In this document: positions 1 to 64,000 of the stretch, in pieces
How positions within the stretch are numbered: the stretch's first letter is position 1
How the letters are laid out: the number at the start of each line of letters is the position of its first letter
NCBI RefSeq assembly: GCF_025398195.1
Contig: NZ_JAODNV010000004.1
Coordinates: 186,001 to 250,000, forward strand
DNA length: 64,000 bases
Direction of reading: 5' to 3'
Source of the DNA: Chelativorans petroleitrophicus
Lineage (GTDB): Bacteria; Pseudomonadota; Alphaproteobacteria; Rhizobiales; Rhizobiaceae
Made by a program: the position numbers and the translations under genes
The notes under the pieces: generated by a model
Told to the model about the DNA's origin: nothing
Database searches by the model: none
What the model saw: the letters and a program-made list of their open reading frames with translations, nothing else

Positions 1-408
1 ATAGGCGCCGGCCGGCCCGAAATGGGAGCTGTTGCGGATGGCGACCGCGCCGATGCCGAAGCTTTCCGCCATGCGCACCGCCTCCTCCATGGCGAAGAAT
101 GCGGCCAGCGCGCCATGCGCGTCATCGGCGTCGAGCGTGGTCGTGGCGCCGCCCTTCCGCAGAAAACGCAGGTTCGGATTCGGGTTGACGCGACCTTCAG
201 TAAGGACGCGGACATAGTGGTCGAGCAGGCGCACGCCATGACTGTCGATGCCGAGGCGGGAGCCATGCATCATGGCGCGGGTCGCCGCATCCACCGTCGC
301 TTTATCCGCTCCGGCGGCCGCAAGCACGTCCCTGCAGAATTGCTCGATCGCGTCCGCCGGGAAGCGACGCGGGGTGCTTGAGTGCGCTCCGTCTGCGGCG
401 GCCGTCAC
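1..408 (-). CDS. Ldh-family malate/lactate/ureidoglycolate-type dehydrogenase (partial, C-terminus outside window)
   Basis: Only the first 136 codons lie in the window. They read on the minus strand from a GTG at 408 that overlaps the TGA of the upstream SDR gene (GTGA), so the two are translationally coupled. The N-terminal motifs MMHGSRLGIDSHGVRLLDHY (about residues 49-68) and AIRNSSHFGPAGAY (123-136) are typical of the NAD(P)-dependent Ldh2/malate-lactate dehydrogenase family, which oxidises 2-hydroxy acids and is distinct from Rossmann LDH. Co-transcription with an SDR and a divergent GntR regulator suggests a role in sugar-acid or hydroxy-acid catabolism; the substrate cannot be read from the sequence. 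The open frame with family motifs runs to the window edge, so truncation is only by the window. Confidence 0.85.
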   Translation of the reverse strand, partial: MTAAADGAHSSTPRRFPADAIEQFCRDVLAAAGADKATVDAATRAMMHGSRLGIDSHGVRLLDHYVRVLTEGRVNPNPNLRFLRKGGATTTLDADDAHGALAAFFAMEEAVRMAESFGIGAVAIRNSSHFGPAGAY

Positions 409-1148
409 AGGGTCTGCCCTCCGTCTACGATCATCACCGTGCCCGTGGTGAAGGCAGACTCGTCGCTTGCCAGGTAGAGCGCCGCCGCTGCCATTTCCTC
501 CACCTTGCCGAGCCGCCCCATGGGCTGGCGCGCGATGAAGGTGCGGCGGGTCGCCTCCGGATCTTCAGTCGCCGCGATCCGCTCTTCCAGCGACGGCGTA
601 TGCGTTGTGCCGGGGCAGAGGGCGTTCACCCGCACGCCGGTGCGGATCACATCGCGCGCCACGGCCTTGGTGAGGCCGATGACGGCCGCTTTGCTGGCAC
701 CATACGCGGCGCGGCCCGGCACGCCGGTGATCGAGGAGGCAACCGACGCCACATTGACGATCGAGCCCGAGCCAAGCTCAATCATTCCGGGGAGTGCGGC
801 GCGCATGGTGTGGAAGCAGGAGGTGACGTTCTGGTCCAGGCTTCGCGCCCAGTCCTCCGGCGAGCAGTCGAGCAGCGTGCCATTGTGCACCCAGCCCGCG
901 CAGTTGACCAGAATGTCGAGAGGACCCGCCGCTTCAATGGCGCGGGCAACGGCGGGACCATCCGTCACGTCGAGCGCAACGGGCGTGATGGAGGGCGAAA
1001 TCTCGGGCAGGTCCCGCATCTTCTCCGCCGTCCGGCTGGCGGCAATGACGGTAGCCCCTTCCGCCGCGAAAGCGAGCACGATGGCGCGCCCGATGCCTTG
1101 TCCCGCCCCGGTCACGAATGCGCGCTTGCCGACGAGCCGATCTGCCAC
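405..1148 (-). CDS. SDR-family NAD(P)-dependent oxidoreductase, possibly a 2-keto-3-deoxy sugar-acid dehydrogenase
   Basis: A 247-residue classical short-chain dehydrogenase. It has the cofactor motif TGAGQGIG at residues 13-20, the NCAG motif near 82-85, a catalytic Ser near 135 and the YGASK active-site motif (Tyr149, Lys153), and ends with the usual IVDGGQTL tail. The start is a GTG at 1148 with GGGAGG about ten bases upstream. The overall pattern (DVTDGPAV, PLDILVNCAGWVHNG) resembles 2-keto-3-deoxy-L-fuconate/rhamnonate dehydrogenases and human DHRS6-like enzymes, so oxidation of a deoxy sugar acid is a reasonable guess but not proven. It is the first gene of an operon with the Ldh-family gene and is divergent from the GntR regulator. 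Confidence 0.88.
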   Translation of the reverse strand: MADRLVGKRAFVTGAGQGIGRAIVLAFAAEGATVIAASRTAEKMRDLPEISPSITPVALDVTDGPAVARAIEAAGPLDILVNCAGWVHNGTLLDCSPEDWARSLDQNVTSCFHTMRAALPGMIELGSGSIVNVASVASSITGVPGRAAYGASKAAVIGLTKAVARDVIRTGVRVNALCPGTTHTPSLEERIAATEDPEATRRTFIARQPMGRLGKVEEMAAAALYLASDESAFTTGTVMIVDGGQTL

Positions 1149-1197
1149 TTCCGCTTACCTCCCGGCAGAAACTGCCTCCAGTTCCGCTCATAATGTC

Positions 1198-1213
1198 TAT
1201 TGTGTACACTATA
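1198..1213. promoter_or_regulatory. Palindromic operator candidate for the divergent GntR/FCD regulator
   Basis: The 16-bp sequence TATTGTGTACACTATA is symmetric at 14 of 16 positions around a perfect GTGTACAC core. FCD-type GntR proteins commonly bind short palindromes of the form GTnnAC. It lies in the 137-bp gap between the SDR (minus) and GntR (plus) start codons, where it could control both transcripts. Binding itself is inferred. Confidence 0.55.
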
Positions 1214-1285
1214 CGATATCTGCGCGCTGGACAAGTTGTCTTCGCCCGGGCAAGCAGGGGCATGATGCGGCAATCAGGAGAAAAG

Positions 1286-2329
1286 ATGCGCGGTACATCG
1301 GCTCGCACTGCAAGCGGGGATGAGCGTTTGTCGAAGGACCTGCTGAGCGGTGGCCTTGCGCCGCGGCTTTACCAGCGTGCCTACGGGATCATCCGGTCGC
1401 AGATTGCCGAAGGCGTGTTGGCGCCGGGCGCCAAGCTCACCGAATCGGCGGTGGCCGCCCAGTTCGGCATCAGCCGGGCGCCTGCACGGCGGGCGCTCGC
1501 GGAGCTTGAGCGGGATGGCCTTCTCATCAAGGCGGCCGGGCGCGGCTATGCCGTTCGCCCGCTTGCCGGAGGGGCGGGCGCCGTGCCGCGGCCTGCTGCG
1601 GCCCCGGTGGATGAGGATGTCCGCCTCGTGTCGCGTTCGAGCTGGGAGCACATTTACGCCGAGGTCGAGGAGGAGATCATTGGCCGTATCTCTTTCGCAA
1701 GCTGGCGGGTCAATGAGGCGGAGCTGGCGCGCTGCTATCGCGTGAGCCGCACCGTGGCGCGCGACGTGGTAAGCCGGCTGCACAGTCGCGGCCTTCTGCG
1801 CAAGGATGAACGCTCGCGCTGGTATGCCCCCGCGCTCACGCCGAAGCATGTGGGCGAGCTATACGAGCTGCGCAGCATTCTGGAGCCCGTGGCACTTGCC
1901 AAGGCGGCCGCGCGCATTCCGCCAGGATTCCTGGCTGAAATGCGCGAGCGTCTGGAGGACGCGATCGCCCATGCCGAAACCATCGAGGGGCCGACGCTCG
2001 ACCGGCTGGAGCAGGACATGCACGTCACGCTGCTCAGCCATTGCGGCAATCACACCCTAATGCAGGCGATCACCATGCCGCAGTCGCTACTCATCGCGCA
2101 CCGCTTTCTCTACCGCTGGACGCCACGGCTGTTCGAAACGGAGCCGTTTCTGGCCGAGCATATGGAAATTCTGGAGCATTTGGGGGCGGGCAGCGTTGAC
2201 ACTGCGGCTGCCGCGCTGGAACGGCATCTCAAGGGTTCGGGCAGCCGGGCCCTGGCGCGCGTGGATGTCATCAGGCGGGAATTCCGCCCCGAAAGCCTGC
2301 CCTATCTCGAGCGCCTGGAAGACAACTGA
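1286..2329 (+). CDS. GntR-family transcriptional regulator with two winged-helix domains and an FCD ligand domain
   Basis: A 347-residue protein. ATG 1286 is chosen because AGGAG sits five bases upstream; an open frame continues further 5' without support. Residues 28-93 form a canonical GntR winged helix (LTESAVAAQFGISRAPARRALAELERDG). After a Pro/Ala linker (about 94-118), residues 121-183 form a second, more diverged winged helix (VNEAELARCYRVSRTVARDVVSRL). Residues 190-335 are an FCD all-helical effector domain with the expected metal-ligand pattern Asp244, His248-type region, His292 and His314. Most GntR/FCD proteins have one DNA-binding domain and about 230 residues, so this one is extended. 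It is divergent from the SDR/Ldh operon, which it probably controls in response to an organic or sugar acid. Confidence 0.88.
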   Translation: MRGTSARTASGDERLSKDLLSGGLAPRLYQRAYGIIRSQIAEGVLAPGAKLTESAVAAQFGISRAPARRALAELERDGLLIKAAGRGYAVRPLAGGAGAVPRPAAAPVDEDVRLVSRSSWEHIYAEVEEEIIGRISFASWRVNEAELARCYRVSRTVARDVVSRLHSRGLLRKDERSRWYAPALTPKHVGELYELRSILEPVALAKAAARIPPGFLAEMRERLEDAIAHAETIEGPTLDRLEQDMHVTLLSHCGNHTLMQAITMPQSLLIAHRFLYRWTPRLFETEPFLAEHMEILEHLGAGSVDTAAAALERHLKGSGSRALARVDVIRREFRPESLPYLERLEDN

Positions 2330-2361
2330 CCGGTGATTTCTGCACACATCCGGATGCTCGG

Positions 2362-3471
2362 CTACTCGGCGGCGACCGGTGCGGACCGTGCGGCCTGCTG
2401 CTCGAGCCGCGCCCATGATGGCCGCTCGAACAGGAAGCGGCCGTAGCCCAACCATTGCACGAGACCGTAGAGGATCACCGGTCCGGTCACGCCCGCAAAT
2501 GTCACTATGAGGGAGACGAGCCCGATGTTCTCGATGAGCCCCGTCTTCAGAAGGAAGACGCGTGTGGCCGCCATCGGCAGGAAGAAGGCGAGATAGACGA
2601 CGATCGAATGTTCGCCCAGCCAGACCAGCCAGCGCATCGGCCGCAGGAGAGAGACAAGTGCGGCGACGCCGACCACCAAGCCAGCGCCCGCCAGGCCGAG
2701 CAGCAGCGAGATCAGCGGCAGTTCTGAGAAGCCACCCGTGGCACCGGAATTACCCGGGTCCGGCTGCAGCCAGGATGCGAGAGAGGCCGGCGCGGGTGTG
2801 AAGACGAGGAAGGTGTGAAGCGCGGCCCAGCCGAGACAGAGCGCCAGAAAGGCGGCGGGCCGCTGCCGCACCCACGCGGCGAAGCTAAACACATGGGCGG
2901 CGAAGGCGTATCCCGCGAAGAAATAGACGTAGCGGCCGCAGAACTCGTCCAAGATCACTGAACCCGTATGAACAGGCAGCGCTTCGAGCACGGCCGCGCC
3001 TATGAATATTACCCAGACGGGAACCGGCCGCAGCAGGCGCGTGACGATGAAGAAGACCGGCAGCAGATAGATGAACCAGAGCGTGCCGAACGGTTCGACA
3101 TAGGCGGTAAGATAGGCGCGGAGCGCGCCGCCCCAGCCTTCTTCCGCTGCGATGCCGGGCGCCTTGAAGACGAACTGGATGGTCAGCCACAGCACATAGA
3201 AATAGGCGAAGTGCACCACCTTCCGGTCGATATAGCGCAGCCAGCCCCGGTCGATCGTAAGGCCCAGGAAGAGGCCTGAGATCAGGAAAAAATCGGGCAT
3301 ACGGAAAGGACGGGCAAAGGCCACGACCCAGTGCATGAAGCCCTCGCGTCCTGCGGCAAGTTCGACCCCGATGGTCGAGTGCATCATGACGACCATGATG
3401 ATGCAAAGGCCCTTGGCCGCGTCGACCCAATCGATGCGCTGCCTTCCGGACGTAGCGGCATATTCCGGCAC
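2362..3471 (-). CDS. Acyltransferase 3 family membrane protein
   Basis: About 369 residues with roughly ten hydrophobic segments. The N-terminal WVDAAKGLCIIMVVMMHS motif, with its conserved His, and the FRMPDFFLISGLFLG segment are hallmarks of the acyltransferase 3 family, inner-membrane proteins that transfer acyl groups (often acetyl or succinyl) to sugars of glycans, lipopolysaccharide or exopolysaccharide. The start is taken as GTG 3471 because AGGAG lies seven bases upstream; GTG at 3498 would add nine residues. It is convergent with the GntR gene and divergent from the penicillin-binding protein gene. The acceptor substrate is unknown. Confidence 0.85.
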   Translation of the reverse strand: MPEYAATSGRQRIDWVDAAKGLCIIMVVMMHSTIGVELAAGREGFMHWVVAFARPFRMPDFFLISGLFLGLTIDRGWLRYIDRKVVHFAYFYVLWLTIQFVFKAPGIAAEEGWGGALRAYLTAYVEPFGTLWFIYLLPVFFIVTRLLRPVPVWVIFIGAAVLEALPVHTGSVILDEFCGRYVYFFAGYAFAAHVFSFAAWVRQRPAAFLALCLGWAALHTFLVFTPAPASLASWLQPDPGNSGATGGFSELPLISLLLGLAGAGLVVGVAALVSLLRPMRWLVWLGEHSIVVYLAFFLPMAATRVFLLKTGLIENIGLVSLIVTFAGVTGPVILYGLVQWLGYGRFLFERPSWARLEQQAARSAPVAAE

Positions 3472-3593
3472 TGTCGTCACTCCTCGTTTCGCCCGCACGG
3501 CGGCCTGAAAAGCCTGCCCGAGCCCATCAAGCTGTGGATGAAGACGCTTAACGGGCCCTTAAATCCCCGCAATTAGCCTGCGCGAAAGGGACG

Positions 3594-5750
3594 ATGGCCG
3601 CCAAGCGGCCTTCTTCGGGGACCGGACAGGGGATGGCCAAGCGTAAAAAGCGGCAGACTCGCATCGAGCCGACCTTCGGCGCATCCGCGCCGCGCCGGCG
3701 CGCTGGCAGCCTTACGGTCGGCCCGTCGGACCGGGTGTTGCCGCCCTCGCGGCGCAGCAGGGGTGGCAAGCGCAAGTCCGGCAGGCGGCGGACACGGCGC
3801 TCCGGCTTTTTCGGCCTCCTGCACGGCCTCGTCTACTGGTCGCTCGTTCTGGCGCTGTGGGCCGGTATCGCGGGTATAGGCCTTGCCGCCTATTACGGCG
3901 CGCAGATGCCGAGCGCGACCACCTGGGCGATTCCCGACCGCCCGCCCAATGTGAAGATTCTCGCCGCCGATGGACGGCTGATCGCCAATCGCGGCATGAC
4001 CGGGGGCGAGGCCGTCGGCCTGCACGAGATGTCGCCCTATATTCCGCAGGCGGTCATCGCCATCGAAGACCGGCGGTTCTATTCCCATTGGGGCATCGAT
4101 CCGCTCGGGCTTGCGCGCGCCGTGATCGAGAACCTGATGCAGGGGCGGATCAGCCAGGGCGGTTCCACAATCACCCAGCAGCTCGCCAAGAACCTGTTCC
4201 TAGAGCCCGACCGCACGATCGAGCGCAAGGTGCAGGAGGCGCTGCTCGCCCTCTGGCTGGAGCACAAATACGCCAAGGACCAGATCCTGGAGATGTATCT
4301 CAATCGTGTCTATTTCGGCGGCGGTGCCTATGGCGTGGAGGCAGCGGCACGGCGCTACTTCAACAAGTCCGCGCACGACGTCACGCTGGCCGAGGCCGCG
4401 CTTCTGGCGGGTCTGCTCAAGGCACCCTCGCGCCTTTCGCCCGCGCGTGACCCCAATGCCGCCGAAGAGCGCGCACAGGTGGTGCTGACCGCAATGCGAG
4501 AGCAGGGCATGATCGGCGACAGCGAGCTGGCGGCGGCCATCAGCGCGCCCGCCACCCGAGCGGCCGCCTATTGGACTGGCTCGGAGCACTATGTCGCCGA
4601 TCGGGTGATGGAGGAGCTGCCGGATCTCGTCGGCAACGTCCAGAAGGATATCGTCGTGCGCACCACCATCGATCTCGATCTGCAGAAGCAGGCGGAAAAG
4701 ACGATCCGCCACCTCATCGACGAGAAGGGCAAGGAGCTCAAGGTAAGCCAGGGTGCGCTGGTATCGATCGACGGCTCAGGCGCCGTGCGCGCTATGGTGG
4801 GCGGCTATGACTATGCCCACAGCCAGTTCGACCGCGCTTCCGAAGCTCGCAGGCAACCGGGCTCCGCCTTCAAGCCCTTCGTCTACATGGCCGCGCTCGA
4901 ACAGGGGCGCACGCCGCACAGCGTGCGCAACGACGCGCCGGTCAGAATCGGCAACTGGAGCCCGGAAAACTATCAGGGCAAGTATTATGGGCCGGTCACG
5001 CTCGCCGAGGCGCTCGCCCGCTCGCTCAACTCGGTGGCCGCACAGCTCGTCATGGAGGTCGGGCCGAAGGCGGTTGTGGAGGTCGCGCACCGGCTGGGCA
5101 TTGAATCCGATTTAAGGGCCAACGCCTCCATTGCGCTCGGCACTTCTGAGGTGACGCCGCTGGAGCTGACCGCAGCCTATGTTCCCTTCGCCAATGGCGG
5201 CTTCCGGCCGCAAATCCACATCGTGGAGCAGGTTACGACCACCGATGGGCGTCTCGTCTACAAGCATGAGAAGGGATCATTCCCGCGCGTAGCAAGCCCG
5301 CAGGTCGTCGGCATGATGAACGCCATGATGGCCGGCACGATCGAATATGGCAGCGGCAGGGGTGCCGCCATCGGCCGGCCTGCAGCCGGAAAGACCGGCA
5401 CCACACAGGCTTCGCGGGATGCCTGGTTCGTGGGCTATACCGCCAATCTCGTCACCGGGGTCTGGTTCGGCAACGACGACGGAAGTCCCACAAGAGCGAC
5501 CGGAAGCAGCCTGCCGGTAACGGCCTGGCGCGAATTCATGACCTTCGCCCATGAAGGCCTGACGGTCGCGCGCCTGCCGGGTGAGTGGCGCTCCGACCGG
5601 ATGCCCCCTGCGACCGCGGAAGCCCGGCAGCCCGCGGCCACACCTGCCAGCGCGCCGCGCGCCGGAGGCCGGCTGGTGCCGCCTGCCGAGGTGGGCGGGC
5701 CTCCGCAAAGGCGGGAGCTTTCCATCATCGACATCATTCTCGGCCGCTGA
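3594..5750 (+). CDS. Class A penicillin-binding protein (PBP1A family, bifunctional transglycosylase/transpeptidase)
   Basis: A 718-residue peptidoglycan polymerase. A basic, Arg/Lys-rich cytoplasmic tail (1-75) precedes one membrane anchor (about 78-102). The glycosyltransferase family 51 domain carries EDRRFYSHWGID (catalytic Glu158) and GGSTITQQLAKN; the penicillin-binding transpeptidase domain carries SAFK (Ser424 nucleophile, Lys427), SLN (477-479) and KTGTT (from 600). A Pro/Ala-rich tail ends the protein. It polymerises glycan strands and cross-links them on the periplasmic face. An alternative start is ATG 3633 (MAKRKKRQ). It is transcribed alone, 94 or more bases from the divergent acyltransferase gene. 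Confidence 0.95.
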   Translation: MAAKRPSSGTGQGMAKRKKRQTRIEPTFGASAPRRRAGSLTVGPSDRVLPPSRRSRGGKRKSGRRRTRRSGFFGLLHGLVYWSLVLALWAGIAGIGLAAYYGAQMPSATTWAIPDRPPNVKILAADGRLIANRGMTGGEAVGLHEMSPYIPQAVIAIEDRRFYSHWGIDPLGLARAVIENLMQGRISQGGSTITQQLAKNLFLEPDRTIERKVQEALLALWLEHKYAKDQILEMYLNRVYFGGGAYGVEAAARRYFNKSAHDVTLAEAALLAGLLKAPSRLSPARDPNAAEERAQVVLTAMREQGMIGDSELAAAISAPATRAAAYWTGSEHYVADRVMEELPDLVGNVQKDIVVRTTIDLDLQKQAEKTIRHLIDEKGKELKVSQGALVSIDGSGAVRAMVGGYDYAHSQFDRASEARRQPGSAFKPFVYMAALEQGRTPHSVRNDAPVRIGNWSPENYQGKYYGPVTLAEALARSLNSVAAQLVMEVGPKAVVEVAHRLGIESDLRANASIALGTSEVTPLELTAAYVPFANGGFRPQIHIVEQVTTTDGRLVYKHEKGSFPRVASPQVVGMMNAMMAGTIEYGSGRGAAIGRPAAGKTGTTQASRDAWFVGYTANLVTGVWFGNDDGSPTRATGSSLPVTAWREFMTFAHEGLTVARLPGEWRSDRMPPATAEARQPAATPASAPRAGGRLVPPAEVGGPPQRRELSIIDIILGR

Positions 5751-5813
5751 GCTTTTGGCTCTACCGCATTCGCCGCGCAGCAGCTACATAGGCGACATGA
5801 GACGGAGGAAGCG

Positions 5814-6563
5814 GTGAGCAGGGCCGACGAGAGGAAGACATTGGTGCTTACGGGCGCGAGCCGCGGCATCGGCCATGCAACCGTCAAGCGCTTCTCGCGC
5901 GGGGGATGGCGGGTCATCACCTGCTCGCGCCAGGCCTTCTCCAAGGACTGTCCCTGGCCCGCGGGGCCGGAGGATCATATCCAGCTCGACCTGTCGGATC
6001 AGGAGGGCGTGGGCATCGCCATTGCGGAAATCCGCCACCGTCTCAGCGCCAATGGCGGGCGGCTCCATGCGCTCGTCAACAATGCCGCCATTTCGCCGAA
6101 ACTCGAAGGCGGCGGGCGCTTGAACTCCATCGACACACCCATGCATGTGTGGCGCGATGTCTTTCAGGTGAATTTCTTCGCCCCGATCATGCTGGCGCGC
6201 GGCCTCTTCCGGGAACTCTCGGCGGCAAAAGGCTCGATCGTCAATGTCACTTCGATAGTGGGGAGCCGCGTGCATCCTTTTGCCGGTACGGCCTATGCCA
6301 CGTCCAAAGCGGCGCTTGCCGCACTCACGCGGGAAATGGCGGCCGACTTCGGCCCGCATGGCATTCGTGTCAACGCCATCGCTCCGGGCGAGATCGAAAC
6401 CTCGATTCTCTCGCCCGGGACGGACAAGCTCGTGGAAACCATTCCGCTGCGCAGGTTAGGCCGCACCGAGGAAGTGGCGGAAACGATCTTTTTCCTGTGC
6501 TCCGAGAGCGCGTCCTATGTCACGGGTGCGGAGATCCACATCAATGGCGGCCAGCACGTATGA
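5814..6563 (+). CDS. SDR-family oxidoreductase
   Basis: A 249-residue classical short-chain dehydrogenase with TGASRGIG at 13-20, NNAA near 89-92, catalytic Ser147, and YATSK (Tyr161, Lys165), ending in HINGGQHV. The start is a GTG at 5814 preceded by GGAGG with about five bases of spacing. It lies 63 bp after the penicillin-binding protein gene on the same strand and is convergent with the Host_attach gene. There is a small insertion around residues 94-110 (SPKLEGGGRL) and nothing that identifies the substrate; FabG-like or sugar/alcohol dehydrogenase activity are both possible. Confidence 0.87.
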   Translation: MSRADERKTLVLTGASRGIGHATVKRFSRGGWRVITCSRQAFSKDCPWPAGPEDHIQLDLSDQEGVGIAIAEIRHRLSANGGRLHALVNNAAISPKLEGGGRLNSIDTPMHVWRDVFQVNFFAPIMLARGLFRELSAAKGSIVNVTSIVGSRVHPFAGTAYATSKAALAALTREMAADFGPHGIRVNAIAPGEIETSILSPGTDKLVETIPLRRLGRTEEVAETIFFLCSESASYVTGAEIHINGGQHV

Positions 6564-6594
6564 ACGCCCGCTTCCTGAATGAGCGCTCGCTCAT

Positions 6595-7044
6595 CTACTC
6601 CCGCGTCAGCACTTTCTCGATTTCGTAAACAGCGTGGTTGGTGAGCGTCTTCGGCACCTCGCCCGCCACGCGCCGGTCCACCTCCTTGTGCAGTGCCTTG
6701 CGCAAGGCTCCAAGCACGGCGGGCGGAGCGACGAGGACGATCTTTTCGAAACGCCCCTTGTGGGCGAGATGATAAAGCTGGTCGGCGACTTCCTCGGCAA
6801 AACGTTCTTTCTCGATGCGGTGCCAGTCCGTTTCCTCGAAGCTGCTTTTGTTCGGCATGCCTGCGTCGAAATAGCGGCCGGGCTTGTCCGTCCCCTGTTC
6901 GCGGGTTGGCGGATTCTCGTCCCGCAATTCGCGCACCACCTCCAGATTGGGATACTCGGCGTCGCCTTCGTTGCGCAGGAACAGAGCCTTCTCGCCGTCA
7001 GCCACCAGAACCCAGATTCCATGGGCCAGCCGGATTCCCGCCAT
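6595..7044 (-). CDS. Host_attach family protein (eRF1-like fold)
   Basis: A 149-residue soluble protein matching the alphaproteobacterial family named after an Agrobacterium protein required for attachment to host cells. Recognisable parts are the N-terminal WVLVADGEKALFLRN strand region, the central ETDWHRIEKERFAEEVADQL helix and the PPAVLGALRKAL segment. The family has a fold related to the eRF1/baeRF group, and its biochemical role is not settled. ATG 7044 has GGAGG seven bases upstream. It is convergent with the SDR gene and divergent from cysG; nothing in the neighbourhood ties it to adhesion. Confidence 0.8.
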   Translation of the reverse strand: MAGIRLAHGIWVLVADGEKALFLRNEGDAEYPNLEVVRELRDENPPTREQGTDKPGRYFDAGMPNKSSFEETDWHRIEKERFAEEVADQLYHLAHKGRFEKIVLVAPPAVLGALRKALHKEVDRRVAGEVPKTLTNHAVYEIEKVLTRE

Positions 7045-7255
7045 TCAAGCCTCCATCGACAAATCAGTAACCGTTGACGAAACGCTTCGAATAGAGGCCG
7101 CGTTCCACCCGCGGCGGCAGTGGATGAATTTTCTGCTGCTGCGCAACGAGGCGCAAAAGAGATTTGAACCGGCATGCTCCGGCGCGACTGGGTTTCTTCT
7201 GAAAATGCCAGCCTGTAGGCACAATCCAGCCGGTCATCCAGGAGACTCGTCCATC

Positions 7256-8701
7256 ATGGCTGCAGGGCCCGCCAAATTGAACGCATTTCCCGTTTTCATG
7301 CGGGTGGAAGCCCGGCGCGTCGTCATCGTTGGCGGCGGCGAGGAGGCGCTTGCCAAGGCGCGGCTGATGGCGCAGTCGAGCGCGGAGCTGATCGTAGTCT
7401 CTGCGGCGCCCGAGCCCGCGCTGATCGAATGGGCGACGGCAAACAGCGTAGAGCTCATCCAGGAGCCATACGGGAAAGCCTTTCTTGAAGGCGCGGCGCT
7501 TGTCTTCGCCGCCACGGGCGAGGAAGAGGCCGACCGCGCCGTCGTTGATGACGCGCGATCGCTGTCCATTCCGGTCAATGCCGTGGACCGCCCGGAGCTT
7601 TGCGATTTCTTCACGCCAGCGCTCGTTAACCGGGCTCCCGTTGCCGTCGCCGTCGGGACGGAAGGGGCAGGCCCGGTGCTTGCGCAGATCATCCGCGCAC
7701 AGATCGACCGGCTGCTTTCACCATCGCTCGGTCGGCTCGCCGTGCTCGCCGCATCCTATCGCGAGGCGGTGGAACGGCGCGTGCCGAAGGGAGCGCCGAG
7801 ACGGCATTTCTGGAAGGCGTTCTTCGGTGGCACGCCCGCGCGCGCGGTGGCGACGGGCGACATCCGACGCGCGGCGCTAGCGGCCGAACGGCTGCTGCAA
7901 AACCCGGCTGCCGGGCAAGGCCATGTCGCCCTGGTCGGCGCGGGCCCCGGCGCGGAAGACCTTCTCACCCTTCGTGCGCAGCGCCTTCTGATGGAGGCGG
8001 ACGTTATCGTGCATGACGCGCTGGTGCCGGAAGCGGTGGTTGCGATGGGTCGGCGCGACGCGGAGAGGATCGCTGCAGGCAAGCGCAAGGGCTGCCATTC
8101 CAAGACCCAGGAGGAGATCAATGAGCTCCTCATCCGTCTGGCCAGAGAGGGCAAGCGCGTCGTGCGGCTGAAATCCGGCGATCCGCTGGTCTTCGGCCGC
8201 GCGGGCGAGGAACTGGCCGCGCTGCGCGAGGCCGGCATTTCTCATGAAGTGGTGCCGGGGGTGACTGCAGCTGTCGCCGCCGCTGCCGACTTCGAACTGC
8301 CCTTGACGCTTCGCGGCGTCGCCTCCTCACTAGTCTTCACCACCGGGCACGATCTGAAAGGCGAGGCGCTGCCGGACTGGGCGCGCCTTGCGATCGATGG
8401 GGCCACCGTCGCGGTCTATATGGGCCGTTCCACCGCCGCTGAAGTGGCCGGGCGCCTGCAGGAGGCGGGGCTTTCGCCGGACACGGCCGTCGCCGTTGCG
8501 GAGAATGCCAGCCTGCCGCAGCGCCGGCTGTTTCACGGTACGCTCTCCGATCTGCCAAGCCTTCAGGATCGCGTGGACCTGACCGGCCCGGTGCTCACCA
8601 TCATCGGCGATGCGGTCGCCGGCGCCAGTTTCGAGGGATCACAGCCGCTTGCCGCCTGGCGCGGCAGCAAGGCGAAAAGCCGAAGGAGGCTGACCACATG
8701 A
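7256..8701 (+). CDS. cysG: Siroheme synthase CysG (precorrin-2 dehydrogenase/ferrochelatase plus uroporphyrinogen-III methyltransferase)
   Basis: A 481-residue fusion that makes siroheme, the cofactor needed by the sulfite reductase two genes downstream. The N-terminal half has a Rossmann NAD-binding motif (VVIVGGGEEALAKARLM, about 19-36) and the NAVDRPELCDFF region of the dehydrogenase/chelatase. The C-terminal half is the SAM-dependent methyltransferase, with VGAGPGAEDLLTLRA, YMGRS and VRLKSGDPLVFGRAGEE motifs. ATG 7256 is the first start that keeps the family N-terminus; the open frame upstream looks non-coding. It is the first gene of the sulfate assimilation operon and overlaps the DUF2849 gene by four bases (ATGA). 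Confidence 0.95.
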   Translation: MAAGPAKLNAFPVFMRVEARRVVIVGGGEEALAKARLMAQSSAELIVVSAAPEPALIEWATANSVELIQEPYGKAFLEGAALVFAATGEEEADRAVVDDARSLSIPVNAVDRPELCDFFTPALVNRAPVAVAVGTEGAGPVLAQIIRAQIDRLLSPSLGRLAVLAASYREAVERRVPKGAPRRHFWKAFFGGTPARAVATGDIRRAALAAERLLQNPAAGQGHVALVGAGPGAEDLLTLRAQRLLMEADVIVHDALVPEAVVAMGRRDAERIAAGKRKGCHSKTQEEINELLIRLAREGKRVVRLKSGDPLVFGRAGEELAALREAGISHEVVPGVTAAVAAAADFELPLTLRGVASSLVFTTGHDLKGEALPDWARLAIDGATVAVYMGRSTAAEVAGRLQEAGLSPDTAVAVAENASLPQRRLFHGTLSDLPSLQDRVDLTGPVLTIIGDAVAGASFEGSQPLAAWRGSKAKSRRRLTT

Positions 8702-9006
8702 AGATTCTCGCGGCAAATCGGCTGACCGACGGCGTAGCCGTGTGGCTCGGAGAGGACGATGTTTGGGTCGAAGACATAAGCCAGGCGCGGGTCGTCCGCG
8801 ACAAGGAAGGCGAGGAAAGCCTGCTCAGGACCGGCGAGGTGGCGTTTCAGCGCAATGAGGTCGTAGACGCCGAACTGGTCGACGTTGAGGTTGTGGACGG
8901 CGCCATCCGTCCGCTGCGCCTGCGCGAGCGCATCCGCGCGGCGGGGCCGACCATCCATCCCGAAATCGGCAAGCAGGCGCTGAAACGCGCCGTCACCCTG
9001 GTCTGA
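8698..9006 (+). CDS. DUF2849 domain-containing protein of the sulfite reductase operon
   Basis: A 102-residue soluble protein beginning MKILAANRLTDGVAVWL and ending near GPTIHPEIGKQALKRAVTLV. This matches DUF2849, a small family found almost only between cysG and cysI in alphaproteobacteria. An ideal AAGGAGG lies just upstream of ATG 8698, inside the end of cysG. The conserved position suggests an accessory role in sulfite reduction, for example with the electron donor or siroheme insertion, but no function is established. Confidence 0.88.
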   Translation: MKILAANRLTDGVAVWLGEDDVWVEDISQARVVRDKEGEESLLRTGEVAFQRNEVVDAELVDVEVVDGAIRPLRLRERIRAAGPTIHPEIGKQALKRAVTLV

Positions 9007-9017
9007 GGATCATCAGG

Positions 9018-10691
9018 ATGTACCGCTACGACGAATTCGACCATGCCTTCGTGAAGGCCCGCGTCGCCCAGTTCCGCGATCAGGTTGAGCGGCGGCTTTC
9101 CGGCGAGATCACGGAGGCGCAGTTCAAGCCACTCAGGCTGATGAACGGCGTCTATCTCCAGCTCCACTCCTACATGCTGCGCATCGCCATTCCCTATGGC
9201 ACGCTGGCGCCCAGGCAGATGCGCATGCTGGCACATATTGCGCGCACCTACGACAAAGGATACGGCCACTTCACAACCAGACAGAACCTGCAGTTCCACT
9301 GGCCTGCGCTGAAGGACGTGCCGGAGATTCTGGAGCATCTGGCCTCGGTCGAAATGCACTGCATCCAGACCAGCGGAAACTGTGTTCGCAACATCACGGC
9401 CGATCACCTGGCGGGGGCGGCTGCAGACGAGGTGGCCGATCCACGGCCCTATGCGGAGATTCTTCGCCAGTGGTCGTCGCTGCATCCGGAATTTTCGTTC
9501 CTCCCCCGCAAGTTCAAGATTGCGGTTACGGGGGCGGAGCGCGACCGGGCGGCCATTCAGATTTATGATATCGGGCTGCATCTGAAAAAGGACGCGGCTG
9601 GACGGCTGGGCTTTGCCGTCTATGTCGGCGGCGGGCTCGGCCGCACGCCCATTCTCGCCAAGAAGATCCGCGATTTCCTGCCGGAGGAAGACCTTCTCGC
9701 CTATGTGACGGCAATCCTGCGTGTCTACAATCTCTACGGCCGGCGCGACAACAAGTGGAAGGCGCGCATCAAGATCCTCGTGCACGAGACAGGCGCGGAG
9801 GAGCTGAGAAGCCAGGTGGAGCACGAGTTCGCCGGGATCAAGAAAGGCGGCGAACTGAAGCTTCCTGAGGCAGACATCCGCGCTATCCAGGCCTATTTCG
9901 CACCGCCCGCTCTCGAGCCCCGGCCCGAGGGGGATGCAGCTGTTGCGAAAGCGGCTGCCGAAGACCCAGGATTTGCTGCCTGGATCAGCCGGAACCTGCA
10001 TACGCACAAGAACCCGGACTATGCCTGCGTCACCATCTCGCTGAAGGGCATCGGCGAGGTGCCAGGAGACATCTCGGCTGATCAGATGGAGGCCGTCGCC
10101 GACATTGCCGAGCGATTCGCCTTCAGCGAAATCCGGGTCAGCCACGAGCAGAATCTGGTGCTGCCGCATGTGGCGCGCGCCGATCTCAAGCAGGTCTACG
10201 ACCGTCTGGTGAAAATCGGGCTCGCAACGGCCAATGCCGGGCTCGTCACCGACATCATCGCCTGCCCGGGTCTTGACTATTGCGCGCTTGCAAATGCCCG
10301 GTCCATCCCTGTCGCCCAGCAGATCGCCACCCGCTTCGCGGACCCGGTTCGGCAAGAGGAGATCGGAGAGCTCAAGATCAAGATCTCCGGCTGCATCAAT
10401 GCCTGTGGGCACCACCATGTGGGCCACATCGGGATACTCGGCGTGGAGAAAAAGGGATCGGAGCTCTACCAGGTCACGCTGGGCGGTTCGGGCGACGAGA
10501 ACGCGGCACTGGGCGAGATCATCGGCCGCGGCTTCGGGCCGGATGAGATCGTCGACGCCGTGGAGACCATCATCGAGACCTATCTCAGCCATCGTCTGGA
10601 CAAATCCGAGACCTTTCTCGCCGCCTACCGGCGGCTGGGACCTGCACCATTCAAGGAGGCGCTTTATGGCAGCGAAGCAAAGGCTGCTTGA
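9018..10691 (+). CDS. cysI: Nitrite/sulfite reductase (assimilatory sulfite reductase hemoprotein)
   Basis: A 557-residue siroheme/[4Fe-4S] enzyme with two ferredoxin-like half-domains and two catalytic domains. It shows TSGNCVRNI in the first siroheme domain and the four cluster/siroheme cysteines as CPGLDYC (Cys416, Cys422) and GCINACGHHHVGHIG (Cys459, Cys463). It carries out the six-electron reduction of sulfite to sulfide; no flavoprotein subunit (CysJ) gene is nearby, so ferredoxin or another donor is likely. The family also includes nitrite reductases, but the position between cysG and cysH points to sulfite. The 3' end overlaps cysH by 26 bases. Confidence 0.93.
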   Translation: MYRYDEFDHAFVKARVAQFRDQVERRLSGEITEAQFKPLRLMNGVYLQLHSYMLRIAIPYGTLAPRQMRMLAHIARTYDKGYGHFTTRQNLQFHWPALKDVPEILEHLASVEMHCIQTSGNCVRNITADHLAGAAADEVADPRPYAEILRQWSSLHPEFSFLPRKFKIAVTGAERDRAAIQIYDIGLHLKKDAAGRLGFAVYVGGGLGRTPILAKKIRDFLPEEDLLAYVTAILRVYNLYGRRDNKWKARIKILVHETGAEELRSQVEHEFAGIKKGGELKLPEADIRAIQAYFAPPALEPRPEGDAAVAKAAAEDPGFAAWISRNLHTHKNPDYACVTISLKGIGEVPGDISADQMEAVADIAERFAFSEIRVSHEQNLVLPHVARADLKQVYDRLVKIGLATANAGLVTDIIACPGLDYCALANARSIPVAQQIATRFADPVRQEEIGELKIKISGCINACGHHHVGHIGILGVEKKGSELYQVTLGGSGDENAALGEIIGRGFGPDEIVDAVETIIETYLSHRLDKSETFLAAYRRLGPAPFKEALYGSEAKAA

Positions 10692-11403
10692 GGCCGAAAC
10701 CGAGGCGCTTGAGCTCGACGCCCGGTACGGCCATCTTAAGGCCGAGGCGATTGTCGAGCTGGCGGTCGAACGCTTCCGCGATGCCGGCGGGATCGCCGCC
10801 ATCTCCTCCTTCGGCGCAGATTCGGCAGCGCTCCTGCACATGGTCGCCAGCGTGGACAGGTCGGTGCCGGTGGTGTTCCTCGACACCGGGCAGCATTTTG
10901 GCGAGACGCTGGAATACCGCGACCAGCTTGCCGAGGATCTGGGCCTCGAAAATCTGCGCGTCATCCACCCCAGGCAGGAGACGCTTCTTACGCGAGACCC
11001 TGACGGGAAGCTTCACGCATCCGACCCGGATCAGTGCTGCGAAATCCGCAAGGTGGAACCGATGGCGCGGGCCGTGGAGCCCTATGCGGCGTGGTTCACC
11101 GGGCGCAAGCGGTATCAGTCGGCAACCCGAGCGAAGATGCCTGTCTTCGAGGCTGTCGGCCCGCGAATCCGAATCAATCCGCTCGCCCGATGGACCACGG
11201 CCGATCAGGCTGCCTATATGCGCGCCCACAATCTGCGGGAAAATCCTCTGGTGGCGTTCGGATACTTCTCCGTCGGCTGCTTCCCGTGCACGGAGCCGGT
11301 GAAGGCCGGTGAGGATCCGCGCAGCGGCCGCTGGGCGGGAAGGGCCAAGACCGAGTGCGGCATCCACCTGCCCGGCCTCGAAGAACTGACCACCGCGGCG
11401 TGA
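10666..11403 (+). CDS. cysH: Assimilatory adenylyl-sulfate (APS) reductase, thioredoxin-dependent
   Basis: A 245-residue protein of the PAPS reductase family. ATG 10666 follows a strong AAGGAGG inside the end of cysI. It has the P-loop-like SSFGADSAALL motif (about 47-57) and, importantly, two cysteine pairs: Cys124-Cys125 (DQCCEIRK) and Cys205/Cys208 (GCFPC). These four cysteines bind a [4Fe-4S] cluster and mark the bacterial APS-reducing type rather than the cluster-free PAPS reductase of enteric bacteria. The catalytic Cys231 is in KTECGIH. It reduces APS to sulfite for CysI, so an APS kinase would not be needed for this route. Confidence 0.93.
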   Translation: MAAKQRLLEAETEALELDARYGHLKAEAIVELAVERFRDAGGIAAISSFGADSAALLHMVASVDRSVPVVFLDTGQHFGETLEYRDQLAEDLGLENLRVIHPRQETLLTRDPDGKLHASDPDQCCEIRKVEPMARAVEPYAAWFTGRKRYQSATRAKMPVFEAVGPRIRINPLARWTTADQAAYMRAHNLRENPLVAFGYFSVGCFPCTEPVKAGEDPRSGRWAGRAKTECGIHLPGLEELTTAA

Positions 11404-11443
11404 GTTGGCGATGACATCAGCAGTCTTCCAAAGAGGCATCGGC

Positions 11444-11986
11444 ATGAGCAGTGAGGATACCCTGGTTCCGGCGCATCGCCTCTGGACACCGGAGGGTTTT
11501 CGCGAAGACGAGTGGCGGCACGCCGAGAGCGCCGAGGCGCTCGAGGGCAACGGCAACGTCATCCTGCCGCTCCCCGTCTTCCTGGAGCTTGATCCGGCCT
11601 TGCGCGAGAACGCGTTTTCGCGAATCGGCGTCAAGCTGGCGCCGGGCGAACCGCTCGATGCGATCGTGCCCTTTCTCGACCGGCTTCTTCTGGTGGCGCT
11701 GGTCTTCCCTGCCTACAATGACGGGCGCAGCTACTCCAAAGCCGAGCTTCTGCGCTCCCGCTACGGATATCGCGGCGACATCCGTGCGGTGGGCGACGTT
11801 CTGATCGACCAGGTTTCGCACATGCTGCGCTGCGGTTTCACCAGCCTTGAGGTGACGAATCCCGTGGCGATCGCGCGGCTCAAGGCGGGGCGGCCTGGCG
11901 GCCTTTCGCTTTACTCCCAGCCAAGCGCGGCAACCCCCGGGCGGCCAAGCAAATACGCCTGGCGCAGGATTCCGGTGCAGGCCTGA
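11444..11986 (+). CDS. DUF934 domain-containing protein of the sulfate assimilation operon
   Basis: About 180 residues from ATG 11444 (AGAGG about eight bases upstream; ATG 11411 would add 11 residues). The central region, including NGNVILPLPVFLEL, DGRSYSKAELLRSRYGY and RAVGDVLIDQVSHMLRCGF, is diagnostic of DUF934, which is nearly always next to cysI/cysH in proteobacteria. It probably assists sulfite reduction or sulfur trafficking, but no reaction is known. It is the last gene of the operon. Confidence 0.88.
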   Translation: MSSEDTLVPAHRLWTPEGFREDEWRHAESAEALEGNGNVILPLPVFLELDPALRENAFSRIGVKLAPGEPLDAIVPFLDRLLLVALVFPAYNDGRSYSKAELLRSRYGYRGDIRAVGDVLIDQVSHMLRCGFTSLEVTNPVAIARLKAGRPGGLSLYSQPSAATPGRPSKYAWRRIPVQA

Positions 11987-12059
11987 TCACGCGAAAATCC
12001 GCGGGGCATCTACAATCTGCGGCCGCGCGCACTATATATTTTGTCATAAGGGGTAACAC

Positions 12060-12090
12060 GGCGCGCGAATGCTGCTATAGCTCGCGCGCC
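12060..12090 (+). repeat. Perfect 9-bp inverted repeat (hairpin) upstream of rpsU
   Basis: GGCGCGCGA at 12060-12068 and TCGCGCGCC at 12082-12090 can form a perfect nine-pair stem with a 13-base loop. It is about 105 bases upstream of the rpsU start. There is no T-run after it on either strand, so it is not a classical terminator of the cys operon. It could lie in the rpsU leader or be a factor-binding site. Confidence 0.5.
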
Positions 12091-12193
12091 TTCCGAGTCG
12101 CTGCTGACGGCGTCTCCATGCCGGCTTATAACCAACTTGCTCGCGGCCAAGCCGGCGATCCTTTCTGAAACACCAACAGGAGAAGGAAGAACA

Positions 12194-12421
12194 TTGCAGG
12201 TTATCGTTCGCGACAACAATGTAGACCAGGCTCTCAAGGTGCTGAAAAAGAAGATGCAGCGAGAGGGCATTTTTCGCGAAATGAAGTCTCGCCGCGCCTA
12301 TGAGAAGCCTTCGGAACGGCGCGCGCGTGAACGCGCCGAAGCCATCCGGCGCGCGCGAAAGCTCGCGCGCAAGCAGGCCCAGCGCGAAGGCCTTTTGCCG
12401 AAGAAGAAAAAAGCCGCGTAG
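12194..12421 (+). CDS. rpsU: 30S ribosomal protein S21
   Basis: A 75-residue, very basic protein with the S21 signature ([40 protein letters not shown] shape) and an alphaproteobacterial C-terminal extension rich in Arg, Lys and Ala. S21 sits on the 30S platform near the anti-Shine-Dalgarno sequence. Family alignment by eye (MQVxVRDNNV) places the start at the TTG at 12194, with AGGAGAAGGAAG upstream. Longer in-frame readings would add residues that do not look like S21. A rare start codon on a ribosomal protein gene is notable. Confidence 0.93.
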
Positions 12422-12515
12422 GCAGGCAATCCGAAAAGCGGAACCTGTTTTCCCTCGGAATGCGGGAAGCCAGAACGTGGATCATCTCGGCGTTTTTATG
12501 AAGCGCTGAAATGAT

Positions 12516-12749
12516 TCACCGGCCTCTGGCGCTTCCCGCAGTCGCATTACCATGCCGTGAAGTGCTTTTTTCGGCCTCCTGCAGCTTGCGCAGGAGGTCG
12601 TGCCATTTTGCCGGCAGTTCGCGTCTCAACTCGAAACCGGGCAAGCCGTTCAAATAACGCATGTTTTCCGCGCGGCGGATCTGCTGGCTGATGACAAGCG
12701 CAATGTCCGGCGCACCCGCCGTCCTGTAGTTATTGCGCCGCATCGTCAT
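12516..12749 (-). CDS. Small hypothetical protein
   Basis: A 77-residue reading frame from ATG 12749 (a second ATG at 12743 has GGGA six bases upstream and may be the true start). The product is basic and soluble-looking; the core from APDIALVISQQIRRAEN through LRKLQEAE has the amphipathic, charged composition of a real helical protein, while the last dozen residues are low complexity. No family is recognised. It is divergent from cpaB and convergent with rpsU. A pair of palindromes just upstream could be its control region. Confidence 0.45.
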   Translation of the reverse strand: MTMRRNNYRTAGAPDIALVISQQIRRAENMRYLNGLPGFELRRELPAKWHDLLRKLQEAEKSTSRHGNATAGSARGR

Positions 12750-13109
12750 TCCCGTGTTGCAGGACTTACCTTCAAATTTCCGGAAACAACGCCTTAGGGG
12801 CAAAAATCGTTCCGGAACAATGATTAAGACATCTGATTCGTAGAAGTTTGGTAAATATTTCATAAAACTGTGATCTTTCGCAATCTTAACTCCGGATGGC
12901 AAGGGTCATAAAGGGCTTTTCTCCACCACTTTTTACCATATCAATCGCTGCCCTAATCCAAGACAGGCCAGGCGCCTCAAGCGCATCCGCCAGCAAAACG
13001 TCAACCTTTAATTAATTACGCGTGTAACGGGAAAATTAACCCTAATTTGACCTTTAGCGGACAATTTCGCCACCAGTAGCGGCTTTGTGGGGATTCGGGG
13101 GGCGGCTCG
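12750..13109. other. AT-richer 360-bp intergenic region between the small ORF and cpaB
   Basis: This stretch is visibly richer in A and T than its surroundings. Near its left end are two TTCCGGAA palindromes. About 13005-13050 holds TTAATTAATTA and AAATTAACCCTAATTT runs upstream of cpaB that could hold the pilus promoter. No Flp pilin-like frame or RNA gene was recognised. Confidence 0.5.
12777..12818. promoter_or_regulatory. Pair of TTCCGGAA palindromes, candidate operator
   Basis: TTTCCGGAAA at 12777-12786 and GTTCCGGAAC at 12809-12818 are each perfect 10-bp palindromes sharing an 8-bp core, with centres 32 bp apart (about three helical turns). They lie 28-70 bases upstream of the small minus-strand ORF. 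Such spacing is typical of a dimer pair binding one DNA face. The regulator is unknown. Confidence 0.45.
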
Positions 13110-13922
13110 ATGAACAAGTCCCGCATCATTATTCTGGGCGTCGCGGCGCTTGCCGCGATCGGCGCGGGCTATATGGCCAAGAACCTTGCGACTCCCGAGC
13201 AGCAGGTTGCGGCGGAGCCTGTTCCCGAAACGCCAGCGATAGAGCTGGCCGAGGTGCTCGTGCTGGCCCAGGACGTCCCGATGGGCGAGCCGGTGGGCGA
13301 AGCACTGCGCTGGCAGCCCTGGCCGGCCGAAGCCGTCAACGAGAACTTCATCACGCGCAACCGGGAACCCGACGCTGCGGAGGAGCTGCGCAATGGGATC
13401 GCTCGCGTCAATCTTTATGCGGGCGAGCCGCTGAGGCGCGCGAAGCTCATTCGCGCTGATTCGAGCTTCATGTCCGCCATGCTGCCACCGGGCAAGCGGG
13501 CGGTGGCAACGCAGATCGCGGCCGACACCTCAGCGGGCGGCTTCATTCTGCCCGGCGACTATGTGGACGTCATCATGACGCGGCGGGCCGCCAGCGGCAT
13601 GACCGCCAGCGGCTTCATCACGGAAACCATTCTGGAAAACGTCCGCGTGCTCGCCATCGACCAGATGATCCATGAGGATGAGGAGGGCCGGCGCGTCCAG
13701 GTGGGCGAGACGGCCACGCTGGAGCTGACGCCGGAGCAGGCGGAGATCATCACCGCCGCCCAGCAGATGGCCGACCGCCTAACGCTCGCCCTGCGATCCA
13801 TCGCCGATGTCGACCAGGAAGCCGGGACCCAAGGTTCCTATCTCGTCACCGGTGCCGGGAGCGGCAACAGCATCCGCCTGATCAAATCGGGCGAGGTCAC
13901 GATTGTGGGGGCGCCCAGATGA
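13110..13922 (+). CDS. cpaB: Flp pilus assembly protein CpaB/RcpC
   Basis: A 270-residue exported protein: Lys/Arg start and a hydrophobic segment (about 5-22, IIILGVAALAAIGAGYMA), then an SAF-like domain (about 48-115, ending GEPLRRAKL) and the RcpC region (MLPPGKRAVATQI, GDYVDVIM). In Tad/Flp systems CpaB is a periplasmic factor working with the secretin. It is the first gene of a plus-strand pilus operon and overlaps cpaC by four bases. The start has a G-rich Shine-Dalgarno region. Confidence 0.92.
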   Translation: MNKSRIIILGVAALAAIGAGYMAKNLATPEQQVAAEPVPETPAIELAEVLVLAQDVPMGEPVGEALRWQPWPAEAVNENFITRNREPDAAEELRNGIARVNLYAGEPLRRAKLIRADSSFMSAMLPPGKRAVATQIAADTSAGGFILPGDYVDVIMTRRAASGMTASGFITETILENVRVLAIDQMIHEDEEGRRVQVGETATLELTPEQAEIITAAQQMADRLTLALRSIADVDQEAGTQGSYLVTGAGSGNSIRLIKSGEVTIVGAPR

Positions 13923-15475
13923 ATGCCAAGACAAGCAAATCAGTTTTCCGGCGAATTGGCCGCGCGGCCTTTCTGATGGCCGCAGCCGGCTTTGTCGCCG
14001 TGCCGGCAAGCCTGCCCGCCCTTTTCCCTTCGGCGGCTCATGCGGGGGACGTGATCCAGGCGAGGACCGCCCCGCAGCGAATCAAGCTCGGGCTCAACAA
14101 GTCGCTGGTCGTGGATCTTCCGCGCGACGCTTATGACATTCTCGTCGCAAACCCTGCGGTGGCCGATGCGGTTACCCGTACGGCGCGGCGCATCTATCTT
14201 TTCGGCAAGCAGGTGGGGGAGACGAACATCTTCGTCTTCGGCCCCAATGGCGAGCAGATCGCCAGCCTCGACATTCTGGTGGAGCGAGACGTCGCGGGGC
14301 TTGAGGATTATCTCAAGCGCTTCGTCCCGAACTCCGACATCCATGTCGAGCTGATCAACGACAATGTCGTGCTGACGGGCACTGTGGAGACGCCGCTTGA
14401 CGCCATGCGCGCCGCGCAGCTCGCGCAGGCCTTCGTCACCGGCGGCGAGGCCACCACGGGACAATATGCGCTCACAGCGGCGGCACCCACCGATGGCGGC
14501 GGCGTCGACATCAACAATCCTGACGGGCAGCGCCAGAGAAGCAAGATCATCAACATGCTGCAGATCCTGGGGGAGGACCAGGTGACGCTGAAGGTCACGG
14601 TCGCCGAAGTCAGCCGCTCGGTGATGAAGCAGCTCGGCGTGAACATGATCGCTAGCGGCTCTGTGGACGGCATCACCTGGGGCGCGATTTCCGACAGCGT
14701 GTTTGGCCTCGGCAAGCCCATCTCCTCCTCCCAGCTGGCGCTCGGGGGCTCGCTGATCGACGCCTATATCAACGCCATGGAACAGGCCGGTGTGATGAAG
14801 ACGCTGGCTGAGCCGGCATTGACGGCGGTTTCCGGCGAAAAGGCCACCTTCCGTGTCGGCGGCGAATTCAATCTCGTCACGGAGATCGACTCGGACGATC
14901 AGGGGCGCAGCTACGAAGTCGAAAAGATCGAATACGGCATCGGCCTCGAATTCCTGCCGACGGTGCTGTCGGCGGGGCGGATCAGCTTGAAGATCCGCAC
15001 GCAGGTGTCCGAGCCAACGATGCAGGGCAGCGTCGCCGCAAGCGGCGGTGAGGGTATATTCCGGCGGGGTAGAGGCTACACAGCCGGCACAAACCTGATC
15101 TCCATCCGCAAGCGGCTCGCCGACACGACGGTGGAGTTGCCGTCCGGCGGCTCCATGATGATCGCCGGCCTCGTGCAGGACGACGTGCGCCAGGCCATCA
15201 GCGGCCTGCCGGGCCTGTCGAAGGTGCCGGTGCTCGGCACGCTCTTCCGCAGCCGCGACTTCGTGCGCAACGAGACCGAGCTCGTTGTCATTGTCACGCC
15301 CTATCTCTCGCGGCCGGTGGCGCGCACTGCGCTCGTCAAGCCGGACGACAATTTCAACCCGCCGAGCGACGGCGCCGGAACATTCCTTGGCCGTGTCAAC
15401 CGCATCTACGGGACGATGAAGACCAATCTGCCCGACGGCCGATATCACGGCGTCGTGGGCTACATCTACAAGTGA
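13919..15475 (+). CDS. cpaC: Type II/IV secretion secretin CpaC/RcpA (Flp pilus outer-membrane channel)
   Basis: A 518-residue secretin. It has an N-terminal basic region and signal peptide (about 1-42), a pilus-type N domain (IKLGLNKSLVVDLPRDAYDILVANPAVADAV shape), a BON-like segment (about 120-165), and a C-terminal secretin barrel (about 245-450) ending with VPVLGTLFRSRDF and ELVVIVTPYLSRPV. It forms the outer-membrane pore for the Flp pilus. It starts inside the stop of cpaB and is followed by cpaD after 16 bases. Confidence 0.94.
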   Translation: MNAKTSKSVFRRIGRAAFLMAAAGFVAVPASLPALFPSAAHAGDVIQARTAPQRIKLGLNKSLVVDLPRDAYDILVANPAVADAVTRTARRIYLFGKQVGETNIFVFGPNGEQIASLDILVERDVAGLEDYLKRFVPNSDIHVELINDNVVLTGTVETPLDAMRAAQLAQAFVTGGEATTGQYALTAAAPTDGGGVDINNPDGQRQRSKIINMLQILGEDQVTLKVTVAEVSRSVMKQLGVNMIASGSVDGITWGAISDSVFGLGKPISSSQLALGGSLIDAYINAMEQAGVMKTLAEPALTAVSGEKATFRVGGEFNLVTEIDSDDQGRSYEVEKIEYGIGLEFLPTVLSAGRISLKIRTQVSEPTMQGSVAASGGEGIFRRGRGYTAGTNLISIRKRLADTTVELPSGGSMMIAGLVQDDVRQAISGLPGLSKVPVLGTLFRSRDFVRNETELVVIVTPYLSRPVARTALVKPDDNFNPPSDGAGTFLGRVNRIYGTMKTNLPDGRYHGVVGYIYK

Positions 15476-15491
15476 TGGGGAGGGGCAAGCC

Positions 15492-16196
15492 ATGTTCCTA
15501 TTCCAAGCAAAGAAGGCGGCGCCGATCCTTGTTGTGGCTGCGGGTCTGCTCTCCGGCTGCGCCGGGCGCGACTCCGTCACCGTTGGCGCCGTGCCGGACG
15601 ACTACCGCACCCGCCACCCCATCGTGTTGAGGGAAACCGAAAAGACGCTCGATATTCCGGTGAGGATCCTCTCGCACCGGCTATCGCCCCAGCAAAAGGC
15701 GACAGTGGAAGCGTTCCTGGAGGATTACGGCGACAGCGGCCCCTCCGTGATGACGATTCTCGTCCCGGAGGGTTCCGCCAACAGCGGCGCGGCGAAGGGT
15801 GTGGCGGATGACCTTGCCGCCTTCCTGCAGCGGCGTGGTGTATCCAAGGGTTACCTCCAAATCTTGCCCTATGACGCAAGCGGCGAGGTCACCGCACCGA
15901 TCCGCCTCTCCTACGGAAAGCTTTCCGCTTCCGTGGAGCCCTGCGGACGCTGGCCTGACGACATGCTCAATACTTACCAGAACCGGAACTATGCCAATTT
16001 CGGCTGTTCCTACCAGTACAACCTTGCTGCCCAGGTGGCCAACCCGATGGATTTCCTGGGTCCGCGCAAGCAGACTACGATCGATGCGGAAAACCGCACC
16101 GGCGGGATCGAGAGATACCGGGGCGTGCCCGAGCCTCAGTATAAAGCCGGGCAGGTCTCGGACGCCGTCAGGGAAAACAGCGAAGTCTTCTATTAA
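15492..16196 (+). CDS. cpaD: Flp pilus lipoprotein CpaD
   Basis: A 234-residue lipoprotein. The signal peptide ends in the lipobox LLSGC (Cys about residue 24). The TVGAVPDDYRTRHPIVLRE segment and the C-terminal CGRWPDDM/NFGCSYQYNLAAQVANPMDFLGPR region identify CpaD, an outer-membrane lipoprotein thought to help secretin assembly. GGGGAGGGG lies just upstream of ATG 15492. Confidence 0.92.
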   Translation: MFLFQAKKAAPILVVAAGLLSGCAGRDSVTVGAVPDDYRTRHPIVLRETEKTLDIPVRILSHRLSPQQKATVEAFLEDYGDSGPSVMTILVPEGSANSGAAKGVADDLAAFLQRRGVSKGYLQILPYDASGEVTAPIRLSYGKLSASVEPCGRWPDDMLNTYQNRNYANFGCSYQYNLAAQVANPMDFLGPRKQTTIDAENRTGGIERYRGVPEPQYKAGQVSDAVRENSEVFY

Positions 16197-16216
16197 CCAA
16201 CCAACGCAGGCACGCG

Positions 16217-17494
16217 ATGTCCGATCTTGCCTACGAGACCGAACACCCGGAGCGCTGGAGCCCCGAGCAGGAAACCGAGGTGCTGCAGGCGCTGCGCCCG
16301 GTGCCGCGCATCTCCATTCAGGCCTTCTGCGAGACGGAGGCCATCGCCGATCCCATAGAGCGGGCCGCGCAGGACCGCCGCATGGCCAAGGCGCATCTGA
16401 AGGTGCATATGGGCGGCATTGCGACGGCGATCGAGTTCTACCAGAGCGCCGCCACGCCCAATCTCATCATTCTGGAATCGCGCTCCGAGCCCAAGGAGTT
16501 GCTCTCCGCCCTTGGCAAGCTTGCCGAAGTCTGCGATCCCGACACCAAGGTAGTGGTCATCGGTCATTACAATGACGTGTGGCTCTACCGCGAGCTGATC
16601 CGCGCCGGCATCTCCGAATATGTGGTGGCGCCGGTTTCCATGGCTGACATCATCAGCGTGATCGCCGGCATTTTTGTTGATCCGCAGGCCGCGCCCCTAG
16701 GGCGCACCATCGCCTTCACCGGTGCAAAGGGCGGTGTGGGCTCTTCCACCCTGGCGCACAATCTCGCCTGGGCCATGTCGCGCCTGTTCGAGAGCGAAGT
16801 GCTGGTGGCCGATCTGGACCTTCCATTCGGCACGGCCAACATCAATTTCGACCAGGATCCGGCGCAGGGGATTGCGGAAGCCGTGTTCTCGCCGGAGCGG
16901 ATCGACGAGGTCTACCTCGACCGGTTGCTCGCGCAATGCGCGGAGCGGCTTTCGCTGCTTGCGGCGCCTTCCACGCTCGACCGGCCCTACGATTTCGATC
17001 CGGAGGCCTTCTCCCAGATCATCGACACCGCACAGCGCACGGCTCCGCTGGTCGTGCTCGACGTGCCGCATATGTGGACGGGCTGGTCGAAGACCACGCT
17101 GGCGCGCGCCGACGATGTGGTGATCACGGCCACGCCCGAGCTCGCCAATCTACGCAATGCGAAGAATCTGGTCGATACGCTTCGCAAGCTACGACCTAAT
17201 GACGGGGCACCGAAGCTGATCATCAACCAGTCGGGCGTACCCAAACGCCCGGAGATCAGTGTCGACGATTTCGCCGACGCTCTCGAGATCACGCCGCTCG
17301 CAGTCATTCCGTTCGAGCCGCAGCTTTTCGGCAAGGCCGCTAATAACGGTCGCATGCTGGGCGAGATGGACCGCAACCACCCCATCGTCCAGACCATAAA
17401 CGAACTGGCGCATGTACTGACCGGCCGTCGTGAGCTCAAACCGAAGAAGAAGACCGGCCTGTCGGCGCTTTTCGGCAGGCTGACCAGGAAGTAG
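16217..17494 (+). CDS. cpaE: CpaE/TadZ-type pilus localisation ATPase
   Basis: A 425-residue MinD/ParA-like protein. Residues about 50-150 form a degenerate receiver-like domain; after it comes a deviant Walker A motif GAKGGVGSST (from Gly169) and the VADLDLPFGTANINFDQD switch region. Members direct the pilus machinery to its place in the cell, often a pole. It lies between cpaD and cpaF with gaps of 20 and 3 bases, so it belongs to the same operon. Confidence 0.92.
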   Translation: MSDLAYETEHPERWSPEQETEVLQALRPVPRISIQAFCETEAIADPIERAAQDRRMAKAHLKVHMGGIATAIEFYQSAATPNLIILESRSEPKELLSALGKLAEVCDPDTKVVVIGHYNDVWLYRELIRAGISEYVVAPVSMADIISVIAGIFVDPQAAPLGRTIAFTGAKGGVGSSTLAHNLAWAMSRLFESEVLVADLDLPFGTANINFDQDPAQGIAEAVFSPERIDEVYLDRLLAQCAERLSLLAAPSTLDRPYDFDPEAFSQIIDTAQRTAPLVVLDVPHMWTGWSKTTLARADDVVITATPELANLRNAKNLVDTLRKLRPNDGAPKLIINQSGVPKRPEISVDDFADALEITPLAVIPFEPQLFGKAANNGRMLGEMDRNHPIVQTINELAHVLTGRRELKPKKKTGLSALFGRLTRK

Positions 17495-17497
17495 GCC

Positions 17498-19033
17498 ATG
17501 TTCGGTAGAAGAAGCACGGGCGCGGGCACGAACGGTTCGGCAAGGCCTGCCGGCCTCCGGCCAGGGCTGGCGGACGGCGAAACGATCGTCGCTCCCGAGC
17601 CCGCGCCTGCCGGCCCCTTGTCCGGCTCCTCGGCTGTGCCAATTCCGCCGGGTAGCGCCGCACCGGCGGCCCGAAGCGCGCCGCCCAGCCGCGCCGCCGA
17701 GCAGAGCTCTGCACCGTCGAGCGGCACGGCGCGCGTTCCGCGCGAGCGCAGTGAAAGCTACTACGATACCAAGGCGCAGGTCTTCTCTGCGCTGATCGAC
17801 ACGATCGATCTTTCGCAGCTTGCCAAGCTCGACGCCGACAATGCGCGCGAGGAAATCCGCGACATCGTCAACGACATCATTGCGATCAAGAATTTCGCGA
17901 TGTCCATCGCCGAGCAGGAGGAACTGCTCGACGATATCTGCAACGACGTTCTGGGTTTCGGACCGCTAGAGCCGCTGCTGGCGCGGGACGACATCGCAGA
18001 CATCATGGTGAACGGCGCCCACAACGTCTATATCGAGGTTGACGGCAAGGTGCAGGAAACGAACATTCGTTTCCGCGACAACCAGCAGCTTCTCAATATC
18101 TGCCAGCGTATCGTTAGCCAGGTGGGCCGCCGCGTGGACGAGTCGAGCCCGATCTGCGACGCGCGCCTGCCGGATGGGTCGCGTGTCAATGTGATTGCCC
18201 CGCCGCTGGCGATTGACGGCCCGTCGCTCACCATCCGCAAATTCAAGAAGGACAAGCTGACGCTCGATCAGCTCGTCCGTTACGGCTCCATTTCGCCCGA
18301 GGGCGCAGAGCTTCTGAAAATCATTGGCCGCGTGCGCTGCAATGTCATCATCTCCGGCGGCACGGGCTCGGGCAAAACCACGCTGCTCAACTGCCTCACC
18401 CGGTTCATCGACCCGACCGAGCGCATTATCACCTGCGAAGACTCGGCCGAACTGCAGCTCCAGCAGCCGCATGTGGTGCGGCTGGAGACGCGGCCGCCGA
18501 ATCTGGAAGGCGAGGGCGAGGTCACCATGCGCGAACTGGTGCGCAACTGCCTGCGCATGCGGCCGGAGCGCATCATCGTGGGCGAGGTGCGCGGGCCTGA
18601 GGTTTTCGATCTGCTCCAGGCCATGAACACGGGCCATGACGGCTCCATGGGCACGATCCACGCCAACAGCCCGCGCGAATGCCTGAACCGCATCGAATCC
18701 ATGGTGGCAATGGGCGGCTTCCAGCTTCCGCAGCGCACGGTGCGCGAAATCATTGTCGGCTCCGTGGATGTCATCATCCAGGCGGCCCGCCTGCGCGACG
18801 GTTCGCGCCGCATCACCCACATCACTGAGGTGGTCGGCATGGAGGGCGATGTCATCGTCACCCAGGATCTGATGCTTTTCGACATCAGGGGCGAGGACAC
18901 CTCCGGGCGCATTCTGGGCAAGCATGTATCGACCGGCATCGGCCGGCCAGCGCTGTGGGAGCGCGCGCGCTATTTCGGCGAGGAGGCGCGGCTGGCGGCT
19001 GCCCTCGAGGCCATGGAAAAGAAGGCGGACTGA
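17498..19033 (+). CDS. cpaF: Flp pilus assembly ATPase CpaF/TadA
   Basis: A 511-residue type II/IV secretion ATPase. A Pro/Ala-rich, probably disordered N-terminus (1-85) precedes the N-domain ([12 protein letters not shown] type) and the motor domain with Walker [10 protein letters not shown] (Lys293), the Asp box (TCEDSAEL), Walker B ([11 protein letters not shown]) and the His box ([14 protein letters not shown]). It powers pilus polymerisation at the cytoplasmic face of TadB/TadC. The stop overlaps the tadB start (TGATG). Confidence 0.95.
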
Positions 19034-20037
19034 TGGACCTCTCGTTGCTGGGCTTCGTTCTGCTTGCTGCGGTGAGCGCGGCGGCGGTGGCCTATGCGCT
19101 GATGTTCAATACGATCTCCGCGGAGCGGAAGGCCGAACAGCGGCTGGAATCCGTGAAGCGGGTGGAAACCGACCGTAATGTGATTCGCGCCACGCGTGAG
19201 CGCGCCAGTGAGGCGGCCAGGCGCCGCAGAACCATCCAGGAATCGCTGAGCGAACTCGAAGCCAGACAGAAGGACCGCGACAGGTATCTCACAAGGCCGC
19301 CGCTCAAGATCCAGCTTCATCAGGCCGGAATCGAGATGCCCATGCGGCGTTTCTATATGCTCAGCACGGCCGGCGGTATCTTTCTTGCGTTCCTCGCCCT
19401 GATTGCGGGCGCGCCGCTGTGGGTGGTTCCCGGTGCCCTGCTGGCGGGCATCTTCGGCATACCGCGCTGGATCGTGGCCTATTTGCGCAAGCGGCGCGTG
19501 AAAGCCTTTCTGGACGAGTTCCCCAATGCGCTCGACGTCATCGTGCGCGCCGTTAAATCCGGCCTGCCGCTCAACGATGCGGTGCGCATGATCGCCGCGG
19601 AAGCGCGCGAGCCCGTGAAGTCCGAGTTCCGCCGGCTGGTGGAGGCCCAACAGCTCGGGCTATCCATGGCGGAAGCCGCCATGCGCATGTCGGAGACGAT
19701 TCCCTGCCCCGAGGCCAACTTCTTCGGCATCGTCATCCAGATCCAGAGCCAGTCCGGCGGCAATCTTTCGGAGGCGCTGGGCAATCTGTCGCGCGTGCTG
19801 CGGGACCGCAAGAAGATGAAGGCGAAGGTGCAGGCGCTCTCGATGGAGGCGAAGGCATCCGCCGCCATTATCGGCGCTCTGCCGGTCGTCGTGGCGGTCC
19901 TCGTCTACATCACCAGCCCCGGGTACATCATGCCGCTTTTCACCACGAGCGCTGGACATCTCGTCCTCGGCGTCTCGGCCGTCTGGATGTGCATCGGCAT
20001 CTTCGTCATGCGCCAGATGATGAATTTCGAGGTGTAG
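19033..20037 (+). CDS. tadB: Flp pilus inner-membrane platform protein TadB (type II secretion F family)
   Basis: A 334-residue membrane protein from ATG 19033, overlapping the cpaF stop. It has an N-terminal membrane segment, a charged coiled-coil-like stretch (about 35-85), two central hydrophobic segments (about 110-155) and the T2SSF domain (FLDEFPNALDVIVRAVKSGLPL, SETIPCPEANFFGIVIQIQ, GNLSEALGNLS) followed by two more. With TadC it forms the platform on which CpaF acts. Confidence 0.93.
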   Translation: MDLSLLGFVLLAAVSAAAVAYALMFNTISAERKAEQRLESVKRVETDRNVIRATRERASEAARRRRTIQESLSELEARQKDRDRYLTRPPLKIQLHQAGIEMPMRRFYMLSTAGGIFLAFLALIAGAPLWVVPGALLAGIFGIPRWIVAYLRKRRVKAFLDEFPNALDVIVRAVKSGLPLNDAVRMIAAEAREPVKSEFRRLVEAQQLGLSMAEAAMRMSETIPCPEANFFGIVIQIQSQSGGNLSEALGNLSRVLRDRKKMKAKVQALSMEAKASAAIIGALPVVVAVLVYITSPGYIMPLFTTSAGHLVLGVSAVWMCIGIFVMRQMMNFEV

Positions 20038-20038
20038 C

Positions 20039-21040
20039 GTGAGCGCCGATTACGTGGTCAATACGCTCACCGATCCGAGCTTCCTGCTCGCGCTTCTGGT
20101 GTCCATCGCCGTCTTCGCGACGGTCTTTACGATCCTGCCGGTGGTCGGCGGCGACACGCTCAAGGCGCGCATGAAATCAGTGGCGCTGGAGCGCGAGGAA
20201 CTGCGCGCCAAACAGCGCGCGCGGCTGGCCGCCGAGGCCGACCGGCGCCGGCGCGGCGGGCTGCGGCAGCAGGACGCCTCACGCATGCGCGCGATCGTCG
20301 ACCGGCTCGATTTGCGCAGGGCGCTCGCCGATGAAGCCACCGTGACCAAGCTCAGAACAGCTGGCTTTCGCGGCCAGAGCCCGCTGACGAAGTTCCTCTT
20401 CTTCCGCCTTGTGCTGCCCTTCGTCGGCCTGGCGATAGCGGCGTTCTGGATTTTCGGGCTCGGTGCGCTTTCACAGCAACCGCCGTTCATACGCATATTC
20501 GCATGCATACTGGCGGCCTATGCGGGCTTCTATGCGCCGGTGCTCTATATCTCCGACCGGGCTACCAAGCGTAAGAAATCGATCCAGCTCGCGTGGCCCG
20601 ACGCGCTCGACCTGCTGCTGATTTGCGTGGAATCGGGCATGTCCGTCGAGGCGGCGTTCCGCCGCGTGGCGGAGGAGATAGGCTCGCAATCGGTCGCGCT
20701 GGCCGAGGAATTCGTGCTTACCAATGCCGAGCTTTCCTTCCTTCAGGAGCGCCGGCAAGCCTATGAGAACCTTGCCAACCGCACTGGGCTCGAAACGGTC
20801 AAAAGCGTCTCCCAGGCGCTCATCCAGGCCGAGCGCTACGGAACGCCCGTTGGCCACGCGCTGCGCGTGCTTGCAAGTGAAAGCCGCGACGCGCGCATGA
20901 ACGCGGCGGAGAAAAAGGCGGCCGCCCTGCCGCCCAAGCTCACCGTGCCGATGATCCTGTTCTTCCTGCCGGTGCTGTTCGCCATCATTCTCGGCCCGGC
21001 GGCCATTCAGCTCACCGGCAGCGGCGTCATGGGGAACTGA
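20039..21040 (+). CDS. tadC: Flp pilus inner-membrane platform protein TadC (type II secretion F family)
   Basis: A 333-residue T2SSF protein starting at GTG 20039, one base after the tadB stop. Membrane segments lie near 14-36, 115-160 and 300-325. The PDALDLLLICVESGMSVEAAF and RLAxxSRDARMNAAEKKAAALPPKL-like regions are typical of TadC. It is the last pilus gene; the next gene, zur, is on the opposite strand 2 bases away. TadD, TadG, pilin and prepilin peptidase genes are not in the window. Confidence 0.92.
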   Translation: MSADYVVNTLTDPSFLLALLVSIAVFATVFTILPVVGGDTLKARMKSVALEREELRAKQRARLAAEADRRRRGGLRQQDASRMRAIVDRLDLRRALADEATVTKLRTAGFRGQSPLTKFLFFRLVLPFVGLAIAAFWIFGLGALSQQPPFIRIFACILAAYAGFYAPVLYISDRATKRKKSIQLAWPDALDLLLICVESGMSVEAAFRRVAEEIGSQSVALAEEFVLTNAELSFLQERRQAYENLANRTGLETVKSVSQALIQAERYGTPVGHALRVLASESRDARMNAAEKKAAALPPKLTVPMILFFLPVLFAIILGPAAIQLTGSGVMGN

Positions 21041-21042
21041 CA

Positions 21043-21453
21043 TCAGGCCGTTTGCGCGGGCTCGGTGCAGGCCGCGCAGATGCCGCGGATTTCGATGACC
21101 GTCTTTGCAGGCTTGAAGCCGTGCGCATCCACCCATCCGTCCAGCCTCGCCTGCAGTTCCGCGTCGGCGAATTCATCGACGCGGCCGCAGGTCTCGCATA
21201 TCGCGAACCCGATCACCTCGTGACGATGGCAATCCGGGTCGGCACAGGCAACGAAGGCGTTCAGGCTTTCCAGCCGGTGGACGAGCCCAAGCTCCTGTAG
21301 CTTTTCCAGCGCCCGGTAGACCTGGAGGGGGGCACGGAAACCTTCTTCGCGAAGCAGATCCAGGATCGTATAGGCGCTGAGCGGCCCCTCCGCCCGGTTG
21401 AGCGCCTCGAAGACGAGCGCCTGGTTGCGCGTCAGGTCGTGATGCATGCTCAT
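21043..21453 (-). CDS. zur: Zinc uptake regulator Zur (Fur family)
   Basis: A 136-residue Fur-family repressor: N-terminal winged helix (about 8-62) and a C-terminal dimer/metal domain with Cys70, Cys75-His76, His78, Cys86, Cys89 and Cys126/Cys129. The CxxC pairs form the structural zinc site. The location directly after znuB (ATGA overlap) and beside znuC and znuA marks it as Zur rather than Fur, Irr or Mur. It is expected to repress znuA and znuCB, and itself, when zinc is sufficient. Confidence 0.93.
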   Translation of the reverse strand: MSMHHDLTRNQALVFEALNRAEGPLSAYTILDLLREEGFRAPLQVYRALEKLQELGLVHRLESLNAFVACADPDCHRHEVIGFAICETCGRVDEFADAELQARLDGWVDAHGFKPAKTVIEIRGICAACTEPAQTA

Positions 21454-22271
21454 GCGCCATGACTCCTGCCCATGACCCGTCTCAGGACGGGAAATGAACC
21501 CACACTCACAAGAAAGATAAGCAGGGCGGCGACCACGATCGATGGGCCTGAAGGCGTATCGAAATGAAGCGAGGCGGTAAGCCCCCCTGCCACTGCCGCC
21601 ACTCCGCAGAGCGAGGCCGAGATAGCCATGGTTTCCGGGGTGGAGGCGAAGCGTCTGCCTGCGGCCGCCGGAATGATGAGCAGTGACGTAATCAGAAGAA
21701 TTCCGACGATCTTCATGGCGATGGCGATCATGGCGGCCATAAGAAGCATGAAGACAAATTCGGCTCGCTCGGGCTTGAGACCCTCCGCCTCCGCGATCTC
21801 AATATTGACGGTGGCTGCGAATAGCGGCCGCCACAGCCACGCCAGTACGGCCAGCACCACGGCTCCGCCAGCATAAATCACGGCGATGTCGAAGCGGGAG
21901 ACGGCGAGGATGTCGCCGAAAAGGAAGCCCATGAGGTCGATGCGAATCCAGCTCATGAAGGCGATCATCACCAGCCCCAGGGCCAGCGTGGAATGGGAAA
22001 GGATGCCGAGGAGAGCGTCGGTGGACAGCGTTCCCTTCCGCTGCAGAAGGACGAGCGCCAGCGAGGCGATTCCCGCGACGATGAAGACGCCGGCCGTCAA
22101 TTCGAGCTGGAGCAGGAAGGCGAGCGCCACCCCCAGAAGGGCGGAATGGGCCATCGTATCGCCGAAATACGCCATGCGCCGCCAAACCACGAAACAGCCG
22201 AGCGGACCCGCCACCAGTGCCAGGCCGATTCCTGCGACAAGGGCGCGCGTGAAGAAGTCGTCAAGCATCAT
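21450..22271 (-). CDS. znuB: Zinc ABC transporter permease ZnuB
   Basis: A 273-residue ABC-3 family permease from ATG 22271 (MMLDDFFTRAL), with about eight membrane segments and the RRMAYFGDTMAHSALLGVAL motif of metal permeases, plus the GILLITSLLIIPAAAGR segment. The reading frame overlaps the 3' end of znuC and the start of zur, so all three are probably one transcript znuC-znuB-zur. Confidence 0.94.
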   Translation of the reverse strand: MMLDDFFTRALVAGIGLALVAGPLGCFVVWRRMAYFGDTMAHSALLGVALAFLLQLELTAGVFIVAGIASLALVLLQRKGTLSTDALLGILSHSTLALGLVMIAFMSWIRIDLMGFLFGDILAVSRFDIAVIYAGGAVVLAVLAWLWRPLFAATVNIEIAEAEGLKPERAEFVFMLLMAAMIAIAMKIVGILLITSLLIIPAAAGRRFASTPETMAISASLCGVAAVAGGLTASLHFDTPSGPSIVVAALLIFLVSVGSFPVLRRVMGRSHGA

Positions 22272-23082
22272 GCCGCTCCGCGGCCAGATCCTTCTCCGCC
22301 TCCCCGGCATGGTGATTGTGGCCATCCCCGCAGTCTTCGGCAATCGTGCCGTCCGCCAGCCTCACGCGGCCGTCCGGCAGGTGGGTGTGATCGTGATGGT
22401 GACGGTAGATCGCCAGCGTCTCACCTGCACGCGAGCCGAACAGCCGCGTGTATTCGGGGCTCCTCACGACGCTCTCGGGCGTGCCGCGACAGCACACATG
22501 GCCGTTCAGGCAGACCACCATATCGGTTTGAGCCATCACCACATGCAGGTCGTGGGAGATCAACAGGATGCCGCAACCCGTGCGGTCGCGCAGTTCACGG
22601 ATAAGCTGATAGAGAGCTATTTCGCCAGAGAAATCGACACCCTGCACTGGCTCGTCCAGCACGAGCAAATCCGGCTTGCGCGCCAAAGCGCGGGCAAGCA
22701 GCGCGCGCTGGAATTCGCCACCCGACAGCGCCTGGACCTCCATATTTACAAGATGCGCGATCCCAACCGCCTCCAGCGCCTCCGTCATCGCATCGGTCCT
22801 TAAAGGACCCGTCAGTTGCATCAGGCGGCCCACCGTCAAGGGCAGCGTCCAGTCCACGCTCACCTTCTGCGGCACATAGCCCACCTTCAGGCCGCGTGCC
22901 CGTACGACAGTGCCCTCATCCGGCTTCAGCACGCCTATGGCGGTCTTGACCGTCGTGCTCTTGCCCGAACCGTTGGGCCCCACGAGGGTGACGATCTCGC
23001 CCCGCCTGACTGCAAGGTCCACGCCGCGGACGAGCCATCGTCCGCCCCTGCGGACACCGGCGTTTTTCATTTCCACCAGCAT
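22261..23082 (-). CDS. znuC: Zinc ABC transporter ATP-binding protein ZnuC
   Basis: A 273-residue ABC ATPase from ATG 23082 (MLVEMKNAGVRRGG). Walker A GPNGSGKST is at 35-43, the signature LSGGE at 119-123, Walker B LLVLDEP at 139-145 and the H-loop near ISHD. The C-terminus carries a His-rich tail (YRHHHDHTH and GDGHNHH) beyond the usual ATPase fold, which may sense or store zinc. It is divergent from znuA across a 127-bp region with Zur-box-like sites. Confidence 0.93.
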   Translation of the reverse strand: MLVEMKNAGVRRGGRWLVRGVDLAVRRGEIVTLVGPNGSGKSTTVKTAIGVLKPDEGTVVRARGLKVGYVPQKVSVDWTLPLTVGRLMQLTGPLRTDAMTEALEAVGIAHLVNMEVQALSGGEFQRALLARALARKPDLLVLDEPVQGVDFSGEIALYQLIRELRDRTGCGILLISHDLHVVMAQTDMVVCLNGHVCCRGTPESVVRSPEYTRLFGSRAGETLAIYRHHHDHTHLPDGRVRLADGTIAEDCGDGHNHHAGEAEKDLAAERHDA

Positions 23083-23146
23083 GGCGCCTTCCGCATTCAG
23101 ATAAGACTGCAGCACCTTCGGCACCTCCTTGCGAAGCCGTATGGCA

Positions 23147-23190
23147 CACGTTATAGCATTACGCAAGCGATATGTAATGTCATAACATTC
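23147..23190. promoter_or_regulatory. Two Zur-box-like palindromic sites in the znuA-znuC divergent promoter
   Basis: The sequence GTAATGTCATAACATT (about 23173-23189) is a near palindrome of the alphaproteobacterial Zur consensus built on AATGTTATnACATTAC. A second, weaker match, CGTTATAGCATTACG, lies at about 23149-23163. Both fall in the gap between the divergent znuC and znuA starts, fitting repression of both transcripts. Zur binding is inferred. Confidence 0.7.
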
Positions 23191-23209
23191 AACTTCCCGG
23201 AGAACACGG

Positions 23210-24232
23210 ATGATGAGTAGGAGCCTGGCTGTCCTTGCCGCCGCGCTGGTGCCGCTTTTTCCCGCCACCGCCGCCCTCGCCCTTGACGGCGTTGTGGCGT
23301 CGATCAAACCGGTACACTCGCTGGTGGCCGCGGTGATGGAAGGCGTTGCGGAGCCGCAGCTGCTGGCTAAAGGGGCGGGTTCCCCGCACACCTATTCGAT
23401 GCGGCCTTCCGAGGCGGCGATGCTGGAGAAGGCAAAGGTGGTCTTCTGGACCGGCCCAGGCCTTGAGCTCTTCCTGGAAGCGCCACTCGATACTCTTGCG
23501 GGCACGGCCAGGGTCGTCGCGCTTTCCGAGACGTCCGGGCTTAGGCTGCTTGATCTGCGCGAGGGCGGCGCCTTCGAGGCCCACGCACATGAGGACGAGG
23601 CAGGCCATCATGATGGTCATCAGTCCAATGCCCATGATCACGAGCATGAGCATGAAGGGCACGCGCATGAAAACCACGAGCGCGGCGGGCATGGGGATAA
23701 TGGGGCGCTCGCGGGCAAGGACATGCATATCTGGCTCGATCCGGAAAACGCACGGCTGATGGTGCGCCGGATCGCTGCCGTTCTCTCCGAGGAGGACCCC
23801 GGCAATGCCGAAGCCTACCAGGCAAATACAGGGAAGGTGGAAGCGAGGCTCGACGCTCTCACGGCTGAGGCAGAGGCAATTCTGGCCGGTGTGCGGGAAA
23901 AGCCCTTCGTCGTTTTTCACGATGCCTATCATTATTTCGAACGCCGGTTCGGCCTTTCGGCCGCCGGCTCCATCACGGTCAACCCGGAGACGGCACCCGG
24001 CGCCCGGCGCCTCGCCGAAATACACGAGAAGATCATCGATCTTGGCGCTTCCTGCGTGTTTTCCGAACCGCAGTTCGAACCCAAGCTCATCGATGTCGTG
24101 ACCGAGGGAACGAACGTTCGTACGGGTGTTCTCGATCCGTTGGGCGCGGACATCGAAGACGGCCCGGAGCTCTATTTCACACTTGTCAGCAATATGGCCC
24201 GGTCGCTGGCGGGTTGCCTGTCTGGCCGGTAA
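23210..24232 (+). CDS. znuA: Zinc ABC transporter substrate-binding protein ZnuA
   Basis: A 340-residue periplasmic protein with a signal peptide (about 1-25) and the metal-binding SPHTYSMRPSEA motif (His60). Residues about 123-164 form a His/Asp/Glu-rich loop with roughly 15 histidines (HDHEHEHEGHAHEN type), typical of ZnuA and absent from manganese binding proteins. The C-terminal half has FHDAYHYFERRFGL and the VFSEPQFEPKL motif. It delivers Zn2+ to ZnuB. It is divergent from znuC. Confidence 0.95.
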   Translation: MMSRSLAVLAAALVPLFPATAALALDGVVASIKPVHSLVAAVMEGVAEPQLLAKGAGSPHTYSMRPSEAAMLEKAKVVFWTGPGLELFLEAPLDTLAGTARVVALSETSGLRLLDLREGGAFEAHAHEDEAGHHDGHQSNAHDHEHEHEGHAHENHERGGHGDNGALAGKDMHIWLDPENARLMVRRIAAVLSEEDPGNAEAYQANTGKVEARLDALTAEAEAILAGVREKPFVVFHDAYHYFERRFGLSAAGSITVNPETAPGARRLAEIHEKIIDLGASCVFSEPQFEPKLIDVVTEGTNVRTGVLDPLGADIEDGPELYFTLVSNMARSLAGCLSGR

Positions 24233-24346
24233 TCTCGTGCAGGGGCACCCCGCTACTCGTGCCTATCGGAATGATCGTGTCCGCCTGCTCTTCCCGGCAG
24301 GCCACGAAACGTCTAGCTTTCCCCGAATCTTTGGGGGAAGCGCACC

Positions 24347-25249
24347 GTGATCACCATCATCGGCTCGATCAATCTCGATCTCATTGCCCGTGTGGAGAGG
24401 CTGCCGGCGCCGGGCGAGACCGTACCCGGCCACGGCTTTTCCACCGCACCCGGCGGAAAGGGCGCTAATCAGGCGCTCGCGGCGCGCCGGGCGGGCGCCG
24501 CCGTGCGGATGGTTGGCGCCGTGGGCAAGGACGCCTTTGCCGCTGAAGCGCTCAGCCTTCTTGCCGATGCCGGGGTCGATCTTGCGTACGTCAAGGAGAC
24601 CGCCGCCCCGACAGGAACGGCGATGATCCTGGTGGGCGGCGATGGGGAGAACATGATCGCTGTCGTTCCGGGCGCCAATGGCGAGGTCTCGCCTCAGGAT
24701 GCGGAGGCGGCGGGTCTCCGCGAGGGAGGCTTCGTTCTCCTGCAGCACGAGATACCGCTTTCCACGGTGGAGGCGGCCCTGAACGCGGCGCGTTCTGCCG
24801 GTGCGGTCTCCCTGCTCAACACCGCGCCCTTCCATGCGGAGGCGGCCGGTTTTCTGGTGCTTGCGGATTATGTGATCGCGAACGAAACGGAGTTCGACCT
24901 CTATGCCACCGAACTCGCCCTCGAAGGGGCGAACCGCGAGGATAAGATGCGCGCCTTTGCCCACAGGACGGGGCGGAGACTTGTCGTGACGCTGGGCGCG
25001 AAAGGCGTTCTTGCGGCCACCAAGCAGGGCCTCCTGCATGTGCCCGCACCCTCCATCACGCCGGTCGATACGGTCGGTGCGGGTGATACGTTCTGCGGCT
25101 ATTTGGCCGCCGGCCTTGCGGAAGGCCTGGAACTCGAAGCCGCCCTGCGGCAGGCAGCAGTGGCCGGCGCCCTGGCCTGCCTCAAGCCCGGCGCACAGCC
25201 TGCGATTCCCCTGCGGGTGGAGGTGGACGAGCTGATGGTCCGGCTCTGA
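24347..25249 (+). CDS. rbsK: Ribokinase-like PfkB-family carbohydrate kinase
   Basis: A 300-residue PfkB-family kinase from GTG 24347 with GGGGGAAG upstream. It has the N-terminal GSINLDLIARVERLPAPGET and the GGKGANQALAARRAG motif (about 37-51), and the C-terminal catalytic DTVGAGDTFCG motif (Asp about 245). The pattern is that of ribokinase, which phosphorylates D-ribose to ribose 5-phosphate, though related kinases act on other sugars or nucleosides. It stands alone, 114 bp after znuA; the sugar transporter at 30.4 kb is a possible partner. Confidence 0.87.
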   Translation: MITIIGSINLDLIARVERLPAPGETVPGHGFSTAPGGKGANQALAARRAGAAVRMVGAVGKDAFAAEALSLLADAGVDLAYVKETAAPTGTAMILVGGDGENMIAVVPGANGEVSPQDAEAAGLREGGFVLLQHEIPLSTVEAALNAARSAGAVSLLNTAPFHAEAAGFLVLADYVIANETEFDLYATELALEGANREDKMRAFAHRTGRRLVVTLGAKGVLAATKQGLLHVPAPSITPVDTVGAGDTFCGYLAAGLAEGLELEAALRQAAVAGALACLKPGAQPAIPLRVEVDELMVRL

Positions 25250-25255
25250 TGCCGC

Positions 25256-25873
25256 TCAACTGTGGGCGAAGATGTCCGTGTCCTCCCAGCCCATCAGATC
25301 AAGCCTGGCGCGGGCGGGCAGGAACTGGAAGCAAGCCTCGGCCACGGCCATACGGTTTTCGCGCTCCAGCCGCTGGCGCAGGACATCGCACAGGCGGTGA
25401 AGATAAAGCACGTCGGAAGCGGCATATTCGAGCTGCTCCGGCGAAAGCTTCTCTGCCGCCCAGTCGGAGGACTGCTGCGCCTTAGACAGCGTGACTCCCA
25501 GAAGCTCGTGGCAGATGTCCTTGAGCCCGTGCCGGTCGGTATAGGTGCGCGTCAGCCGCGATGCGATCTTGGTGCAGAAAACCGGCTCCGGCATGACACC
25601 GAAGGTGTGGTAGAGCACCGCGATGTCGAAGCGGGCATAGTGGAAGAGCTTGGTGATCTTGGGATTGCCGAGCAGCGCGGTAAGATTGGGCGCCGAGCTC
25701 TGCCCCGCCGCGATCTGCACGATATCCGCCGTGCCGTCCCCTGGCGAAAGCTGCACGACGCAGAGCCTGTCGCGGTGCGGTTTCAGGCCGAGCGTTTCTG
25801 TGTCGATGGCGACAGCCTCGACATCGTAGCGGGAAAGGTCCGGCAGGTCGTTCTGGTGGAATCGGATCGTCAT
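25256..25873 (-). CDS. Short ribonuclease D-like 3'-5' exonuclease
   Basis: A 205-residue DEDDy exonuclease: Asp24 and Glu26 in AIDTETLGL, Asp83 in HYARFDIAVL, and Tyr150 and Asp154 in LEYAASDVLYLH. The HRDC domains of E. coli RNase D (about 375 residues) are missing, as in the short alphaproteobacterial form. It probably trims RNA 3' ends. It is convergent with the ribokinase gene and downstream of the dipeptidase gene on the same strand. Confidence 0.9.
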   Translation of the reverse strand: MTIRFHQNDLPDLSRYDVEAVAIDTETLGLKPHRDRLCVVQLSPGDGTADIVQIAAGQSSAPNLTALLGNPKITKLFHYARFDIAVLYHTFGVMPEPVFCTKIASRLTRTYTDRHGLKDICHELLGVTLSKAQQSSDWAAEKLSPEQLEYAASDVLYLHRLCDVLRQRLERENRMAVAEACFQFLPARARLDLMGWEDTDIFAHS

Positions 25874-25877
25874 GGCT

Positions 25878-27260
25878 CTATCCGCGCGCCAGGGCCGTCA
25901 GAATCCGCGCCCAGGAGCGCTGGCCTTTGTGGAAGGAGGAAAGCTCGTACTTCTCATTGGGCGAGTGGATGCGGTCGTCCGCGAGGCCGAATCCGACCAG
26001 CAGCGACTCCATGCCCAGAAGGTTCTGGAAACTGCCGACGATGGGAATGGACCCGCCCATGGCGATCGCAACCGCCGGCTTGCCCCACTCCTTGGTGAGC
26101 GCATCCTGAGCCTGCCTTACGAACGGCGAATCATGCCTAAGCTGGATGGCCGGCGAGCCGCCGTGGGGTGCAAAGGTCACGGAGCAGTCGGAAGGAACGC
26201 GGGCGCGCACGAAATCGCGGAACGCGGCGCGAATCTTGTCTGGGTCCTGCTTGTGCACGAGACGGAACGAGACCTTGGCCGAAGCTTCGGATGCGATCAC
26301 CGTCTTGAAGCCCTGGCCCGTATAGCCGCCCGAAATGCCGTTGACCTCGGCTGTAGGACGCGCCCAGACTAGCTCCAGCGGGGAGCGGCCCTTTTCGCCG
26401 GCCGGCACGGAAAGACCGATGGGTCCGAGCATGCTTTCGGCGGTGCAGTTGAGCGCCTCCCAGCTCTTCAGAACCTCCGCCGGCGTCTCCTCCACGCCGT
26501 CATAGAATCCGGGAATGGTGACGCGGCCCTCCTCGTCGTGCAGATCGGCGAGAGCCTTGGCTAGGATGTGGATCGGGTTGGCCGCGAGGCCGCCGAAGAA
26601 GCCCGAATGCAGGTCGCGGTCGGCTGCCCGGACAGTCACCTCTTCGCCGACGAGGCCGCGCAGGCCGATACAGATGGCCGGCGTCTCCCGGTCCCACATG
26701 GAGGTGTCGCAGACCAGCGCGAAATCGGCCTTCAGCTCAGCCGCGTGTTTCTCAAGGAACGGAATTAAGGATGGCGAACCCGATTCCTCTTCGCCCTCGA
26801 ACAGAACCGTCACCCTGCAGGGCAGCCGGCCATGCACCGCCTTGTAGGCGCGGCAGGCCTCCACGAAGGTCATGACCTGGCCCTTGTCGTCGGACGTGCC
26901 GCGCCCGGTGATAATCTTGCGTCCCGGCTCGACCTCTTTCACCGCCGGCGCGAAAGGATCGCTCTCCCACAAGGCAAGCGGATCGACGGGCTGCACATCG
27001 TAATGACCGTAGAAGAGCACGTGCGGCCCTTCTCCGTCATGGTGACCGACGACCATCGGATGACCCGCCGTCTCGCGCACGCTGGCGTCGAAGCCGATGG
27101 AGCGCAGGTCGTCCGCCAGCCATTCGGCCGCCTTGCGGCACTCCGCCGCGTAGGCTGGGTCGGTGGAGATCGACGGGATGGCAAGAAGGCTGAAAAGGCG
27201 TTCAAGGCTCTTGTCGATCGACTTGTCGAGATGTTCGAGAACGGGCGCGATGTCGGACAT
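25878..27260 (-). CDS. M20 family metallopeptidase/dipeptidase
   Basis: A 460-residue zinc peptidase of the M20 (carnosinase/CNDP-like) family. Metal ligands and catalytic residues are visible: FYGHYDVQPV (His86, Asp88), GRGTSDDKGQ (bridging Asp124 or Asp125), LFEGEEESGS (Glu157/Glu158) and a C-terminal HSPNEKYE near 435. Residues about 205-320 are the dimerisation domain. It likely hydrolyses dipeptides or related amides. It lies four bases upstream of the RNase D-like gene. Confidence 0.93.
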   Translation of the reverse strand: MSDIAPVLEHLDKSIDKSLERLFSLLAIPSISTDPAYAAECRKAAEWLADDLRSIGFDASVRETAGHPMVVGHHDGEGPHVLFYGHYDVQPVDPLALWESDPFAPAVKEVEPGRKIITGRGTSDDKGQVMTFVEACRAYKAVHGRLPCRVTVLFEGEEESGSPSLIPFLEKHAAELKADFALVCDTSMWDRETPAICIGLRGLVGEEVTVRAADRDLHSGFFGGLAANPIHILAKALADLHDEEGRVTIPGFYDGVEETPAEVLKSWEALNCTAESMLGPIGLSVPAGEKGRSPLELVWARPTAEVNGISGGYTGQGFKTVIASEASAKVSFRLVHKQDPDKIRAAFRDFVRARVPSDCSVTFAPHGGSPAIQLRHDSPFVRQAQDALTKEWGKPAVAIAMGGSIPIVGSFQNLLGMESLLVGFGLADDRIHSPNEKYELSSFHKGQRSWARILTALARG

Positions 27261-27338
27261 TTTGGAAGCCTCTCGTTGTCTCGCTTCTGCCGGAGGCGGC
27301 TGCCCCGCACTGTGCGGCGCATTGCCTTCGGCTCATGT

Positions 27339-27366
27339 TAAAAGGGGCCGCGGACGGCCCCCCTTT
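27339..27366 (-). terminator. Rho-independent terminator downstream of the BMP-family gene
   Basis: Read on the minus strand, GGGGCCGTCCGCGGCCCC forms a GC-rich stem flanked by A and T runs (AAAAAGG before, CCTTTTAA after). It lies about 20-48 bases after the BMP stop codon. The A-run/T-run symmetry would allow it to act in both directions, so it may also insulate the dipeptidase gene. Confidence 0.75.
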
Positions 27367-27386
27367 TTCCGTTTTCAATGCGTCCC

Positions 27387-28385
27387 TTACCAGTAAGGGC
27401 AGGAATTGTCCTCCAGGAAGTTGTGAACCTGGATTTCGCCGGAGATGATCTTCGCCTCGGCCTCCTCGACCGCCGCCTTCATCTCGTCCGTGATCAGCTC
27501 AGCATTGTATTCGTCAAGCGCGTAGCCGACGCCGCCCTCGGCAAGCCCAAGGTCTTGCAGCCCGTAGGTGAACTGGTCGTTCATGGCGTCCATAAAGGCG
27601 TTGTAGACCGCCACGTCGACACCCTTCACCATGGAGGTGAGCACGTGGCCCGGATGCAGGTAGTTCTGGTTGGCGTCCACACCGATGCCCAGCTTCCCGG
27701 CATCGGCCGCCGCCTGGAGAACGCCCACCCCGGTGCCGCCGGCCGCGTGATAGATGACATCCGCGCCCTGATCGATCTGCGTGCGGGTGATCTCCGCGCC
27801 CTTGGTGGGATCGTTCCAGGCCGCGGGCGTATCGCCGGTATAGTTGCGGATCACGGTCGCGTCGGGATTGGTGGCCTTAACGCCGCCCACATAGCCGCAT
27901 TCGAACTTGCCGATGAGCGGGACCTGCATGCCGCCGACGAAGCCCACCGTGCCCGTCTCGGAGGCAAGAGCCGCCAGAACGCCGACGAGGTACGAGCCTT
28001 CATACTCCTTGAAGACGACGGAACGTACATTGGGCTGGTCCACCTTGTCGTCGATGATGACGAAGTCCACGTCGGGATATTCGGGCGCGACGCGGTTCAG
28101 ATATTCCACCCAGGTGAAGCCGGCCATGACAATGGGATTGTGGCCGCGCTCGGCAAAGCGGCGGAGCGCCTGCTCGCGCTGGGCGTCGTTGGAAATCTCG
28201 AACTCGGCATACGCGATGCCGGTCTCCTCCTTGAACCGCTCGGCGCCCGTATAGGCCAATTCGTTGAAGGATTTGTCGAACTTGCCGCCGAGATCGTACA
28301 GCACGGCCGGAGAAAAATCCTCCTGGGCCATCGCTACCGTGGCCATTCCGGTTGCGGCCAGAAGGCCGAGAACGATACGCTTCAT
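27387..28385 (-). CDS. BMP family ABC transporter substrate-binding protein
   Basis: A 332-residue periplasmic protein from ATG 28385 with a signal peptide (MKRIVLGLLAATGMATVAMA). Motifs LYDLGGKFDKSFNELAYTGAERF, GFTWVEYLNRVAPEYPDV and YHAAGGTGVGVLQAA identify the BmpA/Med family, whose members often bind nucleosides. It is monocistronic, with its own terminator and no permease or ATPase gene beside it. Either its partners are elsewhere or it has another sensing role. Confidence 0.9.
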   Translation of the reverse strand: MKRIVLGLLAATGMATVAMAQEDFSPAVLYDLGGKFDKSFNELAYTGAERFKEETGIAYAEFEISNDAQREQALRRFAERGHNPIVMAGFTWVEYLNRVAPEYPDVDFVIIDDKVDQPNVRSVVFKEYEGSYLVGVLAALASETGTVGFVGGMQVPLIGKFECGYVGGVKATNPDATVIRNYTGDTPAAWNDPTKGAEITRTQIDQGADVIYHAAGGTGVGVLQAAADAGKLGIGVDANQNYLHPGHVLTSMVKGVDVAVYNAFMDAMNDQFTYGLQDLGLAEGGVGYALDEYNAELITDEMKAAVEEAEAKIISGEIQVHNFLEDNSCPYW

Positions 28386-28520
28386 GTGATCCACACCCTG
28401 TCGGTTTCCTGGCACGGACCGGTGCGGCTTCTGCCCCGGCCCCGGCAGGGCTATACCCCGCCTGAGCGCACTTTTGCACGGGGCGCAGCAAAATTCACGC
28501 ATAAATTGATACCCGAAACA

Positions 28521-28985
28521 GAACGCTCTTCTAAAGCCGGTCACTTCGTCGATGGCGAGCTGGACCTCACGAGCCGGCTTGCCCTCGGTTTCGCCTACGA
28601 TGATTTCACCGACGATGACGGGCAAATTTGGCGCAACGGTAAGGGTAGCGTCTCCTATGAGTTCGATGAGCACTGGAAGCTGTCCTTCGGCGTCTCCTAC
28701 ACCGAAACTGATGTTGCCGCGGGCGATTGCGGCGTCCAAGTCCGGCTATGATGGCTCCGCCTCGATGCCGGCGTGCGCGTGGATTACCAGATCGATAACC
28801 ACAGGCGCGTCTATGCCTTTGCCCAAGGCACGCTCGACCGCTCCGGCGACATCGACCGGAATGATCGGGCCGGTGTCGTCGGGGAAATGAAGCTTACCGA
28901 CAAGATCGGCCTTAACGGTGAGATCTCCTACGGCATCCACGGGCCGGGGGCATTTCATGAACGCCGGGATGATCTGGATCCTTGA
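28521..28985 (+). pseudogene. Remnant of an outer-membrane beta-barrel/surface protein gene
   Basis: One frame reads GHFVDGELDLTSRLALGFAY, RNGKGSVSYEFDEHWKLSFG, then an in-frame TGA at 28749-28751, then continues DAGVRVDYQIDNHRRVYAFA and DRNDRAGVVGEMKLTDKIGL. The alternating hydrophobic pattern and the RNGxGSVSY and RNDRxGVGGE-type repeats resemble the C-terminal barrel of large rhizobial surface proteins. There is no start codon or Shine-Dalgarno in place, one internal stop, and the end drifts into non-barrel sequence, so I read it as a decayed fragment. The rest of 28386-29144 shows no gene apart from the BMP promoter area. Confidence 0.6.
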
Positions 28986-29144
28986 TTCTTGCTTCCGTAT
29001 TCCCGGGCGAACCGGTAATCACGACCGGCTCCCCGCCGTGTATGAAGCGGCGATGACACGCCGGCTCTTAATCACGTTCGAGAATCATGGGTCCGGTGTC
29101 GAAGCAATGATCGTTGCCCGGCAGTGATGAAGCACGCCAGCGAA

Positions 29145-29169
29145 TTTAATTCAGTTCATTTGACTTAAA
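29145..29169. promoter_or_regulatory. Palindromic operator candidate upstream of the ROK regulator
   Basis: TTTAATTCAGTTCATTTGACTTAAA is an imperfect 25-bp palindrome (matching arms TTTAA/TTAAA and TCA/TGA). It lies 43-67 bases upstream of the ROK gene start, where autoregulation is common in this family. Binding is inferred. Confidence 0.45.
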
Positions 29170-29211
29170 ACCGGCATTTGCGTTACGGTCGATTTCGGAG
29201 GAGGCTGGGCG

Positions 29212-30390
29212 ATGCTCAAAGGCACGAACCAGGAAGTGGGACGGCCGCATAACCGGCGTATCGTGCTTGAGACGATACGCCAGCATGGTCCTCTGTCGCG
29301 TGCCGAGATCGCCCGGCACGTCGGCCTGACGATCCAGACCGTCTCGACCATCACCTCAGAGCTGCAGGAGCGCGGTTTCGTGCGACTGCGCCCAGGCGTG
29401 CCAAAGGGGAGAGGCTTTCCCGCCCCCGTTCTCGAGATCGACCCGGATGGCGGCTATGCCTGCGGCGTGTATGTCACGCCGCGCGGGCTTGAGGCTGGCC
29501 TCGTCAATCTTTGCGGCAAGGTGCTCTCGCGCCGGGCCGTCGAAGCGCCGCGAATGTCCGCGGAAGAGGCGTTCGCCCGCATCGGCGCCATGGTAGCGGA
29601 GCTGAGAGCGGACTGTCCGCGGGAGCGCTTCATCGGTGTGGGCATGGCCATGCCCGGCCCCTTCGATATCGAATCCATGAGCTTCGTTGGGCCCACCACC
29701 ATGGAGGGATGGGCGGGCGTGGACGTCTATGAAAGCCTTCGAGACGCCGTCAGCTGCCCGGCCTTCGTGGAGGTGGACAGCGCTGCCGCGGCCCATTGCG
29801 AGCGCCTTTACGGCGTGGGGGAGGAGCTGTTCAATTTCTATCATCTGTTCCTGGGCGTCGGCCTCGGCGGCTGCGTCATCTATGACGGGCAGGTGGTGCG
29901 CGGCGCTTGGGGAAACGCCGGAGAAGTGGGGCACATTCCGCTCGTGCCGGACGGTGATCCCTGCCCGTGCGGGAACCGGGGCTGTCTTGAGCGCTATCTC
30001 TCGCTTGAGGCCTATGTTCGCCGAACCGCCGTCATCGGCGAGGCGGAGTGGCTCAAGGAGGTCGCGCCCCTGCTGCGCGCGGCGATCGTGACCATCGAGA
30101 ATCTCTTCGATCCGGAAACCATCGTGCTGGGCGGGCTCGCGCCCGTAGAACTACGGCTGAAGTTGCTCGCCTTGACGGCGAGCCTGCCCAATTCGCTCGC
30201 CGCGCGGCGCGACCGGCGCCACCCGCGGGTCATCCTCTCACGGTGCGGCACCGATGCCGTGCTGCGCGGGGCGGCCTCGCTTGCCATCACGCAGGTGCTG
30301 TCGCCACGCTTTGCTGGCCCGCCCCAGGCGGCCGCCAACCGGGCGGCGGGCGACCCCTTTGCAAGGACGGGGAGAGCGCGCGTTGAGTGA
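29212..30390 (+). CDS. ROK-family transcriptional regulator of a sugar transport operon
   Basis: A 392-residue NagC/XylR-like regulator. The N-terminal winged helix (about 15-65) has LSRAEIARHVGLTIQTVSTITSELQERG; the C-terminal ROK domain has GVGMAMPGPFD, the catalytic-type Asp in VDSAAAAHCERLYG, and the zinc-binding CPCGNRGCLERY motif. It probably binds a sugar and represses the operon. GGAGGAGG precedes ATG 29212. The end overlaps the start of the ABC ATPase gene, so it is co-transcribed with the transporter. Confidence 0.92.
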   Translation: MLKGTNQEVGRPHNRRIVLETIRQHGPLSRAEIARHVGLTIQTVSTITSELQERGFVRLRPGVPKGRGFPAPVLEIDPDGGYACGVYVTPRGLEAGLVNLCGKVLSRRAVEAPRMSAEEAFARIGAMVAELRADCPRERFIGVGMAMPGPFDIESMSFVGPTTMEGWAGVDVYESLRDAVSCPAFVEVDSAAAAHCERLYGVGEELFNFYHLFLGVGLGGCVIYDGQVVRGAWGNAGEVGHIPLVPDGDPCPCGNRGCLERYLSLEAYVRRTAVIGEAEWLKEVAPLLRAAIVTIENLFDPETIVLGGLAPVELRLKLLALTASLPNSLAARRDRRHPRVILSRCGTDAVLRGAASLAITQVLSPRFAGPPQAAANRAAGDPFARTGRARVE

Positions 30391-31201
30391 GAATCCGCCG
30401 CTTCTGAAGCTAGAGGCGATCAGCAAGAATTTCGGCGCGATCGAGGCGCTGAAGGGCGTGGACATGGAAATCCGCGCCGGCGAGGTCGTCGCGCTCTTGG
30501 GCGACAACGGCGCCGGTAAGTCCACTCTCGTCAAGATCATCTCCGGCGGGCTGCGGCCAAGTAGCGGCAGGATCATCATGGAGGGCACGCCGCGCGACTT
30601 CGCCTCGCCGGCCGAGGCGAAGGCAGCGGGCATCGAGACGGTCTATCAGGATCTCTCCCTCTGCATCAATGCCGATGTGGTGGCGAACTTCTTCATGGGC
30701 CGGGAGATCACGAAGCGGTTTTTCGGCATTCCGATCCTGCAGGAGCGGGCGATGGAAGCGGTGGTGGCGAAGGCGTTGGCCGATGCCGGAACCCGAATTC
30801 CTTCGCTCAGGACCAATGTGGAGCATCTGTCGGGCGGGCAGCGCCAGGCCATTGAGCTGAACCGCTTCGTCCATTGGGGCGGTAAGCTGGTTCTGCTCGA
30901 TGAGCCTTTCGCCGCGCTGGGCGTCGAGCAGACCCGGCGCGGGCTGGATATGATCCGTCAGGTGGTCGCGCGCGGCATCGGCGTCGTCATCATCACACAC
31001 ATCATGGCTCAGGCCTTTCAAGTGGCCGACCGGATCATCGTCATCCGGCACGGCAGGGTCGCGGGGGACGTGAGAACCGATGAGACGACGCCCGAGCAGG
31101 TCATCGACATGATCACAGGAGGAACCCTGTCCGGCGCCGGCAAGGGCAGGGATCAGGGGAACAGCAGTCCGGCAACTGGCGAGAGGGAGTCCAGTCAATG
31201 A
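30383..31201 (+). CDS. Sugar ABC transporter ATP-binding protein (CUT2, single ATPase domain)
   Basis: A 272-residue ATPase from TTG 30383 (GGGGAGAG upstream), overlapping the ROK gene end. Walker [10 protein letters not shown], signature LSGGQRQ, Walker B LVLLDEP and H-loop IITHIM are present. CUT2 ATPases such as RbsA are usually two fused domains of about 500 residues; this protein has one, like the fructose transporter FrcA of Sinorhizobium. It energises uptake of a monosaccharide. It overlaps the next gene by four bases. Confidence 0.92.
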
Positions 31202-32238
31202 GGAGAGTTTTTGGAATGTTCGCAGGCGCCGTACTTGCCGGTGCCATGCTTGCGTCCTCGGCATTCGCCCAGGACAAGGGCACGATCTACTACATGGTGC
31301 CCACGCTGCTTGATGAATTTCAGACCGAGTCCGTCAACGCCATCGAAAGCTTCCTGGCGCAGGTGGGTTACGAAACGGTGACGCTGAACGCGGACAACAA
31401 GACCGATCTTCAGCAAAGCCAGATGAACGACACGATCCTGCTGGATCCCGCGGCGATCGTCATCGCGCCGGTGGACTTCAACGCGTTGGCGCCCGCGATC
31501 GAGCAGGCGCGGGAGGCGGGCATTCCCGTCATGGTCTTCGACCGGCAAGTCACCTCCACCAAGGTGGATTTCACTTCGGTGGCCGGTACGGTCGAGATCG
31601 GCCATGTGGCGGCCGCGGAGATCCAGCGCCTCCTGGAGGAGAAGAACGGGTCCGTTTCCGGCAAGGTCCTTCAGGTGCTGGGCGATCCGGGAGATCCCTA
31701 TACGCTCGACATCCAGAAGGGCTTCGAGGAGCGCATGGCTGACCATCCGGAGGTGGAGATCATCTCCCTGCCTGCCATGCAGTGGGAGGCTTCGAACGCC
31801 GGCTCCATCGTCGCTGACCAGCTTCTGGCCAATCCCGATATCGACCTGATCTTCGTGCATGCCGCGCATCTGGCCGTCGCCGCCGTGGCCTCGCTGGAGG
31901 CCGCTGGTAAGCAGCCAGGCGACGTGCTGCTCGTCTCCTCCAACGGCGCGCCCGTTGGGCTAGACCTTATCCGCCAGGGATGGGAGCAGGTTGAGGTCGA
32001 GCAGCCGCTTTATGCGCAGGCGGCCGCGATCGCCATGTTCGCCGACAAGGTGGTCAATGGCGAGGAGATCAAGCCCGGCACGTACAATGTGCTGGGCCTC
32101 GAATCGGAAATCACCATCGAGGAATGGGGGCCGAACCTGAAAATTCCAGGTGCCGCGATCACTGCAGAGAATGTGGACGAGCCGCGCTTCTGGGGCAACC
32201 TGACCCCGCCGAGCGACCCTATCAAGCCGGTGGAATAA
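31198..32238 (+). CDS. Sugar ABC transporter substrate-binding protein (CUT2)
   Basis: A 346-residue periplasmic binding protein of the RbsB type with a signal peptide cleaved after SAFA (about residue 24). Features include [23 protein letters not shown], the [28 protein letters not shown] region and [13 protein letters not shown]. It captures the sugar for the permease. A strong inverted repeat follows the gene. The ligand cannot be predicted from sequence. Confidence 0.9.
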
Positions 32239-32266
32239 CGGCGTAAGGCGCAACCCGATCGAAAGA

Positions 32267-32290
32267 GCCGGCCCGCTCCGCCGGGCCGGC
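32267..32290 (+). repeat. Intercistronic hairpin between the binding-protein and permease genes
   Basis: GCCGGCCCG (32267-32275) and CGGGCCGGC (32282-32290) form a perfect nine-pair GC stem with a six-base loop, without a T-run. Such hairpins after a binding-protein gene often protect its mRNA or partly stop transcription, giving excess binding protein over permease. Function inferred. Confidence 0.6.
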
Positions 32291-32315
32291 ACATTCCCTT
32301 CCACAGGACAGCCCG

Positions 32316-33311
32316 ATGACGCCCGCGCGCCGCGCAACGATCGAATTCCTGCTCGACAATCTCGTATGGCTGATGCTGATTGTCGTGCTGATCGTCTTTT
32401 CGCTCACCGTTCCGCGATTCTTCCAGTTCGGCATCTTCGCCAACATCATCGAGCAATCGACCTTTGTTGGCGTGATGGCGATCGGTCTGGCGATCGTCAT
32501 CATTTCCGGCAATCTCGATCTCTCAGTGGAATCCACCGCCGCGCTCGCCGCGATGGTGACGGGGCTTCTGTTCGCTACTCAAGGAATCGGCCTGGGCATC
32601 GCGCTTGAGCCGGCGTGGCTCATCCTGCCCGTCTCGCTCGCGATTGCGATGCTCGTCGGGGCGGCGGTTGGTATGGCCAATGGCTTCTTCGTGGTGAGGC
32701 TGGGCATGAGCGCCTTCATCGTCACGCTCGCCTCCTTCATTTGGGTGCGGGGCCTCGTCGTGGCGATCTCGGGAGGGCGCTCCGCACAGAGCCTGCCCGC
32801 TGCGATCCGGGTCGTGGGCACGGCCGATATCCTGGGCCTGCCGCTGCTTGCTTGGATTTCGGTGGGCTGCTTCGTGCTTTTTTCCTTCATCATGGCCAAG
32901 ACGCCCTTCGGCCGCTACGTTACGCTCGTCGGCGGCAATCTCGAGGCGACCTATCGCGCCGGCATCAACAGCAACAGGATTCTCTTCGTGAGCTTCGTGC
33001 TCGCGGGCCTGCTTGCCGGCGTAGCCGGATGGCTGCTAGCCATCCGCACCTCTGGTGCCACGGCCAATTTGGGCGTGGGCATGCTTTTCAACGCCTTTGC
33101 CGCCGTCGTCATCGGCGGCGTGAGCCTGAAAGGCGGCATCGGCAAGCTACCGGGGGTCTATGCCGGCGTTCTGCTTCTTTATTCCATCCATACCGCCATC
33201 AATCTGATGGGGCTGCCGGCGCACTACACCCAGATGATCCTGGGAGCGCTCGTGCTTGCGGCGGTCCTGCTGGACACTTTGAAACTTCGGCTCAGGGAGA
33301 AACTGCTTTGA
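32316..33311 (+). CDS. Sugar ABC transporter permease (CUT2)
   Basis: A 331-residue RbsC-type permease with about ten membrane segments. Diagnostic parts are GLAIVIISGNLDLSVESTAAL, the NGFFVVRLGMSAFIVTLASF segment and the cytoplasmic loop VIGGVSLKGGIGKLPGVYAG. It forms the channel, presumably as a dimer, with the single-domain ATPase. Its end overlaps the downstream SDR start (TTGA). Confidence 0.93.
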   Translation: MTPARRATIEFLLDNLVWLMLIVVLIVFSLTVPRFFQFGIFANIIEQSTFVGVMAIGLAIVIISGNLDLSVESTAALAAMVTGLLFATQGIGLGIALEPAWLILPVSLAIAMLVGAAVGMANGFFVVRLGMSAFIVTLASFIWVRGLVVAISGGRSAQSLPAAIRVVGTADILGLPLLAWISVGCFVLFSFIMAKTPFGRYVTLVGGNLEATYRAGINSNRILFVSFVLAGLLAGVAGWLLAIRTSGATANLGVGMLFNAFAAVVIGGVSLKGGIGKLPGVYAGVLLLYSIHTAINLMGLPAHYTQMILGALVLAAVLLDTLKLRLREKLL

Positions 33312-34078
33312 CGGGACGGCTGAAGGATCGAGCGGCGCTGGTGGTCGGCGGCGCACGGGGTATCGGTGCGGCAATCGCCGAGCGCTTCGCTCAGGAGGGC
33401 GCGAGGCTCGTGCTGGCGGATGTGGAGGAGCAGGCGGGCGAGGAACGGGCTCGGGCGCTGAACGCGCTGTTCGTGCGCGCCGATGTCTCGCAGCCGGACG
33501 ATGCCGAACGGGCGGTGGAATTGACGGTCGCCCAATATGGCCGGATCGACATCCTGGTTCAGAACGCGGGCATCTATCCATGGACGCTGATCGAAAACAT
33601 CAGTCCGGAGGAGTGGGACCGGGTCTTCGCCGTCAACATGCGCGGGACGTTCCTTGTGGCCCGCGCGGCCCTGTCGCACATGAAGGCGCAAAAATACGGG
33701 CGCATGATCTTCACATCCTCGATCACGGGCCCGCATGTGACCAGCCCCGGCCATGGACACTACTCGGCCACCAAGGCTGCCATCAATGGCTTTATCCGCG
33801 CTGCGGCGCTCGAGTTCGCGCCCTACGGCATTACGGTCAACGGCATCGAACCCGGCAATATTCTCACGGAAGGCATGAAGGCCCATCGCAGTGAGGCCTT
33901 CATTCAGCAGATGGCAAGCTCGATCCCGCTCGGCAGGCTCGGCACGCCGGAAGATGTCGCCAACGCCTTCCTGTTCCTCGCCTCAGACGAGGCGGCCTAC
34001 ATCACAGGCACGACCATCGTCGTGGATGGCGGCCAGCTTCTCCCTGAGGGCGGCAATATCGGCATCAATCCCGATTAA
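33308..34078 (+). CDS. SDR-family oxidoreductase at the end of the sugar transport operon
   Basis: A 256-residue classical SDR from TTG 33308, overlapping the permease stop. GGARGIG is at 14-20, NAG near 86-88, catalytic Ser138, and YSATK (Tyr152, Lys156); the tail GGQLLPEGG is typical of sugar or polyol dehydrogenases of the FabG-like group. Coupling to the transporter suggests it oxidises the imported sugar or a derived polyol; the substrate is unknown. It is convergent with fliQ. Confidence 0.87.
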   Translation: MTGRLKDRAALVVGGARGIGAAIAERFAQEGARLVLADVEEQAGEERARALNALFVRADVSQPDDAERAVELTVAQYGRIDILVQNAGIYPWTLIENISPEEWDRVFAVNMRGTFLVARAALSHMKAQKYGRMIFTSSITGPHVTSPGHGHYSATKAAINGFIRAAALEFAPYGITVNGIEPGNILTEGMKAHRSEAFIQQMASSIPLGRLGTPEDVANAFLFLASDEAAYITGTTIVVDGGQLLPEGGNIGINPD

Positions 34079-34112
34079 GGGCATGGCGCCGTGAGCGCAA
34101 AGCTGAGCCGCT

Positions 34113-34379
34113 TTAGAATCCGTTTTCGATGCGCTGGAAGATGACGGTCGCGAAAGAGGAAATCTGCGCGCCGACAAAAGGGCCGGAAAAGGCGACGGCC
34201 AACAGGATGGCGACGATCTTGGGCACGAAGGTGAGCGTGATCTCCTGCACCTGGGTGAGCGCTTGCACCAGCGCAATACCGACACCCACGACCATAGCGA
34301 CGATCACCGCCGGACTGGCCGCCGCCAGCACCGTCCATATGGCATACTGGACCAGATCGAGGGTGTCGGCTTCGTTCAT
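34113..34379 (-). CDS. fliQ: Flagellar export apparatus protein FliQ
   Basis: An 88-residue protein with two membrane segments (about 17-38 and 50-77) and the ALVQALTQVQEITLTFVPKI motif of the FliQ/SctS family. It is part of the export gate with FliP and FliR. It is the last gene of the flgE-flgK-flgL-flaF-flbT-flgD-fliQ transcript. FliP is encoded at 47.9 kb and no FliR lies in the window. Confidence 0.94.
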   Translation of the reverse strand: MNEADTLDLVQYAIWTVLAAASPAVIVAMVVGVGIALVQALTQVQEITLTFVPKIVAILLAVAFSGPFVGAQISSFATVIFQRIENGF

Positions 34380-34382
34380 CGC

Positions 34383-34772
34383 TCAGCGGATCACGACGCC
34401 AGGGCCGACGATCACCTCCTCACCGCTCTCCAGCTTGGCAACTACGCCGTCGCTGTAAAGCTTCACCTCGGTCACGATGCCGGTCACCTCGCCATCGGCG
34501 GAAGTGATCTCGCGGCCCACGAGACCGCTTGCCTGCGAAAGGGAGGAAGCGGCCAGGATCTGCTCCAGCTTCACGTTGATCTGCACCGACTGCTCGACCT
34601 GCGAGAAGGTGGCGAGCTGCGCCACGTAATCCGTCGATTCCATCGGGCTCGTCGGGTCCTGATTCTTCATCTGAGCGACCAGGAGCCGCAGGAAGGATTG
34701 GTAGTCCACAGTCTGGGGCGAGGCCACTTCCTGCTGGCTCCGCGGTACTGCAGTCACTGTCGAGACGTTCAT
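34383..34772 (-). CDS. flgD: Flagellar hook capping protein FlgD (short form)
   Basis: A 129-residue protein with the N-terminal core QSFLRLLVAQMKNQDPTSPMESTDYVAQLATFSQVEQ of FlgD, which caps the growing hook and recruits FlgE. The usual C-terminal FlgD Ig-like/tudor part is much reduced (enteric FlgD is about 230 residues), as is common in Rhizobiales. It lies three bases upstream of fliQ. Confidence 0.92.
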   Translation of the reverse strand: MNVSTVTAVPRSQQEVASPQTVDYQSFLRLLVAQMKNQDPTSPMESTDYVAQLATFSQVEQSVQINVKLEQILAASSLSQASGLVGREITSADGEVTGIVTEVKLYSDGVVAKLESGEEVIVGPGVVIR

Positions 34773-34774
34773 GG

Positions 34775-35221
34775 CTATTGTCCCACCGCCCTTGGTAATG
34801 CGATTTCTGCGATTTCTTCCTGTGTTCCGGCATTCTGAAGAAGCTCGGCCTCCAGCGGATAGAGGCTGCGGATCACTTTCAGGGCTTCGTAGACCTGATC
34901 TTCCGACACCAGTGCGTCCACATGCTTCAGCCCGGCGAGCAAACGCTCATCGCTGAGAATCGCAAGAAGACGGGCGAGCATCTTGCGGTATTCCTCGCGG
35001 GAGCGGTCGGCCGTTTCCGGGTCGATCAGCATGAGCTGCACAGCGAAATAGAGCTGACGCAGCGGGGTCGTCGCATCCTCCGCCTGCAGAACATGGTGCT
35101 GCAGCAGGAACTGCACGTCGTTCAGGAACTCGAGCGAAACTTTCCGGTCAACCCGGACGACGGCGCCGTTGATGTAGATCTTGTCGTTGGCCTTGAGCGA
35201 GATCTTCAGCGTGCTGGTCAT
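34775..35221 (-). CDS. flbT: Flagellin synthesis regulator FlbT
   Basis: A 148-residue protein with the FlbT pattern (ISLKANDKIYINGAVVRVDRK start, ARLLAILSDERLLAGLKHV region). In Caulobacter FlbT acts on the 5' leader of flagellin mRNA and promotes its decay, while in Brucella it is needed for flagellin production. Here it overlaps flaF by four bases. The flagellin gene in this window has a strongly folded leader, a plausible target. Confidence 0.93.
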   Translation of the reverse strand: MTSTLKISLKANDKIYINGAVVRVDRKVSLEFLNDVQFLLQHHVLQAEDATTPLRQLYFAVQLMLIDPETADRSREEYRKMLARLLAILSDERLLAGLKHVDALVSEDQVYEALKVIRSLYPLEAELLQNAGTQEEIAEIALPRAVGQ

Positions 35222-35565
35222 TTGAGCCCGTCGCGGATGATCTCGGAAACCTCGATCAGTCCATCGAAGTTCTGGGAGCGGCCCTGGCGGATCGCCTCGC
35301 CCTCGCGCAGCAGCCAGATTCCGATGGAGATCAGATTGGCGCGAAGTTCCGCGGGCAGCTCATTGTCGCTGCTGGCCAGATCCTCAAGGAAGGAGGTCCA
35401 GAGGCGGTTCATGAACAGGATGGCCTCGATCGCCTCGTGCGAGTTGGGCCCCGCTTCCCGCGCCGCGCGTAGAAGCTCGATCGAACGCGAGAGAACCTGA
35501 CGTTCGCGGTCCTTTGCGTCAGCGATCGAATCGGCCTGAATCTCCTCATAGGAAAACTGGTACAT
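35218..35565 (-). CDS. flaF: Flagellar biosynthesis regulator FlaF
   Basis: A 115-residue protein starting MYQFSYEEIQADS with the DRERQVLSRSIELL helix and WTSFLEDLASSDNELPAELRANLISIGIWLL core of FlaF. FlaF works with FlbT in the control and export of flagellin. It lies between flgL and flbT in the hook/filament-junction operon. Confidence 0.93.
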   Translation of the reverse strand: MYQFSYEEIQADSIADAKDRERQVLSRSIELLRAAREAGPNSHEAIEAILFMNRLWTSFLEDLASSDNELPAELRANLISIGIWLLREGEAIRQGRSQNFDGLIEVSEIIRDGLK

Positions 35566-35583
35566 GGGATCCCGTTTCGCTTG

Positions 35584-36630
35584 CTATGGCAGGTGCCGCA
35601 GGAGGCTGAGCTGCTGGATGCGCGCGGTTAGCGCGTAAGCCGTTTCGATCTGTGTCAGCAGCTCGTTGACCCGCGTGGCCGCCTCGTAGGGATCGACATT
35701 CTCCATGCCGCCGACCATGGATTTGAAAAGATCGATCTGCGCGGAGACCCGCTCGCTGGCCTGTGAAATCCGGTTCTCGACCAGACCCACTTCGGACTGA
35801 AGCTGCCCCACATCGGCGATCGCCTGGCTCACGACCCTGATCGAATGCTCGTAGAGTGCCTTGCGGGCGCTCTCGCTGAGCGGCATGCGCAGAAGATCCG
35901 AAAGGGCGGCTCCCACCATTGCCAGCCTGCGGAATCCGTTGTTGTTGGCGGTCGCGGATGTCTCGGCGTTTTCGTTGAGCGTGATCCGTGTGGTGATCTT
36001 CTGGTCGGAGGCATGGGACCATACGCCATGCCAGCCGTCGTTCAGGAAGCTGGCTTCCAGCTCCTGAAGAAACGCTTTCATCTCATCGCCGGTAATCTGG
36101 GCAGCCTGGTCATCGCCATTCGGAAAGCCGAAATAGTCTTCGAAGAACTCATCGAACGCCTGCTTTGCAGGCGATGCGGGGTCGGAGAAATCCTCGAACG
36201 GCCGGACATCCGTGTTGATGCCGGCAAAGAGATATTCCCCGTTGAGGCTCGTATTGAGCACGCTCGTCATGGCGGCCAGGGTGTTTTCCGCAGCGGCGCG
36301 GATCACCGCCGTATGTTCGGGGTTGGAAACGGCGCCCGTAAGCGTAGCCAACATCTCTTGGGCAAGTTCGCCAATATGCTGCAGCCCATGCTGGGTTGCG
36401 GCGAGCCGCTCGCTCGCCAGGCCGTTGGAGTCGAGCAGGCTTTCCAGCCGCGCAATGTCTCGCGAAATGGAGTAGCTGATGCCTGAACGTGCGCCCAGAG
36501 CTAGGCCGGTATCGGCGACCTTGCCGGTCGCCAGCTCCCGCTGGGCCTTGGTGATTTCCGTCTGCATGCGCATCACCTGATGGCGAAGGGCATGCGAGAC
36601 GGTGCTGCTCGATACGAAAGAGGTCTTCAT
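35584..36630 (-). CDS. flgL: Flagellar hook-filament junction protein FlgL (HAP3)
   Basis: A 348-residue protein with flagellin-like helical termini: SSTVSHALRHQVMRMQTEITKAQ at the N-terminus and the VNELLTQIETAYALTARIQQLSLL helix at the C-terminus. It forms the junction between hook and filament together with FlgK. It overlaps the flgK stop by four bases. Confidence 0.93.
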   Translation of the reverse strand: MKTSFVSSSTVSHALRHQVMRMQTEITKAQRELATGKVADTGLALGARSGISYSISRDIARLESLLDSNGLASERLAATQHGLQHIGELAQEMLATLTGAVSNPEHTAVIRAAAENTLAAMTSVLNTSLNGEYLFAGINTDVRPFEDFSDPASPAKQAFDEFFEDYFGFPNGDDQAAQITGDEMKAFLQELEASFLNDGWHGVWSHASDQKITTRITLNENAETSATANNNGFRRLAMVGAALSDLLRMPLSESARKALYEHSIRVVSQAIADVGQLQSEVGLVENRISQASERVSAQIDLFKSMVGGMENVDPYEAATRVNELLTQIETAYALTARIQQLSLLRHLP

Positions 36631-38075
36631 GGACGGCCGGCTACCTCCATCAATCTGGACAGCATTTCATCCACCACGCGTATGATCCGGGCAGATGCCT
36701 CGTAGGCGCGCTCCAGTTCCAGAAGGAGCGCCATTTCCTCGTCGATATTGACGCCCGTGGCATTCGACAGGATTTCCGCCGTGTGGCGCGCGAGCGCGCC
36801 TTTGGCCTCCAGGCCGCCGGCGGCATTCTGGCGCAAGCCCTCCAGCCATCCGATCGATTGGGCCGTGAAGGCGGACAGGCTTGCAGTGTCGTCCAGCCCC
36901 GCCTCGGCGTGGAATGAGAAGGGTTCGTCAAGCTTGTCGAGGAAGCTGTGAAGAAGCTCGGAGTAGGACGCCGAACCGTCGGTGTTGAAGGTGTAGGAAA
37001 TCCCGTCGCGCAGCCGCTCCGGGTTGCTGACGACCACCGAACTGAGCTCGATTCTGCCGGCAAGCCCGTCAACAATGCCGCCAGCCGCCGGCAGGTCCGT
37101 ATGCGGCGTGCCGTCCTCTTCCGTCCATACGAACAGCCCCGTCGACGCGGCGCCAGAGGGAGGCTCGGCGAAGGCCATGATGACGCCGCGTGCGATCTCG
37201 TCGAGCTGACGCTGCATGGTGACTGCCGCGTCGTCGCGCAACTGCAGGAGCGCGGCGAGGCTTCCCATCGCGCTCGTGTTGCCGCCCTGGCCCGGTGCAA
37301 GCGGCACGCCATCGATGAAGACGGGGTTGCCCACCGTGCCTGCTGCATAGACAGGAGTTGCAGCAAAGGCGACGGGACGCGGCACGGTTTCAAAAAGCGT
37401 CACGCCGTCTGCGGTGGTCAGGATCACGTCGTTGTCAGCCCGCGTGATGACCGACACCGGGACGATCGCGGAAATCTGCTTCAGCAACGCGTCACGCCTG
37501 TCGAGGGCGTCGGATACGTCCTGACCGGTGCGCGTGCCCGCCACGACCTGCCGGTTGGCGGTCTCGAACTCGCCAAGCAGCCGGTTGAGATCGTTCACCG
37601 CCGCCGCGATGTCCCGATCCACCTCGGCCCTGAAGGACTGGACCGCTGCCGCGCCCTCGTTGAGGGAGCGAACCATGCCACGCGCGGCCTCGACCGCCGC
37701 CGCGGCCAGGGCCCGGTTTGACGGCGTGGCGGCATAGGCCTGAAGCGCTTCCTGAAGCGCGCCGAGAGCGGCTGCGGGCGAGGCCGCGTTGTCTGCGCCG
37801 TTCACCCTGAGGCGCAGGGTATCAAGTCGCTCGGTAAGCACCGACTGCGCTTCGGCGCCTGAAATGGCGGCGAGGTTCTGACGGAAAAGGACGGCATTGG
37901 TCGCTCGGCGGATTTCAGCGATGCGGGCGCCAGGCGCCATGCTGGACAGGACGGCCGAACGTCTTGCGTAATCGGGATTGGAAGCCTCCGACACGTTGCG
38001 CGAGACGATGCTTGTCTGGCGCGAGGTATTGAACAGTGCCGATTGTGCGATGCTCAACGCGGAGGTCAGCGACAT
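36627..38075 (-). CDS. flgK: Flagellar hook-associated protein FlgK (HAP1)
   Basis: A 482-residue protein beginning with the conserved SALSIAQSALFNTSRQTSIVSRNVSEASNPDYARR region and ending with the LLELERAYEASARIIRVVDEML helix typical of the flg rod/hook family. The centre is divergent, as in other members. It forms the first junction layer on the hook tip. It follows flgE after a 36-bp gap. Confidence 0.93.
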   Translation of the reverse strand: MSLTSALSIAQSALFNTSRQTSIVSRNVSEASNPDYARRSAVLSSMAPGARIAEIRRATNAVLFRQNLAAISGAEAQSVLTERLDTLRLRVNGADNAASPAAALGALQEALQAYAATPSNRALAAAAVEAARGMVRSLNEGAAAVQSFRAEVDRDIAAAVNDLNRLLGEFETANRQVVAGTRTGQDVSDALDRRDALLKQISAIVPVSVITRADNDVILTTADGVTLFETVPRPVAFAATPVYAAGTVGNPVFIDGVPLAPGQGGNTSAMGSLAALLQLRDDAAVTMQRQLDEIARGVIMAFAEPPSGAASTGLFVWTEEDGTPHTDLPAAGGIVDGLAGRIELSSVVVSNPERLRDGISYTFNTDGSASYSELLHSFLDKLDEPFSFHAEAGLDDTASLSAFTAQSIGWLEGLRQNAAGGLEAKGALARHTAEILSNATGVNIDEEMALLLELERAYEASARIIRVVDEMLSRLMEVAGRP

Positions 38076-38111
38076 ATCCCTGTTTTCCGATCCTTTTGAC
38101 GTTCCTGCCCG

Positions 38112-39365
38112 TTACCGCTTCAGATTGACCAGGAGTTCCATCAGGTCCGATCCGGTCTGGAACACCTTCGAGTTCGCTGTGTAGTTGCGCTGCGACTCGA
38201 TCATGTTCGTAAGCTCCTCGGCGATATCGACATTGGAGCTTTCCAGTGCGCCGGAGACGATGCTGCCGAAGCCAGTCGCGCCGGCGAAACCGATTCGGAC
38301 CGCACCGGATGTGGGCGACTCGGTGAAGATGTTGCCCGAGAGCACCTGCAATTGATCCGGGCTTGCCACATTCGCGAGCGGAATCCGGTAGAGGGGCTTG
38401 AAGGAGCCGTCTTCATACTGTGCGTAGACAATGCCGTCGTCGCTGATCTTGATGCTCTCGACGGTGCTCGGCGGGCTTCCGTCCACATAGGCGTTCTGGA
38501 CCTGGAAGCCCGCATCGAGCTGCGTAACCTGGGAGAGGTCGAGAGTGACGGTATCGCCGCCCGGAACCGGGATATCTATATTCGATGTGCCCGTCAGCTG
38601 GCCGGTCGTAGCATCGAAGGTCAGCGTCCCCAATACCAGCGGACCGGAGCTGTAGGGGAATGACGTCTCCGGGGCCGCATCCGCCCGGTTAAAAACGGCG
38701 ACCTCCCACTGATTCGCACTGGTCTTGGTGAAATAGACGTCGAGCAGAACCTTTTCGCCCAGGTTTCCGTAGGCCACCAGCGAGGTCTTGGCGGAATATT
38801 GAGCGCCGGCACCGTTGGCGGAGGGCAGGTTCGCGGCAGCAACAATCTCGGCATCCAGCGGAAGATTGCCCGCGAAAACGCCGTTGCGCGAAGGCGTAGC
38901 CACCAACTCCGACTGAGTGATCGTCACCGGCTCCAGTCCGGCATAGCCGTTGGCGGTCGCCGCCGGCGTTCCATTGGCGAAGCTGTAGCCGAGCAGCCGG
39001 AAGCCCGCGGCATTCACAAGCTGGCCCTGGTCGTCGAGCACGAAGGAGCCCGCGCGGGTAAGCGCGGGCTGCCCAGCGCTGTCCTGAACCACGAAGAAGC
39101 CGTTGCCCTTGATGGCTAGATCGGTCACCGAGGTGGTGTACTGAAGCGCGCCCTGCACGGAAATCGCGTTGCGCACCGTGGTGATCACACCGCCGGAATT
39201 GTAGGCGCCCTGAGTGCTGGGAATGACCAGCGTGGAAAACTCCGTCCGCGCCCGCTTGTAGCCGTTGGTGCTGGAGTTAGCGATGTTGTCGGCAACCGTG
39301 GACAGGCGGTTCGCCTGCGCGTTCATGCCCGACACGCCCGTCTTCATCATGCCGTAAAGGCTCAC
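38112..39365 (-). CDS. flgE: Flagellar hook protein FlgE
   Basis: About 417 residues from GTG 39365, which has AAGGAGAGGG a few bases upstream; a longer in-frame ATG at 39389 lacks that support. The N-terminus MMKTGVSGMNAQANRLSTVADNIANSSTNGYKRAR and C-terminal ELTNMIESQRNYTANSKVFQ are FlgE hallmarks. It is the hook subunit and the first gene of the flgE-to-fliQ transcript, next to its likely regulator ftcR. Confidence 0.93.
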   Translation of the reverse strand: MSLYGMMKTGVSGMNAQANRLSTVADNIANSSTNGYKRARTEFSTLVIPSTQGAYNSGGVITTVRNAISVQGALQYTTSVTDLAIKGNGFFVVQDSAGQPALTRAGSFVLDDQGQLVNAAGFRLLGYSFANGTPAATANGYAGLEPVTITQSELVATPSRNGVFAGNLPLDAEIVAAANLPSANGAGAQYSAKTSLVAYGNLGEKVLLDVYFTKTSANQWEVAVFNRADAAPETSFPYSSGPLVLGTLTFDATTGQLTGTSNIDIPVPGGDTVTLDLSQVTQLDAGFQVQNAYVDGSPPSTVESIKISDDGIVYAQYEDGSFKPLYRIPLANVASPDQLQVLSGNIFTESPTSGAVRIGFAGATGFGSIVSGALESSNVDIAEELTNMIESQRNYTANSKVFQTGSDLMELLVNLKR

Positions 39366-39451
39366 GTCCCTCTCCTTGCTTTTGCGCACTCCGGCAAAGA
39401 TTAGCCCTCAGGACTTGCGTGAAACTGGCCGGAACCTTGCCGCGCGCTGGG

Positions 39452-40123
39452 CTACGTGATCAGGCGATAACCGAGGTAGCGCTTGGAATCGATCGGATCG
39501 AAGCCAAGCTTCGAGCGAAGCTTCTTGCGCAGCTTGCTGATGTGGCTTTCAACGACGTTCTCCTCGACCTCCTCATCGAAGATTCCGTAAACGGCGTTGA
39601 AGATCTGGGTCTTGGTCACCCGGCGCGACGCGTTGCTCGCCAGATATTCGAGGATACGCCGTTCGCGCCGCGGCAGGGGGAAAGGCTCGCCATCGATTTC
39701 CGGGTCGCGCCCATCCGCGAAGATCCGCATCGGACCAACGGCGACGAAACTTGCATCCTCATGCTGAGCGCGGCGCCTGATAGCGCTGATGCGCGCCAGG
39801 ATCTCGCGAACATGCACCGGCTTGCGTACGACATCGTCAACGCCGGATTCGAACAGTCTCAACGTGCATTCCAGCGAATTCTGCTCGGCAAGTGCAATCA
39901 CTGGTGCATCCGACCGATCACGGATGCGTCGCGCCGGCACCTCCGGAGCGGCGCACTGCCCGAGCAGGAAGGCGCGGACCACTTTCAGTTCTTCGTCCGC
40001 CGCCGTCTCCACCCACTCGTCAAACGCGTCGGGTTCGAAGCTCGCCGTAGCGAACCCCTCACGGCTGAACAGTGAATGGAATCCTTCTGTTACGAGCTCA
40101 CGCTCGTCCACCACCACTATCAT
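39452..40123 (-). CDS. ftcR: Flagellar transcriptional regulator FtcR/Rem
   Basis: A 223-residue OmpR-type regulator: a receiver-like N-terminal domain (1-115) without a clear phospho-acceptor acidic pocket, and a C-terminal winged-helix DNA-binding domain (about 125-223, [44 protein letters not shown]). It matches Brucella FtcR and Sinorhizobium Rem, activators of flagellar genes. It has its own AT-rich upstream region (40124-40225) and is flanked by structural genes. Confidence 0.93.
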
Positions 40124-40225
40124 CGGTCCGCCCCCGAATCAGTTTGTGTACCAAGAGGTACCCGGTGAATGGATTCGCGCACAAGATATTTTTTACGGCA
40201 AATTAATCTTCGTGATATGCAACTT

Positions 40226-40786
40226 TTATTTGCAGAAAGCTTTTGCCCGAGGGGTCCATTCTCCGAAGCCTGTTGCCACCATATTGGCGATCACGCGGCA
40301 TAGATAACGCTTGTGCGCGGGAGCATTGTCGGGACCGGCGTGGTATCGCGCCACGGCCATGGCCCAGGTATCGTAATTCTGCTTCAGACGGCTGAGAAAG
40401 CGCGCCGCGTAATCGACGTTCTGGCGCGGATCGAGCATGTCCCGAACACTGCGGAAATGGCTGGCGTGGTAATGATAGTTGATCTGCATACAGCCGAGGT
40501 CGATGAGCCGTGCGCCGCGTGCGCGCGCTTGCATGAATGCGGAAACCGCCTCTTCCAGGCTTTCGGCGATGACGGCTCGGCCCTCTATGTTGAGGGCATA
40601 AGGGCGCATGCTGCCCTTCACGCCGGTCTCGGTAAGCCCCACGGAATAAAGAATTCCAGCCGGTATGCCGTATTTGCGGGCGGCGGCGAGGATTTCCGCC
40701 TCGCAGGGATTTGCCGCTGCAAGGCTTGCTGAGAGGAGGAAGCCGGCGAGGCTGCTAAATATAAAGATCGCCCGCCGGGGCGCCAT
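40226..40786 (-). CDS. Flagellar-locus lytic transglycosylase (SLT domain)
   Basis: A 186-residue exported protein: signal peptide (about 1-25) and an SLT lysozyme-like domain with catalytic Glu53 in GLTETG, the MQINYHYHA motif and AVARYHAGP. It likely opens peptidoglycan for rod or motor assembly, like SltF in Rhodobacter. The start overlaps the 3' end of fliK. The C-terminus is Cys/Lys and the protein has no membrane anchor besides the signal. Confidence 0.9.
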   Translation of the reverse strand: MAPRRAIFIFSSLAGFLLSASLAAANPCEAEILAAARKYGIPAGILYSVGLTETGVKGSMRPYALNIEGRAVIAESLEEAVSAFMQARARGARLIDLGCMQINYHYHASHFRSVRDMLDPRQNVDYAARFLSRLKQNYDTWAMAVARYHAGPDNAPAHKRYLCRVIANMVATGFGEWTPRAKAFCK

Positions 40787-42038
40787 CGCCCGGATCCTCC
40801 GTTGCTCTGCCCGCTATGTGCTGCCGGCCACTTTCCTCCCGGCGCGCGCCGGATTGAGGTCTTGCATCCGGCCGCCCTTGGTGCGCGGCCGCATGAAAGC
40901 CGTCGGTGCCGCTTCTGATCTCAGGGCCTCCGCCCTGCGGCTGCTGGACAACGATCCGGTCGACATCGAAACCCAGCCCCCGCAGCGCGCGCATCATGCC
41001 ATCGCCGTCGGCGCTCAGCCTCTTATAGGCCTCTGCGGTCTCGGGCTGGATTTCGACCGAAAGTTGTGTTCCGCTCATCATCATTTTCACGGAGACGGAT
41101 CCGAGCTCGGCAGGATGGAGCTGAATTTTTATGCCATGCAGGATTTTCCGATTCGATTCGGACGATGACGGGAGGATTTTGACCGCCGCGTTCGCAAGTT
41201 CAGGCAACGCATTCAGGTCGGAAATCAGGGCTGAAGTCGTGGTGCTGAGCGCTTGAGCGGGGGCTTGAGCCGGGGAAGACGCCGCCGGCAACGCCGTGCC
41301 GGACGCGCGAGGAAGCGGTTCTGCTCGGCTCGTATTCCGTCCCGTCTCCGGTTCAGGTGCGGCGGAGCGTTGGGAAGCGGTCTTCATCGCAGTGATGGCG
41401 GTCGGATTGCGGCGCCCGGCATTCGCCTCCCGCTTGTCCCCACCGTCAGTCTCGCCGTGTGGCGGCAAATCCGCATCTGGAACCGGCACAGGCTGCGACA
41501 TCGCGCGCGGCTCCTTGCTCGCGGCAGGCCTTTCCTCGGCCACGATGGCCGGCATCCGTTCAGCGGCTGCAGGATTCGTGACAGGGCGCGAGCCGGGCGG
41601 CTGGGACGGATCCGCTTCAACGGAGGGTTCATGCGGCGGCTGCGGATGGATGGCGGCGGCATCGGCCGGCTGCGCCTCCGGTTCCTCTCCGCCATCCTTT
41701 TCATCGAGCTTCGGCAATGCCCGGGACTGCTCCGGCGAGGGTTTCGCCTCTGCCTTGCGCTGAGTGCCGCCTTTTTGGCGGACAAGCTCTACGTCCTTAT
41801 CCGCCGCATCGGCCTGATCCGTCGCTGGCGCAACCAGGGCGTCGAGCAATGCCAAAAGGCGCGATTCCACCGTGTGCAGACTTTCGAGGTCATGACGTGG
41901 CGGTGCGCCGGACGGGTTCCGGCTGATCGTCAACACCTCGGCGAAAGCGCCGGAATGGGGCAGGGGCAGCTTGCCGCCGCGCTTCGGGACTTGTGTCCCA
42001 AGCATGAGAGCTTCCGTTGCCTTGGCCGTTTCGGTCAT
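40755..42038 (-). CDS. fliK: Flagellar hook-length control protein FliK (MotD)
   Basis: A 427-residue, Pro/Ala/Glu-rich protein of low sequence conservation with the conserved C-terminal FliK core (KIQLHPAELGSVSVKMMMSG, EAYKRLSADGDGMMRALRGLGFDV, about 315-370). It measures hook length and switches export specificity. In Sinorhizobium the equivalent gene was first called motD. It starts in the stop of motC and overlaps the transglycosylase gene by 32 bases. Confidence 0.9.
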   Translation of the reverse strand: MTETAKATEALMLGTQVPKRGGKLPLPHSGAFAEVLTISRNPSGAPPRHDLESLHTVESRLLALLDALVAPATDQADAADKDVELVRQKGGTQRKAEAKPSPEQSRALPKLDEKDGGEEPEAQPADAAAIHPQPPHEPSVEADPSQPPGSRPVTNPAAAERMPAIVAEERPAASKEPRAMSQPVPVPDADLPPHGETDGGDKREANAGRRNPTAITAMKTASQRSAAPEPETGRNTSRAEPLPRASGTALPAASSPAQAPAQALSTTTSALISDLNALPELANAAVKILPSSSESNRKILHGIKIQLHPAELGSVSVKMMMSGTQLSVEIQPETAEAYKRLSADGDGMMRALRGLGFDVDRIVVQQPQGGGPEIRSGTDGFHAAAHQGRPDARPQSGARREESGRQHIAGRATEDPGDGAPAGDLYI

Positions 42039-43195
42039 GGCGTTTCCTCCATCAGAAGCGCGTCGACATCGCGAAGCAGCTTCATCCGCTGTGCGACGAA
42101 AGCCGCATGCTCGGGCTCCGCGGCCACCTCGTCCGGACTGCTGGCGCGTTGCAGGAGCGTGCGCTCAGGTCGCGACACCACCTGAGAGGCAACCTTCCTG
42201 GCGGCCAGAAGCAGGCGCCGGTCGCTTTCTGAAAGGCGCCGGGCGTCGATCTCCTCAAGTACTGCCAACGCCTGCCGGACATCCGGCGAGGCGACGGCTG
42301 CGGCATTGGCGTAGAGAACCGCGCGAGGATCCGGCTGCTGCCCGTCTTTGCCGGGCAGTCGCTCCGCAGCGCCCGTGGCGAAGGCGAGCAGCCGCTCGTG
42401 CCCCTCGATGGCGCTGGCACGGGCGATGCGAAGATAGATCGTGCGCGCTTGCTCGGGGCTCATCGCCAGCGTTACCTCCTCGACGAGATCGAGGTCGATG
42501 GTGTCGCGGAGCGTTATGACGGTGGCGATGAAGGCTTCGGCGAACTGGCTCGCATAGGGCGAGCGCAGAAACCGGCGCACATAGTGTGACGCGGCGCGGG
42601 CCGCGCAGTGCGCGTCGTCAAGCTGCGCGCAAACATCGATGGTGCGGCGCAGAGCGGCTTCCTCGATCAGCGTCCCCGGGCTGAGAAGCCGCGCCTGGTC
42701 GAAGAGTTCCAGCGCGCGTTTCGGGTTTTCGGGAGCGGCGAGCGAGCCTGCCAGAAGGGCGAAGGGGCCTCCCAGAACCTCACCCAGCTCAAGCGGCTCC
42801 ACGTCCCGCAGCGCCTTGTTCGCCTCGGGCAGATTGCCGGAAGCATAGTGGATCACGCCTATGCCGAGGCGCGCGTAGAGACCCTGCAGATCGAGCCCGG
42901 ATATCACCTTTTCGAGCGTTGCGGGATTGCCGCCGCTAGCCCCATAGACGAGCAGCGCCCGCAGATTGCGCGGATCATCGAAATCCTCTGGGGCGGTCTC
43001 CTTTAGCCGCTTGTCGATGATGGCGAGGAGCCGGGTCTGCATGGGCAGATCGGCATGATCGCCATCGGCGATTCCGTCCTGAAGGAGCTGGAGGGAGCGG
43101 ATCATCTGATAGGGCTGCAGCCCGTCTGCCGCGGCCGGGAGGACCGGCCCGCACAAAACGGCCCCAAGCAAGAGCGCACGGGCAAGGCGCCTCAT
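42035..43195 (-). CDS. motC: Motility protein MotC (periplasmic motor component)
   Basis: A 386-residue exported protein with a signal peptide (about 1-23) and a helical, Ala/Leu-rich body. Features such as QPYQMIRSLQLLQDGIADGDHAD at the N-terminus and ASHYVRRFLRSPYASQFAEAF identify rhizobial MotC, which binds MotB in the periplasm and is needed for rotation. It sits between motB and fliK with ATGA overlaps at both ends. Confidence 0.92.
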   Translation of the reverse strand: MRRLARALLLGAVLCGPVLPAAADGLQPYQMIRSLQLLQDGIADGDHADLPMQTRLLAIIDKRLKETAPEDFDDPRNLRALLVYGASGGNPATLEKVISGLDLQGLYARLGIGVIHYASGNLPEANKALRDVEPLELGEVLGGPFALLAGSLAAPENPKRALELFDQARLLSPGTLIEEAALRRTIDVCAQLDDAHCAARAASHYVRRFLRSPYASQFAEAFIATVITLRDTIDLDLVEEVTLAMSPEQARTIYLRIARASAIEGHERLLAFATGAAERLPGKDGQQPDPRAVLYANAAAVASPDVRQALAVLEEIDARRLSESDRRLLLAARKVASQVVSRPERTLLQRASSPDEVAAEPEHAAFVAQRMKLLRDVDALLMEETP

Positions 43196-44520
43196 TCCGG
43201 CACCTCCAGCAGAATCTCGATGCGCCGGTTCGCGTCCGCCAGCGGCGCGTCAGGCAGCTTCAGGCGGCGGTCGGCAAAGCCCGCCACTTCCTTGATACGC
43301 TTTTCGTCAAGACCACCACGCACCAGCATGTACTGTGCCGCATGGGCGCGGGCGGTGGAGAGACGCCAGTTGTCGTAATCGCCGCTCGTGAAGGGGCGCG
43401 CGTCGGTATGGCCGTGGATGCGGATATTACCGGGGTGCTCAGCAAGGGTCCGGGCGATCTTCTCCATCGCGAGCACGAGGGCGCGCTCGGGAACCGCCGA
43501 GCCTACGGCGAACATGCCCTGGCGGATGTGGTCGGTGACGGAAATCAGCACGCCGTCGTCTCCGGCCGCGACGCTGACGGAGGCGGCAAGCCCCTCGCCT
43601 TCCAGCGCCTTCACCAATTCCTCGCGGATTTGAGCGGCGGCTGCTTCGCGCTTAGACGCGGGAGGGGAAGCTTCCGGCTCTGTCTGGTCCTCAGACAACT
43701 CCTCTTCGCTTTGGGCGGCAGGATCAGCGGCGCGCCCAGCCGGTGCGCCGACTTCCAGGGCCGCTTCGTCCGAAGGTTGAGCCTGGTCGCGCCCGATCGC
43801 GGCCTCATCCTCTACGGCAGGCGCTGCAGTCTCGCCCGGTTCTGCGGCGCGCTTGAACTCTCCCGTCTCGACAGCCTCCCTGTCCGCGCCACTGGGATTT
43901 TCCCGAACCTGATCGGGATCGCCCTCCACGCCTATGCCGGGCACGGCAACCTGCTGCGACCAGAAGTCCGGCGCGAAGGGATCGCGATAGGCCTCGCCAC
44001 CCGAAGCGCCCGAGGAGGGCCCTGCATTCTGCTCTCCGCCCTCGCCCCTGCTCGAAATGTTCTGGTCTCTCCCGGTCTGAGCGGCGATTTCCGCGAGCAC
44101 CGCGTAAGGGTTGGAGAAGAAGTTCTGGTCGGAATACCGGAACACGCCGGCCAGATCCGGCCCGCCGGGCGATTCGGAAGAGGAGAATTCTTCCGCGCCC
44201 GGTGCCTGCAGGTCGTTGCTTTCCTCCAGCGGCTCCATCGTATCGGTGCGCTGCAAGCCGTCACTGATCTCCTCCACGCCCTTGGCGCTGGTGCTGCGAT
44301 CCATCAGCTTGACGGGATTGAAGTAGCTTGCGAGCGCCACTCTGGTTTCCTCGTTGGCGGCGTTGATCAGCCACATCACCAGGAAGAAGCACATCATCGC
44401 CGTCATGAAGTCGGCGAATGCGATCTTCCAGACGCCGCCGTGATGCCCGTCTTCCTCGCCATCGCCGCCGCGGCGCACGATGATGATCTCGGGGCGGCGC
44501 TCCTCGCCGGCCACGCTCAT
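43192..44520 (-). CDS. motB: Flagellar motor stator protein MotB
   Basis: A 442-residue protein from ATG 44520, whose start overlaps the stop of the fliH-like gene. The membrane segment (about 36-54) begins with FADFMTAMM, so Asp37 is the proton-binding residue. A very long acidic, Pro/Ser-rich linker (about 80-290) leads to the OmpA-like peptidoglycan-binding domain (HGHTDARPFTSGDYDNWRLS). The linker is far longer than in enteric MotB (308 residues in total) and probably meets MotC. Confidence 0.93.
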   Translation of the reverse strand: MSVAGEERRPEIIIVRRGGDGEEDGHHGGVWKIAFADFMTAMMCFFLVMWLINAANEETRVALASYFNPVKLMDRSTSAKGVEEISDGLQRTDTMEPLEESNDLQAPGAEEFSSSESPGGPDLAGVFRYSDQNFFSNPYAVLAEIAAQTGRDQNISSRGEGGEQNAGPSSGASGGEAYRDPFAPDFWSQQVAVPGIGVEGDPDQVRENPSGADREAVETGEFKRAAEPGETAAPAVEDEAAIGRDQAQPSDEAALEVGAPAGRAADPAAQSEEELSEDQTEPEASPPASKREAAAAQIREELVKALEGEGLAASVSVAAGDDGVLISVTDHIRQGMFAVGSAVPERALVLAMEKIARTLAEHPGNIRIHGHTDARPFTSGDYDNWRLSTARAHAAQYMLVRGGLDEKRIKEVAGFADRRLKLPDAPLADANRRIEILLEVPE

Positions 44521-45125
44521 TGAAGCACCTCGGAAAGAACCACCGACCATTCGGCCAGTCGCGTTTCGAAGAGACTTTCGTCAATCTCCGCTGCGATATC
44601 GAAGCCGGGCGCTTCGGTGAAATCGACCCGGGCCGCGAGGTCGCCAAGCTGCGCCTTGAGGGCTGACCACAAAAGCGCATTGCCGCGCACATGGACGCGC
44701 ACCGCGCCGTCCTCCTTGAGGATCGCTCGGAGAATGCGCTCGAACTCGGCAACCGCCTGTTTCTGCAGGTCCTCGCTCAGTGCCGCGCCCAGAATGCGGG
44801 CGGCAAGGCCGCTGGTCACGGAAACCACCTTCTGCTCCAGCGCCTCGAAACAGGCCTTGACGGCGGCACCTGCTTCATCGCCGAACCGCGCGAGCGCCTC
44901 CTGCATCTCTTCCGCGTGTTGCGCCCGCTCGGCAGCCAGCTTCGCCTCGTGTTCCAGGGCCAGGCGCTCGGCCAGGGCCGCCTCCGCCTTGGCAACCGCT
45001 TCGGCAACCGCCTCCCGCAGCTTCTCCTCGGGGTCCTTGTCCGCCGCCTTCGACTCCGCCGGGCGGATGCGCGGCATGGAAACGCCGAAATCGGGCAGCG
45101 CGTCGGCCAGTGCAAGCCTTGCCAT
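44517..45125 (-). CDS. FliH-like export ATPase regulator (candidate)
   Basis: A 202-residue soluble protein. Residues about 30-90 are an Ala/Glu/Lys-rich helical coiled coil (EAVAEAVAKAEAALAERLAL), and the C-terminal half (RAILKEDGAVRVHVRGNALL, residues about 130-200) resembles the FliH/SctL V-ATPase-subunit-E-like domain. Its place directly after fliF, in an otherwise complete flagellar set lacking an annotated fliH, supports that role. Sequence similarity is weak, so the name is a proposal. Confidence 0.65.
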   Translation of the reverse strand: MARLALADALPDFGVSMPRIRPAESKAADKDPEEKLREAVAEAVAKAEAALAERLALEHEAKLAAERAQHAEEMQEALARFGDEAGAAVKACFEALEQKVVSVTSGLAARILGAALSEDLQKQAVAEFERILRAILKEDGAVRVHVRGNALLWSALKAQLGDLAARVDFTEAPGFDIAAEIDESLFETRLAEWSVVLSEVLQ

Positions 45126-46753
45126 CAGTTCGCGGCCTCCGCTTCAGCGCGCACCCATTTGCGCAGGATCATTGCCGTGCGCTCCTCACTCAAATCGACC
45201 ATACGGGCGAGGCGGGCATGCGGCCCGGGCCTGAACCGTATCCGGCCTTCCTCTTCTTCCTCTTCTTCGTCATGGACCTCTCCGTCAGCAGCAAGGCGCA
45301 GCTGCGCCTGCTCGGCCGATGGGGTGGCGAGCTCCGGCACCTGGGCGCCATCCGCCATGGCTGGCGCCATCAGCATCCTGCCGAGCGGCTTCAGGCCGAA
45401 CCAGGTGATAAGGAAGGCAACGAGAATGAAGGCGGCCGCGTTGATCAGCGTTCCGGCATGCTGGGCCAGATAATAGGCGGGGCCGGGCGAAACGATTTCC
45501 TCCCCGTCCAGCCCTTCGATGAACTCGACGGCCGCGACATTGAGCTTGTCGCCGCGCTGCTCGTCGAGGCCGGCGGCCGAAGCAACGATCGCCTCGATCT
45601 CCTCCAGCCGCTCTGAGAGCGCCTGGGGCGAGGTGGAGGGCCCAAGCAGCGAGGCGAGACGGCTCTGGTTCACCACCACCGCGATGGAGAGCCGGGTGAC
45701 CTGGTAGCCGTTGCTGACGATCGCGATCCGCTTCGTGTTCAGCTCGTAATTGGTGGTTTCCTCGCGGCGCTCGCTCTGTTCGGTCGAGCGCGGCGTCTCG
45801 CCCGCCGGCGTCTCTTCCTGGGGAAGGTTCTGCTGCACCGTCGTCGGTGTGGCGGCGGTTTCCTGCGTCGCGCTGTCGGCCGTACGAACGATCTGCACCG
45901 AACGTTCAACACGCGAATCGGGATCGTAGATCACCTCCTCGATCTGGCGCGAGTCGGTGTTGACCTCCGCCTTGACGCTGGCGCGGAAATTGTCCGGCCC
46001 CAGATAGGGCGCCAGCGCGCGGCGGATATTCTCCTCCACCTGCGCCTCGACGGTCCGCTCCACACCGATGGAGCGCTGGGCGGAATTGTTCGCTAGGTCT
46101 TCACCAGCCGCCAGCAGGATGCCGGAAGAATCGAGCACCGTCACCTTCTCCGCCGTAAGGCCCGGCACTGCGGCGGCAACGAGATAGCGGATCGACGCGG
46201 CCTTGGCCGCGGCATCGATGCCCGACGTGCGGATCACCACGGAGGCGGAAGGCTCCTGCGCCTCGCGGCGGAAATTGCCGCGCTCGGGCATGACGATGTG
46301 AACGCGGGCCGCCTTGATGCCGGCGATGGACTGGAGAGTGCGGGCGATCTCGCCTTCGAGCGCGCGCACGCGCGTCACCTCCTGCATGAAGGTGGTCAGA
46401 CCCAGGGAGCCCACATTGTCGAACAGCTCGTAGCCCGCGTTCGTGCTGGTGGGCAGGCCCTTTTCGGCCAGCAGCATGCGCGCCTGGGCGGTACGGCCGG
46501 CCGGCACGAGCACGGTGGTGCCGTCGGAGGCGACGTCGAAGCTGATGCCGGCCTCGCCGAGCACCAGGCCGATCTGGTTGACGTCCGAGCGTTCGAGCCC
46601 AACATAAAGCGTCTCATAGGCCGGGCGGTTGAGGTAGATCGCGCCGGCCACGACGACGGCCATCACCAGCGCCAGAACGCCGCCCATCATGGCCAGGCGC
46701 CTCGGTCCCAGGCTTTTCAGGTTTTCGACGACGGTCTGAAGCTGCTCCGGCAA
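45125..46753 (-). CDS. fliF: Flagellar MS-ring protein FliF
   Basis: A 542-residue protein with a membrane segment near 19-42, ring-building motifs (TLYVGLERSDVNQIGLVLGEAGI, LFDNVGSLGLTTFMQEVTRVRALEGELARTLQ type), a long linker and a second membrane segment (about 436-455). The C-terminus binds FliG. The best start is TTG 46753, keeping the family N-terminus. It leads the fliF-fliH-like-motB-motC-fliK-transglycosylase transcript and begins about 90 bases after the flagellin terminator. Confidence 0.94.
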   Translation of the reverse strand: MPEQLQTVVENLKSLGPRRLAMMGGVLALVMAVVVAGAIYLNRPAYETLYVGLERSDVNQIGLVLGEAGISFDVASDGTTVLVPAGRTAQARMLLAEKGLPTSTNAGYELFDNVGSLGLTTFMQEVTRVRALEGEIARTLQSIAGIKAARVHIVMPERGNFRREAQEPSASVVIRTSGIDAAAKAASIRYLVAAAVPGLTAEKVTVLDSSGILLAAGEDLANNSAQRSIGVERTVEAQVEENIRRALAPYLGPDNFRASVKAEVNTDSRQIEEVIYDPDSRVERSVQIVRTADSATQETAATPTTVQQNLPQEETPAGETPRSTEQSERREETTNYELNTKRIAIVSNGYQVTRLSIAVVVNQSRLASLLGPSTSPQALSERLEEIEAIVASAAGLDEQRGDKLNVAAVEFIEGLDGEEIVSPGPAYYLAQHAGTLINAAAFILVAFLITWFGLKPLGRMLMAPAMADGAQVPELATPSAEQAQLRLAADGEVHDEEEEEEEGRIRFRPGPHARLARMVDLSEERTAMILRKWVRAEAEAAN

Positions 46754-46821
46754 AGCCTCGATACTCCCAGCAGTGAACCCGGGGGTGAGGCTAGCGGGCG
46801 AAGCTTGTGCGAAAATGAAAT

Positions 46822-46844
46822 GGGGGCCGCAGAACGCGGCCCCC
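46822..46844 (-). terminator. Rho-independent terminator of the flagellin gene
   Basis: GGGGGCCGC and GCGGCCCCC form a perfect nine-pair stem with an AGAAC-type loop about 24 bases after the flagellin stop. On the minus strand it is followed by ATTTCATTTT. It separates the flagellin transcript from fliF. Confidence 0.85.
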
Positions 46845-46867
46845 GCATCGCCAGATCGCTTTTCCGA

Positions 46868-47785
46868 TCAGCGGAAGAGCGACAGGATGTTCTGGGCGTT
46901 GGAGTTGGCGATCGACAGCGCCTGGATGCCGAGCTGCTGCTGCGTCTGCAGGGCGGCAAGCCGCGTCGACTCCTCGTTCATGTCGGCATCGACCAGCTGG
47001 CCGACGCCGCGGTCGATGGCGTCCATCAGCGCCGAGGTGAACTCCGTCTGAAGGTCGATGCGCGACTTGGCGGCACCGAGCGCCGAGGCGCCGCTGGCAA
47101 GGCCGGAAAGCGCGGTCTCGATGCCCGTCAGGGTGTCGTTGAAGTCCGTGTCGTCCAGGCCGGCCGTCGTCACGTCGATGTTCAGCACCGTGAAGGTCGC
47201 AGCACCAGCGCCGGTGGTGGTGAACTGGGTGTCGAGGATACCCGTGTTCATGCCGCCCGTGTCGACCAGGCGCACATCGGCCAGCGTGATCTGCAGGCTG
47301 CCGGTCGTCACATTGCCCGAGGAGTCACGGTTGTAGGACGAGATCACGCTGAAGGTCGTCGTCGTGGCCGTGGAGTCCGTCGACAGGAGGTTGGTGCCGG
47401 CATAGCCGGCATTGGCGATCTCGGAGAGCTGAGCCTGCAGGGCGCCGATTTCCGCCTGGATCTTGGCGCGGTCCTGGGTTCCCGAGCTCTTGGCCAGAAG
47501 GACCTTCTCCTTGATCTGGTCGACCACCTCGACGGCCTTGTTCATCGCCGTGTAGGCGGTGTCCACCTTGCCGGCGGCGAGGCCGAGGGCGTCCTGAACG
47601 ACCGAGTTGGCCTTGTTGTCCGAACGCATGGTGGTCGCGATCGACCAGTAGGCGGCGTTGTCCGACGCCTTGTTCACGCGCATACCGGTGGAGATGCGCT
47701 CCTGCGTGGTGGCGAGGTTCTTGTTGATGTTGGCAAGCGTCTGCAGCGCCGTCATCGCGGACGCATTGGTCAGAAGGCTGGACAT
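46868..47785 (-). CDS. flaA: Flagellin
   Basis: A 305-residue filament subunit. The N-terminal D0/D1 region (SLLTNASAMTALQTLANINKN, ERISTGMRVNKASDNAAYWSIA) and the C-terminal helix (LQTQQQLGIQALSIANSNAQ) are conserved; the middle, Thr-rich part (about 140-210) is variable and shorter than in enteric flagellins. It is transcribed alone with its own leader and terminator. Only one flagellin gene lies in the window. Confidence 0.95.
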   Translation of the reverse strand: MSSLLTNASAMTALQTLANINKNLATTQERISTGMRVNKASDNAAYWSIATTMRSDNKANSVVQDALGLAAGKVDTAYTAMNKAVEVVDQIKEKVLLAKSSGTQDRAKIQAEIGALQAQLSEIANAGYAGTNLLSTDSTATTTTFSVISSYNRDSSGNVTTGSLQITLADVRLVDTGGMNTGILDTQFTTTGAGAATFTVLNIDVTTAGLDDTDFNDTLTGIETALSGLASGASALGAAKSRIDLQTEFTSALMDAIDRGVGQLVDADMNEESTRLAALQTQQQLGIQALSIANSNAQNILSLFR

Positions 47786-47819
47786 GGGCTATCCCCCGTC
47801 GGTTTGAGATTTTTGGGGA

Positions 47820-47840
47820 CATACCGGGCCGTCCGGTATG
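47820..47840 (-). promoter_or_regulatory. Perfect hairpin in the flagellin mRNA leader (start-proximal)
   Basis: CATACCGG and CCGGTATG (arms of eight, loop GCCGT) lie 35-55 bases upstream of the flagellin start codon. It would fold in the 5' leader, just ahead of the Shine-Dalgarno sequence GGGGGAT. Confidence 0.6.
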
Positions 47841-47879
47841 GCGGAACGGCATCATGCCAGTGGCCGTATCAGGCTCACT

Positions 47880-47909
47880 CCGCCATGCTTGCACCGGCAA
47901 ACATGGCGG
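47880..47909 (-). promoter_or_regulatory. Second hairpin in the flagellin leader (start-distal)
   Basis: CCGCCATG and CATGGCGG (47880-47887, 47902-47909) pair perfectly; after one mismatch TTGC and GCAA extend the stem to twelve pairs around an ACCG loop. It lies 95-125 bases upstream of the flagellin ATG. Whether transcription begins upstream of it is not known. Confidence 0.55.
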
Positions 47910-47945
47910 CAAGTTCCTACCAAATGGTAACCGCTGGAAAAAGAT

Positions 47946-48683
47946 TCAGGCGAAGGAGCGCACCAGGCTGCCGACGAGCAGGTTCCACCCGTCGATCAGC
48001 ACGAAGAACAGGATCTTGAAGGGCAGAGAGACCACGGTCGGCGGAAGCATCATCATGCCCATGGACATGGTGATGGTGGCCACGATCAGGTCGATCACCA
48101 GGAAGGGGAGAACGACAAGAAAGCCGATCTCGAAACCGCGGCGGATTTCCGAGATCATGAAGGCGGGAATGAGAACGCGCAGATCCGCCTCGCCCGCCTG
48201 TGTCGTCTCGCCGCCCCGTTCGGCCGCGAGATCGGCGAAAAGGGCATAGTCTTCATCGCGCACATTGTTCGCCATGAAGGCGCGGAAGGGCTCTGCAATG
48301 CGCTCGACCGCCTCCGCCTCGGAAATCTCGTTGTTCATCAGCGGGCGGATACCATCTTCCCAGGCCCGGTCGAATGTCGGCGCCATGACGTAGAAGGTCA
48401 TGAACAGCGCCAGGCTGACGAGGATGAGATTGGCGGGCGTGGTCGGCAGGCCGATACCGGCGCGCAATATCGAAAAGGCGATGACGAAGCGGGTGAAGCT
48501 CGTCACCATGATGAGGATGCCGGGCGCCAGCGAAAGAACCGTCAGCAGCCCGAAAAGCTGGATGATGTATCCGGCCGCGGTGCCGTTCGCCTCGCCCGCC
48601 AGGGCCTGAAAATCGAAGCCCTGCGCGCCCGCCGGAACGGCGGCAGCCAGAAGGGCGAGGAGGGTGGCGAAAGTCCGCGTCAT
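47946..48683 (-). CDS. fliP: Flagellar export apparatus protein FliP
   Basis: A 245-residue protein with a signal peptide (about 1-20) and four membrane segments. The GIQLFGLLTVLSLAPGILIMVTSFTRFVIAFSILR segment and the C-terminal LPFLVIDLIVATITMSMGMMMLPP are FliP/SctR hallmarks. It forms the core of the export gate. It is the last gene of the operon that begins with the DUF1217 gene, starting in the fliL stop. Confidence 0.95.
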   Translation of the reverse strand: MTRTFATLLALLAAAVPAGAQGFDFQALAGEANGTAAGYIIQLFGLLTVLSLAPGILIMVTSFTRFVIAFSILRAGIGLPTTPANLILVSLALFMTFYVMAPTFDRAWEDGIRPLMNNEISEAEAVERIAEPFRAFMANNVRDEDYALFADLAAERGGETTQAGEADLRVLIPAFMISEIRRGFEIGFLVVLPFLVIDLIVATITMSMGMMMLPPTVVSLPFKILFFVLIDGWNLLVGSLVRSFA

Positions 48684-49180
48684 TCGTAGATGAACGTCTG
48701 GATGAGGATGTCGGTTACGCGGCCATCGCTGCGGATGCGCGCCCGCTCGCGCAGGTCTTCCTTGAGATGCTGGAAGCCACTCGCGCTTTCGATCTGCTTG
48801 AGCTTCAAGGCGCGCAGATAGGCGAACAGATCCTGATGAACGGCCCTGGCGAGCGCCGGATCGGCCGGGCCGTCAAAGACGGCGACGAGTTCCACTCGCA
48901 CCCACACATCCGTGGGATCGGCCAGGTTCGTAGTGATCGCGTCAAGCGCCAGGACGCTCGAATCGGGCTGCTCGGCTTCGTCAGCCGAAGCGGTTTCTTC
49001 CGCCTGCCGCGATTCGGGCCTGAAGGAGCGGGGTTCCGGATCGGCTGGCCGCTCCGCTTCGAGCCGGCTGCCCGCAAACCAGCCCATGCCGATGGCAAGC
49101 GCCGTTACGGCGAGGAAGGCCGCTGCCTGCGCAATGAGCGACGGGCCTTTTTTCTTTTCTTCCTGTTCGACCAGCGCCAT
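48680..49180 (-). CDS. fliL: Flagellar basal-body-associated protein FliL
   Basis: A 166-residue single-pass protein: membrane segment near 14-32, a Glu/Pro-rich linker (about 38-70) and a periplasmic FliL domain ending in VTDILIQTFIYE. FliL supports stator function at the motor. It lies between flgH and fliP. Confidence 0.92.
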   Translation of the reverse strand: MALVEQEEKKKGPSLIAQAAAFLAVTALAIGMGWFAGSRLEAERPADPEPRSFRPESRQAEETASADEAEQPDSSVLALDAITTNLADPTDVWVRVELVAVFDGPADPALARAVHQDLFAYLRALKLKQIESASGFQHLKEDLRERARIRSDGRVTDILIQTFIYE

Positions 49181-49190
49181 GGCTCACCCG

Positions 49191-49898
49191 TCAGAACGGC
49201 AGCACGGCATCGAGGATCTGTTGGCCGTAGGGCGGTTGCTGCACTTCCGTCAGCCGTCCGCGCCCGCCATAGGAAACCCGCGCCTCGGCAATGCGGTCGT
49301 AGGAGATCGTGTTGTTGGGCCCGATGTCCTCGGGCCGCACGATGCCGGCGATGGTGAGGACACGCAGCTCGGCGTTCACCCGCACCTCCTGGGTGCCCGC
49401 GATGCGAAGGTTTCCGTTGGGAAGCTTCTCGGTCACGATGGCTGCCATAGTGAGCTTCAGATTCTCCGAACGCTCCGTGGCGCCGAAGCCATTTGCCGAG
49501 GTACTGGAGCCTATGGAGCCGTCGGCCGCCGCGGAGCCTCCACTCGAGCCCGCGGTAAACGACCCGGCCAATGCAAGACTTCGGTCGGATTCACGGGAGC
49601 GCTGCGATTCGTTGCGGAAACGCGCGCGGTCGTTGATGGTGATCTCGACGGTGAGGATATCGCCGACATCGAGAGCCCGCGGATCGGTGAAAAGGTGGCT
49701 CTGCCGGTCTCTCCACAGGGAATATCGCGCGACCGGCGGCGAACTTCTCTTCGGATCGGTATAGGCCGAACCGAGCGTCGGCTGCGCGCCGATGCCGACC
49801 GGCGAAAGGGCCGGCGGCTTGCCGATCTCTTCGGTGGCGACACAGCCCGAGACCACAATGGCCGCGAGGACGCCCAAGCCGCGCAGAAGGACCGTCAT
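49191..49898 (-). CDS. flgH: Flagellar L-ring lipoprotein FlgH
   Basis: A 235-residue lipoprotein with lipobox VVSGC (Cys about 19) and FlgH motifs SLWRDRQSHLFTDPRALDVGDILTVEI and the C-terminal GRGRLTEVQQPPYGQQILDAVLPF. It forms the outer-membrane L-ring. It overlaps motE by four bases. Confidence 0.95.
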   Translation of the reverse strand: MTVLLRGLGVLAAIVVSGCVATEEIGKPPALSPVGIGAQPTLGSAYTDPKRSSPPVARYSLWRDRQSHLFTDPRALDVGDILTVEITINDRARFRNESQRSRESDRSLALAGSFTAGSSGGSAAADGSIGSSTSANGFGATERSENLKLTMAAIVTEKLPNGNLRIAGTQEVRVNAELRVLTIAGIVRPEDIGPNNTISYDRIAEARVSYGGRGRLTEVQQPPYGQQILDAVLPF

Positions 49899-50407
49899 GA
49901 TGGATCGCTCGGGCGAGCGGCACTCGCCATGATGGTGGTCAGCGCCCCGGCGGTCTTGCTGTCCATTTCGTTGAGGATCGTGGCAGCGCTGCGCGGATCG
50001 AGCTTCATCAGGATCGCGGCGGCAAGCTCCACCCGCACCTCGGCCAGACGCTCGGCCGCAGCATCAGGCCGCATGCCGGAATAGATGTTCACTAGGTCCC
50101 GCTCGGCCTGTTCCAGGAAGGAATTGCGCCGGGCGAGCCACTCCTCATATTCGGCACGCTTCTTTTCCAGCGCCTCGATCCGGACGTCGATCTCCTTGCG
50201 CAGCTTCTCAAGCTCCGCCTCCTGCAGAAGGTAGCGGCGGTCGCGCGCGGCGTCGACGATGTTAGCGCAGTAGCGCTCCATTTCGTCATTGCTTGCCGTC
50301 TCCTCGGCGCGGGCACTGCCCGGCAACATGGATGCGGACAGGAAAATGGCGAGCGCTAGGGAGGCCCGGCTGGGAAGGGAGCGGTATTTCGGATGGCAAG
50401 CTCTCAT
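49895..50407 (-). CDS. motE: MotE chaperone for MotC
   Basis: About 170 residues from ATG 50407 (GTG 50413 is also possible). A signal peptide (about 1-35) is followed by a coiled-coil region (ELEKLRKEIDVRIEALEKKRAEYEEW) and a C-terminal DPRSAATILNEMDSKTAGALTTIM motif found in MotE/MgtE-N-like proteins. In Sinorhizobium MotE stabilises MotC in the periplasm. It lies between flgI and flgH. Confidence 0.9.
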   Translation of the reverse strand: MRACHPKYRSLPSRASLALAIFLSASMLPGSARAEETASNDEMERYCANIVDAARDRRYLLQEAELEKLRKEIDVRIEALEKKRAEYEEWLARRNSFLEQAERDLVNIYSGMRPDAAAERLAEVRVELAAAILMKLDPRSAATILNEMDSKTAGALTTIMASAARPSDPS

Positions 50408-50415
50408 GGACACAC

Positions 50416-51516
50416 CTACTGCAGCACCAGCTCGGCCTGCAGCGCGCCGGCTGACTTGATGCCCTGCAGGATTGCGATGATGCCGTCTGGCTTCACGCCA
50501 AGCCTGTTGAGCCCGGAAACCAGCGTCTGAAGGTCCGGCCCGTCGAGCACGGCCACCTTGGCGTCCGGCTGTTCGGCTTCGATCACGGTCGCCGGCTCGA
50601 TCTCCGTGTGGCCGCGCGAGAACGGCTCGGGCTGGACAACCCGCGGCATCTCGGTGACGCGCACGGTCAGCGCACCGTGGCTGATCGCTACGCGCGAGAT
50701 GCGCACGTCGTTGCCGATCACGATCGTGCCCGTGCGCTCGTCCACCACCACCCGCGCCGGAACGTCCACATCGACCACGAGGTTTTCCAGCTCGGCATAG
50801 AAGCGGGCGGCGGAGATGCCCTTCGGCTTCTTGACGTAGACCGTGCGCGAATCCCGCTCGGAGGCGAGTGCCGCGCCGAAACGCTTCTTCGTATACCTGT
50901 TAATGGCATCGGCAATGCGCACGGCGGTCGAGAAGTCGGGATTGCGCAGTTGCAGGGTCAGCATCAGGAGATCGTCGAAGGAGGCCGGGATGTGACGCTC
51001 CACAAGGGCGCCGTTCGGCACGCGGCCGGAGGTAGGCACGCCGCGCGTCAGGCTTTCGGCCTGTCCTTCCACCGCGAATCCCGACACGATCACCGGCCCC
51101 TGGGCGACAGCATAGATTTCGCCGTCCGGAGCGCTCAGGGGCGTCATGACGAGCGTTCCGCCCGCAAGCGATGTGGCATCGCCAAGGGAGGAAACCGTCA
51201 CATCGATCCGCGCGCCGGACTGGACGAAGGGAGGCAGGTCCGCCGTGACGATAACGGCGGCGACATTGTTTGCCCGCGCCCGGCCCCCTTCCGTCGCAAT
51301 GCCGAGATTTTGCAGCATGGCGCGGATGGACTGCTCCGTGAAGGGCGAATTGCGCAGGCTGTCGCCCGTGCCGTTCAGGCCGATCACGAGCCCGTAGCCG
51401 ATGAGTTGGTTGTCGCGCGCGGCCAGAACTTCCACCACATCCTTGATGCGCGAGGATGCGTCGGCCGGGAGCGCTAGGAGCAGGGCGACAGACACAAGAA
51501 TGCTGCGCAGCATCAT
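50416..51516 (-). CDS. flgI: Flagellar P-ring protein FlgI
   Basis: A 366-residue periplasmic ring protein with a signal peptide (about 1-20), SRIKDVVEVLAARDNQLIGYGLVIGLNGTGDSL and a C-terminal LGVKPDGIIAILQGIKSAGALQAELVLQ tail, all characteristic. It forms the ring in the peptidoglycan layer. It starts in the flgA stop (ATG ATG, 51516). Confidence 0.95.
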   Translation of the reverse strand: MMLRSILVSVALLLALPADASSRIKDVVEVLAARDNQLIGYGLVIGLNGTGDSLRNSPFTEQSIRAMLQNLGIATEGGRARANNVAAVIVTADLPPFVQSGARIDVTVSSLGDATSLAGGTLVMTPLSAPDGEIYAVAQGPVIVSGFAVEGQAESLTRGVPTSGRVPNGALVERHIPASFDDLLMLTLQLRNPDFSTAVRIADAINRYTKKRFGAALASERDSRTVYVKKPKGISAARFYAELENLVVDVDVPARVVVDERTGTIVIGNDVRISRVAISHGALTVRVTEMPRVVQPEPFSRGHTEIEPATVIEAEQPDAKVAVLDGPDLQTLVSGLNRLGVKPDGIIAILQGIKSAGALQAELVLQ

Positions 51517-51986
51517 GACGCGCCGATCCTCACAGTCCCGTCACCCATGACGACGCCGGTAATAATGGCGCCGCTGTCGATGTTGCGCAGCCTGATCACC
51601 TCGCCGGCAGCGCCCGATTCGAGCGGCACGGCTAGAAGCGAAATCGTGAGGTTCCCGTCGATGAAGGTGACCGTGACCGCCTCGCCCCTCTCCACGAGAT
51701 AAGGCTCGCGCACGGAGGAGAGCGGCACCAGCCTGCCGGGCAGAAGCGTGCGGCGCGCCACTTTCCCGTCGAGATCCTCCAGCCGGTGTGCGACCGAAGC
51801 CATGTCTCTCAGCGGACGGCGAAGGATGACCTCGTCGAGCGCATCGGCTGAGATCGTCTCGCCCGGATAGATCACGCGGACCGGCACGACCGCCGTTTCC
51901 TGGGCCAAGGCCAGGGCGGCCGGCAGGGCCAGCACGAGACCCAGAGCGGCCAGCAGGAGGGATCGGCCGGAAAAGCCCGCCTTCAT
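51513..51986 (-). CDS. flgA: Flagellar P-ring assembly chaperone FlgA
   Basis: A 157-residue exported protein: signal peptide (about 1-27) and an SAF/ChapFlgA domain (VVPVRVIYPGETISADALDEVILR, RRTLLPGRLVPLSSVREPYLVERGEAVTV). It guides FlgI assembly in the periplasm. It is between flgG and flgI. Confidence 0.93.
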   Translation of the reverse strand: MKAGFSGRSLLLAALGLVLALPAALALAQETAVVPVRVIYPGETISADALDEVILRRPLRDMASVAHRLEDLDGKVARRTLLPGRLVPLSSVREPYLVERGEAVTVTFIDGNLTISLLAVPLESGAAGEVIRLRNIDSGAIITGVVMGDGTVRIGAS

Positions 51987-51990
51987 GGCA

Positions 51991-52779
51991 TTACCGGATC
52001 GACTGGGTAACGGTGGCCGCCATCTCGTCGGCCGCGCGGATGACCTTGGAGTTCATCTCATAGGCGCGTTGGGCGGAGATGAGCTCGGTAATCTCCTTCA
52101 CCGGGTCGACATTGGAAGCTTCCAGATAGCCCTGCTCGACCGTAGCGAAGCCCGGATCTCCCGGAACGCCGACATTGGCCGGGCCGGAGGCTTCCGTCTC
52201 GCGGAAAAGGTTGTTGCCGAGGGGTGCAAGCCCCGCCTCGTTGGCGAAGGTGGCAAGCGTGAGCTGACCCAGCTCTTCAAGCTCGATCTGCCCATCGATC
52301 CGGGCAAAGATCTGGCCGGACTTGTTGACGATGATGTCTACCGCGTTGTCGGGGATGACGATCTCCGGCATCACCGGGAACCCGTCGGCGGTGACGATCT
52401 GGCCTTCCGCATTGGTGCTGAAGGCGCCGGCGCGAGTGTAGAGAGGTGTGCCGTCCACCCCCTCGATCTCGAACCAGCCCTTGCCGTTCAAGGCCAGGTC
52501 GAGCTTGTTGCCCGTGTGGCTGAGCGAGCCCTGAATGTGGAGGCTGCGCACGGCAACCGTCTTCACGCCAAGGCCGATGTTTACGCCCTCGGGAACAATG
52601 TTCTGGTTTGCCCGCTCGGGCACACCCTGCAGGCGCTCGACCTGATAGAGGAGATCGGAGAATTCAGCGCGCGCACGCTTGAAGCCGGTGGTGTTTATGT
52701 TGGCGATGTTGTTGGCGATGACCTCCAGATTGAGCTGCTGGGCGGTCATGCCTGTCGCGGCAATGGCCAGGGCCTTCAT
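51991..52779 (-). CDS. flgG: Flagellar distal rod protein FlgG
   Basis: A 262-residue rod protein beginning [20 protein letters not shown] with the [20 protein letters not shown] motif and ending with the [20 protein letters not shown] helix. It builds the distal rod. It follows fliE after 14 bases. Confidence 0.95.
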
Positions 52780-52793
52780 CGGTCGGTCTCTCC

Positions 52794-53099
52794 TCAGATC
52801 GCCATGCGGCTGATTTCAAGATAGGCGGTGACGATCTTGTCGCGGATCGCGATCGCCGCCTGCAGCGACTGCTCGGCGCTCAACACGGCGTCCACCACCT
52901 CGCGCGTATCAGCTTCGCCCTTCAGCCCCTGAAGCGAAACCGCCTCGGCGGTCTCGAGCCGCGTTATGGTGGTGGAGGCCAATCGGGTCACCATCTCGGC
53001 AAAGGCTTCGCCCATAGCCGCCTCGGGGCGGCCGGGCTCGGGCAGCAGGCGTTGCGTGCCGGGTATGCGCTGCAGGTCACCGATGCCAGGTATCATCAC
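52794..53099 (-). CDS. fliE: Flagellar hook-basal body protein FliE
   Basis: A 101-residue protein with the conserved C-terminal FliE helix ([27 protein letters not shown]). It links the MS-ring and export gate to the rod. It overlaps flgC by four bases. Confidence 0.93.
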
Positions 53100-53521
53100 G
53101 AGCTCCGCAACAGATCGATGGTCATGGAAATCATCTCGCGCGCCTGCTTCATGGTCTGCAGGTTCGCCTCATAGCTGCGGCTGGCCTCGCGCATGTCGGC
53201 CATCTCGATCAGCATGTTCACGTTCGGCAGCTTTACGTAGCCGAACTCGTCCGCGGCCTCGTGGCCCGGCTCGTACTCGATCCGGAAGTCCGATTGGTCG
53301 CGCGCGATAGCCGAAACCCGGACCATGCTGCCGCCCGTGGCGCGGTCAAGCTCGGCGGTGAAGCTGATCGTCTTGCGCCGATAGGGATCACCACCTGGAA
53401 CGTCGCTTGTCGATTGCGCGTTTGCGAGGTTTTCCGAAACGACGCGCATGCGCTCCGATTGCGCGACCAGCCCGGAACCCGCGACCTTGACGGCGGCGAC
53501 AAGTGCGTCGGCCATTCTCAC
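53096..53521 (-). CDS. flgC: Flagellar proximal rod protein FlgC
   Basis: A 141-residue rod protein with [29 protein letters not shown] near the N-terminus and the [23 protein letters not shown] region at the C-terminus. It overlaps flgB by four bases. Confidence 0.94.
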
Positions 53522-53892
53522 CCCCTCGCTGTCATCATCATCATGCGGTGAAACGCCTTGACGATCGCCGTGTTGAGCTCGAAAGCGCGGCGGATTTCAC
53601 CCGCCTTGCCCAGCTCCTGCTCGAGCATGACGCTGTTGCCGGAGGGCAGTACCGGCGAGCCCTCCTGCTCCTTGACGGCTATGGGCTGCTCCTCGCCCGC
53701 GTAGCGGTGCGCGGCGTGCGTGGCCCGCATGGTCACGCTCGTGTCGTTCAGAACGTTCTCGAACGGCTCCACATCGACCGCCCTGTAGCCCGGCGTGTTG
53801 ATATTGGCGATGTTGCCGGCGACGGCCGCCTGCCGGACCGAAAGCCAGCGCGCCTGCTGCGAGGCCAGATCGAACAGGTTTACAGGTTGCAT
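53518..53892 (-). CDS. flgB: Flagellar proximal rod protein FlgB
   Basis: A 124-residue rod protein. ATG 53892 ([21 protein letters not shown]) keeps the normal FlgB N-terminus; the longer open frame upstream is coding in another frame. It has [22 protein letters not shown] and a C-terminal [14 protein letters not shown] helix. The start lies inside the end of the upstream membrane-protein gene. Confidence 0.93.
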
Positions 53893-54542
53893 CGCGGCTC
53901 TCCCGGAATTTGCAAGGAAGATAGGCGGCCAGTCTTGCGCGGGCCTTGCGTGCTCTCGGCGCAAAGCGGGATCTTCCGGTCATCGGAGGTCACGAGAACC
54001 CAGCTTCCATCCTCTCCGAGCACCACGTCGTCCACGCGGCTTCCGTCGGGCAGCGCGGAGCCGCGCTCGACGATCCAGAATCCGTCCTTATCCTCGATGA
54101 TGGCGCGCCCGTTGACCGCGTCGATCAGGCGGAAAGGCACCAGATCTCCCGGGAAGGGCTGATGCAGCGGAGCGTCCGTCTCCAGCGGTCCAGGGCTGAT
54201 GGTGCCGGTCGCCCTGAAGTCGAGGAGGTTCACGTGAGCCCAGTCGGCCGGCGTTAATGCGCCCGCCGCGGACCAGTCTTCAGAACCCGCATCTGCCGCG
54301 CCCGAAAAGGTGAGCGGCCTGATGCCGAACTCATCCTGATTGAAGAAGATGTACCACGGAAAGACGGCGCAAAGCGTGGCGAGCGCAATTCCCGCGAGGG
54401 CGAAGAACCAGTCGCTTCTGTCGCGTCCCTCCTCTACCAGCCTTACAGGCGCGGCCTTTCGCGGCTCCGCCGGAAGGTCCTCCGGCAGTTCCTCGACAGG
54501 GGTGGAGTCGGGAAGCACTAGGCCGGCAAGCCTATCGGCCAT
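53880..54542 (-). CDS. Bitopic membrane protein with a GspC-like periplasmic domain, in the flagellar operon
   Basis: A 220-residue protein not named in standard flagellar sets. It has a Pro/Glu-rich cytoplasmic N-terminus (1-44), one membrane segment (about 48-70, FALAGIALATLCAVFPWYIFF) and a periplasmic part. Residues about 110-200 (NLLDFRATGTISPGP, AIIEDKDGFWIVERGSALPDG, VVLGEDGSWVLVTSDDRKIPL) follow the strand pattern of the HR domain of GspC/PulC, the secretion protein that contacts the secretin. It lies between fliI and flgB with overlaps at both ends, so it is translated with rod genes. The domain assignment is by eye. Confidence 0.75.
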   Translation of the reverse strand: MADRLAGLVLPDSTPVEELPEDLPAEPRKAAPVRLVEEGRDRSDWFFALAGIALATLCAVFPWYIFFNQDEFGIRPLTFSGAADAGSEDWSAAGALTPADWAHVNLLDFRATGTISPGPLETDAPLHQPFPGDLVPFRLIDAVNGRAIIEDKDGFWIVERGSALPDGSRVDDVVLGEDGSWVLVTSDDRKIPLCAESTQGPRKTGRLSSLQIPGEPRCNL

Positions 54543-55896
54543 GATTTTCCTCCCTGGCCTTCAAATGCGCGGCCAATTCGGCAAAGGCGTCTGCGGCGGG
54601 CGGGTCCTTGGGGCTCTGCCGCAAGGCGTCGTAGATGACCGGCACCTGGCGCACCGCCAGATCAAGTTCGGGATCGATGCCCGGCTGAAAACCGCCGAGC
54701 AGGCGGATGTCGCGCGTTTCCTCGTAACGGGCGATCATCGCTTTCAAACGCTGGATCACGGCCCGCTTGTCCTCGCCCCATGCGCGGTCCGCCAGACGCG
54801 AAATGGAGGCGAGCGGATTGACGGGCGGGTAGCGCCCTTCCTCTGCAATGGCGCGGTCCAGCACCACATGGCCGTCGAGAACCCCGCGCACGCAGTCGGC
54901 CACGGGGTCGTTATGATCGTCTCCGTCCACGAGAACGGACAGGATGGCGGTGATGGAGCCGCGCCCGCTCTCGCCCGGGCCCGCCCGCTCCAATAGGCCC
55001 GGTATGTCGGTGAAGACGGAGGCCGGGTAGCCACGCGCCACAGGCGGCTCGCCGGCAGCCGTCGCCACTTCGCGGGCGGCATGGGCGAAACGGGTAATGG
55101 AATCCACGATGAGGAGGACCTTCTCGTCCCGGTCGCGAAAGCCTTCGGCCACGCGCATGGCGGTGTCAGCAGCCCGGCGGCGCATCATGGCGCTTTCGTC
55201 GCTTGTTGCGACCACAGCTACCGTCTTTGCGAGGCCAGCCTCGCCGAGTGTGTCTTCCAGAAATTCGCGCACTTCCCGTCCGCGCTCGCCGATCAGCGCC
55301 AGCACCACCGTGTCGAAGGCGTCGGCGCGCGCCAGCATCGCAAGCAGCGTCGATTTGCCGACGCCCGAGCCGGCGAAGATGCCGATGCGCTGACCATGAC
55401 AGAGTGGGGTGAACAGGTCGATGACGCGCACGCCTGTGGCAAAGGGAGTGGTCACACGCTGACGGCGGAGTGCGGGCGGAGTGCGCGGCCGGTCTTCCGA
55501 GGCTTCGGCGGGCGGTCTGATGAGCGGCGGCCCGTCATCGACCGCGCGCCCCAGCGCGTCGATCACCCGCCCGCGCCAGCTTTCATGCGGGACGATGTCG
55601 ATCACGCCGGCGGCGAATACCGGCTGGCCGAGAGCGATGTCGGCGCCCGCCTCGTAGGGAGCCACAAGCACATCACCGGCGGCGATTCGCACCACCTCTC
55701 CGCGCCGCTCCATGCCGCGGCTGCGATAGGAGACGATGTCGCCCAGAAGGACCGCGTGCGAAATGCCGCGCACGCGAAAACTGCTCGGCGTGACTTCCGA
55801 GACGCGCCCCCCGCGCCGCACCAGATGGCGCGGGTCACGGAAACGCATATAGGCGGCGGCAAGCGCCTCCAGCGCATTCGCGGCGGGCCGGGCCAT
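54532..55896 (-). CDS. fliI: Flagellar export ATPase FliI
   Basis: A 454-residue F1-beta-like ATPase with Walker A GIFAGSGVGKST (Lys181), the LIGERGREVREFLED motif, Walker B LLIVDSITRFAHAAREVA and PPVARGYPASVF. It powers export of rod, hook and filament subunits. It lies between flgF and the GspC-like gene, overlapping the latter by 11 bases. Confidence 0.95.
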   Translation of the reverse strand: MARPAANALEALAAAYMRFRDPRHLVRRGGRVSEVTPSSFRVRGISHAVLLGDIVSYRSRGMERRGEVVRIAAGDVLVAPYEAGADIALGQPVFAAGVIDIVPHESWRGRVIDALGRAVDDGPPLIRPPAEASEDRPRTPPALRRQRVTTPFATGVRVIDLFTPLCHGQRIGIFAGSGVGKSTLLAMLARADAFDTVVLALIGERGREVREFLEDTLGEAGLAKTVAVVATSDESAMMRRRAADTAMRVAEGFRDRDEKVLLIVDSITRFAHAAREVATAAGEPPVARGYPASVFTDIPGLLERAGPGESGRGSITAILSVLVDGDDHNDPVADCVRGVLDGHVVLDRAIAEEGRYPPVNPLASISRLADRAWGEDKRAVIQRLKAMIARYEETRDIRLLGGFQPGIDPELDLAVRQVPVIYDALRQSPKDPPAADAFAELAAHLKAREENHGR

Positions 55897-56615
55897 CAGC
55901 CACCCATCGTCTTGATGGCCTCCTTCTGAGCGTTGTCACTGTCGCGCATCAGGGCGGTGACCTGCTCGAAGGTGCGCTGCACCTGGATAAGGCGCATCAT
56001 TTCCTCAACGGGATTGACGTTCGATTCCTCGACAAAGCCCTGGACCACGCCGACATCCATCATATCCACTAGGGGCTGCGGTTCGCTGTTCGGTAGGAAT
56101 CCGGAATTGCCATAGCGGATCGAATCCGGGCCGGGCACGAAGGAGAAGAGACCGATGGCCCCGACGGGCTGTCCGTTCTGCTGGAGCATGCCGTCGGCTC
56201 CGACCTCGGGCGGTCCTGCCAGCGGATCGAGCACCAGCGGCGTGCCGCCCGGATCGAGCACCGGATACCCCTGAAGCGTGACGAGTTCGCCTGTCTCGCG
56301 CATGGTGAAGCGGCCGTCCCGCGTCATCATAGGCCCAGCCTCGGTCTCGACGGCAAACCAGGCATCGCCCTGCACGGCGAAATCAAAGGGATTACCCGTC
56401 TCACGCAGGGCGCCCGCACGTATGTTGTAGCTATCGGCTCCAGGAGAGACGAAGCTGACGGCTTTGGCGGTGAGGCCCGTCAGCACATCGTCGAAGGTGA
56501 CCTCGCCCGCCTTGTAGCCTACGGTTCCGGCATTGGCCACGTTGTCGGCGAGCGTGTTGAGGCGGCGCTCAAGCGCCACCTGCGAGGAAAGGGCGACGTA
56601 ATAGCCTGTCTGCAC
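55896..56615 (-). CDS. flgF: Flagellar proximal rod protein FlgF
   Basis: A 239-residue rod protein starting at GTG 56615 (MQTGYYVALSSQVALERRL), with NVANAGTVGYKAGEVTFDDV and the C-terminal EEMMRLIQVQRTFEQVTALM helix. The longer open frame upstream belongs to the DUF1217 gene in another frame. It overlaps the fliI start by one base. Confidence 0.92.
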   Translation of the reverse strand: MQTGYYVALSSQVALERRLNTLADNVANAGTVGYKAGEVTFDDVLTGLTAKAVSFVSPGADSYNIRAGALRETGNPFDFAVQGDAWFAVETEAGPMMTRDGRFTMRETGELVTLQGYPVLDPGGTPLVLDPLAGPPEVGADGMLQQNGQPVGAIGLFSFVPGPDSIRYGNSGFLPNSEPQPLVDMMDVGVVQGFVEESNVNPVEEMMRLIQVQRTFEQVTALMRDSDNAQKEAIKTMGG

Positions 56616-56620
56616 GGCGT

Positions 56621-57397
56621 CTATTTTCTCAACTGTGCGATAGTCAAAAGTATATCGGTCGAAATGCCGAACTCGGCCGGCGGGCTGACGAGCGCGGCGA
56701 TGGAGTTGCGCTGGTTGAAGGTGGGGTTCTTGAGCTCCCACATCGTGGTAAAGCGCTTCAGGAATTCGTCCAGCTTCGCTTCGTCGCGAAAATCCTCCAG
56801 GTCCAGACGCTCCTCGAACATGGCGACCTGCTTGTCGATGTCCGCCTGGGCGAGAAGATCGGGAAAGCCGAGCGTGGTGCGCACCACCTGCGACAGCGCC
56901 GGATCGGCCAGCACCTCGTAGAAGGATTTGAGGCTTCCCGCCTTGCGCTGGAAATAGAGCGCCAGGCGCACGCCCTCGTTCTGTGCGCCGGCATCCTCTT
57001 CTAGGGTCTGCCTCAGATATTTCTGAACCGTTCCGGTGGTCGGACCATAGAGGCCCGTGGTCTGCTCGCCGTAGCGGGCGAAGTTGAAGGTCTCGACAAA
57101 TTCCCGGTAGCGCTTGTCGGTGAGCTTGTTGGCGAAACTGTCGGGATCGTCGATGCCACCCTCCAGCGCCTTGACCATGAACGCCTTCGCATAGGCCATA
57201 TCCTCCAGCCCATGGGCCTTCATGGCATAGCGGAACAGCCGGTCATCGGCGACGAATTCCTCAATCGAGGTCACCTTGCCGATATTGGCCAGGTAGTATT
57301 CCGTCTCGCGCGCCACCATCGGCTGCGCCTCGATGCGGCTGATGGAACGCTCCATATCCCGCACGATGAGCTGGTAGCCTGTGTAAGTGTTGATCAC
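56621..57397 (-). CDS. DUF1217 flagellar protein
   Basis: A 258-residue helical soluble protein from GTG 57397. It starts [20 protein letters not shown] and contains repeated helices such as [20 protein letters not shown] and the [14 protein letters not shown]-type tail typical of DUF1217, a family found only beside flagellar genes in alphaproteobacteria. Its role is unknown; rod or export assistance is possible. It is the first gene of the large minus-strand operon, divergent from motA. Confidence 0.88.
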
Positions 57398-57530
57398 GCC
57401 GCTGTCCCCCAGGTCCGGGGCAGACGCTAGCGCGCAAGCCTTGCGCGAGGCTTTTCTTCCCCTGCTTCAAGCCTCACGCAAGCCACAGCCGCTACTTCGG
57501 ATATGGTTTCAATCATGCGAAGGGCGGAAA
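57398..57530. promoter_or_regulatory. Divergent flagellar promoter region with palindromes and CGCAAGCC repeats
   Basis: This 133-bp gap serves both flagellar arms. CGCGCAA-GCC-TTGCGCG (57431-57447) is a perfect interrupted palindrome, overlapped by AAGCCT-6-AGGCTT (57436-57453) followed by TTCTTCCCC. The octamer CGCAAGCC recurs at 57433 and 57477. These are good candidates for activator sites (for example FtcR), which is inferred. Confidence 0.5.
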
Positions 57531-58412
57531 GTGGGCATTCTGATCGGATTGGTTGTCACCCTCGGCTGCGTCATCGGCGGCTTCATGGCCATGGGCGGGC
57601 ATATCGTGGTGCTCTTTCAACCGTGGGAGGCCGTCATCATTTGCGGCGCCGCCTTCGGCACCTTTCTCGTCGCCAATCCCATCGCCACGGTGAAGGACGC
57701 CGGCAAGGCCTGCATCGAAGCTTTCACCCACGCCGTGCCCAAGCAGACGGAATATCTCGAAACGCTAGGTGTGCTACACAGCCTGATGCGCGAACTGCGC
57801 TCCAAATCGCGCAGCGAGGTGGAGCCGCATATCGACAATCCGTATGAGTCGCCGATCTTCCAAGCCTACCCGACCGTCCTGAAGAACCGGGACCTTACCC
57901 ATTTCATATGCGACTATTGCCGCATCATCCTGCTCGGCAATGCGCGGCCGTTCGAGATCGAGGCGCTGATGGACGAAGAGATCCAGACCATCCGGCGCGA
58001 CAAGCTGAAGCCCTATCACGCCCTTCAGGCGGTGGCCGACGGTCTGCCCGCGCTTGGCATCGTGGCCGCGGTGCTCGGCGTGGTGAAGGCCATGGGCGCG
58101 CTCAACCAGTCGCCGGAGATTCTCGGCGCCCTGGTGGGTGCGGCCCTGGTTGGCACGTTCCTCGGCATTTTCCTGTCCTATGCGGTGGTGGGGCCGATCG
58201 CGGCCAAGATCAAGGTCGTGCGGGACAAGAAGAACCGCCTTTACGTCGTCGTGAAGCAGACCCTGCTTGCCCACATGAACGGCTCGCTGCCGCAAATGGC
58301 CCTGGAGTTCGGACGCAAGACCATTTCCGCACATGACCGGCCGTCGATCGACGCGGTCGAGCAGAAGACGCTCGGCATCGGCACGGCGGAAGATCAGAAA
58401 AAGGCCGCCTGA
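57531..58412 (+). CDS. motA: Flagellar motor stator protein MotA
   Basis: A 293-residue protein with four membrane segments and the MotA/ExbB core. GTG 57531 ([24 protein letters not shown]) gives the family start. It has the cytoplasmic charge loop and [42 protein letters not shown], which carries the proton-channel residues. It works with MotB, encoded 13 kb away on the other strand. It overlaps fliM by one base. Confidence 0.94.
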
Positions 58413-59371
58413 TGCAGATGACGCAGGACGGCACCGATACCGATCTGATGCGCAGCCGCATCATCGAGCGCCTGGTGGGCGCCACCGGTGATCCGGACCG
58501 CGTGAGCGCAGCCGCGCGTTCGACCGGCATCCGTGCCATCGCCAGCGTCCAGGAAATGCTGAAAGACCGGTTCGGGACGACCGTCGACATCGACCTTGCC
58601 TCGGTCGAGATCGTGCGGCTTGCCGAGGCAAAGCCGGATATCGCCTCGCTAGACGTGCTTGCCGTTCTGTCCGCGCCGAGAATGCCCGACGCCTTGATTC
58701 TACAGCTCGACCCGATGGCGCTGTCGCTCTTGGTGGCTGTCTTCTTCGGCGGCGATCCGGAGCTTCCCTCCGCACCGCTCAACCGGCCGGCTTCGGGATT
58801 TGAGCTCGACATTGCGAGCGTCGCCTTTGAAATGTTCGCCCTGGCCATCAACGGGCACGGGCCGCGCGCGCTCGGCCTGCGCATTGGCGGGCTGCAGCCG
58901 CTTGCCGGGCCGGTTGCGCTGAAGCGGTTTACGGTGCGCGATGGGCCGGGCGTGCGAATCGATTTTTCGATCGGCACGGGCGAGGCGGCCGGCCGCTTGA
59001 GCGCATGGATGCCACAGCGCGTGCTCCTCGAGGGGCGCGGCGGGCCGGAGGCTGCGACGGCACCGTCCGAACCGGAGGAATGGCGCCAGCGCTTCGGCGA
59101 GCAGGTGCTGCGCTCGGGCGTCCGGTTGGTCGCGACGGTTCCGTTGATGAAGATGCCGCTGGGCGCCATCGCCGGGCTGCAGCCAGGGCAGGTGATCGAG
59201 ATGGGCGAGGATGTGCGCGGGCGAGCGCGTCTTTCCGTCCGCGACCGCATTCTTTTCGAATGCGAGCTCGGCAAGCTGGGCCAGCACTACACCGTGCGGG
59301 TGAAGCAGGCATTCGATGCCAGGCAGCACGTCGTTGACGGGCTGGTGGCCGATCACGGGAGAGACAAATGA
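58412..59371 (+). CDS. fliM: Flagellar motor switch protein FliM
   Basis: A 319-residue switch protein. The middle domain is divergent and the C-terminal SpoA-like domain (QVIEMGEDVRGRARLSVRDRILFECELGKLGQHYTVRVKQ, about 265-305) is clear. It links FliG with FliN and CheY-P. Rhizobial FliM is shorter and more divergent than enteric FliM. It is coupled to motA and fliN. Confidence 0.88.
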   Translation: MQMTQDGTDTDLMRSRIIERLVGATGDPDRVSAAARSTGIRAIASVQEMLKDRFGTTVDIDLASVEIVRLAEAKPDIASLDVLAVLSAPRMPDALILQLDPMALSLLVAVFFGGDPELPSAPLNRPASGFELDIASVAFEMFALAINGHGPRALGLRIGGLQPLAGPVALKRFTVRDGPGVRIDFSIGTGEAAGRLSAWMPQRVLLEGRGGPEAATAPSEPEEWRQRFGEQVLRSGVRLVATVPLMKMPLGAIAGLQPGQVIEMGEDVRGRARLSVRDRILFECELGKLGQHYTVRVKQAFDARQHVVDGLVADHGRDK

Positions 59372-59718
59372 GCAAGGCCAATCCGGTGCGTGACGCTGAC
59401 GAGATGTTCCGCGAAAGCACGGACGAATTGGGCATGGCCGCCCTGCGGGAAGAAAGCGTCCGGGAAGGCGACCATCACGATCTCGTCATGAGCATTCCCG
59501 TAGAGGTGCAGATCGTGCTGGGCAGCGCCGAGATGCCGGTTTCGGAGCTGATGGCGCTGAAACGCGGATCGACCGTTTCGCTCGACAGACGTATCGGCGA
59601 GCCTGTCGATATCGTGGTCAATGGTCGGCGTATCGCCACCGGTGAGATCATCATCCTCGAGCATGATCCGAGCCGCTTCGGTGTCCGGCTCACCGGAATC
59701 GGTGACGCGGCGAAATGA
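59368..59718 (+). CDS. fliN: Flagellar motor switch protein FliN
   Basis: A 116-residue protein with the SpoA domain (MSIPVEVQIVLGSAEMPVSELMALKRGSTVSLDRRIGEPVDIVVNG) of FliN. It forms the C-ring base with FliM. It overlaps fliM and fliG by four bases each. Confidence 0.94.
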   Translation: MSKANPVRDADEMFRESTDELGMAALREESVREGDHHDLVMSIPVEVQIVLGSAEMPVSELMALKRGSTVSLDRRIGEPVDIVVNGRRIATGEIIILEHDPSRFGVRLTGIGDAAK

Positions 59719-60746
59719 GCGCGCAAAACGGTCAGTTCTCTCCAGGGCAGCCCGTGAAGCTTACGCAGGCCCAGAAGGCCGCCGCCGTGCTGGTCGCCAT
59801 GGGCAAGCCCTCGGCTGCGCGGCTCTTGAAGTTCTTCAAGCTGGATGAGCTGAAGATACTGATCGAGGCTGCGCGGCGCCTGCGCACGGTTCCGCAGGCG
59901 GAGCTCGAAAAGGTCATCCAGGAGTTCGAGGACGAGTTCACCGAAGGCGTGGGCCTGCTCGATTCGGCGGACCGGATCGACATGCTGCTTTCGGATTCGC
60001 TGCCGCCGGAAGAGATAAATCTTCTGATGGGGAAGGAGAACACCCAGGAGATCGACGGCGGAGACGTCTGGCGTGAACTGGAAAAGCTCGAGCCGGCGCG
60101 GCTGGCGAAAATTCTCGAGCAGGAGCACCCGCAGACGGTGGCGGCGATCCTGAGCGCGATGGCGCCGCAGGCTGCCTCGCGGGTTGTGGTCACGCTGGAC
60201 AGGGCACTGCGCGGCGAGGTGATGCGGCGGCTTGCGAGCCTGGGCCAGATTCCTCCGGCCGCGCGCCGTCTCATCGAAAGGCGCATTACGGAAATCCTGC
60301 GTACGGAAGCGAAAGGCGGCAGCGACTCGGAGGGGCAGGCCCGCGTTGCCACCTTGCTCAACGAGCTCGACAAGGAGACGGCCAACGAACTCATCCGCGA
60401 TCTGGAATCGGCCGGAGCGGAGGATGTGGATGCCATTCGCGCACGTCTATTCACATTCGACGACGTCGTTCATCTCTCGCAGAAGGCGCGCGTCACGCTG
60501 CTGGACGGCCTTTCTACCGACCTTGTGACGCTCGCTCTGCGCGATGCCTCTCCAGAGGTGAAAGAGGCGGTTCTCTCGGCGCTCGGCACGCGCTCGCGGC
60601 GCATGATCGAATCCGAACTCTCCATGCCCGCGGACGGCGTTCCGGCCGACGAAGTGGCTTCCGCGCGGCGCCGCATCGCGGCAACCGCACTCCAGCTGGC
60701 CCAGGAGGGAAAGCTGGAACTGCCCTCCACGCGCCAGGCGGCATGA
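59715..60746 (+). CDS. fliG: Flagellar motor switch protein FliG
   Basis: A 343-residue protein with N-terminal, middle (EEHPQTVAAILSAMAPQAASRVV, the EHPQ motif near 135-140) and C-terminal domains. The C-terminal torque helix contains charged residues (LRDASPEVKEAVLSALGTRSRRMIESEL). It connects FliF to FliM and the stator. It starts in the fliN stop and is six bases before flhB. Confidence 0.93.
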   Translation: MSAQNGQFSPGQPVKLTQAQKAAAVLVAMGKPSAARLLKFFKLDELKILIEAARRLRTVPQAELEKVIQEFEDEFTEGVGLLDSADRIDMLLSDSLPPEEINLLMGKENTQEIDGGDVWRELEKLEPARLAKILEQEHPQTVAAILSAMAPQAASRVVVTLDRALRGEVMRRLASLGQIPPAARRLIERRITEILRTEAKGGSDSEGQARVATLLNELDKETANELIRDLESAGAEDVDAIRARLFTFDDVVHLSQKARVTLLDGLSTDLVTLALRDASPEVKEAVLSALGTRSRRMIESELSMPADGVPADEVASARRRIAATALQLAQEGKLELPSTRQAA

Positions 60747-60752
60747 TCCGGC

Positions 60753-61835
60753 ATGTCCGAGGCCCCGGACAAGGAAAGCAGAACGGAGGAGGCCACCGAG
60801 AAAAAGGTGCGCGACTCCATCGAGAAGGGCCAGCTGCCGTTTTCACGGGAGGTTCCGGTTCTCGCTTCCTTTCTGGCGGTGCTCGCCTTCGTGCTCTTCT
60901 TTGCCGAGGACAGCGCCGTGCGTCTTGGTGGATTCCTGTCCATCTTCCTCGAGCGCGCCGACGAGTGGTCGCTTGACACGCAGACGGATGCTATCGCGAT
61001 CTACCGCCTTGTCTATCTGGAAGTCGCCAAGGTCGCGGGAATCCTGATGCTGCTCCTGATCTCGGCAGGAATTGCCGCGTCCGTGCTGCAGAACACGCCG
61101 CGCTTTGTCGCTGAACGGGTCCGGCCCAAGGCCTCCAACATCTCCCTTGCCAGGGGCTGGTCGCGGCTTTTCGGTCCGCGCGGACTTGTCGAATTCGCGA
61201 AGTCGCTCGCCAAGCTTTTGGTGGTGGGCGGCTTCATCACTTATGTGTTGCGCTCAGCGGACAGCCGGCTGCTTGACGGCATGACCACGCACCCGTTCGC
61301 CTTTGCCGGCGAAATCCGCGAGATCATCGCCGATGTGCTGATCGCCGTCGTGATGGTGATGACCGCGATCGCGGCGGCCGATTTCGTGTGGTCGCGCATC
61401 AAGTGGCGGCAGGACCTACGCATGACGCGGCAGGAGATCAAGGACGAGCAGAAGCAGCTCGAAGGCGATCCCATCGTCAAGGCGCGGCTGCGCTCGCTTG
61501 CCCGCGACCGGGCGCGCCAGCGCATGATGGCTGCCGTACCGAAGGCCACTCTTGTCATCGCCAATCCGACGCATTATGCGATCGCGATGCGCTACCAACG
61601 CGATCGCGATCCAGCGCCGGTCGTCGTGGCGAAGGGCCAGGACCTGATCGCGATCCGCATCCGCGAGATCGCAACGGAGCACGGCGTCCCAGTGTTCGAG
61701 GAACCCGCTCTCGCGCGCTCCATGTACCGGCAGGTTTCAGTGGACAGCCTCATTCCGCCCGAATTCTACAAGGCCGTCGCCGAGCTAGTCCGCCGGGTCT
61801 ATGCCCTGAACGAGGCGAGGAGGAGAATTTCATAG
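60753..61835 (+). CDS. flhB: Flagellar export switch protein FlhB
   Basis: A 360-residue protein with four membrane segments (about 28-48, 90-115, 145-165, 190-210) and the cytoplasmic autocleavage motif NPTH (in VIANPTHYAIAMRY, about 268-281). It changes export specificity from hook to filament together with FliK. It is followed one base later by a small unknown gene. Confidence 0.95.
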   Translation: MSEAPDKESRTEEATEKKVRDSIEKGQLPFSREVPVLASFLAVLAFVLFFAEDSAVRLGGFLSIFLERADEWSLDTQTDAIAIYRLVYLEVAKVAGILMLLLISAGIAASVLQNTPRFVAERVRPKASNISLARGWSRLFGPRGLVEFAKSLAKLLVVGGFITYVLRSADSRLLDGMTTHPFAFAGEIREIIADVLIAVVMVMTAIAAADFVWSRIKWRQDLRMTRQEIKDEQKQLEGDPIVKARLRSLARDRARQRMMAAVPKATLVIANPTHYAIAMRYQRDRDPAPVVVAKGQDLIAIRIREIATEHGVPVFEEPALARSMYRQVSVDSLIPPEFYKAVAELVRRVYALNEARRRIS

Positions 61836-61836
61836 G

Positions 61837-62292
61837 ATGCTTCGGCAACCGCACACGTCGAGCCGCGAAATCATCGTGGCCAATGCCATCCGCGAGGTGG
61901 TCAGCGAGCTGAGGCTCGTCGATCCGGCGGACTACATCGCGCTCATCCGGCTAGAAAGCATGGCGAGCCTCTCCGACATCGTCATGTCGGCGGCCGAGCT
62001 TTACCTTATGCCCGGCACGCTGAGGTTGGGGCACGGTTCGGAGGCTCACATATCCTGGAACGAACCGCCGCGCATAGTGCTGGACCTCGAACTGCGGCCG
62101 AAGGGCGTGCGGGTCTATCTGAAACTCACGCTGAGCGCCGACGAGGCCAGCGTGGAACTCGGCTACGTGGCCTTCGACAAGCCTTCGGACGATCCCGAAG
62201 CCAATACGCTCTTCCTGCAACAGGCGCTGGAGAATGCCCGCCTTCGCCGGACGCCGCCCTCGCGCGCGGGATGCGACACGCAGACGGGCTGA
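61837..62292 (+). CDS. Hypothetical flagellar-operon protein
   Basis: A 151-residue soluble protein not assigned to a known family. It begins with a helix (REIIVANAIREVVSELRLVDPADYIALIRLESM) and continues with beta-rich sequence (RIVLDLELRPKGVRVYLKLTL, EASVELGYVAFDK). It has no signal peptide or membrane segment. It starts two bases after flhB and is followed by flhA, so it is part of the export gene transcript. Confidence 0.75.
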   Translation: MLRQPHTSSREIIVANAIREVVSELRLVDPADYIALIRLESMASLSDIVMSAAELYLMPGTLRLGHGSEAHISWNEPPRIVLDLELRPKGVRVYLKLTLSADEASVELGYVAFDKPSDDPEANTLFLQQALENARLRRTPPSRAGCDTQTG

Positions 62293-62385
62293 CGGTAACT
62301 GTTCAGCGCTTCGTCGCCGGAGAGCTGCCGGCGATCCCACCTTCGCGCAAGCTTCGCCGCCTATCCTGAGTGAAAGGGGGCGCGA

Positions 62386-64000
62386 ATGGCACTCAGCGAG
62401 AGCATCGGCATCGAACAGCGCAAGCACAGCCGCGACATCGGCTTTGCCGTCGGCATTGTCATCATCCTGACGGTCCTGTTCCTGCCGATCCCGGCCTTCC
62501 TCATCGATGTGGGGCTTGCCTTCTCGATTGCCTTCTCGGTCCTCATCCTGATGGTCGCGCTGTGGATCCAGCGGCCCTTGGACTTCTCCTCCTTTCCAAC
62601 GGTCCTGCTCATCGTCACGATGCTGCGGCTGTCGCTCAACATCGCGACAACGCGCATGATTCTCTCGGAAGGGTATGAGGGGGTAAATGCCGCGGGCTAC
62701 GTCATCGGCGGCTTCTCCCGATTGGTGATGAGCGGCGATTTCGTGATCGGCCTCATCGTCTTCCTCATCCTGATCGTGGTGAACTTCGTCGTCATCACCA
62801 AGGGTGCGACCCGCATCGCGGAGGTCGGCGCGCGCTTCACGCTGGACGCCATTCCCGGCAAGCAGATGTCCATCGACGCCGACCTTTCCGCGGGCATCAT
62901 CGACGAGAAGGAGGCCCAGCGCAGGCGGCGGGAGCTCGAAGAGGAGAGCGCCTTCTTCGGCGCCATGGACGGCGCCTCGAAATTCGTACGCGGTGATGCC
63001 ATCGCCGGCCTTATAATCACGGCGATCAACATCATCGGCGGGATCGCCATCGGCTATGCGCGCCACGGCATGAGCCTGGCAGAGGCGTCCGATGTCTTCG
63101 TGAAGCTTTCGGTCGGCGACGGTCTGGTGACGCAGATTCCAGCGCTGATTGTCTCGCTCGCGGCGGGCCTGCTCGTCTCCAAGGGCGGCACGCGCGGGTC
63201 GGCCGATCAGGCCGTCTTCGGCCAGCTGGGCGCCTATCCGCGCGCCCTCTTCGTTGCCGGTATGCTTCTCGGCGTGCTAGGGCTGGTTCCGGGCCTTCCT
63301 GCTCTTCCCTTCCTCGCGCTTGCGGGCACGATGGCAGGTCTCAGCTACATTCTTCCGCGCCAGCGGCGCCAGCAGGAGGAAGCCGCCGCCGAGGCGGAGC
63401 GCCAAAGGCAGCGCGAGGCAGCGGAAGAGGAACAGGAGTCGGTCAAGGCATCGCTGAAGACCGCCGAGATCGAACTGCTTGTGGGTAAGCAGCTCTCCAC
63501 GCGGCTCATCGCGTCGCATCGCGAGCTTGCCTTCCGCATGAACAAGATGCGCAAGAAGTTCGCGGCCCAGTACGGCTTCGTGGTGCCGGAGGTGCGGCTG
63601 GCGGACGATTTCTCGATACCGCCCAAGAGCTATCGCATCCGCATCCACGGCGCGGTCGTGGCCGAATATCAGCTCCGCGTCGGGGAACTGATGGTGCTGC
63701 TCGGAAGCAAGCCGCTGCCGAACCTGCCCGGCGAGGAGGTGAAGGAGCCCGCCTTCGGCATGCGCGCCTATTCCGTCTCCGAAATGTTTGCGGAGGAACT
63801 GAAGAACAGCGGCTACGCCTATGCCGACAACATGGCGGTGCTGCTGACGCACCTTTCCGAAGTCATCCGCAACAACCTGCCGCAGCTTCTGTCCTACAAG
63901 GACATGAAGGCGCTGATTGACCGGCTCGACCCCGAATACCGCAAGCTGGCCGACGAGATATGCTCCGCGCACATCACCTATCCGGGCCTACAGGCCGTGC
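62386..64000 (+). CDS. flhA: Flagellar export gate protein FlhA (partial, C-terminus outside window)
   Basis: The first 538 codons are present. ATG 62386 has AAGGGGG upstream. The N-terminal membrane domain has about eight segments and the FHIPEP-like cytoplasmic loop [20 protein letters not shown] and [21 protein letters not shown]; the soluble C-terminal domain begins near residue 340 ([18 protein letters not shown] linker). It is the main subunit of the export gate. The window ends inside it, so truncation is not biological. Confidence 0.95.

Follow-up and report, generated by a model that had tools for sequence, protein, structure and literature searches.

A bitopic protein with a predicted HR-like domain encoded beside fliI: a candidate accessory tether of the Hyphomicrobiales-type flagellum

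Introduction

Computational analysis of a stretch of DNA of 64,000 nucleotides (hereafter, the window) establishes a gene between the flagellar genes fliI and flgB, here called X, together with the topology and fold predicted for its product, the kinship of its C-terminal domain with DotF-type domains and its association with flagella across genomes. By analogy with other envelope machines, an even chance is given to the reading that X acts in the Hyphomicrobiales-type flagellum as an accessory tether, anchored in the inner membrane and docking on a periplasmic ring. A broader proposal, namely that the Hyphomicrobiales motor uses an HR-type docking adaptor, with X forming a ring of tethers from the inner membrane to a lineage-specific periplasmic ring, is possible, at somewhat less than even odds. 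To date, HR-type modules have been described in secretin- and type IV-based machines. If the proposal is true, a docking module would be shared between unrelated envelope machines, and a DotF/GspC-type domain in the flagellum would make one adaptor common to three classes of envelope machine. X is a concrete candidate for as yet unassigned inner-membrane or periplasmic parts of the alpha-proteobacterial motor, and it is conserved, small and present in a genetically tractable group. Besides the papers cited below, the sources are PMC10954123, PMC7277832, PMC6406911, PMC8781033, PMC10771577 and PMC4591828.

The gene and its locus

The X open reading frame (ORF) is intact and lies inside the flagellar gene cluster, with fliI on one side and flgB on the other; the coordinates of the ORF and its neighbours (Table 1) confirm the placement given in the initial annotation. 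The names motA, fliM, fliN, fliG and flhB are used in the window according to the gene order of an annotated S. meliloti record. Since homologues align with window X (26-52% identity) and a profile detects X in 100 genomes out of 151 surveyed in the family, X is regarded as a real gene, and a chance ORF or artefact is ruled out.

The family had been described as apparently unnamed, and so it proved: neither Pfam nor NCBIfam contains a model matching window X, and scans of its relatives against both collections only gave weak matches to unrelated families (best E 0.013). In database records X appears between fliI and flgB with the label "flagellar protein" (S. meliloti Ak57) or "hypothetical protein" (Phyllobacterium sp. 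628), and no study on X itself was found in the open-licence literature. Gene order, together with a primer label next to SMc03025 (fliI), suggests that SMc03026 is the X of S. meliloti. In strain Ak57, a transposase gene of the ISRm16 family (L111:9657-10820) separates X from flgB.

Table 1. Coordinates in the window of X, its parts, its neighbours and the conserved upstream elements
Feature	Position	Strand	Basis
X, bitopic protein (predicted), 220 aa, ATG start	53880..54542	-	ORF and profile search
X N-terminal cytoplasmic part (predicted), aa 1-40, low confidence, differing in length and sequence among relatives	54423..54542	-	model, alignment
X TM helix (predicted), aa 41-67, ending in strongly conserved FPWYIFFNQ	54342..54422	-	model, alignment
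X periplasmic linker (predicted), aa 68-127, low confidence	54162..54341	-	model, alignment
X C-terminal HR-like beta domain (predicted), aa 128-195, six strands in 138-193	53958..54161	-	model
X C-terminal extension, aa 196-220, seen only in this genome	53883..53957	-	locus comparison
fliI, export ATPase, upstream neighbour of X, 11-nt overlap	54532..55896	-	family match
flgB, proximal rod protein, downstream neighbour of X, 13-nt overlap	53518..53892	-	family match
Conserved flgB upstream element, whole	53922..53949	-	motif search
GCAAG-N6-GCAAG tandem repeat, upstream of flgB	53934-53949	-	motif search
CGCAAG-N9-CTA, upstream of flgE	39402-39419	-	exact match
CGCAAG-N9-CTA, upstream of flgB	53922-53939	-	exact match
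CGCAAG-N9-CTA, upstream of DUF1217 gene	57428-57445	-	exact match
CGCAAG-N9-CTA, upstream of motA	57477-57494	+	exact match
CGCAAG-N9-CTA, upstream of flhA	62346-62363	+	exact match

Membrane topology and fold

The description of X as a single-pass inner-membrane protein agrees with two properties of its sequence: (i) it contains a single hydrophobic stretch (the top 19-aa window has a mean hydrophobicity of 1.99, the runner-up 0.65); and (ii) K and R are richer on the N-terminal flank of the TM helix in 102 of 107 loci, equal in four and opposite in one (these loci include the best 80 of 172). Since the positive flank is on the N-terminal side, the C-terminus is placed outside, and X is predicted to be bitopic, with a cytoplasmic N-terminus and a periplasmic C-terminus. 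In an alignment of 28 sequences (A3), the best conserved stretch spans residues 58-74 (mean top-residue fraction 0.90), followed by the C-terminal domain (0.75), the weakly conserved linker (0.52) and the cytoplasmic part (0.42), which exceeds 200 residues in the longest relatives. Another alignment (A1) comprised 18 of the 27 X loci available at that stage; loci L027, L029 and L030 lack an X-type ORF.

Two AlphaFold models were considered. Model 1, of X itself (28 sequences), has a mean pLDDT of 68.6 and a pTM of 0.37, with local pLDDT values of 80-96 in the TM helix and about 90 in a six-stranded domain (strands 138-143, 146-151, 154-158, 169-175, 181-185 and 190-193). Model 2, built from 7 sequences headed by a Mesorhizobium homologue, has a pTM of 0.34 and a pLDDT of about 90 in the domain. 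The overall confidence of both models is low. In the Foldseek search, ranks 1-4 corresponded to 3jc8_Pa, DotF (probability 1.00), PilP and PilP, with E values of only 0.02-0.17, and the chains ranked highest were then aligned with VIA-align. The same ten HR-type chains fill rows 1-10 for both models. The best match is in both cases GspC 3oss_C, with Z 8.0 over 56 aa at 1.9 A for model 1 (row after the ten, 3.8) and Z 8.6 over 54 aa at 1.4 A for model 2 (row after the ten, 4.6), a Z near 8 being on its own about the level found for models without clear relatives. Further matches of model 1 are DotF 7muc (Z 7.7), PilP 2lc4 (Z 7.7), PulC and LspC, and the PilP chains 2lc4, 2ivw and 2y4y reach Z 6.6-7.7 to the X models. 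By entry title, eight of the ten top chains are GspC, PulC, LspC, DotF or PilP, and the 7muc chain was confirmed as DotF by a PDB profile search. The chains 3jc8_Pa and 4av2_M belong to type IV pilus entries and are presumably PilP.

The HR fold is persuasive because Z drops sharply below the HR set and because both models agree on that set. Furthermore, the modelled domain appears to be made of two three-stranded sheets, the arrangement that defines the HR-like superfamily; residues 208-266 of DotF form two three-stranded sheets, with DALI matches to GspC (3OSS) and PilP (PMC8486379). An HR fold of the C-terminal domain is, on these models, well supported, and the comparison of predicted structures with GspC and PilP HR domains, which the initial annotation had proposed as a check, came out in its favour. 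In a viral structure library no match to X was obtained at E<=0.001; row 12 was B6D7L3, an unnamed 64-residue protein (Foldseek probability 1.00, E 0.05).

Kinship with other HR-domain proteins

The periplasmic segment had been likened to the HR domain of GspC. As regards fold, this likeness stands in two models; GspC as the nearest relative does not, DotF/IcmG being closer by sequence. A domain profile built from X domains and four long paralogues (A4) found DotF as its best match in the PDB (E 0.028, 55 of 68 positions), while a profile of flagellar members only (A6) gave no HR-family match in the PDB at E<=10. Over 337 genomes of the class, A4 had matches in 15, among them the genome of the window and one from its order in which the match is a long paralogue. 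Outside the order, 12 of 13 matches are DotF-like C-termini, as judged by eye; L204 is oxidoreductase-like and was rejected as a false match. Two of the DotF-like proteins were scanned and matched NCBIfam IcmG_DotF (E 5e-13 and 2e-8, both below the curated cut-off), and one of these two adjoins a DotG/IcmE fragment. Three of six scanned ORFs adjoining DotF-like genes gave T4BSS-type matches (a DotG/IcmE fragment and TraQ at L192, TraQ at L196); the other scanned neighbours gave SecA at L202 and no match at L195 and L197. When the 17 flagellar domains of A6 were compared by hhalign with 11 of those 12 alpha-proteobacterial DotF-like domains (A5, which leaves out L200), the result was 97.2% and E 4.1e-11 over 54 columns, and it is not fully independent because A5 was gathered with A4, which contains X. 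Taken together, the fold matches and the hhalign result point to a protein with a GspC-like fold whose nearest sequence relative seems to be a DotF/IcmG-type domain and not GspC.

As in DotF/IcmG and in TraP (IncI1), the HR-like domain of X is located at the extreme C-terminus, behind a TM. Nevertheless, X is shorter than DotF/IcmG, its model lacks a confident coiled coil, and the T4BSS genes (DotG, DotH) have no counterpart beside X, whose neighbourhood is fliI-X-flgB. At E<=1, the 18 X members scanned gave no match to NCBIfam IcmG_DotF or TraP; the long paralogues have weak matches to NCBIfam TraP (E 2e-4 to 8e-3).

GspC, the top structural match of both models, has a bitopic layout, like X. 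But in X nothing is folded beyond the HR-like domain and the locus is flagellar. Pfam T2SSC matches neither window X (E<=1) nor 28 members, PF11356 has no match anywhere in the genome of X, and X is not encoded with a T2SS, its neighbours being flagellar. PilP, in turn, shares its fold with the X domain but is a lipoprotein, according to PDB entry titles, while X is TM-anchored; the PilP models of Pfam and NCBIfam match neither X nor the members scanned. Family models and gene neighbourhood rule out X as GspC, PilP or DotF proper.

Rhizobial MotF, a FliL paralogue, is, like X, a single-TM protein of Hyphomicrobiales flagellar clusters; X, however, models as HR-like, without a FliL-like periplasmic domain. 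The identity of X with MotF is ruled out: in L148 and L206-L209 both genes are present, a FliL-like motF upstream and a divergent X downstream of it. The Cereibacter proteins MotK and MotE were likewise set aside as different, on their published descriptions.

Distribution across genomes

Among 61 related genomes, a single-sequence query of X gave matches in 27, and a profile search in 28, of which 26 are genomes of the window's family and two are domain-only matches outside it; the single-sequence match in G014 was unconfirmed by the profile. In the loci fetched (tblastn), fliI adjoins X in 27 of 27 (26 genes) and flgB lies downstream of X in 24 of 27, with two loci at a contig edge and one true exception (L022, G032).

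An even draw of 151 genomes from the family was searched for X, flgC and FliI, as the gene-neighbourhood survey envisaged in the initial annotation. The cut-offs set for this survey were 1e-80 for FliI and 1e-20 for FlgC. X was found in 100 genomes, flgC in 123 and FliI in 116. Of the 100 genomes with X, 99 have flgC (the exception, G827, which depends on these cut-offs, carries X on the same contig as fliI), and X is absent from all 27 genomes that lack both flgC and fliI (Fisher p for X vs flgC, 9.9e-15, over 151 genomes and with phylogeny ignored). In 94 of the 100, X lies directly downstream of fliI, the aligned parts being <500 nt apart.

Both flgC and fliI occur in 115 genomes, of which 98 have X and 17 have no detectable X. 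The arrangement of these genes differs as follows: (i) fliI and flgC are on the same strand within 6 kb in 94 genomes, 90 of them with X; and (ii) they are otherwise arranged in 21 genomes, 13 of them without detectable X, four with a divergent X and four with X after fliI. The divergent X lies downstream of flhA-fliR and a FliL-like motF (G784, G793, G838 and G872; loci L206-L209). The four genomes of the first group without X (G200, G811, G829 and G847) are small, at 1.2-1.9 Mb, and keep fliI-flgB with no X or remnant detected between the two genes; the fliI of G200 has two in-frame stops. G820 retains an X flanked by flgF and flgB, although fliI was found neither there nor, at E<=1e-80, elsewhere in the genome, an exception that also depends on the cut-off.

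An order-wide profile search matched 70 of 397 genomes. Outside the family, the matches mostly comprise the C-terminal domain alone and many are long coiled-coil paralogues; among 15 flagellate genomes with flgC outside the family, one has a domain match. X is not a general feature of the order. Loci from its other families have X upstream of DUF1217-flgF-fliI-flgE (L156, L162) or overlapping a FliL-like motF by 4 nt (L148). The long paralogues at L152, L153, L154 and L155 (about 300-350 aa) have the same C-terminal domain and lie beside housekeeping genes; downstream of the one at L155, a PF13629 pilus N-terminal-domain protein is encoded.

These data support that X belongs with flagellar genes. 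They also weigh on the alternative that X serves a pilus-type secretin machine and is merely parked in the flagellar cluster: the genome's sole PF00263 match does lie in the window (about 14774-15307, in ORF 13919-15475(+)), and GspC binds a secretin through its HR domain (PMC3169554), but X tracks flagella over the 151 genomes and in several different flagellar neighbourhoods, which makes this alternative highly improbable.

Gene overlaps and transcription unit

X had been reported to overlap both neighbours and to be translated with rod genes. The overlap with fliI is found in 102 of 107 loci, among which are two duplicate pairs (L025 and L028 are one gene; L014 and L031 are from one genome) and the best 80 of 172, mostly Mesorhizobium; the rule used for the start of X, taking the first start codon <=60 nt ahead of the fliI stop, favours overlap. 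The overlap with flgB did not hold up beyond the window: over 103 measurable loci (including the best 80 of 172), the X-flgB distance is negative only in the window's locus, and elsewhere the two genes are at least 63 nt apart. The window ORF continues for about 27 codons beyond the stop of its relatives, through the flgB upstream element, and may have lost its stop codon only here, through either a true change or a sequencing error. Since the overlap is found only in this genome, translational coupling with flgB is ruled out as a family trait.

The overlap with fliI would suit an export-apparatus accessory, that is, a membrane anchor or periplasmic guard acting with FliI and the export gate to help early rod substrates (FlgB, for example) across. 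So would two results of the survey: (i) seven of the eight family genomes with flgC but without FliI at E<=1e-80 also lack X (G016, G019, G025, G805, G831, G846 and G870); and (ii) X is inside the flhA-fliR segment in L148 and L206-L209. This role is nonetheless unlikely. X does not strictly need FliI, because G820 keeps X without a detected fliI (E<=1e-80), and X is not downstream of fliI in L156, L162, L148 and L206-L209. Furthermore, a motility screen in A. fabrum found fliI and export-gate genes, with no X named in the excerpted text (PMC9812332). At a lower FliI cut-off, G016, G019 and G025 give weak matches only, which were taken as ATP synthase. The window's genome also encodes a second FliI-like ATPase (G000:C65:4793-6046(-)), 43% identical to window FliI.

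As for transcription, CGCAAG-N9-CTA has five exact sites in the window against an expectation of 0.32; all of them precede flagellar genes, and the element looks like a flagellar promoter. A related repeat, NCAAG-N6-NCAAG, occurs in 97 of 100 intergenic regions before flgB against a shuffle expectation of 0.165, these regions coming from related genomes and thus not being independent (the loci include the best 80 of 172; L006, L007 and L090, with a gap >400 nt, are left out of the count). It usually starts 56-60 nt before flgB, and in the window it sits within the extended X frame. At flgB, the element includes a tandem repeat of 11-nt period, of the kind bound by OmpR-type regulators. The element at 57428..57445 probably marks the start of a unit DUF1217-flgF-fliI-X, and flgB is probably transcribed from a start of its own. 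Given both elements, the one before the DUF1217 gene and flgB's own, X seems to be part of the DUF1217-flgF-fliI unit. The claim of joint translation with rod genes holds only in part, as flgB has a conserved promoter-like motif of its own.

This arrangement bears on another alternative, in which X clamps or lines the rod or the P-ring. The nearby flgF and flgB encode rod proteins, and in known machines the HR fold docks on rings (PMC8486379, PMC3169554). Yet the flgB overlap is peculiar to this genome among loci that include the best 80 of 172, a conserved element of its own precedes flgB, and the divergent X of L148 and L206-L209 does not adjoin rod genes; a clamp of this kind is quite improbable, even more so than an export accessory.

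Proposed role

In known machines, PilP among them, the HR fold is carried on a TM or lipid anchor and docks on ring subunits. The HR domain of GspC docks on the secretin N0 domain (PMC3169554), and DotF docks on DotH and Dis3 (PMC8486379). Because X shares this anchor-plus-HR layout, we infer a tether between an inner-membrane motor part and a periplasmic ring. In the proposed mechanism, (i) the TM helix and the highly conserved juxtamembrane motif would anchor X to a motor part in the inner membrane; (ii) the linker would span the near periplasm; and (iii) the HR-like domain would dock on a subunit of a periplasmic ring. A shared HR fold does not in itself show function, as HR-like domains are also found in the long paralogues beside housekeeping genes.

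The role of X would be stabilising or accessory. X is probably not essential: an essential role is unlikely because the four small genomes keep fliI-flgB without X and because the A. fabrum screen names no such gene. That screen (37 proteins, with an average of 8 insertions per gene in the cluster) took forward strongly non-motile mutants only, and its excerpted text names no gene between fliI and flgB, which is relevant only if A. fabrum carries X (PMC9812332).

With regard to the docking target, the first choice would be the stator-side ring system (MotE E-ring, MotC spokes, FliL/MotF) and the second the P-ring. The stator side is favoured because the divergent X adjoins motF and because the rhizobial motor carries extra MotE and MotC (PMC13023049). 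The same 2026 review on the E-ring states that there is as yet no cryo-ET on the S. meliloti motor (PMC13023049). The MotE of the window (49895-50413, -) matches NCBIfam collar_FlbB with E 3.6e-6, below the cut-off, in line with the E-ring proposal. FliL and MotF reportedly have stator roles in S. meliloti, to judge from the title of a 2022 study by Sobe et al.
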